Assembly (NCBI RefSeq): GCF_024609765.1
Contig: NZ_JANFDG010000002.1
Location: 62,001 to 126,000 of the forward strand
Reading direction: 5' to 3'
DNA from: Shinella pollutisoli
GTDB lineage: Bacteria; Pseudomonadota; Alphaproteobacteria; Rhizobiales; Rhizobiaceae
Length of the DNA stretch: 64,000 nucleotides
Numbering within the stretch: the stretch's first letter is position 1; each line of letters starts with the position of its first letter. Under the pieces are notes generated by a model. That model did no database searches. It was not told the origin of the DNA and saw only the letters and a list, made by a program, of their open reading frames with translations. Made by a program: the position numbers and the translations under genes. Positions 1 through 64,000 of the stretch are shown piece by piece.

Positions 1-1
1 C

Positions 2-2213
<2,212 letters not shown>

Positions 2214-2231
2214 TCCGTCCCGCCGCGACAC

Positions 2232-2269
2232 GAAAAAGCCCGGCAGGCTGGCGCCTGCCGGGCTTTTTC
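2232..2269 (+). terminator. Rho-independent terminator after gdhA
   Basis: A perfect 17-base stem (GAAAAAGCCCGGCAGGC and its complement) with a TGGC loop ends in TTTTTC. Because the 5' side also starts with an A run, it can work on both strands. It therefore separates gdhA from the convergent MFS gene that ends at 2291. Confidence 0.93.
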
Positions 2270-2290
2270 GTCGGGCGCTAGCCCCTTCGG

Positions 2291-4180
2291 TCACGTCATC
2301 GTGTGGATGTCGCGGTCCTTCGTTTCCGGCAGGAAGAGAAGGCCGATGACGAGGGTGAGGCCTGCGAAGACGATCGGGTACCACAGGCCGTAGTAGATGT
2401 CGCCCTGGGCCGCGCTCATCGCGAAGGCCGTGGCCGGCAGCAGGCCGCCGAACCAGCCGTTGCCGATGTGGTAGGGCAGCGACATGCCGGTGTAGCGGAT
2501 GCGGGTCGGGAAGAGCTCGACCAGCAGGGCGGCGATCGGGCCGTAGACCATCGTCACGTAGATGACGAGGACCGTGAGCACGGCGATGACCATGACCCAG
2601 TTCACGGCGGCCGGGTCGGCGACCATGGTGAAGGCCCCGCCGTTGGCGATCGTGTAGACGGCCATGTCGGTGGTGCCGGCGGCTTCCTCGGCCGTCAGCA
2701 GCTTGGCTGCGACGAGGTCCTCGGCCGAGAGCGTCGCCTTCTCGCCGGCGCGGATCGCCGCGGCGTCGAGACCGAGTTCCGGGTTGGCGGCGACGAAGGC
2801 GTCGAGCTTGGAGTCCGGAACCTTCGCCGCGCCGCGGACCAGCGGATAGCCGTTGTCGTGGAGCGCGATGTTGGTCTGCTTCTGGAAGGCGGCGTCGAGT
2901 GCCTTGGCCTGGTCGCCGGCGGCCACCGCGTCATAGCTGTTGATCGTGGTGTCGCCGATCTTGACCGTGGCGGCCGTGCCGGCCGGCGCGGTCGCGACCA
3001 CGTCGTAGGGCACCGAGTTGCGGGTCAGGAACGAGGTCGCGATGTCGCAGGACGTGGTGAACTTCGCGGTGCCCGTCGGGTTGAACTGGAACTTGCAGTC
3101 GCCCGGAGCGGCCGTGACGGTCGCGCGGATCGTTTCCTGCGCCTGCGCCAGCGCCGGGTTGCCGGCCCAGGTCATCGCCTTGAACAGCGGGAAGTAGGTC
3201 AGCATGGCGAGCAGCAGGCCGGCCATGATGATCGGCTTGCGGCCGATCTTGTCCGACAGCCAGCCGAAGAAGACGAAGAAGCCGGTGCCGAGCAGAAGCG
3301 AGATCGCCACCATGATGTTCGCCGACTGGTTTTCGACCTTGAGCACGCCCGTCAGGAAGAACAGGGCGTAGAACTGGCCGGAATACCAGACGACGGCCTG
3401 GCCGACGACGGCGCCGAACAGCGCGAGAAGCGCGATCTTGGCGTTGCGCCACTGGCCGAAGGCCTCGGTGAGCGGAGCCTTGGAACCCTTGCCCTCTTCC
3501 TTCATCTTCTTGAAGGCGGGCGATTCGTTCATCTTCAGGCGGATCCAGACGGAGACGCCGAGAAGCAGGACCGACAGCAGGAAGGGAATGCGCCAGCCCC
3601 AGGCGGCGAAGGCCTCCTTGCCGACGATGAACTGCACGAGGAGGATGACGACCAGCGACAGGAACAGGCCGAGCGTGGCCGTCGTCTGGATCCAGGACGT
3701 GAAGTAGCCGCGCTTGCCGTCCGGCGCGTGCTCGGCGACATAGGTCGCGGCACCGCCGTATTCGCCGCCGAGAGCCAGGCCCTGCAGCATGCGCAGCGCG
3801 ATCAGGATGATCGGCGCGGCGATGCCGATGGAGGCCGCACCCGGGAGCAGGCCGACGACGAAGGTCGAGAAGCCCATGATCAGGATGGTGACGAGGAAGG
3901 TATACTTGCGGCCGACGAGGTCGCCGAGGCGGCCGAAGACGAGCGCGCCGAACGGACGGACGAGGAAGCCCGCCGCGAAGGCGAGGAGCGCGAAGATGTT
4001 GCGCGTCGTCTCCGGATACTGGCTGAAGAAGGTCGCGCCGATATAGATCGCCAGCGAACCGTAGAGATAGAAGTCGTACCATTCGAAGACGGTGCCGAGC
4101 GAAGAGGCGAAGATCACCTTCTTCTGCTCGCCCGTCATGGGCGTGCTTTTGGCGCCACCCGTCACAGACACATTTGCCAT
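2291..4180 (-). CDS. MHS-type MFS transporter with a large insertion
   Basis: This 629-residue inner-membrane protein is a major facilitator of the metabolite:H+ symporter group (ShiA/ProP/KgtP-like). The signature GRLGDLVGRK lies near residue 85, with LRMLQGLALGGEYGGA near 130-145 and the second-half repeat WLSDKIGRKP near 310. Typical family members have 430-550 residues. Here about 185 extra polar residues (roughly 340-525) separate two membrane segments. The insert contains two cysteines (DCKF, TSCD) and many Ala/Asp/Lys residues and would lie outside the membrane. A GAGGA ribosome-binding site precedes the ATG at 4178-4180. The substrate is unknown; dicarboxylates or related organic acids are possible by family. 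It faces the gdhA terminator and is divergent from the sugar ABC operon. Confidence 0.85.
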   Translation of the reverse strand: MANVSVTGGAKSTPMTGEQKKVIFASSLGTVFEWYDFYLYGSLAIYIGATFFSQYPETTRNIFALLAFAAGFLVRPFGALVFGRLGDLVGRKYTFLVTILIMGFSTFVVGLLPGAASIGIAAPIILIALRMLQGLALGGEYGGAATYVAEHAPDGKRGYFTSWIQTTATLGLFLSLVVILLVQFIVGKEAFAAWGWRIPFLLSVLLLGVSVWIRLKMNESPAFKKMKEEGKGSKAPLTEAFGQWRNAKIALLALFGAVVGQAVVWYSGQFYALFFLTGVLKVENQSANIMVAISLLLGTGFFVFFGWLSDKIGRKPIIMAGLLLAMLTYFPLFKAMTWAGNPALAQAQETIRATVTAAPGDCKFQFNPTGTAKFTTSCDIATSFLTRNSVPYDVVATAPAGTAATVKIGDTTINSYDAVAAGDQAKALDAAFQKQTNIALHDNGYPLVRGAAKVPDSKLDAFVAANPELGLDAAAIRAGEKATLSAEDLVAAKLLTAEEAAGTTDMAVYTIANGGAFTMVADPAAVNWVMVIAVLTVLVIYVTMVYGPIAALLVELFPTRIRYTGMSLPYHIGNGWFGGLLPATAFAMSAAQGDIYYGLWYPIVFAGLTLVIGLLFLPETKDRDIHTMT

Positions 4181-4547
4181 TCTTTCTTTCCTCCTCGAAA
4201 GGCCATCCCACTCTCGCCCCCACCCCTCTCCTCAGGGCGGCGGACGGGGATGCGCTTCTTGAAGGATGTCAGAAAACGGATTGTGGCGTCAGCGCACCTT
4301 TCGCACTACGACTTTCGTCGTAACCGGACGACCGCTTCCGCACGCCTGGAGGCGACGCTTGCCACAGACGGACGGGAAAAATAGGATAAATCGACACCGC
4401 TTGTCGGCCCGGGTGCGGCGCGACCGTTCAAGGGCCGACAAGTCGTTGGAATATTTTTCTTTTCCCTATGCGGGAAGGGCAAAGGCAATGCTTGCCTTCG
4501 CGCCGTCTTTCCTGCAATTGGCCATTGTTTAAACCAGACTCGTTCCG
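4181..4547. promoter_or_regulatory. Divergent intergenic region with two inverted repeats
   Basis: This 367-base gap between the MFS gene and the ribose-type ABC operon holds no convincing gene. It is AT-richer around 4376-4470. Two inverted repeats stand out: TACGAC-TTTC-GTCGTA at 4307-4322, and CTTGTCGGCCC (4400-4410) facing GGGCCGACAAG (4432-4442) with a 21-base spacer. Either could be an operator for one of the divergent promoters; the second could also fold as a leader hairpin. No regulator gene lies next to them. Confidence 0.4.
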
Positions 4548-6025
<1,478 letters not shown>

Positions 6026-6029
<4 letters not shown>

Positions 6030-7051
6030 CGACCGCACATGACGACACCGCATCGAGGCCGGGTGCCGGCGAGCACCTGCGCGAGTTCCTTCGCGCCGGC
6101 GCCGTCTTCATCCTGCTCTTCGCCATGGTCGTCGGCTTCACCGCGGCGCAGCCGGCCTTCATCAACATCAACAACCTGATGAGCATCCTGCAGGCGGTCT
6201 CGGTCGTCGCCATCCTCGGCGCGGGCGTGACCGTCACGCTCGCCGTCGGCGGCTTCGACCTGTCGATCGGCGCCGTCGCCGCCTCCAGCGTCATGGCGGC
6301 GAGCTACGTCATGATCGTCTGGGGGCTCGGCGCCTTCGCGACGATCCCGCTGGTGCTGCTGCTCGGGGCGGCGATCGGCTTCGTCAACGCCTTCCTTATC
6401 GTCCGCCTCAAGGTGCCGGACCTGCTCGCCACGCTCTCCATGATGTTCCTGCTGACCGGCCTCCAGCTCATCCCGACGGCGGGGCGCTCCATCTCGCCGG
6501 GCCTGATCCTGCCCGACGGCACCACTGCGACGGGAGCGTACGATCCGCTCTTCCTGCTGGTCGGCCGCTCCAGCCTGTTCGGCATCGTGCCGCTGCCGGT
6601 CGTCATCATGGGCGTGGTCGCCGTCCTGCTCTTCGTGCTGACGGAGCGCACGCGCATCGGCCGGCTGCTCTTCGCCACCGGCGGCAACGAGCTGGCCACG
6701 CGGCTTGCCGGCGGGCCGACGGACCGGCTGAAGACGCTCGCCTATGTCATCTCCGGCACGCTCGCCTCGCTCGGCGGCATCGTCGTCGCCGCCCGCGTCG
6801 GGCGCGGCGACGTCTCGTCCGGCGCGTCGCTGCTGATGGATTCGGTCGCCGCCGCCCTGATCGGCTTCGCGGTGCTCGGCCTTCGCCGGCCGAACGTCTT
6901 CGGCACGATCGTCGGCGCGGTCTTCGTCGGCGTGCTGCTGAACGGGCTCACCATGCTCAACGCGCCCTACTATGCGCAGGATTTCGTCAAGGGCGCCGTG
7001 CTGGTCGGCGCGCTGGCGCTCACCTATGGCGTCGCCCGCGGGCGCGCCTGA
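6026..7051 (+). CDS. Sugar ABC transporter permease, RbsC type
   Basis: This 341-residue inner-membrane protein belongs to the RbsC/BPD_transp_2 family. Many hydrophobic segments run from residue about 25 to the end. The signature stretch GAGVTVTLAVGGFDLSIGAV lies near 70-90 and ATGGNELATRLAGG near 215-230, both typical of ribose/galactose-type permeases. It starts inside the stop codon of the ATPase gene and is followed by the binding-protein gene after 33 bases. It forms the channel of the importer together with the two-domain ATPase. Confidence 0.9.
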
Positions 7052-7084
7052 CATCACGATCAGAATCGAACCGTGGAGATACTT

Positions 7085-8125
7085 ATGAACGCATTGCTGA
7101 AATCCCTGACCGGCGCGCTTGCCGGCGCCCTCTTCCTCGCCGGGCAGGTCTCCGCCGCCGGCATCGAGGGCGCGCCGGCGCCCTTCGACAAGGGCGACGT
7201 CGACATCGCCGTCGTCAGCTTCCTAGGCTCGGGCGACTGGCTGCAGGCCTTCGAGGCCGGCGTGAAGCGCCAGGCCGATGCGCTCGGCGTCAACCTGACG
7301 ATCTCGCAGGCGCGCAACGACAACGACACCCAGCGCAGCCTCGTCGAGCAGGCGATCAACCTCGGCGTCGACGGCATAATCATCAACAACGGCCGGCCGG
7401 AGGTGCTGAAGGACGTCGCCCAGAAGGCGCTCGACGCCGGCATCAAGGTCGTCGCCTACGACGTCAACCTCGACAATCCGCAGATCCCGCAGATCGAGCA
7501 GTCAGACGCCGACATGGCCCGCCTCGTGCTGGAACAGGCGGTCAAGGACAAGGGCGACGGTTTCGTCGGCGGCGCGGTCTATGTCGCCGGCTTCGCGCCG
7601 CTCGACCGCCGCTACGCCGTCTGGCAGGACTTCGTCAAGACGCACAACCTCACGGAAAAGGCCGTCTGGGGCGTCGTCAACGACACGGTGCCGGCCTCCG
7701 TCGCCGACCAGACCAAGGCGATCCTGCGCGCCAACCCGGACATCTCGGTGATCTTCACGCCCTGGGACGAGTTCGCCAAGGGCGTCAAGCTCGCCATCGA
7801 CGAGCTGGGCGTCGCCAAGGACGTCAAGATCTACGGCGTCGACATCTCCACCGCCGATATCCAGCTGATGACCGAGCCGGACAGCGCCTGGGTCGCCACC
7901 GCCGCCACCAACGCCGCCGTCGTCGGCGAGGTCTCGGTGCGGGCCGTCTCGCTCGCCATCGCCGGCGCGTTCCCCGGCCAGTCGGTGCTGCTCCAGCCGA
8001 CCCTCGTCACCCGCGACGACCTCGTCAGCAACGAGATCTCGACGATCGAGGACCTGCAGCAGAAGTTCCCGGCCTTCCTGAAGAGCGATGCCGCCACCGC
8101 ATCGTGGATTCCGGCCGTCAACTGA
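7085..8125 (+). CDS. Sugar ABC transporter periplasmic substrate-binding protein, RbsB type
   Basis: The protein has 346 residues, with an N-terminal signal peptide ending near the QVSAAG site (about residues 1-24). A Peripla_BP_4 fold follows: VDIAVVSFLGSGDWLQAFEAG, LVEQAINLGVDGIIINNG and KIYGVDIST are typical of the ribose-binding class. The ATG at 7085 is preferred to a GTG at 7073 because GGAG lies seven bases upstream of the ATG. It is the third gene of the importer operon (ATPase, permease, binding protein) and is followed by a palindromic repeat that could stabilise its mRNA. Substrate is unknown. Confidence 0.9.
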   Translation: MNALLKSLTGALAGALFLAGQVSAAGIEGAPAPFDKGDVDIAVVSFLGSGDWLQAFEAGVKRQADALGVNLTISQARNDNDTQRSLVEQAINLGVDGIIINNGRPEVLKDVAQKALDAGIKVVAYDVNLDNPQIPQIEQSDADMARLVLEQAVKDKGDGFVGGAVYVAGFAPLDRRYAVWQDFVKTHNLTEKAVWGVVNDTVPASVADQTKAILRANPDISVIFTPWDEFAKGVKLAIDELGVAKDVKIYGVDISTADIQLMTEPDSAWVATAATNAAVVGEVSVRAVSLAIAGAFPGQSVLLQPTLVTRDDLVSNEISTIEDLQQKFPAFLKSDAATASWIPAVN

Positions 8126-8131
8126 GACCCG

Positions 8132-8255
8132 TTTCACCTTCTCCCCGGCGGGGGGAGGTGGCCCGAAGGGCCGGATGAGGGGGCGAGCTAACCGTATCGC
8201 GCCTACGGCGCCCCCTCATCCCGCTGCCGCGACCTCTCCCCGCCGGGGAGAAGGG
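8132..8255. repeat. RIME-like palindromic repeat, copy 1
   Basis: Two outward arms, one with CTTCTCCCCGGCGGGG and one with CCCCGCCGGGGAGAAGG, flank a centre in which GGATGAGGGGGCG faces CGCCCCCTCATCC. The arms match other copies in this window (36.2, 41.6, 52.6, 59.4 and 61.1 kb). This is the pattern of the rhizobial intergenic mosaic elements (RIME). It sits directly after the binding-protein stop codon. Confidence 0.8.
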
Positions 8256-8301
8256 ATGGACGGCACAATCCGAATTCCATTTCCAGACGAAAGAACCCGC
8301 C

Positions 8302-9546
8302 ATGACCCTGCCACCCCCCGATTTCGCCCGCAACATGAAGCTGGTCGGCCACTCCGACATCGGCGGCCGCGGCGACGGGCTGCAGCTCATGGTCCATCGC
8401 GGCTATGCCTATGTGGCCCATCCCTGGTCGCAGGGCTTCTCCATCGTCGACGTGCGCGACCCGCGCAATCCGGGCGGGACCACCTATGTCCCCGCGGCTC
8501 CGAACACCTGGAACATCCATCTCCAGACTCATGACGACCTGCTGCTCGTCATCAACGCGCTCGACCTCTTCGCCGACGTCGAGACCTTCGCCGACGAGAA
8601 GACCTATTACACGAAGTCCGTCGGCGAGAGCGTGGCGGGGGCGCGGACGAAACGTGCCTGGACGGCGGGCATGACGGTCTACGACATCTCCAAGCCCGAC
8701 AAGCCGCGCAAGATCGGCCAGCTCGACGTCGACGGCGTCGGCTTCCACCGGCTCTGGTATGTCGGCGGCCGCTACGCCTATGCCTCGGCGCTCCTCGACG
8801 GCTTCACCGACTATATCTTCGTCACCATCGACATGGCCGATCCCACCCGGCCGGAGCTCGTCGGCCGCTGGTGGCTGCCCGGCATGAACAAGGCGGCGGG
8901 CGAGGTCTCCGCCACGCCGGAGGGCAAGCGCCATGCGCTGCACCATGCGCTCGTCGCCGGCGACACGGCCTATGCCTGCTGGCGCGACGGCGGGCTGACG
9001 CTGCTCGACATCAAGGACCATGCCGCCCCGAAGCTCATCAAGCACCACAACTGGTGCCCGCCCTACGGCGGCGGCACGCACTCCGCCCTGCCGCTCGCCG
9101 AGCGCGGCCTGCTCGTCGTCGCCGACGAGGCGGTGCTCGACAACGAGGCGGACGGGCGTAAGCATACGTGGGTCTTCGACATCCGCGAGCCGTCGAACCC
9201 GATCAGCATCTCCACCTTCCCGATCCCGGACGAGATCGACTATGCGAAGAAGGGCGGCCATTTCGGCCCGCACAATCTCCACGAGAACCGCCCGGGCAGC
9301 TTCGTCTCCGACACGCTGATCTTCGCCACCTGGCAGAACGCCGGCATCCGCGCCTTCGACATTTCCGATCCGTACCGCCCGGTGGAGACCGGTGCGCTGG
9401 TGCCCGCCGCCCCGAGGACGATGACGGACAAGCGCCCGGGCCGCCCGCGGGTCATCCAGTCGGCCGACGTCTTCGTCGACGCGCAGGGCCTCATCTACGC
9501 GACGGACTACAATGCCGGCCTTGAGATCATCGAATATGGCGGCTGA
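8302..9546 (+). CDS. LVIVD-repeat beta-propeller-like protein
   Basis: The protein has 414 residues with no obvious signal peptide or membrane segment. Several repeats of the LVIVD type recur: FSIVDVRDPRNP, MTVYDISKPDKPRKIG, FVTIDMADPTRPELVG, LTLLDIKDHAAPKLI, TWVFDIREPSNP and RAFDISDPYRPVETG. They predict a beta-propeller. Conserved His-rich stretches (EGKRHALHHAL; FGPHNLHENRPG) might bind a ligand or metal, but this is inference. It lies 176 bases downstream of the sugar-binding protein on the same strand, with a RIME-like repeat between, and may belong to the same operon. No enzyme activity can be assigned. It is not a standard part of ABC importers. Confidence 0.75.
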   Translation: MTLPPPDFARNMKLVGHSDIGGRGDGLQLMVHRGYAYVAHPWSQGFSIVDVRDPRNPGGTTYVPAAPNTWNIHLQTHDDLLLVINALDLFADVETFADEKTYYTKSVGESVAGARTKRAWTAGMTVYDISKPDKPRKIGQLDVDGVGFHRLWYVGGRYAYASALLDGFTDYIFVTIDMADPTRPELVGRWWLPGMNKAAGEVSATPEGKRHALHHALVAGDTAYACWRDGGLTLLDIKDHAAPKLIKHHNWCPPYGGGTHSALPLAERGLLVVADEAVLDNEADGRKHTWVFDIREPSNPISISTFPIPDEIDYAKKGGHFGPHNLHENRPGSFVSDTLIFATWQNAGIRAFDISDPYRPVETGALVPAAPRTMTDKRPGRPRVIQSADVFVDAQGLIYATDYNAGLEIIEYGG

Positions 9547-9647
9547 GGGCGGCGCTGCACGGCATGGTTGGTAAACATTTTGCGGCCTGGCCGTTGCATC
9601 CCTGGCACAAATCCTTCATGGTGGCGCCCGCGAAGCTGGAGAGGCAT

Positions 9648-10043
9648 ATGAAGCGGGTCATCACTTTCGGTACTTTCGACGTCCTTCATGTCGGGCACGT
9701 CCGTATCCTTCAGCGCGCCAGGGCGCTGGGCGACTATCTGATCGTCGGCGTCTCCACCGACGCGCTGAACTTCTCCAAGAAGCAGAAGAGACCCGTATAC
9801 TCCCAGTTCGACCGTCTTGAGATCGTCAAGTCCATTGCCGGCGTCGACGAAGTGTTCTTCGAGCACTCCCTCGAGCTGAAGGGCGAGTACATCAAGCAGT
9901 TCTCGGCCGATGTCCTCGTCATGGGCAATGACTGGGAAGGCCGGTTCGACGAGTACAAGAGCCTTTGCGAGGTCGTCTATCTTCCACGCACCGAGGGCAT
10001 TTCGACGACCGAACTGCTGGCGGAGATCAGGGCTTCTGCGTAA
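9648..10043 (+). CDS. Glycerol-3-phosphate cytidylyltransferase-like protein (TagD family), copy 1
   Basis: This 131-residue protein fits the length of TagD, which makes CDP-glycerol from CTP and sn-glycerol 3-phosphate. The nucleotidyltransferase fold opens with VITFGTFDVLHVGHVRILQRA, carrying the HxGH signature at residues 14-17, and ends with the EGISTTELLAEI motif. The ATG at 9648 is chosen because CTGGAGAGG lies just upstream (9636-9643) and homologues begin at the equivalent of MKRVITFG; an upstream in-frame ATG at 9564 adds 28 unlikely residues. It is followed after eight bases by a glycerophosphotransferase homologue. The local base composition is less GC-rich than in flanking operons. 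Other CDP-alcohols are possible products. Confidence 0.85.
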   Translation: MKRVITFGTFDVLHVGHVRILQRARALGDYLIVGVSTDALNFSKKQKRPVYSQFDRLEIVKSIAGVDEVFFEHSLELKGEYIKQFSADVLVMGNDWEGRFDEYKSLCEVVYLPRTEGISTTELLAEIRASA

Positions 10044-10051
10044 GCGCCACC

Positions 10052-11257
10052 ATGCCTGCGAAGCCCTGCTTTGTCGTCAAGAACAAGTTCCAGATCGCGC
10101 AGTTCGAAAATCTCGCCAGAGCCTATCCTGACGCCCGCTACCTGCTGCTGAGACGCCGGACGCTGTGGAAAGAGTTCAAGCGTTCGGAAATCCGCGCCTC
10201 CGAGATACCGATAAAGCTGGTGGACGGCGACAACGTCGCCCGCATCGCCGCCGGTTCCGACGTCGTCTTCTTCCAGACGCTGTTCTCCGGGATCGAGCGG
10301 GTCAAGCGCCCGCTGGTTTCCGTCCAGTACGGCCTTGCCAAGGAGCGCCACAACTACGGCGAATGGCGCGCGCTCGCGGACATGAACCTGATGTTCGGGC
10401 CCTATTCCGCCGACAGGGTGGCGCATTTCTCGCCGAGCTACGGCGTCGGCAACATCAAGTTCGCCGACTGGGAGCCTCATCGTGCGGCGGAGGGCCGGGC
10501 GGAGGCCAAAAGGGCGATCGGGGCCGATCCCGGCAAGCCGCTGGTGCTCTATATGCCGACCTACGGCGCGCTGGGATCCTTCGGCGAGCTCATCGATTCG
10601 CTCGCCCGCCTTGCGGGCGAGTTCGAGGTGGTGATCAAGATGCACCACAACAACGAGATCAAGGGGCGCTCCTGGAGGGGCGAGGCGAAGAAGCGCGGGC
10701 TCACGCAACTCTATTCGGGTGGCGCCGACCAGAAGTCCCTGCTCGCGGCGGCGGACGTGGTCGTCAGCGACTTTTCGGGAGCGATCTTCGACGCCATCTA
10801 TGCGCGCGTGCCGGTCGTGCTTTTCCAGGACGACGCCGCCCGCAGGGTGGGTGTGCAGAAATTCGATCTCAGCTCGATAGAATTCAGCCGCCGGTCCGAG
10901 CTCGGCGTCGTCTGCGAGCGGCCGGGAGAGCTCGCCGCGGCGATCCGGACAGCGCTCAGCCGGCCGCCGGAGGCGATTGCGCAGGTGGAGGCCGTGCGAG
11001 CGCAGCTCTTCGCGGATGCCGCCGGGAGCGTCGCCCGCAGCACCGAGCTGGTCGATCGGCTGCTGCAGGGCGATATCCCGCGGCTGACGTCCCCGCAGCT
11101 CTATGTGCGCGAGGCGGTGAGGGCGCTCACCGTGTCGCGGGCGATGCGCAGGCAGGCGGAGGTACCGACGTTCTGCCAGCGTTTCGAAGCGGCCGTCATG
11201 AAGCCCATATTGCGGATCTACTCCGCCGTGACGGGGCGGGGAGACGAGGACGATTGA
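10052..11257 (+). CDS. CDP-glycerol glycerophosphotransferase homologue (TagB/TagF-like, GT-B fold)
   Basis: This 401-residue protein belongs to the Glyphos_transf family, which transfers glycerol phosphate from CDP-glycerol onto a growing polymer or lipid-linked acceptor. Characteristic pieces are LVLYMPTYGALGS (about 170), VVIKMHHNNEIKG with the conserved HxN context, and VVSDFSGAIFDAIYARVPVVLFQD (about 235-260). The ATG at 10052 lies eight bases after the cytidylyltransferase stop, so the two form a two-gene operon. The protein has no signal peptide and probably works at the inner face of the cytoplasmic membrane. It converges on the very large fusion gene, which contains a second domain of the same family. 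Confidence 0.82.
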   Translation: MPAKPCFVVKNKFQIAQFENLARAYPDARYLLLRRRTLWKEFKRSEIRASEIPIKLVDGDNVARIAAGSDVVFFQTLFSGIERVKRPLVSVQYGLAKERHNYGEWRALADMNLMFGPYSADRVAHFSPSYGVGNIKFADWEPHRAAEGRAEAKRAIGADPGKPLVLYMPTYGALGSFGELIDSLARLAGEFEVVIKMHHNNEIKGRSWRGEAKKRGLTQLYSGGADQKSLLAAADVVVSDFSGAIFDAIYARVPVVLFQDDAARRVGVQKFDLSSIEFSRRSELGVVCERPGELAAAIRTALSRPPEAIAQVEAVRAQLFADAAGSVARSTELVDRLLQGDIPRLTSPQLYVREAVRALTVSRAMRRQAEVPTFCQRFEAAVMKPILRIYSAVTGRGDEDD

Positions 11258-11290
11258 CGGAAGGCGGGCCGTCGCCTTTCGCTGCCGGCC

Positions 11291-14200
11291 CTAGCGGTCT
11301 TCCGTCCGGCTTTCGCCGTCGATGAGGGTATAGAAGCGCTCGATGGCGGCGTGCTGGTAGTCCTCCACCGCGAACGTGCCGGTGAAATTGCCCTTGCCGG
11401 AAAGGAACATCTCCATCGCGCCCGTCAGGCCGGCGACCGAATTGTCGACCAGCATCCCGTAACGGTCCGCAAGGACGCCCCTGTTGCCCGTGATGTCCGT
11501 TGCGATGACCGGCGTGCGGAGCGTCATCGCCTCCAGCAGGACCATGGGCTGGCCTTCATGGTTCGACGACAGCACGAGGCAGGAGGCGCGCTTCATCGCG
11601 GGGAACGCGTTCTGCCGGTGTCCGGCGAGGTAGACCTCGTCGCCGATATCGCGCGACTGGACGAGGTCGGCCAACGTTCCGCGCAGCGGTCCGTCGCCGA
11701 TGACGACCAGCTTGGCCTGGTAGCCTGACGCACGGACGCGCAGGAAGGCGTCCACGAGCTTCTGGTGATCCTTCTCCGGCGACAGCCGGCCGACTGCCAG
11801 GAAGGTGGGATGCTCGCCGAACCACGGGACAAGGTCCTCCTCGAGCGGCTCCCGGCTTCGCTCCTCGATATCCCGGGCCGAGATGAGGTTGGGGCAATGC
11901 GAGAAGCGCTCCGCGGGCAGATCGAAGGCGCCGGACATCATTTCCCGGTTGTGGGTGCTGATCGCCTCGCTGACCGAGATGAACCGGTCGTGGTAGTCGA
12001 ACGTACGGAAGAGCTGGCGCAGGGCCGGGTTCTTCGTGAACCATTCCTGGTACATGTCGTTGTGAAGGTAGATCACGCTGCGCGAGCTGGTCCCGTTGCC
12101 GAAGAGGGCCGACCAGAAATAGTTGTAGCCCTCGAAGTGGATGGCGGCGTCGAAATGCGTCTCGCCGAAGATCCGGACGAATTCCGTGGCATGCGCATCG
12201 TCGAAGATCGCCTTCATGCGCTCTGTCGGGAACGCGCTCATGGAGGCGGCCTTGGAGATCACCCAGCGCTGTTCGGGCGTCGCCAGCATGAGCCCGACGC
12301 GGCCGATGATCTGCAGTTCCGGCGGTAGCCGGTCGACCTGCACCTGCCTGTCCTCGCGGCCGTCGATGGCGTTGGGATCGATCCCCAGATAGGCGTCGTA
12401 GGTGCCGAAGTCGATCGCGCGCGCCAGGTTGACGAAGGACGCCGTGATGCCGTTGGCCATGAACGGCCCGGCGAAGAACAGGATGCGCTTCTTCGCCGGC
12501 GGCCCGGGCTGCGGCGCCGTATCGAAGAAGAACTGCTTGGTGCGCAGGGTGGCCTTGCCGTCGTCGTGCAGGCAATAGGCCGCGGCCGCCTTCTCGTGGC
12601 CCTGCAGGCCGACCGGCTTCGCCTTGACCGCGGCGACCAGCTCCTCGATCGTGCGCACGACCTTGCCCGGCATGTCGTGGATGTCGAGGTAGAAGCCGCG
12701 CGTGGCCGTGTAGTGCTCGTAGTCGTAGGCGTAGTAGAAGATCGGCTTGTTGGCGGGGATGAAGTCGAAGAACACCGAGGAGTAGTCCGTCACCAGCACG
12801 TCGACGACCGACAGCAGTTCGTTCGTGTCGAGCTGCGGCGGCGCGATGATGGCGTTGAACGACTTGCCCTTGAGCGCCTGCTGTTCCATCACGTGGCCGC
12901 GATAGACGACATGGTGGCCGGTGGCCGCCATCGCCTTGAGATCGGCCCTCAGCCGGTCGACGTCGGTATCGACCTCCTTGTGCGTCCCGCGCCAGGTCGG
13001 CGCGTAGAAGAGGATGGGCCGCTTGTCGGTGATGCCGAGAAGCCGGCGGATTTCCCGCTTGCGCGCCGGCGAGGCGTTCAGCATCAGGTCGATGCGCGGA
13101 TAGCCCGTTTCCCTGAGCTTGTATTCGAGCAGGCCCTGCCCGCCGAAATCGCGCAGCGTGCACAGCGTCGTATGGGGATTGGGCGTGACGAGGTGGGTGG
13201 CCTGGATGAAGTTGCGGCCGCCGTTGGCGTGCTCGAGGAAACGGCCTTCCATGCGGACGCCGAGAGTCTTCAGCGGCGTGCCGTGCCAGCTGTTGAGGTA
13301 TTTCTGCTCCGGGCGCCGCGTGAAATAGGAGGGGAACGTGCTGTTGTTCACCAGGTGGCTGGCGGTCGCGAGGTGCCGGCGATAGGCGTCGGTCTCCTTG
13401 CGCACGAAGACGATGTTGCCGCGGTCGCGGTATTCGGGCGGGATCGCCTCGGCTTCGTTCACCACCCAGATGTGGAGCCAGTCGGCATAATCGGGATCGG
13501 AAAGGAGATTGCGGAAGAGCGCGAGCGGCGTGCAGCTCATCGCGCTGCCGCTGTAGGATTCGTAGACGATGGTCTTGGGCCGGATCGCGAAGTTCGACCG
13601 CATCATGGCGTAGTTCTGCAGGCCCCTCCGTTCCTTCTGGACCCTGAAGATGCGGTGATCCATCCCTCGCGAACGGATATCCGGGTAAGCCTCCAGCATC
13701 GCCTGGAGCGCCGCGTCCAGCTTGCCCTGCCGCAGGAGCGCGAGGCCGCGGGCGCCGAAGACGAGAGGGCGGTGCCCGCTCAGGCGGTCGGCGAGCGAGG
13801 AAAGCCTGCGTTCGGCAAGCGGCCAGTCCTGCGACCGGAGCGCCTGGCAGGCCTTCGCGAGCGCGTCGCCGAGGTCGTCCCGCGCCGCCGATTGCTCGGC
13901 GTCTTCCAGAACGGCCTTGGCGGCATCGGTGCCGGCCGGGAAGAAATGCGCAACGAGCGTTTCGGCGGCTTCCTGCAAGCGCCCGTTCTTGAAGAGCACG
14001 TATCCGAGGCGATAGAGCCAGCCCGGTTCCGCCTCGCGAGCGAGCGCCGACCGGTAGGCCGCCTCCGCTTCGTCCCACTGTTCGAGCCGTTCCAGCACGA
14101 AGCCCAGATGGGCGCTCGCCAGCGCGTAGGCGGGATCGATGCGGCAGGCCTCGCGATAGCGTTCGGCGGCGCGTTCCCACCGATAGCAATGGTCGTGCGC

Positions 14201-14881
14201 GAAGGCGGCGCGATGGACGAGCTCGGCGTCGCCGGAGGCGGCCCGGGCGAGCGTCAGCTCGTAGGCGTCGGCCGCCGCCGCCCAGTTGCCGACCTGCTCG
14301 TGCAGGTACCCGATGCCGAAGCGGGCGACGTTCTCGTCCTTGGAGGCCCGGGCCGCTTCCGCGAACTGGGCGTCGGCATCCGCCGGCCGTCCGGCAGCGG
14401 CGAGCGCGAGGCCGTATTCATAATGCCATTCCCAGCGGGAAGGGTCCGCCTCGACGGCGCTCCGGAAGGCTTCGATGGCCTCCTGCAGGCGGTTCATGTC
14501 GGCGTTCACCTTGGCGAGCTTGTATTGCCGCTCGGCGGTCGGCGCGAGCTCCACCACCCGCTGCAGCGCCTCGAGCTCCTGCCAGGGCTTCTTCCGGTCG
14601 CGATAGGCGCCGGCCAGCATCTCCAGGATCTTCACGTTGCCGCGGTCGAGCACCGCCGCGCGCTCGAAGGCGGCGACCGCCTCCTCCTTGCGTTCGAGAA
14701 GGCTCAGCCATTTCCCCTGGCTGTAATGCAGGAAGCTACTTTCCGGCCATCTGTCGAGCAGCCGCTGGATCAGCTCCACCATGCGCTCCGCAGTGGTCTT
14801 GGCGATCCTGTAGGCCGCTCGGCCCATGGGGCTGGACTTGTATCGGAGGACGACTTGCTTGATGGCTCGTGTGGCTTGCAT
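11291..14881 (-). CDS. TPR / CDP-glycerol glycerophosphotransferase / GT4 glycosyltransferase fusion
   Basis: This 1196-residue protein has three parts. Residues about 1-410 are tetratricopeptide repeats with recurring A-A-x-x-L patterns such as GRPADADAQFAEAARASK and WDEAEAAYRSALAREAEP. Residues about 430-790 are a Glyphos_transf domain with YESYSGSAMSC, NSWHGTPLKTLG (about 530), YAPTWRG (about 625) and TDYSSVFFDF (about 695). Residues about 794-1190 are a GT-B family 4 glycosyltransferase with AVGRLSPEKD (about 1029) and the E-x7-E motif in SSNHEGQPMVLLEAM (about 1110). Single-domain homologues are one third this size. The fusion suggests that glycosylation and glycerol-phosphate addition are coupled on one scaffold. 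It heads a minus-strand set with acetyltransferase, cytidylyltransferase and LicD genes upstream. Polymer structure is not known. Confidence 0.85.
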   Translation of the reverse strand: MQATRAIKQVVLRYKSSPMGRAAYRIAKTTAERMVELIQRLLDRWPESSFLHYSQGKWLSLLERKEEAVAAFERAAVLDRGNVKILEMLAGAYRDRKKPWQELEALQRVVELAPTAERQYKLAKVNADMNRLQEAIEAFRSAVEADPSRWEWHYEYGLALAAAGRPADADAQFAEAARASKDENVARFGIGYLHEQVGNWAAAADAYELTLARAASGDAELVHRAAFAHDHCYRWERAAERYREACRIDPAYALASAHLGFVLERLEQWDEAEAAYRSALAREAEPGWLYRLGYVLFKNGRLQEAAETLVAHFFPAGTDAAKAVLEDAEQSAARDDLGDALAKACQALRSQDWPLAERRLSSLADRLSGHRPLVFGARGLALLRQGKLDAALQAMLEAYPDIRSRGMDHRIFRVQKERRGLQNYAMMRSNFAIRPKTIVYESYSGSAMSCTPLALFRNLLSDPDYADWLHIWVVNEAEAIPPEYRDRGNIVFVRKETDAYRRHLATASHLVNNSTFPSYFTRRPEQKYLNSWHGTPLKTLGVRMEGRFLEHANGGRNFIQATHLVTPNPHTTLCTLRDFGGQGLLEYKLRETGYPRIDLMLNASPARKREIRRLLGITDKRPILFYAPTWRGTHKEVDTDVDRLRADLKAMAATGHHVVYRGHVMEQQALKGKSFNAIIAPPQLDTNELLSVVDVLVTDYSSVFFDFIPANKPIFYYAYDYEHYTATRGFYLDIHDMPGKVVRTIEELVAAVKAKPVGLQGHEKAAAAYCLHDDGKATLRTKQFFFDTAPQPGPPAKKRILFFAGPFMANGITASFVNLARAIDFGTYDAYLGIDPNAIDGREDRQVQVDRLPPELQIIGRVGLMLATPEQRWVISKAASMSAFPTERMKAIFDDAHATEFVRIFGETHFDAAIHFEGYNYFWSALFGNGTSSRSVIYLHNDMYQEWFTKNPALRQLFRTFDYHDRFISVSEAISTHNREMMSGAFDLPAERFSHCPNLISARDIEERSREPLEEDLVPWFGEHPTFLAVGRLSPEKDHQKLVDAFLRVRASGYQAKLVVIGDGPLRGTLADLVQSRDIGDEVYLAGHRQNAFPAMKRASCLVLSSNHEGQPMVLLEAMTLRTPVIATDITGNRGVLADRYGMLVDNSVAGLTGAMEMFLSGKGNFTGTFAVEDYQHAAIERFYTLIDGESRTEDR

Positions 14882-14968
14882 GTTGGTCTTCTGTCGCGCC
14901 TTTGAGGTTTCTTTCGGGCCGCTATCGGTGGATGTCGTTCGGCACGCCGGGCCGGGAGAGCGGTCCGC

Positions 14969-15718
14969 TCACCGGCCGCTCCGCTTCAGGAAGGAAAACG
15001 GTCGCGGCACCTTGGCGGGGGGTGGGTCTGCCGCCTGGCTCCAGGTCAGGTAGTCGTCGGTGCGCGGGCGCAGCGTCCCGGCCGCGACGCGCTCGGAAAT
15101 CTGGTCGAGCGCCCGGTGGATGTCGGAAAAGTCGACGCCCATGAGGTCGAGGATGTCGTAATCCCACCACTTCACCTGCTGCAGCCTCGCGACGGTCTCC
15201 TCGTCGAAGCGCATGCGGATCGGCTTGGCGGGGACCCCGCCGACGATGGCGAAGGGGGCGACGTCCTTCGTGACGATGGACCCGGCCGCGACGATCGCGC
15301 CGTCGCCGATCGTCACCCCCCTCAGCACCGTCACGTTTCCGCCGATCCAGACGTCGTTGCCGATGACGGGCGCGGCCTTGCGCGTGTCCATGTCCTTCTT
15401 GAGCGCGACATGGGCCGGGTCGGGGATGAAGCGCGTCTTGTAGGGCTGGTACCAGTTGAAGCGCGTCTTCGTGTAGAGCAGGCCGGCGGTGGAGAGCCAG
15501 TCGACCGGATGATTGGTGTCGCCCACCGTGAAGCCGGGGCCGATCGAGCAATAGTTGCCGATGGAATTCAGCGAGGCGACGAGGCCGGACCGGATGTAGG
15601 AATAGTAGCCCGCCTTGAAGGAACGCTTGACCTCGACATTGCCGACAAGGCTGAAGGGAGCGCGGTATCTTATGACGACATTCTTCGAGATCAGCTTCGG
15701 CGACTTTATCTGGATCAT
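14969..15718 (-). CDS. Hexapeptide-repeat acyltransferase (LbH, CatB/WbbJ-like)
   Basis: The protein has about 249 residues and a left-handed beta-helix acyltransferase pattern. Hexapeptide turns run through NSIGNYCSIGPGFTVGD and VIGNDVWIGGNVTVLRGVTIGDGAIVAAGSIVTKDV (two overlapping stretches). The DTNHPVDWLS segment holds the usual catalytic His of the CatB/xenobiotic acetyltransferase group, and AIVGGVPAKPIRMRF closes the domain. It probably O-acetylates a sugar of the surface polymer made by its neighbours. The ATG at 15716-15718 is taken as start; an in-frame TTG two codons earlier is possible, and neither has a strong ribosome-binding site. It lies 15 bases after the TagD-like gene in one transcription unit. 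Confidence 0.85.
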   Translation of the reverse strand: MIQIKSPKLISKNVVIRYRAPFSLVGNVEVKRSFKAGYYSYIRSGLVASLNSIGNYCSIGPGFTVGDTNHPVDWLSTAGLLYTKTRFNWYQPYKTRFIPDPAHVALKKDMDTRKAAPVIGNDVWIGGNVTVLRGVTIGDGAIVAAGSIVTKDVAPFAIVGGVPAKPIRMRFDEETVARLQQVKWWDYDILDLMGVDFSDIHRALDQISERVAAGTLRPRTDDYLTWSQAADPPPAKVPRPFSFLKRSGR

Positions 15719-15733
15719 CTTCAAGGGTGCGCT

Positions 15734-16153
15734 CTACACGTTGAAATGATTGATGATTTCCCGAATTTTCGTGCTTGAGGTCTGTTGCGTGTAGGGGAAG
15801 TAGACGACCGCCACGCCGCGGGCGGCGAACTCCTTCTCGAGCGCGAGCCACTTGGGCGTGCCCTTCCAGTCGTCACCCTTGAAGGTCACGTCGAAGCCGA
15901 GGTCGTTCAGCGCGTCGAACTTGTCGATGGTCGCCTCGGTATAGACGTCGTCGACGCACTTGATGTTGCGGACGATGTCGATGCGCTCCTCGAAGGGGAT
16001 GATCGGATACTTGCCCTTGAGCTGGAAGACCAGCTCGTCCGTCGTCACGCCGACGATCAGGCGCTCGCAATGCTCCTTCGCACGGCGGACCACGTTGAGA
16101 TGCCCGATATGGAACAGGTCGAAGACGCCTGCGGTGTAGCCCAGTTTGTACAT
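15734..16153 (-). CDS. Glycerol-3-phosphate cytidylyltransferase-like protein (TagD family), copy 2
   Basis: This 139-residue protein is a close match in form to TagD. It opens with YTAGVFDLFHIGHLNVVRRAKEH, carrying HIGH at residues 15-18, followed by PFEERIDIVRNIKCVDDVY and the closing TSSTKIREII motif. It should make CDP-glycerol, or a related CDP-alcohol, for the glycerophosphotransferases nearby. It is clearly different from the first copy at 9.6 kb, for example KGKYPIIPF against KKQKRPVYS, so this is not a recent duplication. The stop codon is followed within a few bases by the acetyltransferase, and the start lies one base from the LicD-family stop, so the three genes are one operon. 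Confidence 0.88.
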   Translation of the reverse strand: MYKLGYTAGVFDLFHIGHLNVVRRAKEHCERLIVGVTTDELVFQLKGKYPIIPFEERIDIVRNIKCVDDVYTEATIDKFDALNDLGFDVTFKGDDWKGTPKWLALEKEFAARGVAVVYFPYTQQTSSTKIREIINHFNV

Positions 16154-16154
16154 G

Positions 16155-17282
16155 TCAGACTTTCTTGAGGAGAAGCCGTCCGAGTACCGCCTTCGTCGCG
16201 GCGGACGGGGACTGGACGCGGTAGCCGGGATCGGGGGTCCGCCACGTCTTGCCGTATTTCTTTTCGAGGAATTCCTCGGTGCGGTTGGGGATGAGAACCT
16301 GGTGGCCCTGGAAATCGGCGGTCCTGAGCGGCAGGATCAGGTCGGGGCCGGCCGTGATGCAGGTCGTGTTCGGGGCGAAGAATTGCTTCCCGTCGTGCCA
16401 GGAGGGGAAGATGTCGATCTTCGTGTTCTTGTTGACATAGTGCAGCAGCTTCGGCGCCTTGGCGGGGGCGAGCCGGACGGTCTTGCCGGCTTCGCGCAGC
16501 CGCGCGGCGATCTCCGAGGCCTCGTCGCCGACGGCCTCGGGCGTGGTTTCGCGCGAGAAATAGGCCGTGTCGAGATCGTCGTCGTGGGCGATGAACTCCC
16601 CGGAGCGGACGAGGCCGAGAAGCGTGCCGTAGATCAGGAAGATATCGTAGTTGAAATGCCTGGCGAAGAGCTCGCGCGCCTCGTCATGCGCGGCGAGAAC
16701 CAGATCCTGCCAGCCCTGGTTCTGCGAGAGACAGCTGATGAGCATGCCCTTCTTGTTGACGAAGCTGCCTTCGGGAATTTGGACGCGTCCCTCGTCCGTC
16801 CCGACGTCGTTGTCGAAGGCCTGTTCCTCGTTTCCCGTCTCCTCGGAATAGAGGGCTCCCTTGTCGCACGTGATGGACAGGACCAGTTTCTTCGGCCATT
16901 TCGCCATGAGGATGCGGTTGAAGGCGAAGTGCAGGCCGCCCTTGGGATTGGCGACGACGTCCTTGATGAAAACATCGTCGAGAAAGATGAAATAGCGCGT
17001 CGGCTTGACCAGGAGCCGCGGCATCGCCGTGATCGTCACTCCGCCCGTCTCGTTGTTTGCCAGCTTGAATGTGCCGGCGACGTTCTGGTGCGGAAGATTG
17101 GCGGGAACGAGGCCGTTCTCCTTCAGCAGCCGGAAATTGTAGTTCTGCGCGTTCTGCGCGACCTTCTGCGCCAGGGACCGGACGGAGGGGAGGGCGAAGA
17201 TCGGCACGCGCTGCTCGAACTTCAGCGACCAGTTCTGAACCTTCAGCCTGCGAATTGCATCCCCACCAGTCCAGTCCATCAT
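16155..17282 (-). CDS. LicD family phosphotransferase-like protein
   Basis: The 375-residue protein has the LicD/fukutin nucleotidyltransferase-like core in its second half: IYGTLLGLVRSGEFIAHDDD (about 216-236) followed by LDTAYF, with the paired Asp residues expected to bind metal. Further on are TKIDIFPSW and the closing EEFLEKKYGKTWRTPD. LicD proteins transfer phosphocholine or related phospho-alcohols from CDP-linked donors to glycans. Next to a TagD-like gene, glycerol phosphate is a reasonable donor here, but that is inference. The first 190 residues are an extra domain with no motif that I recognise. The gene begins with ATGATG preceded by GGGGCAGG. The sequence here is visibly less GC-rich: 33 of 60 bases in line 16861-16920. 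Confidence 0.82.
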   Translation of the reverse strand: MMDWTGGDAIRRLKVQNWSLKFEQRVPIFALPSVRSLAQKVAQNAQNYNFRLLKENGLVPANLPHQNVAGTFKLANNETGGVTITAMPRLLVKPTRYFIFLDDVFIKDVVANPKGGLHFAFNRILMAKWPKKLVLSITCDKGALYSEETGNEEQAFDNDVGTDEGRVQIPEGSFVNKKGMLISCLSQNQGWQDLVLAAHDEARELFARHFNYDIFLIYGTLLGLVRSGEFIAHDDDLDTAYFSRETTPEAVGDEASEIAARLREAGKTVRLAPAKAPKLLHYVNKNTKIDIFPSWHDGKQFFAPNTTCITAGPDLILPLRTADFQGHQVLIPNRTEEFLEKKYGKTWRTPDPGYRVQSPSAATKAVLGRLLLKKV

Positions 17283-17359
17283 CCTGCCCCGCTTCTCGGT
17301 CGTAGTCTCTTAGACGCCAACGAAATGCAAGGCAAGTCGGGCGATGGGCACCCTCGCGG

Positions 17360-18190
17360 CTATGGCGCGACCAGCAACCGGGTCATCGGATGGGCCGGAT
17401 CGGCAAGGCCGTCGACGATGTTGAAATGGTGCCGGTCCGGCTCTTCCACGGTTGTCGTCGTGGCGCCGAGGCCGGTCCAGACATTGGCGAGAAGCGCGTT
17501 CTGGCGCAGGAACTCGGCGCGCTCGGCGGCCCCCGCCCAAGAGGTCAGGCGGACGTCGCCCGACGGGCGAAGAAGCGCCGGGCTTTCGGCGACCGCCTCG
17601 GCCTCGTCTATGCGCAGGCGCTCGTTCATCGCGGTGTTCATCAGCGGGCGCAGGTCGTGCAGGCCCGAGAGCGAGAGGACATGGCGGATGCGCGCGCGGA
17701 CCGGCTCGGCGAGCGGCGAGGGAGCCGAGACCATGCGGGTGACGAGATGGCCGCCCGCGGAATGGCCGGCGAGGAGGATCGGCCCCGCAACCTCGTCCGC
17801 TGCCGTCCCGATTGCCGCCGCGATCTCCCGCACGATGCCGGCTATGCGGATCTCCGGGCAGAGCGTGTAGGAGGGCATCGCCACGGCAAGGCCATGGGCG
17901 AGGGGGCCTTCTGCCAAATGCGACCAGTAGCTCCTGTCGAGCCGAAGCCAGAAGCCGCCGTGCACGAAGACGACGAGGCCGCGTGGGCTCCCCTCCGGCA
18001 GGAAGAGGTCGAGGCGGTTGCGTTCGGCCGGGCCGTAGGCGCGGTCGAGCCTGGCGCGGCCGGCGGCGGCAAGGCGCTCGCGAAAGAGGCGGGCGGGTTC
18101 GATCCAGGCGGCCGGCCAGCGCTCGCCGCGCGGAATGTTGCCGCCGTTGTCGTAGGCGTCGTCCCAATCTGCGACCCTGTAGCCGAACAT
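17360..18190 (-). CDS. Alpha/beta hydrolase (arylformamidase/BD-FAE-like)
   Basis: This 276-residue cytoplasmic protein has the alpha/beta-hydrolase fold. The oxyanion motif VVFVHGGFW lies near residues 72-80 and the nucleophile elbow GHSAGGH near 140-146. A late Asp (EEPDRHH) and the adjoining His could complete the triad. HGGFW followed by an N-terminal yDnxxxip-like opening resembles kynurenine formamidase and the BD-FAE esterases, though the substrate cannot be read from sequence. It begins 15 bases after livF ends and so appears to be the last gene of the liv operon. It may release an amino acid or acid from the imported compound. Confidence 0.75.
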   Translation of the reverse strand: MFGYRVADWDDAYDNGGNIPRGERWPAAWIEPARLFRERLAAAGRARLDRAYGPAERNRLDLFLPEGSPRGLVVFVHGGFWLRLDRSYWSHLAEGPLAHGLAVAMPSYTLCPEIRIAGIVREIAAAIGTAADEVAGPILLAGHSAGGHLVTRMVSAPSPLAEPVRARIRHVLSLSGLHDLRPLMNTAMNERLRIDEAEAVAESPALLRPSGDVRLTSWAGAAERAEFLRQNALLANVWTGLGATTTTVEEPDRHHFNIVDGLADPAHPMTRLLVAP

Positions 18191-18205
18191 GCCGTCCTTC
18201 CTTTC

Positions 18206-18888
<683 letters not shown>

Positions 18889-18892
<4 letters not shown>

Positions 18893-19638
18893 GCGGCGTC
18901 TCCGAGATAGGCGCGGCGCACCTCCGGGTCGCTGCGGATCTCGGCAACGCTGCCGCTGGCGATCACCTGCCCGTAGACGAGGACGGAGACCCGGTCGGCA
19001 AGCGCGAAGACGGCATCCATGTCGTGCTCGACGAGGAGGATCGGCGCTTCCTGTCGGAGACCGTCGAGGAAGGCGGTCAGCGTCTTCGAGCCTTCCGGTC
19101 CCATGCCGGCCATCGGCTCGTCGAGGAGGAAGGCCTTCGGCTGCATGGCGAGCGCCACGGCGATCTCCAGCTGGCGGCGCTCGCCGTGGGAAAGTTCCGC
19201 CGCCGGCACGTCCGCGCGGGCGGTAAGTCCGACGCGCGCGAGGATCGCCATCGCCGGCTCCGTCAGCGTGCGGTCGGAGAGGACGGGGCGGAGGAATCGC
19301 AGGCTCGATCCCTGCCGTGCCTGCGCGGCGAGCATGATGTTGCGGAGCGCGGAGAAGTCCGGCAGGAGCGAGGAGACCTGGAAGGTGCGGGCGAGGCCGA
19401 GGCGGGCCCGCGCCGCGGTCGAAAGGGCGGTGACGTCGCGGCCGAGGAAACGGATCGTGCCGGCGTCGGGGGCGAGCGCGCCGGCGATCTGGTTGATCAG
19501 CGTGCTTTTTCCCGCGCCGTTGGGGCCGATCAGCGCGTGGATCTCGCCGGGGCGGAGATCGAGGCTGACGCCGTTCGTCGCCTTCAGGGCGCCGAAGGCC
19601 TTTTCGAGCCTGTCGACGGCGAGGACCGGCTCAGCCAT
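18889..19638 (-). CDS. livG: Branched-chain amino acid-type ABC transporter ATP-binding protein LivG
   Basis: The protein has 249 residues with Walker A GPNGAGKST, signature LSHGERRQLEIA and Walker B AFLLDEPMAGMGPE, the last being characteristic of LivG. The ATG at 19636-19638 is chosen because GGGAGG lies seven bases upstream; an in-frame ATG at 19656 would extend the overlap with livM. The start overlaps the livM stop by eight bases, indicating coupled translation. Confidence 0.9.
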
Positions 19639-20605
19639 GGCGGGGCCTCCCGGCAAGAAGGCCGATCAGCCCGCCGCGGGCGAGGAAGACGACGGCGAGC
19701 AGCACGAGGCCGAGGAAGAATTGCCAGCGCTCCGTCAGCCCGCCGAGCACATGCTCGAAGGCGACGTAGAGGGCGGCGCCCGCGAGCGGGCCGGCAAGCC
19801 GGCCCTTGCCGCCGAGGATCACCAGAACGATCAGCTCGCCCGACATGTGCCAGGAGAGCATCGACGGGCTGACGAAGCGGTTGAGGTCGGCGAAGAGCGC
19901 GCCGGCAAGGCCCGTCACCATGGCCGACAGCACGAAGGCGACGAGGCGGATCGAGAAGGGGGAGATGCCGAGGGCGGCGAGCCGTACCGGGTTCTGCCGG
20001 GAGGCTTCGAGCGCCGCGCCGAAGCGGGAGGCCTGCAGGCGATGGAAGAGGGCGAGGGCCGCAAGCAACAGGGCGAAGACGAGGACGAAGAAGGAGAAGG
20101 GCTTTGCCGTCTCGACGCCGGGAAAGGCGTTGCGGACATAGATCGACAGACCGTCCTCGCCGCCATAGGCCGGCCAGGAGATGGCGAAATAGTAGATCAT
20201 CTGCGCGAAGGCGAGCGTGATCATGATGAAATAGACGCCTGAGGTGCGCAGACTGACGAGCCCGATGGGCAGCGCGACGAGGCCGCACAGCAGGACGGCG
20301 ACGAGCGAGATCGCCGGCATCGAGGTCGTGCCGGCAAGGCCGAAGGCGAGCGGCTCGGCGTTGAAGGCGTTCGTCGCGAGCACGCCCGCGGCATAGCCGC
20401 CGAGCCCGAAGAAGGCGGCATGGCCGAAGGAGACGAGCCCGCCGAGGCCGAGGGCTATGTTGAGGCCGACCGCGGCGAGCGCCAGCACGGCGATGCGGGT
20501 GGCGAGCGTGATGTAGAAGGTCTCGCCGAGGAGGAGGGCGGCAAGGGCTGCGGCGGGCAGCAGGGCGAGGAGGGCGAGGGTGGCGGCCTTTTCGCGTGGG
20601 CTCAT
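19631..20605 (-). CDS. livM: Branched-chain amino acid-type ABC transporter permease LivM
   Basis: The 324-residue membrane protein shows the LivM pattern: AVGLNIALGLGGLVSFGHAAFFGLGGYAAG (about 40-70, read in two pieces), RTSGVYFIMITLAFAQMIYY (about 120-140) and GELIVLVILGGKGRLAGPLAGA near 250. It has about nine hydrophobic segments. It lies three bases after livH and overlaps livG. It pairs with LivH to form the transmembrane channel. Confidence 0.9.
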   Translation of the reverse strand: MSPREKAATLALLALLPAAALAALLLGETFYITLATRIAVLALAAVGLNIALGLGGLVSFGHAAFFGLGGYAAGVLATNAFNAEPLAFGLAGTTSMPAISLVAVLLCGLVALPIGLVSLRTSGVYFIMITLAFAQMIYYFAISWPAYGGEDGLSIYVRNAFPGVETAKPFSFFVLVFALLLAALALFHRLQASRFGAALEASRQNPVRLAALGISPFSIRLVAFVLSAMVTGLAGALFADLNRFVSPSMLSWHMSGELIVLVILGGKGRLAGPLAGAALYVAFEHVLGGLTERWQFFLGLVLLAVVFLARGGLIGLLAGRPRHG

Positions 20606-20608
20606 CGG

Positions 20609-21529
20609 TCACGACCTCGCGGAGAAGAGGCCGCTCGGCCGGAAGGCGAGGATCAGCGCCATCAGGATGTAGATGAGCATGGAGGCGATCGCCGCGCCGA
20701 CCGGACCGGCCTGCGTCGCCGGCAGGGCGAGCGCCAGCAGCTTCGGCAGCAGGAAGCGGCCCATCGTGTCGACGAGGCCGACGAGCACCGCGCCGACGAG
20801 CGCGCCCTTGATCGAGCCGATGCCGCCGATGACGATGACGACGAAGGCGAGGATCAGCGCCGGCTCGCCCATGCCGACCTGCACCGATTGCAGCGCGCCG
20901 ACGAGCGCCCCGGCAAGGCCGGCGAGTGCGGCGCCAAGCGCGAAGACGAGCGTGTAGAGCGCGCGGATGTCGACGCCGAGTGCTGCGATCATCTCGCGGT
21001 CGGTCTCGCCGGCGCGGATGCGCATGCCGAGCCGGGTGCGGCCGATCAGCAGGTAGAGGCCCGCCGCCACCAGCACGCCGACGGCGATGATGGCGAGGCG
21101 GTAGAGCGGGTATTGCCCGCCGCCCGGCAGCGCCACGGCGCCCTGCAGGACGGGCGGGATGTCGAGATAGAGCGGGAAGGAGCCGAACAGCCAGCGCGTG
21201 CCCTCGGAGAAGACGAGGATCAGCGCGAAGGTGGCGAGCACCTGGTCGAGATGGTCGCGCGCATAGAGCCTGCGGATGACGGCGACCTCCATCAGCGCGC
21301 CGGCCGCGGCCGCAGCCGCGAGGCTCGTGACGAGCCCGAGCCAGAAGGAGCCGGTCGTCGCCGCCACGCTCGCGCAGGCGAAGGCGCCGACCATGTAGAG
21401 CGAGCCGTGGGCGAGGTTGATGAGCCCCATCACGCCGAAGATCAGCGTCAGCCCGGCGGCGATGAGGAAGAGCATCACGCCGAGTTGCAGGCCGTTCAGG
21501 AGTTGCTCGATCAGGAGGGCTAGCGACAA
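20609..21529 (-). CDS. livH: Branched-chain amino acid-type ABC transporter permease LivH
   Basis: About 306 residues. The family opening LIEQLLNGLQLGVMLFLIAAGLTLIFGVMG (two pieces) is followed by NLAHGSLYMVGAF, as in LivH. The start is uncertain: a TTG at 21527-21529 gives the normal length and N-terminus, while the longest frame reaches a GTG at 21616. The longer form would start inside the terminator-like hairpin that follows the binding-protein gene, so I prefer the TTG. No strong ribosome-binding site is visible for either. Confidence 0.82.
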   Translation of the reverse strand: MSLALLIEQLLNGLQLGVMLFLIAAGLTLIFGVMGLINLAHGSLYMVGAFACASVAATTGSFWLGLVTSLAAAAAAGALMEVAVIRRLYARDHLDQVLATFALILVFSEGTRWLFGSFPLYLDIPPVLQGAVALPGGGQYPLYRLAIIAVGVLVAAGLYLLIGRTRLGMRIRAGETDREMIAALGVDIRALYTLVFALGAALAGLAGALVGALQSVQVGMGEPALILAFVVIVIGGIGSIKGALVGAVLVGLVDTMGRFLLPKLLALALPATQAGPVGAAIASMLIYILMALILAFRPSGLFSARS

Positions 21530-21600
21530 GGGGATCGGTCCGGCGGGCTGGAGCAATTCCGGCAAAGGTGCGTAGCGGTCCTGCGTCCGGAATTGCCCGG

Positions 21601-21631
21601 AAACAAAGGCGGCCACCGGCAGGCGGCCGCC
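21601..21631 (-). terminator. Terminator-like hairpin between livK and livH
   Basis: On the minus strand a 10-base stem (GGCGGCCGCC pairing with GGTGGCCGCC, one wobble) with a four-base loop is followed by TTTGTTT. It lies 10 bases past the livK stop. In an operon this would terminate part of the transcripts, or protect their 3' ends, giving more binding protein than permease. Confidence 0.65.
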
Positions 21632-21641
21632 CTCATGGGGA

Positions 21642-22775
21642 TCACATCGCGCACTGGTCGGCGTAGGCGTCGCCGTGGTCGGTGAAGGCGGTGCCGATGA
21701 TCCGGTTGGTCAGCACGTCGCCGTCCTTGACCACCTCGCGAACGTAGATGTCCTGGATCGGATGGTTGTTCTTGTTGAACTTGAATTTCCCCCGCACGGA
21801 GGCGAAGTCCGCTTCCTTCAGGGCGGCGCGGAAGGCTTGCCTGTCCTTCACGCTCGCCTTGCCGAGCGCCGCGAGGATCAGGTTGGCGGTGTCCCAGCTC
21901 TGCGCGGCGTAGATCGAGGGCAGGCGGTTATATTCCTTGCTGAAGGCCTCGACGAAGGCCTTGTTGGCCGCGTTGTCGAGGTCCTTCGCCCAGGTGGCGG
22001 AGTTCTTGACGCCCAGCGCCGCATCGCCGATCGCCGGCAGAACGTCCTGGCTGAAGGAGAAGCCGGGGCCGGTGACGGGGATGTCGACGCCGGACTGGGC
22101 ATATTGCTTCATGAAGGCGATTCCCATGCCGCCGGGCAGGAAGAAGTAGACGGAATCGGCGCCCGAGGCGCGGATTTCCGCGATCTCGGCGGCATAGTCG
22201 GTCTGGCCGACCTGGGTATAGATCTCGCCGGCGAGCTCGCCCTTGTAGTAGCGCTTGAAGCCGGTCAGCGCGTCCTTGCCGGCCGGATAGTTCGGCGCGA
22301 GGATGAAGGTCTTCTTGTAGTCCTTGTTGTCGTATTCGCCCATCGCCTCGTGGAAATTGTCGTTCTGGTAGGCCACGTTGAAATAGTTCGGATGGCAGTT
22401 GGCGCCGGCAAGCGCCGAGGGACCGGCGTTCGGCGACAGGTAGATGACGTCCTGGGCCACCGTGTTCGGGATGACGGCCATGGCGAGGTTGGACCAGATG
22501 ATCCCCGTCATCAGGTCGACCTTGTCGCTCTGGATCATCTTCTCGGCGATCTGCACGGCGAGTTCCGGCTTCTGCGCATCGTCCTCGACGACGAGCTCGA
22601 TCTCGCTGTTGCCGGACTGCTTGATGGCGAGCTGGAAGGCGTCGCGCATGTCGATGCCGAGCCCCGCGCCGCCGCCCGAAAGCGTGGTGATGACGCCGAT
22701 CTTCACCGGCTCCGCCTGCGCAGCACCCGCCGCCAGCACCAGCGCGGCCGCGCCGGCCGCCAGAATCTTCCGCAT
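21642..22775 (-). CDS. livK: Branched-chain amino acid-type ABC transporter substrate-binding protein
   Basis: The 377-residue periplasmic protein has a signal peptide of about 21 residues ending AGAAQA. The Peripla_BP_6 fold follows: VKIGVITTLSGGGAGLGIDMRDAFQLA, IQSDKVDLMTGIIWSNLAMAV and SAAQSWDTANLI-type features. The ATG at 22773-22775 has AGGAGGA eight bases upstream, whereas an extended frame to 22871 has no such signal. It is the first gene of the operon livK-H-M-G-F-hydrolase. The ligand of HAAT-class binding proteins varies widely (amino acids, amides, urea, aromatic acids), so the symbol describes family rather than substrate. Confidence 0.87.
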   Translation of the reverse strand: MRKILAAGAAALVLAAGAAQAEPVKIGVITTLSGGGAGLGIDMRDAFQLAIKQSGNSEIELVVEDDAQKPELAVQIAEKMIQSDKVDLMTGIIWSNLAMAVIPNTVAQDVIYLSPNAGPSALAGANCHPNYFNVAYQNDNFHEAMGEYDNKDYKKTFILAPNYPAGKDALTGFKRYYKGELAGEIYTQVGQTDYAAEIAEIRASGADSVYFFLPGGMGIAFMKQYAQSGVDIPVTGPGFSFSQDVLPAIGDAALGVKNSATWAKDLDNAANKAFVEAFSKEYNRLPSIYAAQSWDTANLILAALGKASVKDRQAFRAALKEADFASVRGKFKFNKNNHPIQDIYVREVVKDGDVLTNRIIGTAFTDHGDAYADQCAM

Positions 22776-22884
22776 GTCGTTCTCCTCCTGTCGGTCCTGA
22801 AACCGTTTCTTGTCGGCAGAGAACTTTTCAGAGTTCCGGCAACAGTGCAACCGTGTGTTTTCGCTTCGCAATCCGAATGTGCGC

Positions 22885-23136
22885 TCAGCAGAGCGCCGAG
22901 CGGTTCATCAGCATGATGTCGCTCGACGTCAGCGCGGCGCGCGTGCGGTCGCCGATCTGGTCGAGCACCGCGTGCAGCGCCTTGTCGAGGCAGAATTCCA
23001 CGACTTCGGCCTCCAGCGAACGCGACGATTCCAGCGCATAGGCGACGAGACGCGCCAGCGCGATCAACTCGGTTTCCCGGTCGTCGGACTTCAAGGTTTC
23101 CATGTCCATGCTTTTCACGCCCCCGTGCCCGTGCAT
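22885..23136 (-). CDS. Small unknown protein (83 aa) downstream of tfuA
   Basis: I do not recognise the family. The 83-residue protein begins with a short Gly/His stretch (MHGHGGVK), then a helical region rich in Leu, Ala and Glu (LIALARLVAYALESSRSLEAEV) with a conserved-looking EFCLDKALHAVLDQIGDR segment, and one further Cys at the C-terminus. There is no membrane segment or signal peptide. AGGGGG lies five bases upstream of the ATG, a good ribosome-binding site. It starts 37 bases after the tfuA stop on the same strand, so it probably belongs to the TfuA-YcaO operon. A partner, regulator or immunity role is possible but unsupported. Confidence 0.6.
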   Translation of the reverse strand: MHGHGGVKSMDMETLKSDDRETELIALARLVAYALESSRSLEAEVVEFCLDKALHAVLDQIGDRTRAALTSSDIMLMNRSALC

Positions 23137-23173
23137 GTGTCCCCCTATCGGACACTATAGGCGCATCACGTGA

Positions 23174-23941
23174 TCATGGCGCGTGACTCGGGCGTGACAC
23201 ACGTTGAATGGGAAAATCCGCGGCCGGCCCCGTCGGCGGTTGGTCCGCCGCCGCGCGCCAGAGCGAGGTGGCTTGGAAGCGCCAGTTTCCGCGCCTGGCG
23301 GGGGTTTGCGGCGGAAAATCCGCCATGGCGGCGACGAGGAGGAGCGCGTCCTCCCGCTTCCGGTCGACGGCGCTTGCGTGGAGAAGTTGCAAGAGGCGAG
23401 GTCCGTCTTCCGCCATTCCCGCCGTCTCGACGATGCGGGACCAGGTGCGCGTCTTGTAGAAGAGGCCGGCGGCGGCCTCGCGGAGACGCGCGAGGCGCGC
23501 CGCATCCAGCCTCTTTTCGTCGGCGATCCGGTCGAGCGTGGCGTCGACGTTGACGAGCGGGAGCGAGAGGGCGGGATAGCCGAGCTCGGCCGGGCCGTGC
23601 AGGAGGGCGACGTCCGCGTCGTCCACCCGCCGGCCGGTGGCGAAATCGGCGTAGATGCGGCCGATGCCGATCATGCCGAAGCATGCGCATTCGGCGGCGC
23701 GCAACGCGCCCATGCTGGCGGCGCCGAAGACATGGACGCCGCTGTCGAGCGCAAAGAGGATCTCCTTGTGCCAGACCGGGGCGACATGCTCGAAACTGCC
23801 GTCGACGATGCCGATCGCCCTGGCGCCCGCCCGCACGGCGGCAAGCGCGTCGCCATGGGCGGCCGGCGGGCGCACGGTGAAGGCATCTCCGCAGATCCGG
23901 GCGGCATCGGGCAGGCTGGGTCCGGCGAACAGGATCTTCAT
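23174..23941 (-). CDS. TfuA-like protein
   Basis: The 255-residue protein has the TfuA core: an opening ILFAGPSLPDA and the hallmark VFGAASMGALRAAECACFGM with IGRIYADF (about 69-92). TfuA proteins act with YcaO enzymes; in methanogens the pair is linked to backbone thioamidation of a glycine in methyl-coenzyme M reductase, and the name comes from trifolitoxin production in Rhizobium. The gene overlaps ycaO by four bases (ATGA), so the two products are made in a fixed ratio. The target is probably the small repeat-ended peptide encoded just before ycaO. The C-terminal 40 residues are Pro/Arg-rich and probably disordered. Confidence 0.9.
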   Translation of the reverse strand: MKILFAGPSLPDAARICGDAFTVRPPAAHGDALAAVRAGARAIGIVDGSFEHVAPVWHKEILFALDSGVHVFGAASMGALRAAECACFGMIGIGRIYADFATGRRVDDADVALLHGPAELGYPALSLPLVNVDATLDRIADEKRLDAARLARLREAAAGLFYKTRTWSRIVETAGMAEDGPRLLQLLHASAVDRKREDALLLVAAMADFPPQTPARRGNWRFQATSLWRAAADQPPTGPAADFPIQRVSRPSHAP

Positions 23942-25131
23942 GACGCCTCGAACAGCAGGCGCGACAGGGCGCGCGGCCCGAGCGGCAGGCGGCGTGCGCC
24001 TTCCGGGCCTTCGAGATCGGGGACGACGACCTTGACGACGGAAACGGGCAGGGCGGCATCGGCGAGCGGCACGGCGACCACGCGCGTGACGCCCGCCGCC
24101 GCAAGCCGCGCGCGGCAGTGGATAAGGAGCGTGGCGGCATCGCCATCCGGCGCGTCGGGCGCGTCCGCCGGCCGTGGCTCGGCCGCAAACAGCGCCAGCG
24201 TCTCCGGCGCGAGCGGCCGGGAGAAGGTCTCGGCGAAGAGGTCGTCGCGCGCGCCGCTGATATAGGTGAGGCGCGACTGCGCCACCTCAGTGAGCGCGCG
24301 GACCGCCGCGCGGGCGGCGGCGGGATGGGCGCCGTAGCCGATCGTCGCGTCGTGGAAGAGCGGAGCCTTCTTCACGAGGATGTCGGGCTCGCCGAGGAGG
24401 GCCGCGAAGGCCGGAACGCGGGTGTCGCTGGTGATGTCGAAGAGGCGGAGCTCCAGCCCGTTGCCGCGCATGACGCGGGCGAGACGGTCGACGGTCGCGT
24501 CGCCGAGCGAGGCCGGTTCGACGGCCGTCGCGAGCCGGCGGGTGCGCGGCAGCAAGCGCCACAGCCGGTCCGCGTCCCGCTCGATGCGCTCCAGGAGACC
24601 GTGCAGGATCGCCTCCGTCTCGTCGTTGCCGGAGGCGAGGCCGTCGGAGGATTGCCAGAAGCGCGGCGCCGTCTGCGTCCGGTCGAGGGCGACGGCGTCG
24701 CGCGGCACCCAGACGCGGCTCTCCGTCGCAAGGTCGCGGCCGGCGAGCCAGTCGGCGGGCTCGTCCCCGGCGAGCACGGGCCGGCGCGCGGCAACGAGGC
24801 CGTCGAGCGGCAGGCAGGCCTCGCCGTCCCGCGCAAGCCCGTTCCGGCTCGCCCGGCGCATCGCGACGAGCGGCCTGCCGGCCACGGCCCGTTCGAGCGC
24901 CTCCATGGCGGCGGAGACCTTCGCGTCGAGGTCGGTGACGCCCTTGCCCTGGTTGATGACGATCGACCGGGCGTTGGGGCTGACGGCGTTCCAGACCGGT
25001 ATGCCGAGGCGGTCCAGCCCGGTCAGCCGCGAAAGCCGGGTGATGCCGAAGCGGGGCAGGAGCGCCTCGATCCGGCTCCAGGTCTCCTCGGGACGGCGGA
25101 TGCGGTCCGAGACGCCCTCCACGGCGGTCAA
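23938..25131 (-). CDS. YcaO-like ATP-dependent peptide backbone-modifying enzyme
   Basis: The 397-residue enzyme shows the YcaO ATP/Mg-binding pattern: AAMEALERA (about 82-91), ETEAILHGLLERIERDAD (about 172-190) and ALTEVAQSRLTYISGARDD (about 279-298). YcaO enzymes use ATP to activate a backbone amide, giving azolines, amidines or, with TfuA, thioamides. The C-terminus (SRLLFEAS) lacks the Pro-rich PxPxP tail of azoline-forming YcaOs, and no E1-like or dehydrogenase gene is present, both of which favour the TfuA-dependent route. The start is a TTG at 25129-25131 that shares TTGA with the stop of the upstream peptide gene; a GTG three codons later is an alternative. Confidence 0.9.
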   Translation of the reverse strand: MTAVEGVSDRIRRPEETWSRIEALLPRFGITRLSRLTGLDRLGIPVWNAVSPNARSIVINQGKGVTDLDAKVSAAMEALERAVAGRPLVAMRRASRNGLARDGEACLPLDGLVAARRPVLAGDEPADWLAGRDLATESRVWVPRDAVALDRTQTAPRFWQSSDGLASGNDETEAILHGLLERIERDADRLWRLLPRTRRLATAVEPASLGDATVDRLARVMRGNGLELRLFDITSDTRVPAFAALLGEPDILVKKAPLFHDATIGYGAHPAAARAAVRALTEVAQSRLTYISGARDDLFAETFSRPLAPETLALFAAEPRPADAPDAPDGDAATLLIHCRARLAAAGVTRVVAVPLADAALPVSVVKVVVPDLEGPEGARRLPLGPRALSRLLFEAS

Positions 25132-25367
25132 GTGTCCATGAAGCCCCCGGAAACATCCATGAAGCCGCCGGAGACCGCATCCGCGGACGAGGCGAGGGCC
25201 GCGAGGTTCACGCCCTTGACGACGGTCGCGCCGGCCTTGCGCAGGTCGTCCGCCTTCTTGAGGTCGCCGCCCGTCGGGGCGTCGACCCCGGTGACGGTTC
25301 CGGCATCGAGGTCGGCGACCCAGAGCCCGTCTTCGCCTGCAATGCCGAGAACAACAATCCTTGCCAT
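25128..25367 (-). CDS. Candidate RiPP precursor peptide with duplicated C-terminal core
   Basis: The 79-residue peptide has a leader-like region (MARIVVLGIAGEDGLW, then an acidic/Lys section GGDLKKADDLRKAG) and ends in two exact tandem copies of VSGGFMD (residues 65-71 and 72-78) plus a final Thr. It contains no Cys. AGGGAG lies about eight bases upstream of the ATG at 25365-25367. The stop shares four bases with the ycaO start, so precursor and enzyme are translationally coupled. Small size, position before YcaO/TfuA and the repeated C-terminal unit match a multi-core RiPP precursor. With no Cys, thiazoles are excluded; Gly thioamides or Ser-derived oxazolines remain possible. No exporter or leader peptidase is seen nearby. 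The family is not one I recognise. Confidence 0.75.
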   Translation of the reverse strand: MARIVVLGIAGEDGLWVADLDAGTVTGVDAPTGGDLKKADDLRKAGATVVKGVNLAALASSADAVSGGFMDVSGGFMDT

Positions 25368-25397
25368 CTCATCGTCTCCCTTTGCCCAAGCGCTTCG

Positions 25398-27209
25398 TCA
25401 GAAACCCGCCTTCTTCAGTCCTTCGCGATAGTGCTCCCGCTGCCATTCCTCCTTGAACGGCACCACGGCCATCCAGGCGTCGAGGTCGAAATCGGGATTG
25501 ATGTCATAGGCCCGCCGCACGAACTGCCGTGCCTTGCGCGTGTCGCCGAGCATGCCCCAGCAGGCGGCGGCGAGGCGATGGACGGGCGAGCGGTCCTTCA
25601 TGCGGCCGATGCAGGAGAGCGCCTCCTCGTAGCGGCCCATCGAGTAGTTCGCACCGGCCGCCGTCCAGAAATACTCGTCCGGCGGCAGCGGGTTGAGATC
25701 GATGGCGTGCTCGATCTTGGCGAGGCCGAGACCCGGCGCGGAAGCCTGCACCAGCGTGTCGGCGTAGCTGGCGATGACATTGGCATAGTGCGGGCTCAAC
25801 TGCTCGGCCCGGTCGAGATAGGCGGCGCTCTCGTCGAAGCGGCGGGCATAGAGCTTGACGACGCCGAGCTCGCGATAGCCGGAGGCGAGCCGCTCGTCGG
25901 CGCGCACGGCCTCGTGGGCATGGATCTCCGCCTGCCTGAGTAGGTCCTCGTCGCCGCGCGCGGTGACAAGCCATTCGAGGAAATAGGTGCGGGCGAGGCC
26001 GCCGAGCGCCGGCGCGAAGCCGCTGTTGCCCTGCAGCGCCTCGCGGAAGCTCTTGCGCGCCCGGCGCACGTCGCGCAGGTCGAGGTTCTTCAGGTGCCCC
26101 TGGCCGACCAGGAAGCTGCGATAGGCGTCGGGATCGCCCTCGTAGTCGCCGCGCACCAGCTCGTTTTGCTCGATCTCGGTGGCGATGACGCCGGCGATCT
26201 GGCGGGCGATCATCTGCCGCGAGCGCAGCAGGCCCTCGCTGGAAAGCGAGAAGCGGTCCGCCCAGATGACCTCGTCGCTGCCGAAGAAGATCAGCTGCGT
26301 GAAGAGCGTGTGCGTGCTGCCCTCGTCGTGCAGGCGGGTCTCCAGGATGTAGCTGATCGCGTGGCGCTCGTAGGTGGCGGCCTTGTCGGACTGGTGCGAG
26401 ATCTGGGCGGCGGTGTGCGGGGCGATGATGGAGATGGAGCGCAGGCTGCAGAGCCCGATCGTCACGTCCTCGATCAGCGCCTCGCAGAAGCGGGCGGGCG
26501 CGCGGGCGGCATGCGCCGTGACCGGCGGCAGGAGCACGACGCGCGGCGGGTTGCGGCGCGGTGCGGCGATGCCGGCGTCCTCCGGCTGCGCGGCGCGCGC
26601 GGGCGGCCGCGGCGCCATGAGGCCCGCGTCGGCGGGAGGCCGGCCCGTCAGCAGGGCGCGGATCTCCTCGTCGCCGGGATCGGCCTCGAGGAGCCGCAGC
26701 GCGGCCGACGACAGCGCCTGCCTATCGGCCGCCTCGCGGCGATCCGCCTGCCGCAGCAGCGCGCGGCGCAAAAGGCCGGTCTGCGCCTCGCGCTGCACGG
26801 CGATCCAGGTCGCGAGCGTCTTCGTCCCGGGGCGGACGTGTTTCAGGAAATCCTCGGCGAGGAGGCGGGCGAGCAGGGGCAGGTCCGCTTCCTCGCGCAC
26901 GGCGGCGATGTCGCTCTCCACCGGATCGGCGCCGCGTGCGACGGAGGTCTCGGTGAAGGCAAGGTAGGCGTGGCCGAGTTCGCGCTGGCGCTTCTGCACG
27001 CGGGCGAGTGTCTGGCGCAGGTTGGCGAGCGCCGTGGCGGGGTTGCCGTCGTCCCAGAGCAGGGCGGCGACATCGGCCCTCGGGATCTCGTCGAGCCCGC
27101 GCGCATGCAGGTAAGCGAGGATGAGGAGGGCCTTTTCCGGAAAGACGATCTCCTCGCCGCCCTCTCCGAGCAGCCGCAGATGACCGAACGTCTGCAACCG
27201 CGCCGGCAT
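25398..27209 (-). CDS. SARP-like transcriptional regulator with TolB-like and TPR domains
   Basis: About 603 residues. Residues 1-105 resemble the winged-helix/BTAD opening of SARP-type activators (LRLLGEGGEEIVFPEKALLILAYL, DVAALLWDDG, LANLRQTLARVQKRQ). Residues about 220-360 resemble the TolB-like/adenylate-cyclase-associated domain (VVLLPPVTAHA, FCEALIEDVTIGLCSL, YILETRLHDEG, VIWADRFSL). The rest is TPR repeats (AYRSFLVGQGHLKNLD to the end). The ATG at 27207-27209 is chosen because it follows the XRE gene stop by seven bases and homology begins at MPARLQTFGH. It ends 30 bases before the candidate precursor gene, so it likely controls, and is co-transcribed with, the TfuA-YcaO genes. Confidence 0.8.
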   Translation of the reverse strand: MPARLQTFGHLRLLGEGGEEIVFPEKALLILAYLHARGLDEIPRADVAALLWDDGNPATALANLRQTLARVQKRQRELGHAYLAFTETSVARGADPVESDIAAVREEADLPLLARLLAEDFLKHVRPGTKTLATWIAVQREAQTGLLRRALLRQADRREAADRQALSSAALRLLEADPGDEEIRALLTGRPPADAGLMAPRPPARAAQPEDAGIAAPRRNPPRVVLLPPVTAHAARAPARFCEALIEDVTIGLCSLRSISIIAPHTAAQISHQSDKAATYERHAISYILETRLHDEGSTHTLFTQLIFFGSDEVIWADRFSLSSEGLLRSRQMIARQIAGVIATEIEQNELVRGDYEGDPDAYRSFLVGQGHLKNLDLRDVRRARKSFREALQGNSGFAPALGGLARTYFLEWLVTARGDEDLLRQAEIHAHEAVRADERLASGYRELGVVKLYARRFDESAAYLDRAEQLSPHYANVIASYADTLVQASAPGLGLAKIEHAIDLNPLPPDEYFWTAAGANYSMGRYEEALSCIGRMKDRSPVHRLAAACWGMLGDTRKARQFVRRAYDINPDFDLDAWMAVVPFKEEWQREHYREGLKKAGF

Positions 27210-27216
27210 CGGAAAG

Positions 27217-27654
27217 TCAGATCCGCAGTTCCGGGATGTCGCCCGCCTGCGTGCGCTCGCCCGCCTGCTCGCCGGCCGACAAGGCCGTCGCGAGCGCGAT
27301 GATCGAGCGGCGCACGCGCGCATCCCCGATCTTCAGGAAGGCGCGGTTGAGGTCGAGGCCCTCCTTCGACGAGACGAAGGCGGACACGTCGCCCGGCTGG
27401 CCGGCACCGGCGAAGGATGCGGGCGCATCGTCCTCCTGGAAGAAGAAGCTCGGCGGCACGCGGAACACTTCCGCGATCGCCTGCAGGCGGCTGGCGCTGA
27501 TGCGGTTCGTGCCCTTCTCGTATTTCTGCACCTGCTGGAAGGTGACGCCGAGCCGGTCGGCCAGCGCCTCCTGGCTCATGCCGACCATGAGCCGGCGCAG
27601 GCGGACGCGGGAACCGACGAAGACATCGATCGGATTCGGGGTTTTCTTGTTCAT
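27217..27654 (-). CDS. XRE family helix-turn-helix regulator
   Basis: The 145-residue protein has an N-terminal HTH_3 domain (about 10-65): RVRLRRLMVGMSQEALADRLGV and TFQQVQKYEKGTNRISASRL are the classic helix-turn-helix pattern. The C-terminal half is helical (VRRSIIALATALSAG) and may serve dimerisation. The ATG at 27652-27654 is preferred over one at 27690 because AGGAG lies eight bases before it and homologues begin at MNKK. It is the first gene of the regulator-precursor-ycaO-tfuA set. A palindrome 22 bases upstream of its start could be its own operator. Confidence 0.9.
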   Translation of the reverse strand: MNKKTPNPIDVFVGSRVRLRRLMVGMSQEALADRLGVTFQQVQKYEKGTNRISASRLQAIAEVFRVPPSFFFQEDDAPASFAGAGQPGDVSAFVSSKEGLDLNRAFLKIGDARVRRSIIALATALSAGEQAGERTQAGDIPELRI

Positions 27655-27675
27655 GGCTGCTACTCCTATGGGCGG

Positions 27676-27691
27676 CATGTCCGCAGACATG
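27676..27691. promoter_or_regulatory. Palindrome CATGTC-N4-GACATG upstream of XRE gene
   Basis: Perfect six-base arms with a four-base spacer lie 22 bases upstream of the XRE start codon. Size and position suit an XRE-type operator, but no second copy was noticed in front of the precursor gene. Confidence 0.4.
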
Positions 27692-27788
27692 GCGGGGCCC
27701 TCGGCCGACTGTGCTTGAATCGCGGCGTCGATGCAACCGCCGCGTCAGGCATTTTCTTTTTCCCGCGTCTGGCAGTGCGAGGCGGTCG

Positions 27789-28544
27789 TCAGTGGCTTTG
27801 CGGTGCGCTCAGCGAGGCGACGAAGCGCCGGGTGCGCTCCCGTTCCGGCGCGGTGAAGATGGCGCGGGGCGAGCCCTGCTCGACGATGACGCCGCCGTCG
27901 AGGAAGACGACGCCGTCGGCGACGCGCGAGGCGAGCCTAAGGTCGTGGGTGGCCATGATCATCGTCGTGCCCTCGCGGGCGAGCCGGCTCAGCACCTCGA
28001 CGACCTCCTCCGAGAGTTCCGGGTCGAGCGCGGAGGTGGGTTCGTCGCAGAGCAGCACGCGCGGCGAGGGGGCGAGCGCGCGGGCGATCGCCACGCGCTG
28101 CTGCTGGCCGCCGGAAAGCGTCGCCGGCCAGGCCTCGGCCTTGTGCGCCATGCCGACCTTTTCGAGCAGCTCCATGGCGCGGGCGCGGGCCTTGTCGGCC
28201 GGCCATTTCAGCACGGTGACGAGGCCCTCCATGACGTTGGCGATCGCCGTCTGGTGCGGGAAGAGCTGGAAGTTCTGGAAGACCATGCCGGTCTGGCGGC
28301 GCAGCTTCTGGACCGCCGGCCAGCCGATCTTGCGGCCGGGCGCGAATTCCAGCCTCTCCTCGCCGAGGCGGATGGCGCCGGAGGTCGGGATCTCGAGCAG
28401 GTTGACGCAGCGCAGCAGCGTGCTCTTGCCGCCGCCCGAGGGGCCGACGAGCGCCGTCACGGTGCCCTCGCTGAGCCTGAGGCTGATGTCCTGCAGCACC
28501 ACGTGGTCGCCGAAGCGTTTCTCGACATGCTCGAGCTCGATCAT
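27789..28544 (-). CDS. Polar amino acid ABC transporter ATP-binding protein
   Basis: The 251-residue ATPase is of the GlnQ/HisP class. Walker A is GPSGGGKST (about 36-44), the signature LSGGQQQRVAIARAL (about 135-149), and Walker B VLLCDEPTSALDPEL. It begins with the family opening MIELEHVEKRFG. The ATG overlaps the permease stop (ATGA). It energises uptake through the adjoining permease. Confidence 0.92.
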   Translation of the reverse strand: MIELEHVEKRFGDHVVLQDISLRLSEGTVTALVGPSGGGKSTLLRCVNLLEIPTSGAIRLGEERLEFAPGRKIGWPAVQKLRRQTGMVFQNFQLFPHQTAIANVMEGLVTVLKWPADKARARAMELLEKVGMAHKAEAWPATLSGGQQQRVAIARALAPSPRVLLCDEPTSALDPELSEEVVEVLSRLAREGTTMIMATHDLRLASRVADGVVFLDGGVIVEQGSPRAIFTAPERERTRRFVASLSAPQSH

Positions 28545-29221
28545 GTGCGGGCCTCCAGGAAGCCGCCGTAGCGGGAGAAGCGCCGTTCGAGCCGCACCTG
28601 CAGGGCGGAGAGGACGGAGCTCAGCGCGAGGTAGATCAGCGCCGCCTCGATATAGAGGATCAGCGGCTCGTAGGTGGTGGCGACGATGCGCTGCGCGGTC
28701 TGGAACAGCTCCGGCACGGTGATGGCGGCGGCGAGCGAGGTGTCCTTGACAAGCGAGATGAAGGTGTTGGAGAGCGGCGGCACGGCGACGCGCGTCGCCT
28801 GCGGCAGGATCGTGCGGCGCATCGCCTGCGACCAGCTCATGCCGATCGAATAGGCCGCCTCCCACTGCCCGCGCGGCACCGACGAGATGACGGCGCGGAT
28901 GATCTCCGACGTATAGGCGCCGACGTTGAGCGTAAAGCCGATGAGCGCCGCCGTAAAGGCGTCGAGCAGGATGCCGGCGCTCGGCAGGCCGTAGAAGATG
29001 ACGAAGAGCTGCACGAGCAGCGGCGTGCCGCGGAACACCCAGACATAGAAGCGCGCCGCGGCGACCACCGGCTTCGGCCCGAACAGGCGGGCGATCGCCG
29101 TCACCAGCCCGAGCACGAGCCCGAAGGTGAAGGAGAGCAGTGTCAGCGGAATGGTGAAGACAAGGGCGGCCCACAGGAGCGTCGGCAGCGAGTCCGTCAT
29201 CAGTTGGAGCCAGGGCGGCAC
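28541..29221 (-). CDS. Polar amino acid ABC transporter permease
   Basis: This 226-residue inner-membrane protein of the HisM/GlnP class has five or so hydrophobic segments. The FGLVLGLVTAIARLFG opening, VWVFRGTPLLVQLFVIFYGLP (read in pieces) and the EAA-type loop AYSIGMSWSQAMRRTILPQATRVAVPPL are typical. It is separated from the binding-protein gene by 107 bases that hold two strong hairpins, and overlaps the ATPase gene by four bases. The channel is probably a homodimer because no second permease gene is present. Confidence 0.92.
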   Translation of the reverse strand: MPPWLQLMTDSLPTLLWAALVFTIPLTLLSFTFGLVLGLVTAIARLFGPKPVVAAARFYVWVFRGTPLLVQLFVIFYGLPSAGILLDAFTAALIGFTLNVGAYTSEIIRAVISSVPRGQWEAAYSIGMSWSQAMRRTILPQATRVAVPPLSNTFISLVKDTSLAAAITVPELFQTAQRIVATTYEPLILYIEAALIYLALSSVLSALQVRLERRFSRYGGFLEART

Positions 29222-29244
29222 GGGCGGGTCCTTCGCAAAGGCAC

Positions 29245-29315
29245 TGGCCGGGGCGGTCCCCGGCCATCGTCGGCGATATTATGGATCAACGGGCGGCGGA
29301 AGCGAAACCGCCGCC
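29245..29315 (-). terminator. Two intercistronic hairpins after the amino-acid-binding protein gene
   Basis: Two stem-loops lie between the binding-protein stop (29329) and the permease start (29221). One is GGCGGCGG/CCGCCGCC at 29292-29315 with an eight-base loop; the other is TGGCCGGGG/CCCCGGCCA at 29245-29266 with a CGGT loop. Neither has a U-run, so they more likely protect the 3' end of the upstream message than terminate it. Confidence 0.5.
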
Positions 29316-29328
29316 GCGGTTGCCCCGG

Positions 29329-30102
29329 TTATTTCGACACGTCCTGGCCGAAATACTTCTCGGCGATCTTCAGGTAGGTGCCGTCGGCCTTGATGTCGGC
29401 GAGCGCCTTGTTGATCGCCTCCAGCAGCTCCGGCTCGCCCTTGCGGATGATGACGCCGGAATGGTCGGCGTCGGCCTGTTCGGCGGCGATCTTCACATTG
29501 GCGTCGGGCTTGTGCTTCTTGAAGTCGAGGAAGGACAGGCTGTCGTTGATCGTCGCGTCGGCGCGGCCGGTCAGCACGAGCTGGATCGACTGGTCGAAGC
29601 CGTCGGTGCCGACGAGCTCGGCGCCGGACTGCTCGGCGAGCTTGCCGAAGTTGCTGGTCAGCGACTGGGCGGACTTCTTGCCCTTGAGGTCCTCGAAGCC
29701 CTTGATGCTGTCGTCGTCGGCGCGCACGATCAGCACGGCCTTGGAGGCGATGTAGGGCTCGGAGAAGTCGTATTTCTTCTTGCGCTCCTCGGTGATGCCG
29801 ACCTGGTTGATCACCGCGTCGTAGCGGTTGGCGTCGAGGCCGGCGATGAGGCCGTCCCACTTGCCTTCCAGGAACTCGGCCTTGACGCCGAGGCGCTCGG
29901 CGATCGCTTCGCCGATCTCGACGTCGAAGCCGACCAGCTTGCCGGTCTCGTCATGGTAGGTGAAGGGCGCGTAGGTGCCCTCGGTGCCGATCTTCAGGGC
30001 GCCCGCAGCCTGGATCGCGGCGAGGTTCTCTCCGGCATGGGCGGGGGCGAGGAGGGCCGCCTGCAGGGCCGCTGCGGCGGCGATGGTCTTCAACCAGTTC
30101 AT
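29329..30102 (-). CDS. Polar amino acid ABC transporter substrate-binding protein
   Basis: The 257-residue periplasmic protein has a signal peptide ending AAPAHAGE-like near residue 22 and an SBP_bac_3 fold. LKIGTEGTYAPFTYHDETGKLVGFDVEIGEAIAERLG (in pieces), DGLIAGLDANRYDAVINQVGITEERKKKYDFS and the closing LLEAINKALADIKADGTY are typical. The family covers cystine, glutamine, His/Lys/Arg and similar ligands; the FSEPYIASKAVLIV stretch fits the cystine-type subgroup but does not settle the ligand. The ATG at 30100-30102 has GGAG seven bases upstream. It is first in its operon, and repeated short sequences lie 40-100 bases upstream. Confidence 0.92.
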   Translation of the reverse strand: MNWLKTIAAAAALQAALLAPAHAGENLAAIQAAGALKIGTEGTYAPFTYHDETGKLVGFDVEIGEAIAERLGVKAEFLEGKWDGLIAGLDANRYDAVINQVGITEERKKKYDFSEPYIASKAVLIVRADDDSIKGFEDLKGKKSAQSLTSNFGKLAEQSGAELVGTDGFDQSIQLVLTGRADATINDSLSFLDFKKHKPDANVKIAAEQADADHSGVIIRKGEPELLEAINKALADIKADGTYLKIAEKYFGQDVSK

Positions 30103-30141
30103 CTTGAAACTCCGTTCCGGTGTTCGATGGGGCGATAGATC

Positions 30142-30201
30142 GCAGAAAACGCCGCAGAACGATGGGCAGAAAACTGCGAATAAAATCGGCAAATGCGAAT
30201 A
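30142..30201. promoter_or_regulatory. Iteron-like direct repeats upstream of amino-acid ABC operon
   Basis: GCAGAAAAC, GCAGAAC and GCAGAAAAC begin at 30142, 30154 and 30166, an exact 12-base period. TGCGAATA then occurs at 30175-30182 and again at 30194-30201. The block lies 40-100 bases upstream of the binding-protein gene on the minus strand and about 140-200 bases upstream of the divergent CofD-like gene. It may bind a regulator. Confidence 0.4.
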
Positions 30202-30339
30202 TTTTTCTCAGCCGACCACAGGTTTCCCGCGCCGCTGCCTTCGTCCGTGAAAGATAGGGCGGCCGGGGCCATTTCCAGAGCGGCGCGCGCGGATTATACG
30301 GGAATCCGGATCGGGACCGCCCGAAGGACAGGGGGAAGG

Positions 30340-31482
30340 ATGGCCGCAAGCCGTTTGCCGCATATCGTGCTCTTTTCGGGCGGGACGGCCTGCCGCGCCC
30401 TCAACATCGCGCTCTGCGCCCTGCCGGTCCGGCTGACGCGGGTCGTGCCGGCCTGGGACAGCGGCGGCAGTTCCAAGGTCATCCGCGACAGCCTCGACGT
30501 GCTCTCCGTCGGCGATATCCGCCAGGCGCTGATGACCATGGCGCACGGCGAGGGCCGGGCGGGCGACGTGGTGAAGGTCTGCAACGTGCGGCTCACCAGC
30601 GGCAGCGAGGCGGACGCGCGGACGGAATTCGCCTTCTACGCCGAGGGGCGGCATCCGCTGCTCGAACGCATGGAGCCCGGCCTGCGCGGCGCGATCCTCA
30701 ACTACCTGCGCATCTTCCGCGCGGCGGTGGGGCCGGATTTCGACTTCCGCAACGGCAGCGTCGGCAATTTCATCCTCACGGGCGCGCATCTCGCCCACAA
30801 CGGCGAGATCAACACGGCGATCTTCGTCTTCCGCAAGCTCTGCGACATCGCCGGCCATGTCTGGCCCTCCTCGGCCATGAGCGGCCTCGACCTTTCCGCC
30901 GCGCTGAACGACGGCCGGACGGTTGCCGGCCAGCACCGGATGACGGCGCTGGAGGACAGGGACGGCGCGGCCGGTATCCGCGAGATCGCGCTCGCCGGCC
31001 CGGACGGCGGGACGGCGCGCGCCAACGAGGCCGTGCTGGAGAGCCTTGAGAGCGCCGACGCGGTCGTCTTCGGCCCGGGCAGCTTCTTCACCAGCGTGCT
31101 GCCGCATCTCCTGGTGGAGGGCATCGTGCCGGCGATCGCCCGCAACCGGCAGGCCCGGCGGGTCTTCGTCGGCAATATCCTGCAATGCCGGGAGACGCGC
31201 GGGCTTGACCTCGCGCGGATGGTGGAGATCGCCGGCGCCCTCTGGCGCGGGAACGGCGGCGGGGAAAGGCGTCCCTTCACCGACATCCTGGCGAACCGCC
31301 AGCTGCTTCCCTTCGAGAAGACCGTGGGCGCCTTCGCCTATCTGTCGACGGGAGCCCTGGAGAAGGCCGCTTCCACGCTGGGCGCGACGGTGACGACCGG
31401 CGAGTTCGAGGATCCCTGGCAGCGCGGCCACCACGACGGCGCGGCAGTCGCGAACGCCCTCATTTCGCTCCTGCCCGGCTGA
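30340..31482 (+). CDS. CofD/YvcK superfamily protein
   Basis: The 380-residue cytoplasmic protein belongs to the 2-phospho-L-lactate transferase (CofD)/YvcK superfamily. The opening HIVLFSGGTACRALNIAL is the nucleotide-binding start. Other typical parts are VVPAWDSGGSSKVIRDSL, SVGDIRQALMTMA, FRNGSVGNFILTGAHLAHNG and ADAVVFGPGSFFTSVLPHLLV. GGGGGAAGG directly precedes the ATG at 30340. CofD itself works in F420 synthesis, but no other F420 gene is in the window, and YvcK-type proteins regulate central metabolism or cell wall. A specific role is therefore not assigned. It overlaps the 3' end of the convergent GGDEF-EAL gene by 23 bases. Confidence 0.78.
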   Translation: MAASRLPHIVLFSGGTACRALNIALCALPVRLTRVVPAWDSGGSSKVIRDSLDVLSVGDIRQALMTMAHGEGRAGDVVKVCNVRLTSGSEADARTEFAFYAEGRHPLLERMEPGLRGAILNYLRIFRAAVGPDFDFRNGSVGNFILTGAHLAHNGEINTAIFVFRKLCDIAGHVWPSSAMSGLDLSAALNDGRTVAGQHRMTALEDRDGAAGIREIALAGPDGGTARANEAVLESLESADAVVFGPGSFFTSVLPHLLVEGIVPAIARNRQARRVFVGNILQCRETRGLDLARMVEIAGALWRGNGGGERRPFTDILANRQLLPFEKTVGAFAYLSTGALEKAASTLGATVTTGEFEDPWQRGHHDGAAVANALISLLPG

Positions 31483-34129
31483 GCCGTTCGCCGTTTGCCG
31501 GCATCCACTCGCGCGCCTTCGCGAAGGTGAGGAAGGCATCGGCGGCCATCGGCCGGGCGAAGGCGTAGCCCTGCAGGGCGTGACAGCCGAGCGCCCGCAG
31601 GAGTTCGGCATGGGCGATCGTCTCGACGCCCTCGGCGACGATCTCGATGCCGCGCACGCGGCCGATGTCGATGATCGAGCCGACGAGGCTCTGCTGCGCG
31701 CGCGATTCGATCAGCGGCAGGATGAGGCGCCGGTCGATCTTCAGCCGCTTCGGCGAGAGCTCGAGCAGGCTGACGATGGAGGCGTGGCCGGTGCCGAAAT
31801 CGTCGATCTCGATGTCGATGCCGAGTGCCTTGATCTCCTCGATCGACCGCTTCAGCGCGTCGTCGGCGCCGTCGAAGGAGATCGATTCCAGGAGCTCGAA
31901 GGTGAGCGTGCCGGGGCGGATGTTCATGCCGCGCAGCTTCTCGACCAGCGTCTCGTCGCGCAGGCGCTGGCAGGAGACGTTGACGGAGACGCGCGGGATG
32001 TCGAGGCCCTGCGCCTTCCAGCGCGTCGCCTGGAACAGCGCCTGGTCGAGGATCGTCTCGTCGATCTTCGCCACGACGTTGAGCGTCTCGGCGACCGGCA
32101 GGAACGTGTCGGGGGCGATGAAGCCGCGCGTCGGGTGCTCCCAGCGCGCGAGCGCCTCGACGCCGACGATCTCCAGCGTCCGGGCGTCGAACTGCGGCTG
32201 GAAGAAGGCGCGGAACTCGCGCCGTTCCAGGCCGCGCAGGATGTCGTCGCTGAGCCGCTTGATCTCGACCGTCTTGAGGCGCAGCTCGTCGTTGAAGGAT
32301 TCGACGCGGTTGCGGCCCCGGCGCTTGGCCTCGTAGAGGGCGATGTCGGCATTGACGAGGAGCTGCTCGGCCGATTCGCCGGGCTCGTTGCGCGTGGCGA
32401 TGCCGACGCTGGCGCCGATGCGGCAGTCGTGGCCCTCGATGGTCATCGGCTCGCTGATCGCCTCGACGAGGCGGGTGGCGAGCGCGGTGAAGTCGGCCGC
32501 CTTCGGATCGCGCCGCGAGAGCAGCACGAATTCGTCGCCGCCGATGCGGGCGATGAAGTCCTCCGCCGGAATATGGTCGCGCAGCACGGTCGCGGCGTGC
32601 TTCAGCACCTCGTCGCCGGCGGCGTGGCCGAGCGTGTCGTTGATGTCCTTGAAGCGGTCGAGGTCGATGTGCAGCAGCGTGAGCGGCCCGCCGCCGCCGG
32701 CGAGCGACAGCTGCTGGTCGAGGAAGCGGCGGTTCGGCAGGCGCGTCAGGGCGTCGTGCAGCGCGTTGTGCTCCATGACGAGATGGGCGTCTTCCAGCGC
32801 CTTGTTCTGCGCCTCGGCGGTGAGCTTCGCCTTCAGCAGCTCTTCCCTGAGGCGGATGTCCTCGGTCACGTCCCAGTTGGCGCCGACGATGCCCATGCCG
32901 CCGCGCGCGGTGCGGCGGGTGATGCCGTGGGCGCGGATGTGCCGCGTCCGGCCGTCGGCCGTGATGACGCGGAACTCGGTGATGTAGGACTTCTCCTTCT
33001 CGATGGCCTCGGCGAAGACGCGCTCGGCCTCCTCGATGTCGTCCGGATGAAGCGCGGCCCGCCAGTCCTCGTAGCTGCAGATCGGCTTGTGCGGCGAGAC
33101 GTTGTAGAGCTCGCGCATGCGGCCGTCCCAGGAGAGCGATCCGGTGTCGGCGTCGTATTCCCAGACGCCGACCTTGGAGGCGTCGAGGGCGAGCTGCAGG
33201 CGCTGGGAGACCGTCTCCAGCCGGTCCTCGCGGTCCTGCAGGGCGAGGATGTGGCGGTGGCGGTCCTTCATCAGGTAGCCGACCCAGATCATCGGCGCGA
33301 CGACGATGAGGACGAGCAGCGTCAGGCCGCCGCGGAAGAGGCCGAGGTCGGCCGAGGGCTGCTGCCATCCGTTGAGCGGCGAGGCGGAGAGCACCCATTC
33401 CTCGTGGCCGAGGTCGACGGTCATGACGACGGGGTTCGTGTCGACCGGCCTTGCGGTCCGGAAGAAGGTCTTCGTGGTGTTCCCGTCGTGCGGGCGGCTG
33501 GTGATGGAGACGGCGATCTTCAGGTCGTCGTCGAAGCCGCTGTTGGCGAGCAGCCTGTCGAGGTCGATCACGGCGGAGGCGATGCCGTGGAAGGTGCGGC
33601 TGCCGTCCTTGCCGGCATAGATCGGATAGCGGGCGATAACGCCGAGGCCGCCCTGCACGAGCTCGACCGGGCCGGTGACGATCAGCCGCCCGAGATCGCG
33701 CACGCGCATGGCGGCGGCACGCTGCGCCTCCTTCTTGCGGTAGTCGAGGCCGATGGAGCGCTCGTTGCCCTTCAGCGGATAGGCGAGCGTCACCACGAAA
33801 TCCGGCGCGATGGCGAGGTTGCGCAGCTGCGTGTCCTCGCGGAAGATGCGGCTGGCGAGATCGGCGAAGCGCTCCGGCGGCATGTCCGGCTCCGTCGAGA
33901 GCGCGGCGACGAGGCCTTGGACGAGCTTGATGTCGCCCTGGATATTGCCCTGCAGGCGCGATTGCAGCAGCGCGAGCTGCTCGGTGGTGAAGGAGCGCAG
34001 GTACTCCTCGTCCAGCCTGCGCTTCTGCATGTCGGTGAAGACGGCCGCGAAGAGGACGGCGACGGCGACGATCAAGGCCGGGACGTAATATCCCAGCCCC
34101 TCGAAGGATGTGCGCTCGCTGCGGTTCAT
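31460..34129 (-). CDS. CHASE-PAS-GGDEF-EAL cyclic-di-GMP protein
   Basis: The 889-residue membrane protein has a membrane segment at about 14-32 and a periplasmic CHASE domain (about 55-215, with LKGNERSIGLDYR). A second membrane segment lies at about 272-292, a PAS domain at about 325-430, a GGDEF domain around ARIGGDEFVLL (about 525) and an EAL domain from VGVEALARWEHP (about 653). The EAL catalytic motifs ELLES, DDFGTG and EGVE are all present. Both the cyclase and the phosphodiesterase half look intact. The RxxD inhibitory site is replaced by PAED, so product inhibition at that site is unlikely. It is transcribed alone and converges on the CofD-like gene. Confidence 0.92.
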   Translation of the reverse strand: MNRSERTSFEGLGYYVPALIVAVAVLFAAVFTDMQKRRLDEEYLRSFTTEQLALLQSRLQGNIQGDIKLVQGLVAALSTEPDMPPERFADLASRIFREDTQLRNLAIAPDFVVTLAYPLKGNERSIGLDYRKKEAQRAAAMRVRDLGRLIVTGPVELVQGGLGVIARYPIYAGKDGSRTFHGIASAVIDLDRLLANSGFDDDLKIAVSITSRPHDGNTTKTFFRTARPVDTNPVVMTVDLGHEEWVLSASPLNGWQQPSADLGLFRGGLTLLVLIVVAPMIWVGYLMKDRHRHILALQDREDRLETVSQRLQLALDASKVGVWEYDADTGSLSWDGRMRELYNVSPHKPICSYEDWRAALHPDDIEEAERVFAEAIEKEKSYITEFRVITADGRTRHIRAHGITRRTARGGMGIVGANWDVTEDIRLREELLKAKLTAEAQNKALEDAHLVMEHNALHDALTRLPNRRFLDQQLSLAGGGGPLTLLHIDLDRFKDINDTLGHAAGDEVLKHAATVLRDHIPAEDFIARIGGDEFVLLSRRDPKAADFTALATRLVEAISEPMTIEGHDCRIGASVGIATRNEPGESAEQLLVNADIALYEAKRRGRNRVESFNDELRLKTVEIKRLSDDILRGLERREFRAFFQPQFDARTLEIVGVEALARWEHPTRGFIAPDTFLPVAETLNVVAKIDETILDQALFQATRWKAQGLDIPRVSVNVSCQRLRDETLVEKLRGMNIRPGTLTFELLESISFDGADDALKRSIEEIKALGIDIEIDDFGTGHASIVSLLELSPKRLKIDRRLILPLIESRAQQSLVGSIIDIGRVRGIEIVAEGVETIAHAELLRALGCHALQGYAFARPMAADAFLTFAKAREWMPANGERLSRAGAK

Positions 34130-34219
34130 CAGGCGTCCCGTTGACCTTTCGCCCCGCAGAGTGGCACGCGCTGCTTAATATTTGCTGACGAAACGCAGGC
34201 GATCCGGCGGATCGGGCGG

Positions 34220-34540
34220 CTAGCGGTCGGCGGTTTCGAGGTCGTAGACGAGAATGCCTCCGATGCCGCCCTCGGCCGCGGCGACGAGCCGCGCGCCGGT
34301 CTCCCGATGGCCCGGATCGTCCAGGTAGGCGTCGCGGGAGAAGCTGTCGGCGAAGTCGACGATGAAGCCGTCGGCATAGCCCTTGTCCATGCCGGTCTCC
34401 GGGCTGACGTTGCCGCCGATATGCACGGCGAGGATGCCGGGCAGGCGGTTCCTGAGGGCGGCGATCTCCTCGAACAGCTCCGCCTTGTAGGCGGCGGAGA
34501 TGACGGGCTTGAAGCGGATGAAGACGCAATGGCGGATCAT
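34220..34540 (-). CDS. Dabb (stress-responsive A/B barrel) domain protein
   Basis: This 106-residue protein is a typical small dimeric alpha/beta-barrel of the Dabb family. It opens with MIRHCVFIRFKP, followed by GILAVHIGGNVSPE and GYADGFIVDFADSFSRDAYLDDPGH. The start at 34538-34540 gives the normal family length. It begins nine bases before the GMC gene stop codon ends, so it is probably the second gene of that operon. Dabb proteins include oligoketide cyclases and proteins of unknown role; none can be chosen here. Confidence 0.85.
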   Translation of the reverse strand: MIRHCVFIRFKPVISAAYKAELFEEIAALRNRLPGILAVHIGGNVSPETGMDKGYADGFIVDFADSFSRDAYLDDPGHRETGARLVAAAEGGIGGILVYDLETADR

Positions 34541-34548
34541 GGCGGCAC

Positions 34549-36204
34549 CTATCGGATGTCGGCGCGGGCACGCGGGCGCGCGTCGTTGCGTTCGTGGAGG
34601 AAGACCTGGGCCGGCAGCGGCGGCAGATCGCGGATGATGTCGGCCCCCTTCTCCCCCACCATGATGGTCGGCGCATTGGTATTGCAAGAGGGAACGCGCG
34701 GCATGACGGAACTGTCGCAGACGCGCAGGCCCTCCAGCCCGCGCACCTTCAGGTCGAGGCCGACGACGGCGTCCGGGCTCGTGCCCATCCTGCAGGTGCC
34801 GACCGGGTGGTGGTCGGTCTTGGCGTTGGCGCAGCCGTAGTCGAAGAGGTCCTCGTCGGTCACGGCCCTCGGGCCGGGCAGGCGCTCGGCCAGCACGTAG
34901 GGTTTCAGCGCCGCCTGCTGCATGATCTCCCGGGCGATCTTCAGCCCCTCGATCGACATCTTCCGGTCGTGCGGGTCCTCCCAGTAGTTGGGGTCGATCA
35001 GCGGCGCGGCGGCGGGATCGGCGGAGGAAAGCCGGACCGTGCCGCGCGAGCGCGGATGGAGATAGGCGGAGTTCAGCGTCACGCCGGCGTTCTTCAGCCG
35101 TTCGACGCCCGCCTCGATGCCGGAGCCGAGGCCGAGATGGAACTGGATGTCGGGCGAGCGGGCGTCCGGATCGGCGTACCAGAAGCCGCCCGTCTCGAAG
35201 AGCGAGGAGGCGACGGGGCCGGAGCGGAACAGCACGTACTGGATGCCGGCCCAGAGCGTGCGGTGCAGCTTCGCCACGCCGTCATAGGTATGGTCGCCCG
35301 TGCATTCGCAGATGACGAAGAGGTCGAGATGGTCCTGCATGTTCGAGCCGACGCCGGGCAGGTCGTGCTTCACCGCGACGCCGACGGACCGGAGGTGATC
35401 GGCCGGGCCGATGCCCGATTGCAGCAGCAGCTTCGGCGAGCCTATGGCGCCGGAGGAGACGAGCACCTCGCGTTCCGCGCGGATCGTCTCCAGGCCCTTG
35501 CCCGTCACCACCTCGACGCCGACGGCGCGGGTTCCCTCCAGCACGATGCGGGCGACGCGGGCGCCGGTGCGGATCGTCAGGTTCCTGCGTCCCTTGACCG
35601 GCGAGAGATAGGCGAGCGAGGCGGAGGAGCGGCGGCGGTTGCGCTGCGTCAACTGATAGAAGCCGACGCCCGCCTGTCGGCGGCCGTTGAAATCGGCGTT
35701 GTAGGGGATGCCGAGCTCCTGGCCGGCGCGGATATAGGCGTCGCAGATCGGCAGGGCCGAGACCGGCATGGAGACGCCGAGCGGCCCGCCATAGGCATGG
35801 TAGTCGTCGGCGAAGCGCTGGTTGTCCTCGGCGCGCTTGAAATAGGGCAGGACCGAGCGGTAGTCCCAGCCCTCGCAGCCCTCCTCACTTGCCCAGAGGT
35901 CGTAGTCGGCGGCATTGCCGCGGGTATAGAGCTGGGCGTTGATCGAGGAGCCGCCGCCGATCACCCTGGCCTGGGTATAGCGCAGCACGCGGCCCTTCAT
36001 GTGCTTCTGCGGCACGGTCTCCCAGCCCCAGCTCGCCACCCCCTTGGTCATCTTGGCGAAGCCCGCCGGCATGTGGAACAGCGGGTTCCAGTCGCCGCCG
36101 CCGGCCTCCAGCAGCAGCACCCGCACCGTCGGGTCCTCGGAGAGGCGATTGGCGAGCACGCAGCCCGCAGGCCCGGCGCCGGTGATGATGTAGTCGTAGG
36201 TCAT
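34549..36204 (-). CDS. GMC family FAD-dependent oxidoreductase (choline/alcohol dehydrogenase-like)
   Basis: The 551-residue flavoprotein begins with the ADP-binding motif YIITGAGPAGCVLANRL and has the GMC signature ARVIGGGSSINAQLYTRGN (about 79-97). Late in the protein are DHHPVGTCRMG, with the catalytic His, and VMPRVPSCNTNAPTIMVGEKGA. It resembles BetA/AlkJ-type alcohol dehydrogenases. The choline dehydrogenase name is often over-applied, and no betaine gene (betB, betI) lies next to it, so the substrate is left open. A RIME-like repeat lies upstream, and the Dabb gene follows after eight bases. Confidence 0.88.
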   Translation of the reverse strand: MTYDYIITGAGPAGCVLANRLSEDPTVRVLLLEAGGGDWNPLFHMPAGFAKMTKGVASWGWETVPQKHMKGRVLRYTQARVIGGGSSINAQLYTRGNAADYDLWASEEGCEGWDYRSVLPYFKRAEDNQRFADDYHAYGGPLGVSMPVSALPICDAYIRAGQELGIPYNADFNGRRQAGVGFYQLTQRNRRRSSASLAYLSPVKGRRNLTIRTGARVARIVLEGTRAVGVEVVTGKGLETIRAEREVLVSSGAIGSPKLLLQSGIGPADHLRSVGVAVKHDLPGVGSNMQDHLDLFVICECTGDHTYDGVAKLHRTLWAGIQYVLFRSGPVASSLFETGGFWYADPDARSPDIQFHLGLGSGIEAGVERLKNAGVTLNSAYLHPRSRGTVRLSSADPAAAPLIDPNYWEDPHDRKMSIEGLKIAREIMQQAALKPYVLAERLPGPRAVTDEDLFDYGCANAKTDHHPVGTCRMGTSPDAVVGLDLKVRGLEGLRVCDSSVMPRVPSCNTNAPTIMVGEKGADIIRDLPPLPAQVFLHERNDARPRARADIR

Positions 36205-36247
36205 GCCCTGGTCCTCAGAATTTCGGTGCCGTCGACGGCTGTGAATT

Positions 36248-36354
36248 GCCCCTCATCCGGCCTGCCGGCCACCGTCTCGCGCGGCGGGGGAAGGATATGC
36301 CGCACCGTCTCGTCGCCCTCTCCCCGCATGCGGGGAGAGGGCGGGGTGAGGGGC
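36248..36354. repeat. RIME-like palindromic repeat, copy 2
   Basis: It opens with CCCCTCATCCGGCCTGCCGG and closes with GCGGGGTGAGGGGC, with CTCTCCCCGCATGCGGGGAGAG inside split as two arms around the GCATGC centre. It lies between the GMC gene start and the end of the SDR gene, both on the minus strand. Confidence 0.8.
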
Positions 36355-36363
36355 GAAGCTTGC

Positions 36364-37137
36364 TCAAAGCCGCCCGATCGACAGGCCGCCGTCGAGATTG
36401 ATCACCGAGCCGGTGGCGAAGGCGAACCTGCCGCTGGCGAGAGCCGCGGCGGCCTTGCCGATGTCGTCCGGCTCGCCCCAGCGCTTCATCGGCACCAGCC
36501 CGTCCGCGATCAGCGCGTCGTATTTCGCCGAAACCCCGGCCGTCATGTCGGAGCGGACGATGCCGGGGCGGAGCTCGAAGACGGAAATCCCGGTCTCCGC
36601 CAGCCTCAGCGCCAGCCCCTGGCTGAAGGCCGAAAGCCCCGCCTTGGTCATGCAGTAGTCGAGCCGCTCCGGCGAGGAGAGCGCGGCCGAGACGGAGGTG
36701 ATGTTGACGATCGCGCGCGGCCCCACCGCCTGCCTGCCGTGCAGCATCGCCCGCACGACGGCCTGGGTGAAGAACACCGTGCCGCGCAGGTTCGTGGCGA
36801 CGATCGTGTCGAAATTCTCCGGCGAGAGATCGAGCAAGTCGCCGCGCACGACGGAGGCGATGCCGGCATTGTTGACGAGGCAGGCGATGGCGCCGAGCCG
36901 GTCCTCGATCTCGGCGACCGTCGCCGCATGGCCGGAAAGGTCGGCCAGATCGCCCTTGACGTAGAGCGCCCGGCCGCCGTCGCCGGCAAGCTCCGCGAGC
37001 ATGGCGTCGGTCGCCGCATCGCCGTCGCCGATGCCGGTGACGGCGATGTCGAAGCCTTCGGCGGCAAGGGCTCTCGCGACGCCGAGGCCGATGCCGCGCC
37101 GGCCGCCGGTGACGATGGCGACGGGCCGCCCGCTCAT
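36364..37137 (-). CDS. Short-chain dehydrogenase/reductase
   Basis: The 257-residue protein has the SDR cofactor motif TGGRRGIGLGVA (about 10-21), NNAGIAS (about 88-94), and the catalytic set Ser in NITSVSAALSS, then YCMTKAGL with the Tyr-x3-Lys pair. VINLDGGLS closes it in the classic way. It starts in the stop codon of the second GMC gene (ATGA) and is the last gene of the sugar ABC operon. It probably oxidises or reduces an intermediate of the imported sugar. Confidence 0.9.
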   Translation of the reverse strand: MSGRPVAIVTGGRRGIGLGVARALAAEGFDIAVTGIGDGDAATDAMLAELAGDGGRALYVKGDLADLSGHAATVAEIEDRLGAIACLVNNAGIASVVRGDLLDLSPENFDTIVATNLRGTVFFTQAVVRAMLHGRQAVGPRAIVNITSVSAALSSPERLDYCMTKAGLSAFSQGLALRLAETGISVFELRPGIVRSDMTAGVSAKYDALIADGLVPMKRWGEPDDIGKAAAALASGRFAFATGSVINLDGGLSIGRL

Positions 37138-38642
37138 GCCGCGAACTCCCGCGCGCGGATGTGGTCGGCGACGCGCATCGCCTGGGCCGCGACGGTGAGA
37201 GCCGGGTTCACCGCGGCCGAGGTCGGCAGGAAGGAGGCGTCGACGACGAAGAGGTTGGGATGATCGAAGGCCCGGCACCAGACGTCGAGCGGGGCCTCCG
37301 CCGGGTCGGCGCCGATGCGCACCGTGCCACACTGATGCGAGGGCGTGCGTTTGTCGAAGGCGCGGGCGAGCACGACCGGGAAGCCGGCTGCCTTCAGCGC
37401 CTGCTTCAGCCTGGCGACGAGGTCGAGATGCGCCTGCCAGTTGGTGCGCGTCCATTTCATGACGATGCGGTCGCGGTCGACCGTGATGCGGCTTTCGGGA
37501 TGCGGCAGGTCCTCGCTCATGGCGTAGAAGTCGATCGTGCGCGCGGCGACCCGTTCCAGCAGCCATTCCGGCATCGACGGCATGTTGGCCTTGAGGATGC
37601 GGCCGGAGACGCGGCCGAGGAGCTGCACGTTGCCGAGCGGCGGGCCGCCGGCGCCGTCCGAGAGGTAGTAGTCGTTGAAGCCGAAGGTCTTCTGGTAGAC
37701 GGAATCGTTGCGGTAGAAGGGCGAGAGGCCGATCACCGCGCTCGAATTGTGGTTCATGAAGTTGCGGCCGACCTGGTCGGACGTGTTGGCGAGCCCCTTC
37801 GGGAAGGCTTCCGAGGCCGAGCGCAGCAGGATCGCCGCCGACATCACCGCGCCCGCCGACAGGATGGTGAGCTTGGGCGAGACGCTTTCGGCCGCGCCGT
37901 CGCGCCGGTAGTGGACCGTGGCGATGGTGCGGCCGTGCGGGGCGGTGGCAAGCCGGGTGACACGGCAGCCGGTCATGAGCCGCACGTTCGGGTGCTTCAG
38001 CGCCTCGGCGAGCGCGACGCTCTCGGCGTCCATCTTGCCGTCGTCGCAATTGGGATGCGCGTCCCACGGCGTCCGCGCCTTGGCGAGCCAGCGGTCGATG
38101 TCGACGCCGAGCGGCAGCGAATAGGGATGCAGGCCGTTTTCCTTCATCCGCGCGCGCACGCGGGCGATGGCCGGTTCGTCCGGCACCGGCGGGAAGGGAT
38201 AGGGGGCCGAATGCGGCGGTTCGGTCGGGTCCTCGCCGAGTGCGCCGCGCACGTTGTAGAAGCGCTCGGCCGCCGTGTACCAGGGCTCCAGCTCCTCGTA
38301 GGGGAAGGGCCAGGCGGGCGAGACGCCGTCGCGGTGGCGCATCTCCTCGAAATCCTCGCGGCGGTAGCGCACCAGCACCGCGCCGTAGAATTTCGAGTTG
38401 CCGCCGACATAGTAGTAGTTGCCGGGGTTGAAGGCGGTGCCGTCGGCTTCGTACCACATCTCCTTCGGGCGGAAATGGCCGCGCTGGAAGATCGCGCGCT
38501 GGTCGCGGTTCTCCGGCCGGTCGCCGATGTGGTCGCCCGCTTCCAGGATCAGGATCTTCGCGCCCGTCGGCGCGAGGCGCGCGGCCATGGTGGACCCGCC
38601 GATGCCCGAGCCGATGATGACGATGTCCGGTTCGTTGCTCAT
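37134..38642 (-). CDS. GMC family oxidoreductase in sugar operon
   Basis: The 502-residue FAD protein begins DIVIIGSGIGGSTMAARLA. It has the YYYVGGNSKFYGAVLVRYR substitution of the GMC signature and the closing HQCGTVRIG, VVDASFLPTSAAVNPALTV. It is a distinct subfamily from the GMC at 34.5 kb and closer to sugar-oxidising members (glucose/gluconate/glucoside dehydrogenase type). No twin-Arg signal is visible, so it is probably cytoplasmic. It lies directly after the ABC ATPase gene (seven bases) and overlaps the SDR gene by four bases. Together the pair may convert the imported sugar to a keto form, but this is inference. Confidence 0.87.
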   Translation of the reverse strand: MSNEPDIVIIGSGIGGSTMAARLAPTGAKILILEAGDHIGDRPENRDQRAIFQRGHFRPKEMWYEADGTAFNPGNYYYVGGNSKFYGAVLVRYRREDFEEMRHRDGVSPAWPFPYEELEPWYTAAERFYNVRGALGEDPTEPPHSAPYPFPPVPDEPAIARVRARMKENGLHPYSLPLGVDIDRWLAKARTPWDAHPNCDDGKMDAESVALAEALKHPNVRLMTGCRVTRLATAPHGRTIATVHYRRDGAAESVSPKLTILSAGAVMSAAILLRSASEAFPKGLANTSDQVGRNFMNHNSSAVIGLSPFYRNDSVYQKTFGFNDYYLSDGAGGPPLGNVQLLGRVSGRILKANMPSMPEWLLERVAARTIDFYAMSEDLPHPESRITVDRDRIVMKWTRTNWQAHLDLVARLKQALKAAGFPVVLARAFDKRTPSHQCGTVRIGADPAEAPLDVWCRAFDHPNLFVVDASFLPTSAAVNPALTVAAQAMRVADHIRAREFAA

Positions 38643-38649
38643 GGCGGTC

Positions 38650-39765
38650 TCAGGCGATGCGAAGCTGGCTCGCCGGGTCGAAGAACACGGCCTTGTCGAG
38701 GTTGAAGGCGAGGCGCGCGGTCTGGCCCGCGGTGATCGGCACGTCGGCGCGAAGCCGGGCGACGATCTCCTTGCCGCCGAGGTTGGTGACGGCGAAGGTG
38801 TCGGCGCCGGCGGGTTCGACCACCTCGATCAGGCAATCGCCCTCCGCCACGGTGCGGGCGTTGCGGTCGGCGCCGTCGGGGTCGGTGAGCGCCTCCGGGC
38901 GGATGCCGAAGATCACGTCCCTGCCGCGATAGGCGGAAAGGCCGGCGGGCGCGTGCGGCACGGAGAGGAGCAGCGGCTCGGCCTTCGGACGGGCGAGCGA
39001 GACGGCGAGGTTTCCGCCGTCCGCCTCGATCGTGCCCTTGAGCAGGTTCATCGCCGGCGAGCCCATGAAGTCGGCGACGAAGGTGTTGGCGGGGTTGTTG
39101 TAGATCTCGGCCGGCGAGCCGAACTGCTGCAGCACGCCGTCCTTCAAGACGGCGATCTTCGTCGCCAGCGTCATCGCCTCGATCTGGTCGTGCGTCACGT
39201 AGACGATGGTCGTCTTCATGCGCTGGTGCAGGCGCTTGATCTCCGTGCGCATGTCGACGCGCAGCTTGGCGTCGAGGTTGGAGAGCGGCTCGTCGAACAG
39301 GAAGAGCTTCGGGTCGCGCACGAGCGCCCGGCCCATGGCGACGCGCTGGCGCTGGCCGCCGGAGAGCTGGCCGGGCTTGCGGTCGAGGAGATGGCCGATC
39401 TGCAGCATGTCCGCCACCTGCCGGATCGCCTTGTCGCGCTCCTCCTTCGGCACGCCGCGGATCTCCATGCCGAAGGCGATGTTGCCGGCGACCGTCATGT
39501 TCGGATAGAGCGCGTAGGACTGGAAGACCATGGCGATGTCGCGCTTGGACGGGTGCAGGCCGGCGACCGAGCGGCCGTCGATGGCGATGTCGCCGGAGGT
39601 GATCGGCTCCAGCCCGGCGATGGTGTTGAGCAGCGTGGACTTGCCGCAGCCGGACGGGCCGACGAGCACGAGGAAGCCGCCCTCCTCGATCTCCAGGTTG
39701 ATGTCCTTCAGGATTTCGAGCGCACCGTAGGACTTGCGCAGGTTGCTGATCTTGAGGAACGACAT
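38650..39765 (-). CDS. Sugar ABC transporter ATP-binding protein, UgpC/MalK type
   Basis: The 371-residue ATPase has Walker A GPSGCGKST (about 37-45), signature LSGGQRQRVAMGRAL (about 134-148) and Walker B LFLFDEPLSNLDAKL. A C-terminal TOBE/OB domain (about 240-370, with VIFGIRPEALTDP) is typical of MalK/UgpC. Such C-terminal domains can mediate regulation by other proteins. It lies four bases from the permease gene and seven from the GMC gene. Confidence 0.92.
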   Translation of the reverse strand: MSFLKISNLRKSYGALEILKDINLEIEEGGFLVLVGPSGCGKSTLLNTIAGLEPITSGDIAIDGRSVAGLHPSKRDIAMVFQSYALYPNMTVAGNIAFGMEIRGVPKEERDKAIRQVADMLQIGHLLDRKPGQLSGGQRQRVAMGRALVRDPKLFLFDEPLSNLDAKLRVDMRTEIKRLHQRMKTTIVYVTHDQIEAMTLATKIAVLKDGVLQQFGSPAEIYNNPANTFVADFMGSPAMNLLKGTIEADGGNLAVSLARPKAEPLLLSVPHAPAGLSAYRGRDVIFGIRPEALTDPDGADRNARTVAEGDCLIEVVEPAGADTFAVTNLGGKEIVARLRADVPITAGQTARLAFNLDKAVFFDPASQLRIA

Positions 39766-39769
39766 GGGA

Positions 39770-40651
39770 CTATCCTTTCACGGCGCCGGACATCAGGCCG
39801 CGCACGAAATAGCGTCCGGAGACGATGTAGACGATGAGGGTGGGGAGGGCGGCGAGGATCGCGCCGGCGAAGTGGACGTTGTATTCCTTCACCCCCGTGG
39901 ACGAGGAGACGAGGTTGTTGAGCGCCACCGTCATCGGCGTCGTCGACGCGCCGGAGAAGGAGGCGCCGAACAGGAAGTCGTTCCAGATGTTGGTGAACTG
40001 CCAGATGACGGAGACGACGATGATCGGCCCGGAGGACGGCAGCAGGATGCGCCGGAAGATCTGGAAGAAGCCGGCGCCGTCGATCTGCGCGGCGCGCACC
40101 AGCTCGGTCGGGAAGTTCTCGTAGTAGTTGCGGAAATAGAGCGTCGTGAAGCCGATGCCGTAGACGACGTGGACGAGGATCAGGCCCCAGAGGGAACCGG
40201 CGAGCCCGATCCAGCCGAGGATGCGCGCCATCGGGATCAGCACGATCTGGAACGGGATGAAGCAGGAAAGCAGCAGCAGGCCGAAGAAGACATTCGAGCC
40301 CCTGAACTGCCACTTCGTCAGCACGTAGCCGTTCAGCGCACCGATGACGGTGGAGATCGCCACGGCCGGCACGACCATCAGGATCGAGTTGATGAAGAAG
40401 GGCTTGAGGCCCGTCGGCTGCACGCCGATCTGCGCCGTCGACCAGGCGGAAAGCCAGGGCTCGATCGTCCATTGCCGCGGCAGGTTCAGCATGCCGCCCT
40501 GGCGGATCTCGTCGAGCGGCTTCAGCGAGTTCACCACCATCACGTAGAGCGGCAGCAGGTAGTAGAACGCGAAGAGGATGAGGGCGGTGTAGATCAGCGC
40601 ACGCGTCAGCCGGCCGTGCGAGATGATGTTGTCGGGGCTTTGCGCGCTCAT
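39770..40651 (-). CDS. Sugar ABC transporter permease, MalG type
   Basis: The 293-residue membrane protein has six hydrophobic segments and the EAA loop TELVRAAQIDGAGFFQIFRR followed by ILLPSSGP (about 190-215), as in MalG/CUT1 permeases. It ends with SGRYFVRGLMSGAVKG, a common family tail. The ATG at 40649-40651 overlaps the partner permease stop by four bases. Confidence 0.92.
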   Translation of the reverse strand: MSAQSPDNIISHGRLTRALIYTALILFAFYYLLPLYVMVVNSLKPLDEIRQGGMLNLPRQWTIEPWLSAWSTAQIGVQPTGLKPFFINSILMVVPAVAISTVIGALNGYVLTKWQFRGSNVFFGLLLLSCFIPFQIVLIPMARILGWIGLAGSLWGLILVHVVYGIGFTTLYFRNYYENFPTELVRAAQIDGAGFFQIFRRILLPSSGPIIVVSVIWQFTNIWNDFLFGASFSGASTTPMTVALNNLVSSSTGVKEYNVHFAGAILAALPTLIVYIVSGRYFVRGLMSGAVKG

Positions 40652-41529
40652 CGGCCTTTGCCTCCGCGGATCTCGGAATAGAGGTAGGGGATGATGATCG
40701 AGAAGATCATCACCAGCATGATGATGGCCGACGAGGCGCCGATGCCCATCTGGTTGCGGGTGAAGGTGTAGGAATACATGAAGGTCGCCGGCAGCTCGGT
40801 CGCCTGGCCGGGACCGCCGCCAGTCAAGGCGACGACGAGGTCGTAGGCCTTGATGGCGAGGTGGGCGAGCACGACGAAGGCGGAGAGGAAGATCGGGCGC
40901 ATCAGCGGGATGATGATGCGGCGGTAAACGGTGACGGTGGAGGCGCCGTCGATCTGGGCGGCCTTGATGATCTCGTTGTCGACGCCGCGAAGGCCCGCGA
41001 GGAACATCGCCATGACGAAGCCGGAGGACTGCCAGACGGCGGCGATCACCACGCAGTAGATCGCGTAGTTGCGGTCCTTGATCCAGTTGAAGGAGAAGCT
41101 CTCCCAGCCCCACAGATGCATGGTGTTCTCGAGCCCGATGCCGGGGTCGAGGAACCATTTCCAGGCGGTGCCGGTAACGATGAAGGAGAGCGCCATCGGG
41201 TAGAGGTAGATCGGCCTCAGCACGCCTTCGGCGCGGATCTTCTGGTCGAGCAGGATCGCAAGCCCCAGCCCCAGCACCGAGCAGATGGCGATGTAGAGCG
41301 AGGCGAAGATCGCGAGGTTCGAGATCGCCCGCCACCAGTGCGGCAGTGCCCAGAGCTTCGAATAGTTGCTCAATCCCACGAAATTGTAGGAGGGCAGCAT
41401 CTTGCTGTCCGTCATCGACAGGAAGCCCGTATAGGCGATGAAGCCGTAGACGAAGACGAGCACGATGAGGAAACTGGGCGCCAGCACGAGCTTCGGAAGA
41501 AGCTCCTGCAACCGGCTTCGGCTATCCAT
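40648..41529 (-). CDS. Sugar ABC transporter permease, MalF type
   Basis: The 293-residue membrane protein has six hydrophobic segments and the EAA loop NEIIKAAQIDGASTVTVYRR with IIIPLMRP (about 190-215). The ATG at 41527-41529 is taken as start; a GTG four codons upstream is an alternative. A RIME-like repeat lies between it and the binding-protein gene upstream, within the same operon. Confidence 0.92.
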   Translation of the reverse strand: MDSRSRLQELLPKLVLAPSFLIVLVFVYGFIAYTGFLSMTDSKMLPSYNFVGLSNYSKLWALPHWWRAISNLAIFASLYIAICSVLGLGLAILLDQKIRAEGVLRPIYLYPMALSFIVTGTAWKWFLDPGIGLENTMHLWGWESFSFNWIKDRNYAIYCVVIAAVWQSSGFVMAMFLAGLRGVDNEIIKAAQIDGASTVTVYRRIIIPLMRPIFLSAFVVLAHLAIKAYDLVVALTGGGPGQATELPATFMYSYTFTRNQMGIGASSAIIMLVMIFSIIIPYLYSEIRGGKGR

Positions 41530-41572
41530 GGTCGTTACCACCGTTGAAATCTGGTTTTGGGCGGCGGGTACT

Positions 41573-41683
41573 GCCCCTCATCCGCCTGCGGGCACCTTCT
41601 CCCCGCAGGCGGGGAGAAGGAGATATGCCGCGCCCTCTCTGTTCCCTCTCCCCGCAAGCGGGGAGAGGGTTAGGGTGAGGGGC
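41573..41683. repeat. RIME-like palindromic repeat, copy 3
   Basis: It opens with GCCCCTCATCCGCCTGCGGG and ends with TTAGGGTGAGGGGC. Two inner hairpins, CTTCTCCCCGCAGGCGGGGAG and CTCTCCCCGCAAGCGGGGAGAG (each under its own arm), stand on either side of ATATGCCGCG. It lies inside an operon, between the binding-protein stop (41696) and the MalF-type permease start (41529), where it can stabilise the upstream message. Confidence 0.82.
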
Positions 41684-41695
41684 AAAGCCCTTCGC

Positions 41696-42946
41696 TTACT
41701 TTGCGGCCTCGACGGCGGCGGCCAGTTCCGTCACGGCTTCCTCGGAGGTGAGCTCGCCGTTGAAGTGACGGGTCACGACGTCGTAGATGGCGTTCTTGAC
41801 GGAGGCCGGGTTGGCGTGGCCGTGCGCCATGGAGCCGTAGAGCGAGCCATTGGTGTTGGCCTCGGCCAGGTCCTTGATCGCCTTCTTGCCGCAATCGTCG
41901 AAGTCGGTGTCCGGAACGTCGGTGCGTGCCGGCGCCGAGCCCTTGACCACGTTGAAGGCCGACTGGAAGACCGGGCTCTCGATGGCCGACGCCATCTTGA
42001 GCTGGGCCGGGACCTTGTCGTCGGCGACCTTGAACATCGCGAACTGGTCGGAGTTGAAGGTGACGGAGCCCTGCGTGCCGGGGAAGCGCATGCAGACGAA
42101 GTCCGCACCCGGCTTCTTGCCGGCCTTGATGAACTCGCCCTTCGCCCAGTCACCCATGAACTGCAGGCCGGCCTTGCCCTCGATCACCATGGCGGAGGCG
42201 AGGTTCCAGTCGCGGCCCGAGAAGTTGTCGTCGACGTAGGAGCGCAGCTTCGCCATGCGGTCGAAGGCCTCCTTCATCTGCGCGCCGCCGAGCGTTTCGG
42301 CGTCGAGGTCGATGAAGGCCTTCTTGTAGAAGTCGTTGCCGAAGGAGAGCACGACCGCGTCGAAGATCGTCGCGTCCTGCCAGGCCTGGCCGCCATGGGC
42401 GACGGGCGTGAGGCCCTGTTCCTTGAACTTGTCGAGAAGGGCGACGAGCTCGTCCCAGTTGGCCGGTTCCTTGCCGCCGGCCGCATCGAGCGCCGCCTTG
42501 TTGATCCAGACCCAGTTGGTGGAGTGGACGTTGACGGGCGCGGCGATCCAGTGGCCGTCATACTTGGAGAACTGCTGCAGCGCGGTCGGGATCACCTTGT
42601 CCCAGCCCTCCGCGGCAGCGACCTCGTCGAGGTTGCCGAGCGCGCCTTCCTTGGCCCAGTCGAGGATGTCGAAGCCGAGCATCTGCACGGCCGTCGGCGC
42701 GTTGCCGGCGGTCACACGGGCGCGCAGCACCGTCATCGCCTCCGTGCCGCCGCCGCCGGCGACCGGCATGTCGGTCCAGGAGATGCCCTTGGACTCGAGG
42801 TCCTTCTTGAGCACGTCGAGGGCCGCGGCCTCGCCGCCGGAGGTCCACCAGTGCAGGACCTCGACGCCTTCCTCCGCCTTGGCGGCAAGGCCGCCCATCG
42901 TCATCATCACCGCGGCGATCGCGGTCGTCGTCAGAAACTTGCGCAT
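41696..42946 (-). CDS. Sugar ABC transporter substrate-binding protein (CUT1 class)
   Basis: The 416-residue periplasmic protein has a signal peptide of about 24 residues ending GGLAAKAEE. The SBP_bac_1 fold begins [21 protein letters not shown] and has [29 protein letters not shown] and [10 protein letters not shown], typical of the glucose/oligosaccharide-binding type. The ATG at 42944-42946 has GGGAGG upstream. It is the first gene of a six-gene unit: binding protein, two permeases, ATPase, GMC, SDR. The promoter faces a LacI-family gene across a shared operator region. Confidence 0.92.
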
Positions 42947-43050
42947 CGATATCCTCCCGTTTGCAAGTTCGAGGGCGGGGGCTCCCCCGCCGATGTCCCC
43001 GATGCCCCCCGGGCATCGGTATTCCGTTTTTCGGCTCAAAGCGCCATGTC

Positions 43051-43063
43051 AATTTAAAACGTT
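43051..43063. promoter_or_regulatory. LacI-type operator, proximal to sugar ABC operon
   Basis: AATTTAAAACGTT lies about 105-117 bases upstream of the binding-protein start. It is the exact reverse complement of the site at 43182-43194 and is centred on the ACGT step usual for LacI-family sites. Confidence 0.6.
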
Positions 43064-43181
43064 GCAAATTTGCAGAGTCAAGCCATTGCACGCTTGCCGG
43101 ATGGCAGGCTTCGCAATTGCGGAAAACCCGCGGGCATCCGGAGAATCCGGGATTTGCGGCCGGTTTGTGCGCCGCATGGAA

Positions 43182-43194
43182 AACGTTTTAAATT
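43182..43194. promoter_or_regulatory. LacI-type operator, proximal to the LacI gene
   Basis: AACGTTTTAAATT contains part of the perfect palindrome AAAACGTTTT (43180-43189), about 90 bases upstream of the regulator start. It pairs as an inverted copy with the site at 43051-43063. The centres are 124 bases apart, close to twelve helical turns, which would permit looping. Confidence 0.6.
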
Positions 43195-43276
43195 CTGTGC
43201 GGCGCAAGATTGCCGAAAAGGTGTCCGCCCGGTATGGTTCGGCCGATCGACTGCCGCCATCCGAAGAACCCTGCCC

Positions 43277-44329
43277 GTGTCCCGAAGCGAAAAGTCCGCC
43301 GACATCGAAACCGCCCGCAGCACCGTCAGAACGGCCAAGCCGACGCTGAAGACCATCGCGGAGCTGACCGGGCTTGCGATCACCACCGTCTCGCGGGCGC
43401 TCGGCAACGATCCGAGGATCTCCGAGACGACGCGCCGCCGCGTGCACGCAGTCGCCGCCGAGGTCGGCTACCTGCCCGACCGCGCCGCCCAGCGCCTCAA
43501 GACCGGCCGCACCAACGTGATCGCCGTGCTGCTCGACCCGCACGAGGAAATCCTCGGCTTCGGCACCTCGATCATGCATGGCCTCGCCCGCGCGCTGCAG
43601 GGTACGCCCTATCATCTCATCGTCACGCCGAACTTCCTCGACGGCAGCAATGTCGACGCGGCCAACTACATCATCCGCAACGGCATGGCCGACGGCCTCA
43701 TCTTCTCGCGCACCGAGCCCTTCGACCCGCGCGTGCGGCTGCTCAACGAAAATGGCTTTCCCTTCGTCACGCACGGGCGCACGGAATTCTCCACGCCGCA
43801 CGCCTATGTCGACTACGACAACGTCGCCTTCGCCTACGAGGCGACGAAGCGGCTGATCGCCAAGGGACGGCGCAAGGTGACGATCATCCTGCCGCCGAAG
43901 CGGCTCACCTTCCACCAGCACATGCTGCACGGCTTCATGACCGCCGTGCGCGAGGCGGGCGTCGCCTACGAGATCCCCGAGGGGCTCGACCTCGACTGCC
44001 CGGCCGACCAGATCCGCGACTACGTCCGCCGCCGCTCCGCCGGACCGGATGCGCCGGACGGCTTCGCCTGTCCCGGCGAGGTCTCGGCGCTCGCAACGAT
44101 CACCGGCATGAGCGACAACGGCTTGACGCTCGGCGCCGAATACGACATCGTCGCCAAGCAGACCTCGCGGCTGCTCACCCAGATCCAGCCCAAGGTCGAG
44201 ACGATCTACGAGGACCTGACGGCCGCGGGCGAGGCGATGGGCCGGCTGCTCCTGCGCCGCATCGCCGGCGAGCCGGCGGAGGGGCTGCATCTGATGCAGG
44301 CGCCGCAGATCGGGTTTGCGGCGGGGTGA
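43277..44329 (+). CDS. LacI family transcriptional regulator of the sugar ABC operon
   Basis: About 350 residues. The N-terminal HTH reads TLKTIAELTGLAITTVSRAL (about 18-37) followed by the hinge RRRVHAVAAEVGYLPDRAAQRLKTG. The C-terminal sugar-binding core starts NVIAVLLDPHEEIL. A GTG at 43277 is taken as start since no in-frame ATG lies close to the HTH; a much longer frame back to 43070 would run through the operator region. No strong ribosome-binding site is visible. It is divergent from the sugar ABC operon and probably represses both that operon and itself through the two inverted sites. Confidence 0.88.
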   Translation: MSRSEKSADIETARSTVRTAKPTLKTIAELTGLAITTVSRALGNDPRISETTRRRVHAVAAEVGYLPDRAAQRLKTGRTNVIAVLLDPHEEILGFGTSIMHGLARALQGTPYHLIVTPNFLDGSNVDAANYIIRNGMADGLIFSRTEPFDPRVRLLNENGFPFVTHGRTEFSTPHAYVDYDNVAFAYEATKRLIAKGRRKVTIILPPKRLTFHQHMLHGFMTAVREAGVAYEIPEGLDLDCPADQIRDYVRRRSAGPDAPDGFACPGEVSALATITGMSDNGLTLGAEYDIVAKQTSRLLTQIQPKVETIYEDLTAAGEAMGRLLLRRIAGEPAEGLHLMQAPQIGFAAG

Positions 44330-44336
44330 TGAAATA

Positions 44337-44488
44337 CCCCTCTCTGGCCTGCCGGCCATCTCCCCCTCAAGGGGGGAGATCGGATGGGGCAATGTTTCGC
44401 CCATCTCCAACGTCGCTATTGAAACGAAGAGCAAGCGCCTTGCCGATCTCCCCCCTTGAGGGGGAGATGGCCGGCAGGCCAGAGGGGG
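44337..44488. repeat. Long inverted repeat (palindromic intergenic element), copy 4
   Basis: A left arm of about 47 bases (44337-44383) opening CCCCTCTCTGGCCTGCCGGC is mirrored by a right arm (44441-44488) closing GCCGGCAGGCCAGAGGGG. Within the arms CTCCCCCTCAAGGGGGGAG forms a secondary hairpin. The centre is about 57 bases. It lies between two convergent genes and could terminate both. Sequence differs from the RIME-like copies but the architecture is the same. Confidence 0.82.
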
Positions 44489-44505
44489 GCGGATACGCCT
44501 GCTCA

Positions 44506-46005
44506 TCACCGTGCCCACCAATTCGTGCGCGCGCCGATATGCATGTTGAGCGTCTTCGTCTCCGTGTAGTCCTCCACCGCGTGGCGGCCGAGCTCGCGGC
44601 CGAGGCCGGACTGGCGGTAGCCGCCGAAGGGGAGCTCCGAGGCGCCGTCCATGAAGGTGTTCATCCAGACCGTGCCGGCGCGCACCTTGCGGCCGATCGT
44701 CAGGCAGGTGTCGAAGTCGCGGCTCCATACGCCGGCCGAAAGACCGTAGTCGATGGCGTTGGCGATGCGGATCGCCTCCTCGGTCGTCTCGAAGGTCAGC
44801 ACCGAAAGGACGGGGCCGAAGACCTCCTCGCGGGCGACCGCCATGTCGGACGTCACGCCGGAGAGGATCGTCGGCGCCATGAACTGGCCGAGGCCGAGAT
44901 CGAGCGCCTCGCCGCCGAGCGCCACGGATGCGCCGGCCTGCGAGGCGCCCGCCACGTAGCCGCCGATCTTTTCCAGATGCTGCGGCGTGATGATCGCGCC
45001 CACCTGCGTCGCCGGATCGAGCGGATCGCCGACCTTCACCTTGCGCGCCAGTTCCGCGATGCGGGCGGTGGCGTCGGCCGCGATGGATTTGTGCAGGATC
45101 AGCCGCGAGCCGGCATTGCAGCATTCGCCGGCATTGAAATAGGCGCCGAAGACGGCGGCGTCGACGAATTCGTCGAGGTTCGCGTCCGGGAAGACGATCT
45201 GCGGGTTCTTGCCGCCGAGCTCGAGCGAGACCTTCTTGAGCGTCTGCGCGGCGTTCGCCATGGTGAGGCGGCCGACGCCGGTCGAGCCCGTGAAGGAGAT
45301 CATGTCGACGTCCGGATGGGTCGTCATCACGCTTCCCACCTCCGGGCCGGTTCCGGTGAGGATGTTGACGACGCCGGCCGGCACGCCGGCCTCGAGCAGG
45401 ATCTCGCCGAGCACCAGCGTCGAGCCGGAGGTCAGTTCCGAGGGCTTCACGACGGTCGTGCAGCCGGCGGCGAGCGCGAAGGGCAGCTTCTGGCTGACGA
45501 TCAGGAAGGGGAAGTTCCAGGGCGTGATGATCGAGACGACGCCGATCGCCTCGCGCAGCACGACGCCGAGCGTGCCTTCGCCGAGCGTGTTGTAGCTCTC
45601 GCCGTGCAGGTCGCGGGCAAGTGCCGCCGCATAGCGCCAGATGTCGACGGCCCCGCCGAGCTCGCCCTTGGCCTGGGAGATCGGCTTGCCGCTCTCGATC
45701 GTGTCGAGGAAGGCGAGCTCGTCGGCGCGCGCAGCAATGAGGTCGGCGGCCCTGAGCAGGATGTTGGAGCGCTCCGCGCCGGTCATGTTCGGCCAGGGGC
45801 CGTCGTCGAAGGCTTTTCGCGCGGCGGCGATGGCGCGCTCGGCATCCGCCCTCGTGCCGGCCGGATAGCGGCTCACCACGCTGCCGTGGCCGGGCGCGAC
45901 GCGCTCGATGACGCCCGCGCCTTTCGTCCAGGCGCCGTCGATCAGCATGCGGAAATCGCGCGGCTTGTAGTCGGTCAGGGCCTTCGGTTTCACATGCGCG
46001 GTCAT
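44506..46005 (-). CDS. NAD(P)-dependent aldehyde dehydrogenase
   Basis: The 499-residue enzyme has the ALDH glutamate motif VSLELGGKNPQIVF (about 255-268) and the catalytic Cys in FNAGECCNAGSRLI (about 290-303). GSTGVGRLTMANAA and the closing FGGYRQSGLGRELG are also typical. It resembles betaine/phenylacetaldehyde-type dehydrogenases, whose names are not reliable guides to substrate. The ATG at 46003-46005 overlaps the stop of the crotonase gene. It is the last gene of the LacI-Gfo-CoA transferase-crotonase-ALDH unit and could oxidise an aldehyde released by an aldolase step. Confidence 0.92.
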   Translation of the reverse strand: MTAHVKPKALTDYKPRDFRMLIDGAWTKGAGVIERVAPGHGSVVSRYPAGTRADAERAIAAARKAFDDGPWPNMTGAERSNILLRAADLIAARADELAFLDTIESGKPISQAKGELGGAVDIWRYAAALARDLHGESYNTLGEGTLGVVLREAIGVVSIITPWNFPFLIVSQKLPFALAAGCTTVVKPSELTSGSTLVLGEILLEAGVPAGVVNILTGTGPEVGSVMTTHPDVDMISFTGSTGVGRLTMANAAQTLKKVSLELGGKNPQIVFPDANLDEFVDAAVFGAYFNAGECCNAGSRLILHKSIAADATARIAELARKVKVGDPLDPATQVGAIITPQHLEKIGGYVAGASQAGASVALGGEALDLGLGQFMAPTILSGVTSDMAVAREEVFGPVLSVLTFETTEEAIRIANAIDYGLSAGVWSRDFDTCLTIGRKVRAGTVWMNTFMDGASELPFGGYRQSGLGRELGRHAVEDYTETKTLNMHIGARTNWWAR

Positions 46006-46784
46006 CACCATTCTCCCTTGAAGGCGGCGGGGCGCTTTTCCGTGAAGGCGGCGACGCCCTCCTTCAGGTCCCCGGTCTTGGCGACGAGCATGGAGCCCAG
46101 CGCCTCGACCGCCGCGCCGTTGTCCTCGCCGTTCGCGATCGTGACCATCAGCTTGGAGACCTCCGTCGCCGCCGGGCCGCGCGCGGCGACCCGCGCCGCA
46201 TAGGCCTTCGCCGCCGGGACGCCCATGCCGGTCTCCACGACCTGATCGACGATGCCGAGCGTCTGCGCTTCCGCCGCGGTCAGCACCTCGCCGCCGATGA
46301 GCATGCGCCGCACGGCCTGTGCGCCGAAACGCTTCACCAGCCGCTGCGTGCCGGACCAGCCGGGCACCATGCCGAGGCCGGCTTCCGGCAGGCCGATCTT
46401 GACCTGCGTCTCGGCGATGCGGATGTCGGCGGCGGCGGCGAGCTCCAGCCCGCCGCCGAGCGCATGGCCGTTGACGGCGGCGATGAGCGGCATGCGCAGC
46501 GTCGCCAGCCGCTCGAAGACGCGATGGCCGAAGCGCACCCAGGCATGGCCGAATTCGTTCGGCTCCATGCCCGCCCACGCCCTGATGTCGCCGCCGGCGG
46601 AGAAGGCCTTGCCCTCGCCGGTGAGGATCGCCACGCGCACGGCGGCGTTCGCCTCGACCGCGTCGCAGGCGGCCGAAAGCTCCTGCAACATGGCGATGTC
46701 GAAGGCGTTGAGCTTCTCCGGCCGCGCGACGGTGATCGTCGCGACGGCGTCTTCCACCTCGACGCGGATGCGCGGCTCAGCCAT
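46005..46784 (-). CDS. Enoyl-CoA hydratase/isomerase family (crotonase) protein
   Basis: The 259-residue protein has the crotonase oxyanion hole GEGKAFSAGGDIRAWAG (about 57-72) and NGHALGGGLELAAAADIRIAE (about 98-118, read in two parts). The first catalytic Glu is in LPEAGLGMVPGWSGTQRL. At the position of the second hydratase Glu, the sequence reads AVRRMLIGG, so a standard hydratase mechanism is not assured; an isomerase, hydrolase or lyase of the same fold is possible. It overlaps the CoA-transferase gene by eight bases and the ALDH gene by its stop codon, showing tight coupling. Confidence 0.88.
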   Translation of the reverse strand: MAEPRIRVEVEDAVATITVARPEKLNAFDIAMLQELSAACDAVEANAAVRVAILTGEGKAFSAGGDIRAWAGMEPNEFGHAWVRFGHRVFERLATLRMPLIAAVNGHALGGGLELAAAADIRIAETQVKIGLPEAGLGMVPGWSGTQRLVKRFGAQAVRRMLIGGEVLTAAEAQTLGIVDQVVETGMGVPAAKAYAARVAARGPAATEVSKLMVTIANGEDNGAAVEALGSMLVAKTGDLKEGVAAFTEKRPAAFKGEW

Positions 46785-48390
46785 GGGCGGCTCCTTCCAG
46801 CGTGCGTCGCGGCTTTTGCGGCAGCGTCAGGCCGATCGGCGCGTCCTTGAACAGCGCGGCGTCCATCGTCCGAAGGTCCGCCGGGACGACGAGGTCGAAG
46901 TCCGCCTGATCGAGGATATGCGCCTTAAGGTCGACGCCCGGCGCGATCTCGGTGAGCACGATGCCCCGCGGCGTCAGCTTCATCACGCAGCGTTCGGTGA
47001 CGTAGGTGATGTCCTGGCCCTGTGCGACGCCGCGCGGGCCGGAGAAGGTGACGTGCTCGACCTCGTCGACCAGCTTCTTCAGCTTGCCTTCCTTCTCGAT
47101 GACGAGCCTGCCGTCCGCCACGGCGAGCTTGGCGCCGGCATTGAACATGCCGGAGAAGACGATCTTCCTCGCCCGCGCGGTGATGTCGACGAAGCCGCCG
47201 CAGCCGGCGGTCACATGCGGGCGGAAGGAGAGCTTCGAGACGTTGACCGAACCGTCGCGGCCGATCTCCAGGAAGGAGAGAAGCGAGGCGTCGAAACCGG
47301 CGCCCTGAAAATAGGTGAACTGGTAGGGCGAGGGAACGAAGGCATCGGCGTTGGAGGCGCAGCCGAAGGCGAAGTCGAGGAGCGGCACGCCGCCGACCGC
47401 GCCCTGCTCGATCACCCAGGTCACGGCGCCGTGCAGGCCTTCCTCCAGCAGGATGCGCGGCACGTTGGCGGAGATGCCGAAGCCGAGATTGACGGCGCTG
47501 CCGGCCTCAAGCTCCTGCGCCACGCGGCGGGCGATGACCTTCTGGATGTTGAACTCCGGCACGCGGAACGAGCCGAGCGGCCGGAAGATCTCGCCGGAGA
47601 TGGTGGGATCATAGAGCGTCTGCGTCGTCTGCTTCTGCTCCGGGTCGACCACGACATAGTCGACCAGCGTGCCCGGCACGCGCACGTCGTGGGGCTTCAG
47701 CGAGCCGTCCTTGGTGATGCGTTTCACCTGGGCAATGACGATGCCGCCGTTGTTGCGGGCGGCGAGCGCCTGGTCGAGGCCGCCGAGATAGGCGCCCTCG
47801 TGCTCGTAGGTGAGGTTGCCGCGCTCGTCGGCCGTCGTGGCGCGGATGATCGCCACCTGGGGTGCGATCGCCTTGAAATAGAGCCAGTCCTCGCCGGCGA
47901 AGACGATCTTCTCGACCACCGGCTCGGCGCTCGCCAGCGCGTTCATCGCGCAGCCCTCGCGGGTCGGGTCGACGAAGGTTTCGAGCCCGACCTTGGTGAT
48001 GACGCCCGGGCGCCTGGCGGCGGCCTCGCGGTGCATGTCGAAGAGGATGCCGGAGGGGATGTTGTAGGCCGGGATCTCGTTGCCGGTGATCATCTGCCAG
48101 ATCAGCGGCGGCTCGGACGAGGAGGGGCCGGAAGGGTAGGAGCCGGCGATGATCTTCGCGAGCAGGCCCTTCTTGGCGATGTGGTCCACGCCTTTGATGC
48201 CACTCATGTCGCCGGCGGCGATCGGATGCAGCGTCGTCAGGTTCCTCGGGTGGCCCGTCTCGTCGAAGCGCGCGCCGATCGCCTTCAGCATCAGGTCGGG
48301 GCAGCCGAGGCCGGAGGAGGAGGAGACCGAGACGACCGCGCCGTCGGGAATGAGGCGTGCCGCCGCTTCGAGGGAAATATGCTTGCTCAT
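46777..48390 (-). CDS. Acyl-CoA:carboxylate CoA-transferase (propionate CoA-transferase/YdiF type)
   Basis: The 537-residue protein is a one-chain family I CoA-transferase. The N-terminal half opens with AAARLIPDGAVVSVSSSSGLGCPDLMLKA. The active-site Glu lies in WVIEQGAVGGVPLLDFAFGC (about 325-344), like the ESG-IGG motif of propionate CoA-transferases. VTYVTERCVMKLTPRGIVL and EIAPGVDL close the second half. It activates an organic acid by CoA transfer, presumably feeding the crotonase gene that follows with an eight-base overlap. The start at 48388-48390 lies eight bases from the Gfo/Idh gene stop. Confidence 0.9.
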   Translation of the reverse strand: MSKHISLEAAARLIPDGAVVSVSSSSGLGCPDLMLKAIGARFDETGHPRNLTTLHPIAAGDMSGIKGVDHIAKKGLLAKIIAGSYPSGPSSSEPPLIWQMITGNEIPAYNIPSGILFDMHREAAARRPGVITKVGLETFVDPTREGCAMNALASAEPVVEKIVFAGEDWLYFKAIAPQVAIIRATTADERGNLTYEHEGAYLGGLDQALAARNNGGIVIAQVKRITKDGSLKPHDVRVPGTLVDYVVVDPEQKQTTQTLYDPTISGEIFRPLGSFRVPEFNIQKVIARRVAQELEAGSAVNLGFGISANVPRILLEEGLHGAVTWVIEQGAVGGVPLLDFAFGCASNADAFVPSPYQFTYFQGAGFDASLLSFLEIGRDGSVNVSKLSFRPHVTAGCGGFVDITARARKIVFSGMFNAGAKLAVADGRLVIEKEGKLKKLVDEVEHVTFSGPRGVAQGQDITYVTERCVMKLTPRGIVLTEIAPGVDLKAHILDQADFDLVVPADLRTMDAALFKDAPIGLTLPQKPRRTLEGAAHG

Positions 48391-48398
48391 CGTTTCTT

Positions 48399-50483
<2,085 letters not shown>

Positions 50484-50487
50484 TTAA

Positions 50488-50501
50488 TTGGATCGTTCCA
50501 A
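50488..50501. promoter_or_regulatory. LacI-type operator upstream of the LacI-Gfo operon
   Basis: TTGGATCGTTCCAA is palindromic except for one base pair on either side of the central CG. Its core GATCGTTCCAAATT (50491-50504) recurs exactly inverted at 50571-50584. It lies 45 bases upstream of the LacI start. Confidence 0.65.
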
Positions 50502-50570
50502 ATTTGTCAAGCGCTCCTTGCGGAAATTATTAGCTGAATTATGCGGAGACGCGGACCTCTTCTATCTTGC

Positions 50571-50590
50571 AATTTGGAACGATCTAAATT
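50571..50590. promoter_or_regulatory. LacI-type operator upstream of the DUF993 gene
   Basis: AATTTGGAACGATCTAAATT is a 20-base imperfect palindrome (16 of 20 positions symmetric), ending 27 bases before the DUF993 start. Its first 14 bases are the exact reverse complement of 50491-50504. The two CG centres are 86 bases apart, about eight helical turns. Confidence 0.65.
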
Positions 50591-50617
50591 ATTCGACACA
50601 AAACTCCGGAGGACGCC

Positions 50618-51784
50618 ATGCCCATCAGCCTCACCCTGCCACAATCGGACGGCCGCCTCGAACGCTACGATCTCGCCGGCACGCCGCTCGCCCGGCCGGC
50701 CGCCGTGCCGCGCTTCAACCGCATCGCCTATGCGGCGGCCCACGTGGTCTCCGATCCGCTGCGCGACGCGCGGCCGTGGGAGCAACCCGCCATCGACTGG
50801 GAGCGGACGATGGCCTTCCGCCATCACCTCTGGACGCTCGGCTTCCGCATCGCCGAGGCGATGGACACCGCCCAGCGCGGCATGGGGCTCGATTGGGCGG
50901 GTGCGCAGGAGCTGATCCGCCGCTCGCTCGTCGAGGCGAAGACCGTGCCGGGCGCCGATCTCGCCTGCGGCGCCGGCACGGACCATCTCGCGCCCGCCGA
51001 CGCCCGGTCGCTGGACGACGTGATCGCCGCCTACGAGGAACAGGTCGGCTTCGTGGAGAAGCACGGCGGCCGGGCGGTCATGATGGCGAGCCGGGCGCTC
51101 GCCCGCATCGCCGCCTCGCCGGACGACTACCGCAAGGTCTACGGCCGCATCCTGTCCCAGGCGAAGGACAAGGTGGTGCTGCACTGGCTCGGCGACATGT
51201 TCGACCCGCAGCTGAAGGGCTACTGGGGCTCGGAAGGCTTCGAGCCGGCGCTCGACACGGTGCTGTCGATCATCGCGGAGAACCGCGACAAGGTCGAAGG
51301 CATCAAGATCTCGCTGCTCGACAACGCCTGTGAGGTGGCGCTTCGCGACCGGCTGCCGGAGGGCGTGCTCTGCTTCACCGGCGACGACTTCAACTATGCG
51401 GAGCTGATCGAAGGCGACGGGGAAAAATACAGCCACGCGCTGCTCGGCATCTTCGACGCGGTGGCGCCGCAGGCCTCGAAGGCGCTCGCGTCGCTTGCCG
51501 CCGGCGATGCCGCCGCCTTCCGCGCCGTGATCGAGCCGACTGTGCCCCTGTCGCGAAAAATCTTCGAGGCGCCGACGCAATATTACAAGACGGGCGTCGT
51601 CTTCCTCGCCTGGCTGAACGGGCACCAGGACCATTTCACCATGCCGGCCGGCATGCAGTCCGCCCGCGGGCTCCTTCATTATGCGGAGGTCTTCCGCCTC
51701 GCCGACCGGGCGAACGTGCTCGACCGGCCGGAGCTTGCGGCGGAGCGGATGAGAAGCCTGATGCGCGTCTTCGGCGTCACCTGA
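50618..51784 (+). CDS. DUF993 family protein (dihydrodipicolinate synthase-like aldolase fold)
   Basis: The 388-residue protein belongs to DUF993, a family related to the DHDPS/N-acetylneuraminate lyase barrel. The segment VEGIKISLLDNACE places a Lys at residue 230 in the position of the Schiff-base Lys of that superfamily (compare GIK-x-S). VVLHWLGDMFDPQLKGYWGS and VLCFTGDDFNYAEL are other conserved-looking stretches. GGAGGA lies just before the ATG at 50618. It is divergent from the LacI-Gfo-CoA transferase operon and shares its operator region, so it likely performs a retro-aldol or dehydration step in the same pathway. The actual substrate is not known. Confidence 0.85.
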   Translation: MPISLTLPQSDGRLERYDLAGTPLARPAAVPRFNRIAYAAAHVVSDPLRDARPWEQPAIDWERTMAFRHHLWTLGFRIAEAMDTAQRGMGLDWAGAQELIRRSLVEAKTVPGADLACGAGTDHLAPADARSLDDVIAAYEEQVGFVEKHGGRAVMMASRALARIAASPDDYRKVYGRILSQAKDKVVLHWLGDMFDPQLKGYWGSEGFEPALDTVLSIIAENRDKVEGIKISLLDNACEVALRDRLPEGVLCFTGDDFNYAELIEGDGEKYSHALLGIFDAVAPQASKALASLAAGDAAAFRAVIEPTVPLSRKIFEAPTQYYKTGVVFLAWLNGHQDHFTMPAGMQSARGLLHYAEVFRLADRANVLDRPELAAERMRSLMRVFGVT

Positions 51785-51875
51785 CGTTTCCTGTGGATGG
51801 CCGCGGGGCTGCGGCCTCCCTGCCGGGCCTTTGCGCTAAACTCGGCCCGTTTGCGGACGGTGAGAGGAGGCGGCG

Positions 51876-52565
51876 ATGACGGAGGTGAAGATCGGCGAGA
51901 CCTGGAAGGCGCCGCTTTCGGCGGAGTTCACCAGTCCCTACATGGGCGCGCTGAAGACCTTCCTCGTCGAGCAGAAGGCGCAGGGGCGGCGTGTCTTCCC
52001 CAAGGGATCGGAATATTTCCGCGCGCTCGACCTCACGCCGCTCGACGACGTGCGCGTCGTCATCCTCGGGCAGGACCCCTATCACGGCGAGGGACAGGCG
52101 CACGGGCTCTGCTTTTCGGTGCGCCCCGGCGTGCGCATCCCGCCTTCGCTCGTCAACATCTACAAGGAGCTGCAGGACGACCTCGGCATCCCGCCCGCCC
52201 GCCACGGCTTCCTCGAACATTGGGCACGGCAGGGCGTGCTCCTGCTCAACAGCGTGCTGACGGTGGAGATGGGCCGCGCCGCCTCGCATCAGGGGCAGGG
52301 CTGGGAGCGCTTCACCGACGCGGTGATCCGCGTCGTCAACGAGCAGGAGAAGCCCGTCGTCTTCATCCTCTGGGGCTCCTACGCCCAGAGGAAGGCCGCC
52401 TTCGTCGACCGCGCGCGCCATCTCGTGCTGCGCTCGCCGCATCCCTCGCCGCTCTCCGCCCACAACGGCTTCTTCGGCTCGCGGCCCTTCTCCAAGGCGA
52501 ACGATTTCCTGAAGAAGCACGGGCGCGAGCCGGTCGACTGGCGGCTGCCGGACGACGTGGCTTAG
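51876..52565 (+). CDS. ung: Uracil-DNA glycosylase
   Basis: This 229-residue DNA repair enzyme removes uracil from DNA. The water-activating motif VVILGQDPYHGEGQAHGLCF holds the catalytic Asp at residue 67. SVLTVEMGRAASHQGQGWE and the HPSPLSAHNGFFG loop with its His complete the family signature. GAGAGGAGG lies upstream of the ATG at 51876. It stands alone, followed by a palindromic repeat and the convergent nucleoside hydrolase gene. There is no doubt about the family. Confidence 0.97.
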   Translation: MTEVKIGETWKAPLSAEFTSPYMGALKTFLVEQKAQGRRVFPKGSEYFRALDLTPLDDVRVVILGQDPYHGEGQAHGLCFSVRPGVRIPPSLVNIYKELQDDLGIPPARHGFLEHWARQGVLLLNSVLTVEMGRAASHQGQGWERFTDAVIRVVNEQEKPVVFILWGSYAQRKAAFVDRARHLVLRSPHPSPLSAHNGFFGSRPFSKANDFLKKHGREPVDWRLPDDVA

Positions 52566-52572
52566 AGGTTCG

Positions 52573-52689
52573 TCCCTCATCCCCCTGCCGGGACCTTCTT
52601 CCCGCAAGCGGGGAGAAGGAGAAAAACGGTACGGCATTGGTTCCTCTCCCCGCTTGCGGGGAGAGGATGCCGGCAGGCAGGTGAGGGGC
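52573..52689. repeat. RIME-like palindromic repeat, copy 5
   Basis: It opens with GTCCCTCATCCCCCTGCCGG and closes with CCGGCAGGCAGGTGAGGGGC. Inner hairpins CTTCCCGCAAGCGGGGAGAAG and CTCTCCCCGCTTGCGGGGAGAG lie either side of AAAACGGTACGGCATT. It lies between two convergent genes. Confidence 0.82.
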
Positions 52690-52700
52690 AAATCTACCCC

Positions 52701-53654
52701 TCAGGCCGCCCGCACCAGCGTCTCGCGGAGCAGCGCCATCGCCCGGTCGACGTCGATTCCGGTGCAGACCTGCTGGCTCGGGATGTCGTCCCAGTTGCCG
52801 GGCGGGAAGGCGTGGCCGTCGGGCTTCTGGATGGTCTGGCCGTCGGCGATGCCGCCGGCGACGACGCGGATCGCACCGCTGCGGGTGGCGAAGAGCTCGG
52901 GCGCGACGAGGTAGAGGCACGCGCAGCTGTCGTGCACGACCATGCCGTCCTCGACGTGGCGGCCGTAGAAATCGATGTAGAACTGCGAGATGTCGGAGAG
53001 CAGCTTCAGCCGCTCTCCGCCTCTCGTCACGAGATCGGCGAGCATTTTCCGGGTCATGACCGTGCGCATCGTCACGTCGAGGCCAACGACGACCACCTTC
53101 CACGGTGCGGTCATCACCACGTCGGCGGCCTCCGGGTCGCCGTGGATGTTGGCCTCGGCGGCGGGGGTGATGTTGCCCGGCACGTCGAAGGCGCCGCCCA
53201 TGATGATCACCTGCCTGACGAGGCCGGCGATCTCCGGCGCCTCCTTCAGCGCATAGGCGAGGTTCGACATGCGGCCGACGGCGATCAGCGTCACCTCGCC
53301 GGGATTCGCCTTCACCGTGTCGATGATGAAGCGGTGGGCCGGGCGCGGGTCGACCGGCAGGTCGATCGTCTCCGGCACGTCGATATTGCCGAGCCCGTCG
53401 TCGCCGTGGATCGTCACCGGCCAGTCGACGGGGTTGCGCATCGGGTTCCAGGTCCTGCCCTCGCCGCGGGCGACCGGGGCGTCGATGCCCCATTCGCGCT
53501 TGAGGAAGAGGGCGTTGCGCGTCGTCGTCTCGACCGAGGCATTGCCGAAGACCGTGGTGATGCCGAGGAGATCGATCTCCGGGTGATGGTGCAGGAAGAG
53601 CAACGCCATCGCGTCGTCGACGCCGGGATCGGTGTCGAAAATGACCTTGTGCAT
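52701..53654 (-). CDS. Nucleoside hydrolase
   Basis: The 317-residue enzyme has the calcium-binding Asp cluster DTDPGVDDAMAL at residues 7-18, the family signature of inosine/uridine-preferring nucleoside hydrolases, which split nucleosides into base and ribose. LLGITTVFGNASVE, IIMGGAFDVPGNITPAAEAN and a late HDSCACLYLVAPELF stretch with the conserved His-Asp are also typical. It lies 24 bases downstream of a DadA-like oxidase gene on the same strand. Base preference cannot be read with confidence. Confidence 0.93.
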   Translation of the reverse strand: MHKVIFDTDPGVDDAMALLFLHHHPEIDLLGITTVFGNASVETTTRNALFLKREWGIDAPVARGEGRTWNPMRNPVDWPVTIHGDDGLGNIDVPETIDLPVDPRPAHRFIIDTVKANPGEVTLIAVGRMSNLAYALKEAPEIAGLVRQVIIMGGAFDVPGNITPAAEANIHGDPEAADVVMTAPWKVVVVGLDVTMRTVMTRKMLADLVTRGGERLKLLSDISQFYIDFYGRHVEDGMVVHDSCACLYLVAPELFATRSGAIRVVAGGIADGQTIQKPDGHAFPPGNWDDIPSQQVCTGIDVDRAMALLRETLVRAA

Positions 53655-53678
53655 GGAAAACCTTCTTTGTCGTTGTTC

Positions 53679-54914
53679 TTACTGGAAGCGGGCGATCGAG
53701 AAGGGCTGGAGTGCGCTTGCGCCTTCTCCGGCCAGGAGCCGCGCGACATGGCGGCCGGTCGTCGCCGAGAGGGTGAGGCCGAGATGGCCGTGGCCGAAGG
53801 CGAAGGCGATGCGCGGGTCGGCCGGATGCAGGCTGATGACCGGCAGCGAATCCGGCGTGGAGGGTCGGCGGCCCATCCATTCCGTGCCGCCCTCTTCCGG
53901 CAGGTCGGGCACGTAGCGGCGCATCTTGCGGCGCATGGCCGCGGCGCGGGCGTAGTTGGCGGGCGCGTCCGGCCGGGCGAGCTCCACCGCGCCGCCGACG
54001 CGCAACGCCTTCTCGAAGGGCGTGGCGACGAAGCCGTGCTCGGCGAAGAAGACCGGCATTTCCAGCGTGACGGCCGGGTCGACGAAAGTGGTGTTGTAGC
54101 CGCGCTCCGTCTCGAGCTGCACCCGCAGGCCGAGATCGGCGACGAAGCGGCGCGACCAGATGCCGGCGGTGATCGCCAGCCGGTCGAAAACGAGCCGCTT
54201 GCCGGCCTCCGTCGCCACGGTGACGCCGTTCTCGCCCCGGCTCACGGCCGCGACCGCGGCGTCCACGAGCGTGGCGCGCTCGCGCAGCGCGGCCTGCAGC
54301 CGGCGCAGCAGTGTCAGCGGATATTCGAAGGTCTGGTAGCCGTCGTTGAAGGTCGCGCCGGCGAAGTCGCCTCTCAGCGCCGGCACGCGGCGGCGGGCCT
54401 CGGCCGCGTCCAGCTTCTCGACGGTGAAGCCGAACAGGCGGGCATTCTCCGCCTCCTGGGCGAAGGCCTTGTCGAGGGCCTTGGCGCCGTCGAAGAGCGT
54501 CATCGAACCGGTGCGGCGGATATGGCCGGAGATGCCGGCTATCTCGCCGAGGCGCAGGTGATCGGCCTCCGTCGTCTTCATCAGGAAGGTGAGCGCGTCG
54601 CGGGCGGCGGCCACCTTCGTCGGGCGGGCGGAGGCGAGGAAGCGGAAGAGCCAGGGCATGAGCGCCGGCAGGTCCTGCCAGCGCACCGAGAGGGGGCCGA
54701 GCGGATCGAGCAGCCATTTCGGTGCGGCGAACAGCATGCCGGGCCGGGCGAGCGGATCGATCTCCGGCACGGCGAGGATGCCGGCATTGCCGACGGAGGC
54801 GGGCTGCCCGCCCGCGTCGCGCTCGATGATGGTGACGGTGTGCCCGTCCTCCAGCAGGAAGAGGGCGGTGGCGCAGCCGATGATGCCGCCGCCGACGATG
54901 CCGATATGTGCCAT
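53679..54914 (-). CDS. FAD-dependent oxidoreductase, D-amino acid dehydrogenase (DadA)-like
   Basis: The 411-residue flavoprotein begins HIGIVGGGIIGCATALFLLEDGHTV (in pieces), the DAO-family FAD motif. It has PASVGNAGILAVPEIDPLA (about 32-50) as in DadA, and ends with AFGHGHLGLTLSATTGRHVA, a hallmark of D-amino acid dehydrogenases. The ATG at 54912-54914 replaces a longer frame that would start at 55013 in a region without homology. No racemase gene lies adjacent, so the amine substrate remains open. It is likely co-transcribed with the nucleoside hydrolase gene. Confidence 0.88.
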   Translation of the reverse strand: MAHIGIVGGGIIGCATALFLLEDGHTVTIIERDAGGQPASVGNAGILAVPEIDPLARPGMLFAAPKWLLDPLGPLSVRWQDLPALMPWLFRFLASARPTKVAAARDALTFLMKTTEADHLRLGEIAGISGHIRRTGSMTLFDGAKALDKAFAQEAENARLFGFTVEKLDAAEARRRVPALRGDFAGATFNDGYQTFEYPLTLLRRLQAALRERATLVDAAVAAVSRGENGVTVATEAGKRLVFDRLAITAGIWSRRFVADLGLRVQLETERGYNTTFVDPAVTLEMPVFFAEHGFVATPFEKALRVGGAVELARPDAPANYARAAAMRRKMRRYVPDLPEEGGTEWMGRRPSTPDSLPVISLHPADPRIAFAFGHGHLGLTLSATTGRHVARLLAGEGASALQPFSIARFQ

Positions 54915-54975
54915 GGGTCCGGTCTTGCCTCTTGCGATCGCGGCGGACGATAGACGGAAAGGCAAGCGATGTCGA

Positions 54976-55824
54976 TCAGCCGGCGGGCTTCTCCCCGGCC
55001 TTGCGGCCGGCAAGCGCCTGCCGCAGGAAAGCGGCGACGAAGAGCCCGGCCATCAGCAGCACGATGGTCGGCGCCGGCGCGCTGTCGAGGAAGAAGCTGA
55101 GGTAGATGCCGGCGAAGGAAGCGCCGAGCGCCACCGCCACGGCGACGGCGAGCATGGCGGAAAAGCGCCGCGTCACGAGCGCGGCGATTGCGCCGGGCGC
55201 GACCAGCATGGCGACGGAGAGGATGATGCCGACGGCCTTCAGCGCGCCGACGACGACAAGCGAGATCACCGCGAGCAGGCCGTAGTGCAGGAGGCGGACC
55301 GGCAGGCCGATCGCCGCCGCATGCTGCCGGTCGAAGGCCTGCACGAGCAGGTCCTCGCGGAAGAACAGGACGAAGCCGGTGGAGGCAAGGGCGATGGCCC
55401 CGGTTTCGACGAGGTCGGCAAAGGCGATGCCGAGCATGTCGCCGAAGAGGATGTGGTCGAGATGCACGTCCGGCTGGATCTTCACGTAGAGCACGAGGCC
55501 GAGCGCGAACATGCCGGAGAAGACGATGCCGAGGATCGTGTCCTCCTTCACCCGGCTGTTGTCCTTGAGGTAGCCGGCGGCGAGCGCGCAGAAGAGGCCG
55601 GCGACGAAGGCGCCGACCGCGAAGGGAAGCCCCACGACATAGGCGATGACGACGCCCGGCAGCACCGCATGCGAGACCGCGTCGCCCATCAGCGACCAGC
55701 CCTTGAGCACGAGATAGCAGGAGATCAGCGCCATCGGCACGGCGATCATCAGCGTCACCAGGAAGGCGTTCTGCATGAAGGCGAGCTGGAAGGGCAGGAG
55801 TGCCAGCGCGAGCGTCTCGTTCAT
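54976..55824 (-). CDS. sitD: Manganese/iron ABC transporter permease SitD
   Basis: The 282-residue ABC-3 family membrane protein has about eight hydrophobic segments. SCYLVLKGWSLMGDAVSHAVLPGVV (in pieces) and GIVFSGMFALGLVLY are family signatures, and it shares clear similarity with the next permease. It overlaps that gene by four bases. The order A-B-C-D and the two distinct permeases match sitABCD of rhizobia and enterobacteria. Confidence 0.9.
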   Translation of the reverse strand: MNETLALALLPFQLAFMQNAFLVTLMIAVPMALISCYLVLKGWSLMGDAVSHAVLPGVVIAYVVGLPFAVGAFVAGLFCALAAGYLKDNSRVKEDTILGIVFSGMFALGLVLYVKIQPDVHLDHILFGDMLGIAFADLVETGAIALASTGFVLFFREDLLVQAFDRQHAAAIGLPVRLLHYGLLAVISLVVVGALKAVGIILSVAMLVAPGAIAALVTRRFSAMLAVAVAVALGASFAGIYLSFFLDSAPAPTIVLLMAGLFVAAFLRQALAGRKAGEKPAG

Positions 55825-56690
55825 GGCCGCTCCTCCGTGGCGACGAGTGCCAGCCGCCCCTTGCGCCGCGCCGCCAGCAGCCCGTGCTTCGGCGCGAAGA
55901 CGAAGGCGGCGAGGAAGATCGCCGTCTGCAGCACGACGATGACGCCGCCCGTCGCACCGTCGAGGAAATAGGATAGATAGGCGCCGACGAGGCTGGTTCC
56001 GGCGCCGAGACCGGCGGCTATCAGGATCAGCCGCTGGAAGCGGTCGGTCAGCAGATAGGCGGTCGCCCCCGGCGTCACCACCATGGCGACGACGAGGAAG
56101 GCGCCGACCGTCTGCATGGCGGCGACGGTCGAGGCGCTGAGAAGGGTGAAGAACAGGATTTTCAAACCCGTCGGGTTGAGGCCGATCGAGCGGGCGTGGG
56201 CCTCGTCGAAGAAGGCCGCCATCAGGTCCTTCCACTTGAGGAGGAGGGCCGCGAGCGTCACCGCGCCGATGATGGCGAGCTGGACCGTGTCCTCGGGCGT
56301 GATGGCGAGGATGTTGCCGAGCACGATGGTCTGGATGTTCACCGGCGTCGGCGAGAGCGAGACCATGAACAGGCCGAGGCCGAAGAAGGAGGAGAAGATC
56401 ATGCCGATGATCGCGTCCTCCTTGAGCTTCGTCGCGCGGTTGAGGAAGAGCATGGCGGCGGCTGCAAGCCCGCCGGAGAGGAAGGCGCCGGCGGCGAACG
56501 GCAGGCCGAGCATGTAGGCGCCGGCCACACCCGGCACGATGGAATGGGAAAGCGCGTCGCCGATCAGGGACCAGCCCTTCAGCATCAGATAGGCGGAGAG
56601 GAAGCCGCAGATGCAGCCGACCAGCGCGCTCACCCACATGGCGTTGATCATGTAGCCGTAGCCGAAGGGCTCGAGGAGCGTGGCGATCAC
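55821..56690 (-). CDS. sitC: Manganese/iron ABC transporter permease SitC
   Basis: The 289-residue ABC-3 family permease has [20 protein letters not shown] and [20 protein letters not shown] as recognisable segments. It is paralogous to SitD and probably forms a heterodimer with it. It overlaps both the ATPase gene and sitD by four bases each, so the operon is fully coupled. Confidence 0.9.
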
Positions 56691-57559
56691 GACCGTTCCT
56701 CCTCCGCCTTGCGCTCGCCGTAGATGACGAAGGGGCGCTCGTCGTCGGTGATCACCTTCACCTCGCGCCGGTCCTCGTCGTCGTGCAGGTCGCGGCCGGC
56801 GAGGATGAAATGGCGCAGCACGCCGCCGAAGGCGCGTTCGAGGTTTTCCTCGGTGAAGGTCTCCTCCGTCGGGCCGGAGGCGATCACGGTGCCCTTGACG
56901 AAGACGGTGCGGTCGCAGAAGTCCGGCACGCTGCCGAGATTGTGGGTGGAGACGAGCATGACGCGGCCCTCGTCGCGCAGCTTGCGCAGGAGGTCGACGA
57001 TCTGCTCCTCGGTGGTGACGTCGACGCCGGTGAAGGGCTCGTCGAGCAGGATCACCTGGCCCTCCTGCGCCAGCGCCCGGGCGAGGAAGACGCGCTTTCT
57101 CTGCCCGCCGGAGAGCTCGCCGATCTGGCGCTTGCGGAAGGCGGACATGCCGACGCGCTCCAGCGCCTCGTCCACCATCTCGCGGTCGCGCTTTCCCGGG
57201 ATGCGCAGCCAGTTCATGTGGCCGTAGCGGCCCATCATGACGACGTCCTCGACGAGGACAGGAAAGCTCCAGTCGACTTCCTCGGCCTGCGGCACGTAGG
57301 CGACGAGGTTCTTCCTGAGCGCCTCGCGCACGGACAGGCCGAGGATCGTCACTTCGCCGGCGGCGAGCGGCACGAAGCCCATGATCGCCTTGAAGAGGGT
57401 GGATTTTCCCGAGCCGTTGACGCCGACCAGCGCGGTGATCGTGCCCTTCGGCACGGAGAAGCTCGCGTGCCGGAGCGCCGTCAGGCCGTTGCGGTAGGTG
57501 ACGGTCACATCCTCGGCGGTGATGCCCGCCACCACCTTCGCCCGGCCGCCCATCATCAT
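56687..57559 (-). CDS. sitB: Manganese/iron ABC transporter ATP-binding protein SitB
   Basis: The 290-residue ATPase has Walker [10 protein letters not shown] (about 43-51), signature [15 protein letters not shown] (about 143-157) and Walker [20 protein letters not shown], the usual SitB/MntB form. The N-terminus starts MMMGG. A C-terminal extension of about 40 polar residues is rich in Asp, Glu and Arg. It overlaps sitA and sitC by four bases each. Confidence 0.92.
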
Positions 57560-58446
57560 TGCGAAAGGCCCTTCACGATGGTCTCGGAGGTCACGCGCAG
57601 GAGGTCGAGATAGGTGGGCACGGGGCCGCCGGCCTCGGAGAGCGAGTCGACGTAGAGCACGCCGCCATAGGCGGCGCCCGTCTCGCTCGCCACCTGCCTG
57701 GCGGGGTCGGCGGAGACGGTGCTCTCGCTGAAGACGACATGGATGTCATGCTCGCGCACGGCGTCGATCACCGCCTTCACCTGCTTCGGCGTGCCCTGCT
57801 GGTCGGCGTTGATCGGCCAGAGGAAGAGCTCCTTCAGGCCGAAGTCGCGGGCGAGGTAGCTGAAGGCGCCCTCGCTCGTCACCAGCCAGCGCCTTTCCTC
57901 CGGCAGCCTGCCGATCTCGGCCTTCATCGCCTCGCCGAGCGTCCTGATCTTCTCGCCATAGGCCTTGGCGTTGGCGTCGTAGGTCGCGGCGTTGGCGGGG
58001 TCGGCGGCGGCGAGCGCCTTGCGGATGTTCTCGACATAGATCAGCGCATTGTCCGGCGACATCCAGGCATGCGGGTTCGGCTTGCCCTCGTAGGGGCCCT
58101 CGACGATGCTCATCGGCTCCACGCCGTCGCTGACGGTGACGTTCGGCACGTCGCCGAGATTGGCGAGGAACTTCTCGAACCAGAGTTCGAGGTTGAGGCC
58201 GTTCCAGAGCACGAGCTTGGCATCCTGCGCCTTGAGGATGTCGCGCGGCGTCGGCTGGTAGTTGTGGATCTCCGCGCCCGGCTTGGTGATCGATTCCACT
58301 TCGGCCGCGTCGCCCGCCACGTTCGCCGCGATGTCCGCGATGATGGTGAAGGTGGTGACGACCTTGATCTTCTCCTGCGCGTGGACCGGACCGGCGGCGA
58401 GAAGCGGAAGGCTGAGGAGAAGGGCATGGAACGAACGACGGAGCAT
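57556..58446 (-). CDS. sitA: Manganese/iron ABC transporter metal-binding protein SitA
   Basis: The 296-residue periplasmic protein has a signal peptide of about 24 residues ending GPVHAQE. The cluster A-I metal-binding fold follows: [36 protein letters not shown] with a His just before it, [18 protein letters not shown], and [17 protein letters not shown]. There is no His-rich loop of the ZnuA kind, which favours Mn or Fe over Zn. The ATG at 58444-58446 starts at MLRRSF. The promoter region holds a 17-base palindrome that resembles Mur/Fur sites. Confidence 0.92.
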
Positions 58447-58520
58447 GAGACAATCCTGCGAATGCTTTTGCGAGTGAGTTGCAATAGAATATAGAGCGCT
58501 TTTTCCGCCTGTCAACGCAA

Positions 58521-58537
58521 TTGCAAATCATTCGCAA
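58521..58537. promoter_or_regulatory. Mur/Fur-like palindrome upstream of sitA
   Basis: TTGCAAATCATTCGCAA is a 17-base palindrome with one mismatched pair, 75 bases upstream of the sitA start. Similar half-sites (TGCGAATGC at 58457-58465 and TTGCAATAG at 58479-58487) lie closer to sitA. In rhizobia, Mur represses sitABCD at TGCAA-containing palindromes, which fits. Confidence 0.65.
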
Positions 58538-58662
58538 GAATGGCTTCAAAATTCGTCGAGCGCTTAAAACTTCGGAAACGCCGAAGGGCTAAAGTGCACG
58601 GGTTCGCGTGCCGCGCCCGCGTCCCCCCGTACCCCGAGTCCCAGAGAAAAGTCCGCGTTCCC

Positions 58663-59343
58663 GTGAAGTTGCTTCCGACCTCGTTCCGGCTGTCCCGCAA
58701 ACTGCTGATCGTTCTTGCCGGCTTGGTGGTGCTGACCGGCGCATCGGGCGCGGCGGCGATCCTCGTCGGACGCGACGCGATCCTCGGGCCGCCCGCCGAG
58801 GAGGTTTCGGGTGCCGCCTGCACCACGGTGACGACGGTGCGCGTCGAGCGCGACGGGCAGAACTGGCTGCGCAAATACGTGCGTTCCGACGCCAAGGACG
58901 GCGCGGTGCGCGTCAAGACGGCGCTGCGCGTCGCGGGCGCCGTGTCGAACCGCGAGGAGGCCGACCTCTACCAGATCGTGCTGCTCGATGCGGCGGGACC
59001 GGTGAACCGTGCCGACATGCGCGGCCGGGCGATCGGCGCGGAGGTGCTGTTCAGCCGCAATCCGGCCGCGATCCCCGGCATGGCGGCGCCCTTCGTCGCC
59101 CGCTACGTCGACGGACAGCCGGGCGCGAACGGCGAGTTCTACGGCGAGCGCAAGGAACTGACGCTGGACGAGATCAAGGCGATCGTCACCGCGATGAAGG
59201 AACGCTCGGACTGTCTCGACCCGAACGCCGCGGCCGAGACGGACGGCCACGGCGAGGCGAAGAAGGACGGCGGCCACGAGGCGCCTGCCGAAGACCACGC
59301 CGCGGCGACAGCCGCCCACGAGGTGGCCTCGAACGGGCATTGA
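58663..59343 (+). CDS. Membrane-anchored unknown protein with His-rich C-terminus
   Basis: I do not recognise the family. Taking a GTG at 58663 as start gives about 226 residues: a short basic N-terminus, one membrane segment (LLIVLAGLVVLTGASGAAAIL), then a soluble region with two Cys, probably periplasmic, containing LTLDEIKAIVTAMKERSDC. The last 33 residues carry five His among Glu, Asp and Ala (DGHGEAKKDGGHE and later AAHEVASNGH). An ATG at 58540 would add 41 very basic residues but begins only three bases from the Mur-like palindrome. It is divergent from sitABCD and may share its metal control; a metal-binding role is inference. Confidence 0.55.
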   Translation: MKLLPTSFRLSRKLLIVLAGLVVLTGASGAAAILVGRDAILGPPAEEVSGAACTTVTTVRVERDGQNWLRKYVRSDAKDGAVRVKTALRVAGAVSNREEADLYQIVLLDAAGPVNRADMRGRAIGAEVLFSRNPAAIPGMAAPFVARYVDGQPGANGEFYGERKELTLDEIKAIVTAMKERSDCLDPNAAAETDGHGEAKKDGGHEAPAEDHAAATAAHEVASNGH

Positions 59344-59350
59344 GGGCGCT

Positions 59351-59502
59351 GCCCCTCATCCTGCTACCGCGCCCTTCTCGCCGCAAGCGGGGAGAGGGAT
59401 ATGCCGCACGGCTTTCCCGAAACGGCAATGTTGGTGGAAGCGCTCGCCGTTCCCCCTTCTCCCCGCTTGCGGGGAGAAGGTGCCGGCAGGCGGATGAGGG
59501 GG
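59351..59502. repeat. RIME-like palindromic repeat, copy 6
   Basis: It opens with GCCCCTCATCCTGCTACCGC and closes with GCCGGCAGGCGGATGAGGGG. CGCAAGCGGGGAGAG and CTTCTCCCCGCTTGCGGGGAG recur as in other copies, but the centre is longer (about 50 bases). It lies between convergent genes. Confidence 0.82.
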
Positions 59503-59517
59503 CTTATCTAAAGACCC

Positions 59518-61014
59518 TCAGTCCGCCTTGGCGCGCCGTGCCGGGAAGAGGATGACGTCGCGGATCGAGGGCGCGTCGGTGAGCAGCATGATCAGGCGGT
59601 CGACGCCGATGCCGAGCCCGCCGGCCGGCGGCATGCCCTGGTCGATGGCGTCGAGGAACTCCTCGTCGAGCTGCTTGTCCTTCTCGCCGCGGGCGTGTGC
59701 CTGCTCGAGCTGCTCGACCATGCGGGCGCGCTGCTCTTCCGGGTCGTTGAGCTCGGAGAAGGCATTGCCCAGTTCCCAGGTGTTGCAATAGGTCTCGAAG
59801 CGCTCGACGAGGCGCGGCTCGCCCGGCACCTCCTTTGCGAAGGGCGAGATGTCCTTCGGGAAATGGGTGACGTGCGCCGGCTGGATCAGCGTCGGCTCGA
59901 CCTTCTCCTCGAAGATGAAGGCAAGGCATTCGCCCCAGGTCCAGTCCTTCTCCACCTCGAAGCCGGCGGCCTCGGCCGCGGCGCGGGCCTCCTCGTCCGT
60001 CCTGATGGCGAGGAAGTCGATGCCGGTCGCCTCCCTGACGGCATCGGGCATCGGCACGCGGCGGAACGGGCCCTTGAAGGAGATCTGCTTGTCGCCGTAG
60101 GTGAACTCGGTCGTGCCGTGGACCTTGATGGCGAGCTCGGCGAAGAGCCGTTCGACGAGGTCCATGATGTCCTCGTAGTCGGCATAGGCCCAGTAGCACT
60201 CCATCATCGTGAACTCGGGATTGTGCCGCGTCGACACGCCCTCGTTGCGGAAGTTGCGGTTGATCTCGAACACCTTGTCGGTGAGGCCGGAGACGAGCGT
60301 GCGCTTCAGGAACAGTTCCGGCGCGATGCGCAGGTACATGTCGAGCTTCAGCGTGTTGTGGTGCGTCTTGAAGGGTTCCGCCGTCGCCCCGCCGTAGACG
60401 GAATGCAGCATGGGGGTCTCGACCTCCATGAAGCCGTCGTTCTCCATGAAGCGGCGGATGCCCGAGACGATCTGCGAGCGCTGGCGGAAGCGCAGCTTCG
60501 ATTCCTCGTTGGTCATGATGTCGAGGTGGCGCTTGCGGTAGCGGATCTCGACGTCGGCGACGCCGTGCCACTTCTCCGGCATCGGCAGCAGCGTCTTCGT
60601 CAGCATGACGATCTTCTGGGCGTTGATCGTCAGCTCGCCGCGCTTCGTGCGGCGCACGACGCCGGTCACGCCGATGATGTCGCCGAGGTCGATCATCGGC
60701 AGGAGCGCGCGCGCCTCCTCCGGCGTCGTGTCCTTGTGGCTGAAGATCTGGATCTTGCCCGAGGCGTCATGGATGTCCATGAACATGCCGGAATTGCGCG
60801 AGGAATAGACGCGGCCGGCGACCGTCACCACGTCGCCGCTCTCCGTGTCCGGCTCCAGCGCCTCGTATCTGGCGGCGAGCTCGGCATTGGTCATCGTCCG
60901 GTGGAAATGCGCCGGATAGACGTCGCCGATCGTCTTGCGCAGCTGCTCGAGCTTCTGGCGGCGGACTTCCGTCGGGTCGGAGGAAAGGGCGGTCTCGGTC
61001 TTCGTATCGGTCAT
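59518..61014 (-). CDS. lysS: Lysyl-tRNA synthetase, class II
   Basis: The 498-residue enzyme charges tRNA-Lys. An N-terminal OB-fold anticodon domain (about 60-150, GDVVTVAGRVYSSRNSGMFM) is followed by the class II core: motif 2 FRNEGVSTRHNPEFTMMECY (about 253-272) and motif 3 GLGIGVDRLIMLLTD (about 463-477) near the C-terminus. The ATG at 61012-61014 starts MTDTKTETAL; the frame upstream is open but unlike the family. It is followed upstream by gltX on the same strand with a repeat element between. Confidence 0.97.
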   Translation of the reverse strand: MTDTKTETALSSDPTEVRRQKLEQLRKTIGDVYPAHFHRTMTNAELAARYEALEPDTESGDVVTVAGRVYSSRNSGMFMDIHDASGKIQIFSHKDTTPEEARALLPMIDLGDIIGVTGVVRRTKRGELTINAQKIVMLTKTLLPMPEKWHGVADVEIRYRKRHLDIMTNEESKLRFRQRSQIVSGIRRFMENDGFMEVETPMLHSVYGGATAEPFKTHHNTLKLDMYLRIAPELFLKRTLVSGLTDKVFEINRNFRNEGVSTRHNPEFTMMECYWAYADYEDIMDLVERLFAELAIKVHGTTEFTYGDKQISFKGPFRRVPMPDAVREATGIDFLAIRTDEEARAAAEAAGFEVEKDWTWGECLAFIFEEKVEPTLIQPAHVTHFPKDISPFAKEVPGEPRLVERFETYCNTWELGNAFSELNDPEEQRARMVEQLEQAHARGEKDKQLDEEFLDAIDQGMPPAGGLGIGVDRLIMLLTDAPSIRDVILFPARRAKAD

Positions 61015-61073
61015 CTCGTTAAACCCTATTATGGCACACGCCAGGCAATCAATTGCAAGATTTCCGCCCGTGG

Positions 61074-61183
61074 CGCCCCTAACCCTCTCACCGAGGGGAG
61101 AGGGGACCGGAGCGTTCGGCGACGGCCGCGTTCCCCTTCTCCCCACGAGGAGAAGGTGCCGGCAGGCGGATGAGGGGGTGCCC
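61074..61183. repeat. RIME-like palindromic repeat, copy 7
   Basis: It opens CGCCCCTAACCCTCTCACCG and closes GCCGGCAGGCGGATGAGGGG. The left half is shortened and altered (ACCGAGGGGAGAGGGG), so this is the most divergent copy. It lies between the gltX stop and the lysS start, both on the minus strand. Confidence 0.75.
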
Positions 61184-61187
61184 CTCC

Positions 61188-62645
61188 TTACCTTCCGCTG
61201 CCCGCCATCGAGGCCACCACCTGCGCGGCCACCTTCAGGCGCTGGCGCACGACCGAGCGGCCGAGGATCGCCATACTGTCGAAGAGCGGCAGCGAGCGCG
61301 ACGAGCCGGAGACGGCGACGAAGAGCGGGGCGACGACCACCTTCAGCTTCTTGCCCAGCCGGTCGGCGCTCGCGCGCAGTTCCGCCTCGATGCTCTCGAC
61401 GGTCCATTCCGGCATCTTTTCCAGGTCCGCCTGCACCTGGTTGAGGATTTCCAGGATCTCCTCCGGCGCGGACTTCACCTTCGCGAAGGATTCCGGCGTC
61501 AGGCCGACGTCGGATTTCAGCAGGAAGCCGGCGAGGTCCGGCAGCTCGCCGAGCTTGGAGATGCGCGACTGCGACAGCTTCAGGCCCTGGCGGATGCGGT
61601 CGTTCTCCATCGCCCAGTCGAGCACGCACCTGGCGAAATCCTCCTCCGAGAGCTTTTCGCGCAGCCAGCGGCCGTTCAGCCAGTCGAGCTTCTGGATGTC
61701 GAAGATCGCCCCGGCCTTGGAGAGGTTATCGGGATCGAATTTTTCCGCGAGCTGATCCATCGTCAGCAGCTCCTCGCCCTCGGCGATCTGGATGAAGAAC
61801 AGGCCGAGGAAGTTCATCAGCGCTTCCGGCAGGTAGCCGAGCGCGGAATAGTAGGAGATCGAGGTCGGGTTCTTGCGCTTGGAGAGCTTCGACTTGTCGG
61901 CGTTGCGCATCAGCGACAGATGCATGAAGACCGGCTCCTGCCAGCCGAAATAGCGGTAGAGCAGGATGTGCTTCGGCACGGAGGCGAGCCATTCCTCGCC
62001 GCGCGCCACATGGGTGATCTTCATCAGGTGGTCGTCGACGACGTTGGCCATGTGATAGGTCGGCATGCCGTCGGCCTTGATCAGCACCTGCATGTCGACG
62101 CTCTCCCACGGGATCGACACGTCGCCGTAGACGCCGTCGTGGAAGTCGCAGGAGCCCTCGACCGGGATCTTCATGCGCACGACGGAGGGCTCGCCGGCGG
62201 CGAGCCGGCCCGTCACCTCCTCGGCCGAGAGGTTGAGGCAGTGGCCGTCATAGCCCGGCGGCTTGCCGGCGGCACGCTGCGCCTCGCGCATCGCCTCCAG
62301 CCGTTCCGGCGTGCAGAAGCAGCGGAAGGCGTGGCCCTTTTCGAGCAGCTGCTCGGCATAGGGCCAGTACATCGCCTTGCGGTCGGACTGGCGGTAGGGG
62401 CCGTAGGGGCCGCCGATATCCGGGCCTTCCGACCATTCGAGCCCGCACCATTTCAGCGCGTCCAGCACCTTCTGCTCGAATTCCGGCGTCGAGCGCGTGG
62501 CGTCCGTGTCCTCGATGCGTAGGATGAAGGTGCCGTTGTGCTTCTTCGCGAAGAGATAGTTGAAGAGCGCGATATAGGCGGTGCCGACATGCGGCTCGCC
62601 GGTGGGCGAAGGGGCGATGCGTACGCGGACGCCGGAAGTGCTCAT
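61188..62645 (-). CDS. gltX: Glutamyl-tRNA synthetase
   Basis: The 485-residue class I enzyme has the HIGH-type motif IAPSPTGEPHVGTAY near residues 9-23 and the KMSKS-type motif as SKLSKRKNPT (about 248-257). It activates glutamate for tRNA-Glu. Many alphaproteobacteria carry two gltX genes and charge tRNA-Gln by misacylation and amidation, so this may be one of two. The ATG at 62643-62645 starts MSTSGVRVRIAPSPTG; a start nine codons upstream is possible but unlike the family. It lies about 110 bases downstream of the transporter gene. Confidence 0.96.
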   Translation of the reverse strand: MSTSGVRVRIAPSPTGEPHVGTAYIALFNYLFAKKHNGTFILRIEDTDATRSTPEFEQKVLDALKWCGLEWSEGPDIGGPYGPYRQSDRKAMYWPYAEQLLEKGHAFRCFCTPERLEAMREAQRAAGKPPGYDGHCLNLSAEEVTGRLAAGEPSVVRMKIPVEGSCDFHDGVYGDVSIPWESVDMQVLIKADGMPTYHMANVVDDHLMKITHVARGEEWLASVPKHILLYRYFGWQEPVFMHLSLMRNADKSKLSKRKNPTSISYYSALGYLPEALMNFLGLFFIQIAEGEELLTMDQLAEKFDPDNLSKAGAIFDIQKLDWLNGRWLREKLSEEDFARCVLDWAMENDRIRQGLKLSQSRISKLGELPDLAGFLLKSDVGLTPESFAKVKSAPEEILEILNQVQADLEKMPEWTVESIEAELRASADRLGKKLKVVVAPLFVAVSGSSRSLPLFDSMAILGRSVVRQRLKVAAQVVASMAGSGR

Positions 62646-62757
62646 GATGTGGCCCGTCCTGACAGGGTTCAAAGCCTCGCGGCGGCGGAGGCGTCGTTTC
62701 AGGGGAAATCGGGCCGGGTGAGACCATATTCAGCCCGGCGCGTCAAGGGAGGAGAAC

Positions 62758-64000
62758 CTACCGCAACGGCCAGACGTAGAGCAGCGCCGGCACGCTCACC
62801 AGCACGATGAGGAGGGACAGCGGCAGGCCGACGCGCGGGTAGTCGGCAAACCTGTAGCCGCCCGGTCCCATCACCAGCGTGTTGCACTGGTGGCCGACGG
62901 GCGAGAGGAAGTCGCAGCCCGCGCCGATCGCCACCGCCATCAGGAAGGCCTCCGGCCGGAAGCCGAGCGTGGCGGCGAAGCTCGCGGCGATCGGCGCCAT
63001 GACGAGCACGGTCGCGGCATTGTTGAGGAAGGGCGTCACGGCCATGGCGGTGATGAGGATGAGCGCGAGCGCGCCGAAGGGCGGCAGGTGGATCGCGACG
63101 TCGCCGAGCCAGCCGGCGATGAGCTCGCTCGCCCCCGTCGTGCGCAGGCTGTCGGAGACCGGGATCAGGGCGGCGAGCATGACGAGGATCGGCCCGTCGA
63201 GCGCGCCGTAGACCTCGCGCAGCGGCACGGCGCGGAAGACGACCATGGCGACGGCGGCGGCGAAGAAGCCGGTCGCCACCGGCACGACGCCGAGCGCGGT
63301 CGCGGCCATCGCGGCGATCAGCACGAGGACCGGGATGAAGGCGCGGCGCGGCGCGCCGAGCAGGATCTCGCGCTGGGCGAGCGGCAGCAGGCCGAGCTCC
63401 GGCAGCAGCGTCGGCAGCGTCCGGTTGTTGCCCTGCAGCACGACCATGTCGCCGGGGCGCAGGCGCACCTGCGAGAGCTTTTCGCGCAGCCGCTCGCCCT
63501 GGCGGCTGACGGCGAGCAGGTTGATGCCGTAGGAATGGAAGAGCGCAATCGAGCGCGCGGAGATGTCGATGAGGCGGGAATCGTTGGCGACCACCGCCTC
63601 GATGGCGCTGATCTCGCCCGCCTCGCCGCGCCCGGCGCGGATCGGCTGGCCGGAGAGCGTCAGGCCGGCGGCGGAGACGACCTTGTCGAGCGCGCCCGCC
63701 GTGCCCTCCATCAGGATCGTGTCGCCCGCGGCGAGCCGCACGTCCGGCAGCGGCGCGATGTGGACGTGGCCGCGGATGATGGCGGTGGCGATCACGTCGC
63801 CGTCGCCGTTCTTCAGCACCTCGTTCAGCGACTTGCCGATGGCGGGCGAGTTTTCGCCCACGGTCGCGTCGGAGGAATAGGCGGCGGCCTCCAGCGATTC
63901 CTCGATCGAGGCGCTGCGGTTCGTCCGCTCCGGCACGATGCGGTTGAAGGCGAGCATGAACAGCACGCCGCAGGCCGTCAGCACCGTGCCGACCGGCGTG
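62758..64000 (-). CDS. SLC13-type permease with TrkA-C (RCK_C) domains (N-terminus outside window)
   Basis: About 413 C-terminal residues are visible; the frame is open to the window edge. The first visible part is a membrane segment (LTACGVLFMLAFNRIVPE). Two RCK_C/TrkA-C regulatory modules follow (about visible residues 45-130 and 135-215), with DTILMEGTAGALDKV and GDMVVLQGNNRTLPTL. The rest is a block of membrane segments with LNNAATVLVMAPIAASFAATLG and GCDFLSPVGHQCNTLVMGPGGY, typical of the CitMHS/SLC13 ion-transporter superfamily. Members with RCK_C insertions carry sulfate, dicarboxylates or other anions; the substrate is not evident. It ends 113 bases before gltX. Confidence 0.88.
   Translation of the reverse strand, partial: TPVGTVLTACGVLFMLAFNRIVPERTNRSASIEESLEAAAYSSDATVGENSPAIGKSLNEVLKNGDGDVIATAIIRGHVHIAPLPDVRLAAGDTILMEGTAGALDKVVSAAGLTLSGQPIRAGRGEAGEISAIEAVVANDSRLIDISARSIALFHSYGINLLAVSRQGERLREKLSQVRLRPGDMVVLQGNNRTLPTLLPELGLLPLAQREILLGAPRRAFIPVLVLIAAMAATALGVVPVATGFFAAAVAMVVFRAVPLREVYGALDGPILVMLAALIPVSDSLRTTGASELIAGWLGDVAIHLPPFGALALILITAMAVTPFLNNAATVLVMAPIAASFAATLGFRPEAFLMAVAIGAGCDFLSPVGHQCNTLVMGPGGYRFADYPRVGLPLSLLIVLVSVPALLYVWPLR

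What the first reader, a model, noticed from the sequence alone, without database searches (positions are those of the whole stretch)
22885..27654. Candidate undescribed RiPP locus: duplicated-core peptide with YcaO, TfuA, two regulators and an unknown small protein
A 79-residue peptide gene ends in two exact VSGGFMD copies and shares TTGA with ycaO, which in turn shares ATGA with tfuA. The peptide has no Cys, YcaO lacks a PxPxP tail, and there is no E1-like or dehydrogenase gene, so azole formation is unlikely and TfuA-dependent backbone modification (for example a thioamide on one of the paired glycines) is the best fit. XRE and SARP-like regulators precede it. No exporter, protease or immunity gene is seen, so the product may act inside the cell or be exported by a general system.
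Basis: partly seen in the sequence, partly recalled or inferred. Interest (0 to 1): 0.9.

Follow-up and report, generated by a model that had tools for sequence, protein, structure and literature searches.

The report
Thioamide-type peptide cassette in rhizobial bacteria
A soil bacterium carries a small gene set that very probably makes a short repeated peptide in which YcaO and TfuA enzymes swap an oxygen for sulfur, and the same set recurs with its own regulator in many relatives of the root-nodule bacteria, apparently never studied in the laboratory.

Summary
The 79-residue gene (25128-25367, minus strand) lies between a SARP-like/TPR regulator and overlapping ycaO and tfuA genes in a Shinella. 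Precursors with a similar N-terminal part occur in 28 of 397 genomes of the order and 50 of 297 of the family. They were not found in 384 other genomes drawn from the class. In 83 loci with 26 genus labels, the SARP-like gene lies directly upstream in 83, YcaO downstream in 77 and TfuA in 73. The C-termini are short cores, often tandem, commonly [S/A/G]-G-x-(hydrophobic)-[D/E]. Tandem units in one gene differ mainly at synonymous sites (108 synonymous, 16 amino-acid changes in 258 codon comparisons, units picked by motif), so the core looks selected. No exporter or protease gene stands out among shared neighbours (not annotated by family). Best reading: YcaO-TfuA puts backbone thioamides on the cores, perhaps at the conserved glycine. 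This is inferred; no mass data exist. TfuA clusters of Rhizobium were already counted in bulk (PMC8120280), so I file this as a new variant of a known kind.

The parts
27217..27654 (-). XRE-family (HTH_3) regulator, first gene of the cassette
   Evidence: Pfam HTH_3 5.2e-16; most relatives align from residue 9-13 of the longer ORF, so start taken at 27654; upstream on the same strand in 65 of 83 loci
25398..27209 (-). SARP-like regulator with C-terminal TPR repeats (603 aa)
   Evidence: TPR matches; profile search of PDB sequences finds TPR proteins; Trans_reg_C in 2 of 11 family members; directly upstream of the precursor in 83 of 83 loci
25128..25367 (-). Precursor peptide gene, 79 aa
   Evidence: homologues in 28 of 397 order genomes and 50 of 297 family genomes, the window's own genome included in both
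25182..25367 (-). Leader part (residues 1-62), conserved across genera; predicted strand-strand-strand-helix-strand-helix
   Evidence: alignments; AlphaFold model with mean pLDDT 60, last 19 residues mostly under 50
25155..25175 (-). Core copy 1, VSGGFMD
   Evidence: translation, codon comparison
25134..25154 (-). Core copy 2, VSGGFMD
   Evidence: translation, codon comparison
23938..25131 (-). ycaO, TTG start overlapping the precursor stop; nearest to thioamidation-type YcaO
   Evidence: Pfam YcaO 1.3e-59; methan_mark_1 204.9 bits, cut-off 365; PDB 6pe3 (MJ1094) E 1.3e-34 with the glutamate motifs aligned
23174..23941 (-). tfuA, overlaps ycaO by ATGA
   Evidence: Pfam TfuA 2e-41; NF033432 162.3 bits, cut-off 235.2; 6xp8 E 4.9e-26; only TfuA match in this genome
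22885..23109 (-). Small all-helical protein of unknown role (74 aa)
   Evidence: similar protein within 6 kb in 49 of 83 loci, 14 of 26 genus labels; AlphaFold mean pLDDT 78, helices only; no Pfam match over cut-off and no PDB fold match at E 0.001

Best explanation
The locus is a biosynthetic operon for a multi-core thioamidated RiPP. The precursor's first ~62 residues form a conserved, probably partly folded leader. YcaO, with TfuA as activating or sulfur-delivering partner, recognises the precursor directly, since no recognition-element protein is found among the cassette proteins. It replaces backbone oxygen by sulfur in each core, most likely at the conserved glycine of [S/A/G]-G-x-(hydrophobic)-[D/E]. 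General cell proteases would then release short products. The XRE and SARP-like/TPR proteins control the operon. Shown: gene order, families, conservation, likeness of the repeats despite synonymous change. Inferred: the thioamide, its position, cleavage and the regulators' role.
For: Overlapping precursor-ycaO-tfuA genes, the arrangement recurring in relatives: YcaO downstream in 77 and TfuA in 73 of 83 loci. Both enzymes nearest to the McrA-glycine thioamidation models; solved relatives 6pe3 and 6xp8. Conserved leader with variable, often tandem core, 1 to 8 copies. Mostly synonymous differences between repeats. Core motif in 61 of 84 distinct precursors against 8.6 expected on shuffling; motif chosen after seeing the cores. 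Core similarity has its highest partial correlation with YcaO (0.33; leader and TPR part 0.14 each, no significance test). None of six cassette proteins matches a PqqD-type recognition-element model in Pfam at E 1. Precedents: McrA Gly465 needs YcaO and TfuA (PMC5589413), thiovarsolins with repeating cores (PMC6511847), StdGH on Asn (PMC13174530); passages seen of each.
Against: No mass spectrum or expression data. Both enzymes score below the cut-offs of the McrA-specific models. The core motif is not universal: 23 of 84 precursors lack it, for example the RSDAASHHYFPNR repeats of L063. Four loci of one genus (L126, L127, L132, L135) have YcaO without TfuA directly downstream; TfuA lies elsewhere in those genomes. 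PMC5589413 notes thioglycine in two methanogens that lack TfuA. An ABC-transporter ATPase ORF cluster lies about 3 kb upstream in 30 of 84 loci, 10 genus labels, so a transport link is not excluded.
Confidence: 0.7

Rival explanations
1. The 79-residue protein is not a RiPP precursor but a small intracellular protein: the folded N-terminal part stays attached and the thioamidated tail works in the cell, as thioglycine does in McrA or the uL16 thioamide in E. coli.
For: No protease or exporter stands out among shared neighbours; the N-terminal part is conserved across genera and predicted to form strands and helices; YcaO nearest to the McrA type; protein thioamidation by YcaO is reported in archaea and bacteria (PMC5589413 and PMC13063428, passages).
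Against: Copy number and sequence of the C-terminal units vary strongly between genera, unlike a fixed protein site. The structure model is of low confidence (mean pLDDT 60).
Confidence: 0.17
2. The YcaO performs another backbone reaction, such as azoline or amidine formation on Ser or Gly of the core.
For: Many cores hold Ser; YcaO chemistry is diverse (PMC13063428, passages).
Against: TfuA directly downstream in 73 of 83 loci; Cys after residue 55 in only 2 of 84 precursors; no PxPxP tail on the YcaO (translation; its meaning is recalled); no ThiF-like or dehydrogenase family among the ten flanking window genes scanned.
Confidence: 0.08
3. The peptide is chiefly a regulatory ligand for the SARP-like/TPR protein, and the modification is a maturation step of a peptide signal. 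This can hold together with the best explanation.
For: SARP-like gene directly upstream in 83 of 83 loci, also in five orphan modules without YcaO or TfuA nearby; in the 14 precursors compared, all units of one gene share positions 4-6 while species differ.
Against: The plain alternative is that the regulator merely switches on the precursor. Core similarity follows YcaO more than the TPR part (partial 0.33 against 0.14).
Confidence: 0.15

Closest known systems
Thiovarsolins (var cluster, Streptomyces varsoviensis; PMC6511847, passages)
   Same: YcaO-TfuA pair beside a precursor with a leader and none to five core repeats across the family
   Different: The var cluster also holds a heme-oxygenase-like protein, ATP-grasp ligase, amidinotransferase and MFS transporter, and its core is APR/GPR; here no further gene is shared by more than 10 of 26 genus labels and the cores are mostly SGxF(D/E)-like
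McrA glycine thioamidation by YcaO/TfuA (methanogens; PMC5589413, passages)
   Same: Nearest NCBIfam models of both enzymes; thioglycine Gly465 precedes Phe466, and the window core also reads Gly-Gly-Phe
   Different: Substrate is a large enzyme subunit there, a dedicated small peptide here; many other members of this family have no Gly directly before the aromatic residue
std cluster (Streptomyces thermodiastaticus; PMC13174530, preprint, passages)
   Same: YcaO-TfuA pair thioamidates a short conserved motif near the precursor C-terminus
   Different: Modified residue is Asn; further MNIO and carbamoyltransferase/peptidase steps not seen here
TfuA-related clusters mined from genomes (PMC8120280, three of six parts and a term search)
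   Same: Over 500 such clusters assigned to Rhizobium; 797 precursor families predicted
   Different: Main text names neither Shinella nor SARP nor repeats. It mentions glycosyltransferases and ABC transporters as common in its largest families. Its supplement could not be read, so this family may be listed there

Membership tests
YcaO-TfuA thioamidated RiPP (TfuA-related cluster) | ycaO and tfuA genes next to each other | tested here: met
   among relatives YcaO downstream in 77 and TfuA in 73 of 83 loci
YcaO-TfuA thioamidated RiPP (TfuA-related cluster) | short precursor with conserved leader and variable core beside them | tested here: met
YcaO-TfuA thioamidated RiPP (TfuA-related cluster) | backbone thioamide in the product | not testable with these tools
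   needs mass spectrometry
Thiovarsolin family | repeated core in the precursor | tested here: met
   two exact copies in the window, 1 to 8 in relatives
Thiovarsolin family | heme-oxygenase-like protein, ATP-grasp ligase, amidinotransferase in the cluster | tested here: not met
   none among the six cassette proteins or ten flanking window proteins; feature list from PMC6511847 passages, where not all relatives carry them
Thioviridamide-like thioamitides | core with Cys and Ser/Thr for the macrocycle (recalled) | tested here: not met
   no Cys in the window peptide; Cys after residue 55 in 2 of 84 precursors
Azole/azoline RiPPs (LAPs) | E1-like/ThiF partner and usually a dehydrogenase | tested here: not met
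   none among six cassette and ten flanking window proteins in Pfam; relatives' neighbours were clustered but not named
McrA-type protein thioamidation | score over the curated cut-off of the McrA-specific models | tested here: not met
   204.9 of 365 bits and 162.3 of 235.2 bits

The most novel reading that the evidence does not exclude
A separate class of thioamide RiPPs in which the modified core is an intracellular or re-imported signal read by the SARP-like/TPR regulator that travels with the precursor. That would be a thioamide-bearing peptide signalling system in rhizobia and relatives, with lineage-specific signal types encoded in the repeats.
Probability: 0.18. Interest if true: 0.85.

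Novelty: new variant of a known kind. Interest (0 to 1): 0.6.

Why it matters
The 2026 preprint PMC13174530 (passages) lists four characterised classes of YcaO-TfuA RiPPs and adds one. PMC8120280 (2021) states that all those known then came from Actinobacteria. This cassette is compact and occurs in tractable soil and root-nodule bacteria. It offers a minimal system for asking how YcaO-TfuA finds its substrate without a separate recognition protein, and what thioamide peptides do in Gram-negative bacteria. The constant pairing of precursor and regulator, even where the enzymes lie elsewhere in the genome, makes a signalling role directly testable.

Tried and rejected
Pfam and NCBIfam have no model for the peptide. 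Of 27 precursors scanned, five Pfam families matched one member each, none shared. A profile search of PDB sequences gave only hits of E 0.22 or worse. Fold searches gave nothing at E 0.001 for the low-confidence precursor model or the small helical protein. Weak hits (FtsH periplasmic domain, a RiPP recognition element at E 2, pheromone receptor Rgg3 at E 4) were not used.

A correlation test (71 loci) meant to separate 'core read by YcaO' from 'core read by the TPR part' favours YcaO modestly. It is confounded by shared ancestry, has no significance test, and its automatic core picking was wrong for L044 and L045 and doubtful for L054, L061 and L062. The shuffle yardstick for the core motif is post hoc. 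The repeat comparison covers only precursors with GG-type units; other tandem types (L055, L056 group, L060, L063, L064, L121, L123) were not in it. Rows dropped: L119 (same locus as L033) from counts, though included; the weak second hit in L050; G1024 (E 8.5e-4), not fetched. Loci are not all from different genomes (four genomes gave two each). Genus labels are the tool's numbers, entered by hand, plus Endobacterium. One search scored at most 13 first-look candidates per genome. The Streptomycetaceae YcaO relatives (L040-L042) gave no leader match and were not followed. Literature searches; most papers were seen as listings only.
Full report
Observation. On the minus strand the window holds, in order, an XRE regulator (27217-27654), a 603-residue SARP-like protein with TPR repeats (25398-27209), the 79-residue peptide (25128-25367), ycaO (23938-25131), tfuA (23174-23941) and a small protein (22885-23109). 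The peptide ends in two exact VSGGFMD copies plus T and has no Cys. Its stop overlaps the TTG start of ycaO, and ycaO overlaps tfuA by ATGA. The TfuA family search finds one match in this genome. The host is a Shinella: a genome labelled 'same genus' (G845) carries a contig of 364525 bases, the length of Shinella sp. WSJ-2 contig NZ_QWBU01000005.1, with an identical precursor.

Enzymes. Pfam YcaO 1.3e-59 and TfuA 2e-41. The best NCBIfam models are those of McrA-glycine thioamidation, 204.9 and 162.3 bits, below their cut-offs of 365 and 235.2. The SagD azole-type model scores 101.6 and the S12-type YcaO model 13.7. The best solved relatives are MJ1094 (6pe3, deposited as uncharacterised; E 1.3e-34), with the MEALER and SGNDETEAILHGLLERIERDA stretches aligned to its glutamate motifs, and a TfuA-domain protein (6xp8, E 4.9e-26).

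Distribution. The window peptide matched 28 of 397 genomes of the order. A profile of 27 precursors matched 50 of 297 genomes of the family, 19 of 109 genera. In a draw of 385 genomes of the class only the window's own matched; at most 13 candidates per genome were scored. On plasmids 57 of 72,556 records match: Rhizobium 29, Sinorhizobium 10, Ensifer 10, others 8. In the 40 rows shown the gene is unannotated, 'hypothetical protein', or in a record without annotation. On a Sinorhizobium meliloti pSymB the gene in the regulator's place is annotated 'adenylate cyclase'. YcaO relatives in named genomes: ten Shinella, one Endobacterium, three Streptomycetaceae; the last three gave no leader match.

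Cassette. Of 84 loci I dropped one duplicate (L119). In the remaining 83 (26 genus labels) the SARP-like gene lies directly upstream on the same strand in 83, YcaO downstream in 77, TfuA downstream in 73 (in L135 it is upstream on the other strand), and XRE upstream in 65. A similar small protein is within 6 kb in 49. One of the six loci without YcaO (L055) ends at a contig edge, and YcaO and TfuA begin another contig of that genome. The other five (L049, L050, L130, L155, L157) are orphan SARP-precursor modules. All five genomes hold TfuA elsewhere, and by eye the downstream genes differ. In two of them, G023 and G396, a separate YcaO-TfuA cassette (L085, L084) gives no precursor match. Clustering ORFs of 84 loci shows no further same-strand cluster in more than 10 genus labels. 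The largest other one is an ABC-transporter ATPase ORF about 3 kb upstream, in 30 loci of 10 genus labels; its window member is PF00005, beside a permease and a solute-binding protein. ABC ATPases resemble one another, so this may be unspecific; the clusters were not run through Pfam. In the window, the ten flanking proteins scanned are importer components, an alpha/beta hydrolase and CofD. So no dedicated exporter, protease or second tailoring enzyme is evident, though absence in every relative was not tested.

Precursor. The N-terminal ~62 residues keep a pattern (M1, G8, G11, W16, D19, G23, T24, G52) across genera. An AlphaFold model from 14 sequences predicts strands at 4-9, 15-19, 24-28 and 48-53 and helices at 34-44 and 55-64, with the core under pLDDT 50; mean pLDDT is only 60. 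The C-terminal part varies: two or three [S/D/G]GG[F/Y][M/L]D units in most Shinella (L038 differs), four GGF[L/F]E units in L044 and L045, single ends such as SGHVDG or SGVFDG in others, eight HHYFP units in L063. The motif [SADGN]-G-x-[FYLIMVH]-(x)-[DE] occurs in 61 of 84 distinct precursors against 8.6 expected after shuffling; it was defined after inspection. Cys after residue 55 occurs in 2 of 84. In 14 precursors with GG-type tandem units, 258 codon comparisons show 108 synonymous and 16 amino-acid differences, all 16 at the first residue of the unit; nucleotide changes by codon position are 19, 11 and 114. Units in one gene agree at residues 4-6 although species differ (F-M-D, Y-M-D, F-L-D, F-L-E, F-F-E, L-F-E). 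Each gene thus appears held to one product, with the caveat that units were picked by motif.

Mechanism. In known systems YcaO uses ATP to activate the amide and sulfur replaces oxygen; TfuA is thought to activate YcaO or help deliver sulfur (PMC8120280, parts 1-3; PMC13063428, passages). E. coli YcaO recognises folded uL16 without a recognition element (PMC13063428, passages), so direct recognition of a folded leader is plausible here. In McrA the thioglycine Gly465 lies before Phe466 (PMC5589413, passages), and the Shinella core has Gly-Phe or Gly-Tyr. This is suggestive only, since other genera have SGHF, SGQF or SGRL. Core similarity has its highest partial correlation with YcaO (0.33; 71 loci).

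Verdict. What is added: the family recurs in the order; its cores look selected; the small protein is predicted all-helical; and the steadiest partner of the precursor is the SARP-like/TPR regulator rather than the enzymes. TfuA or 'thioamitide' clusters of rhizobia are in print in bulk or by software label (PMC8120280; PMC10100860 and PMC10609224, passages), so the kind is known. I found no description of this precursor family in the searches made.

Noticed in passing
L126, L127, L132, L135 (genus g457); L177 6001-7785 (Sinorhizobium meliloti Ak57 pSymB): Cassettes with precursor and YcaO but no TfuA directly downstream; each of the four g457 genomes has two TfuA matches elsewhere, and the pSymB stretch shows none in its annotation.
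   Followed up: partly
L049, L050, L130, L155, L157; L178 4034-6219 (Rhizobium tumorigenes plasmid): Orphan modules of SARP-like regulator plus precursor without YcaO/TfuA nearby and, by eye, with differing downstream genes.
   Followed up: partly
L031 5480-5737 and 5784-5981; L038 5343-5570 and 5789-5983; L134 6580-6798 and 6891-7082; L161 6113-6352 and 6462-6686: Two tandem precursor genes with different cores in one cassette, e.g. GGYMD repeats followed by a single SGGFYDK.
   Followed up: no
L085 around 6621-6821 and L084 7149-7760: YcaO-TfuA cassettes with no precursor match and with the SARP-like gene absent (L085) or shortened (L084); by eye L085 keeps an ORF that begins like a precursor. 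Both genomes carry an orphan module elsewhere.
   Followed up: no
L086 8984-11340 (G023:C1127): SARP-like gene beside a YcaO-TfuA pair with no match to this precursor between them; a 47-residue ORF lies there and may be another precursor type.
   Followed up: no
17363-22871 and 27792-30192: The cassette is flanked on both sides by binding-protein-dependent importer genes (branched-chain type and SBP_bac_3 type); a similar amino-acid ABC set lies upstream of the orphan module in L178.
   Followed up: partly
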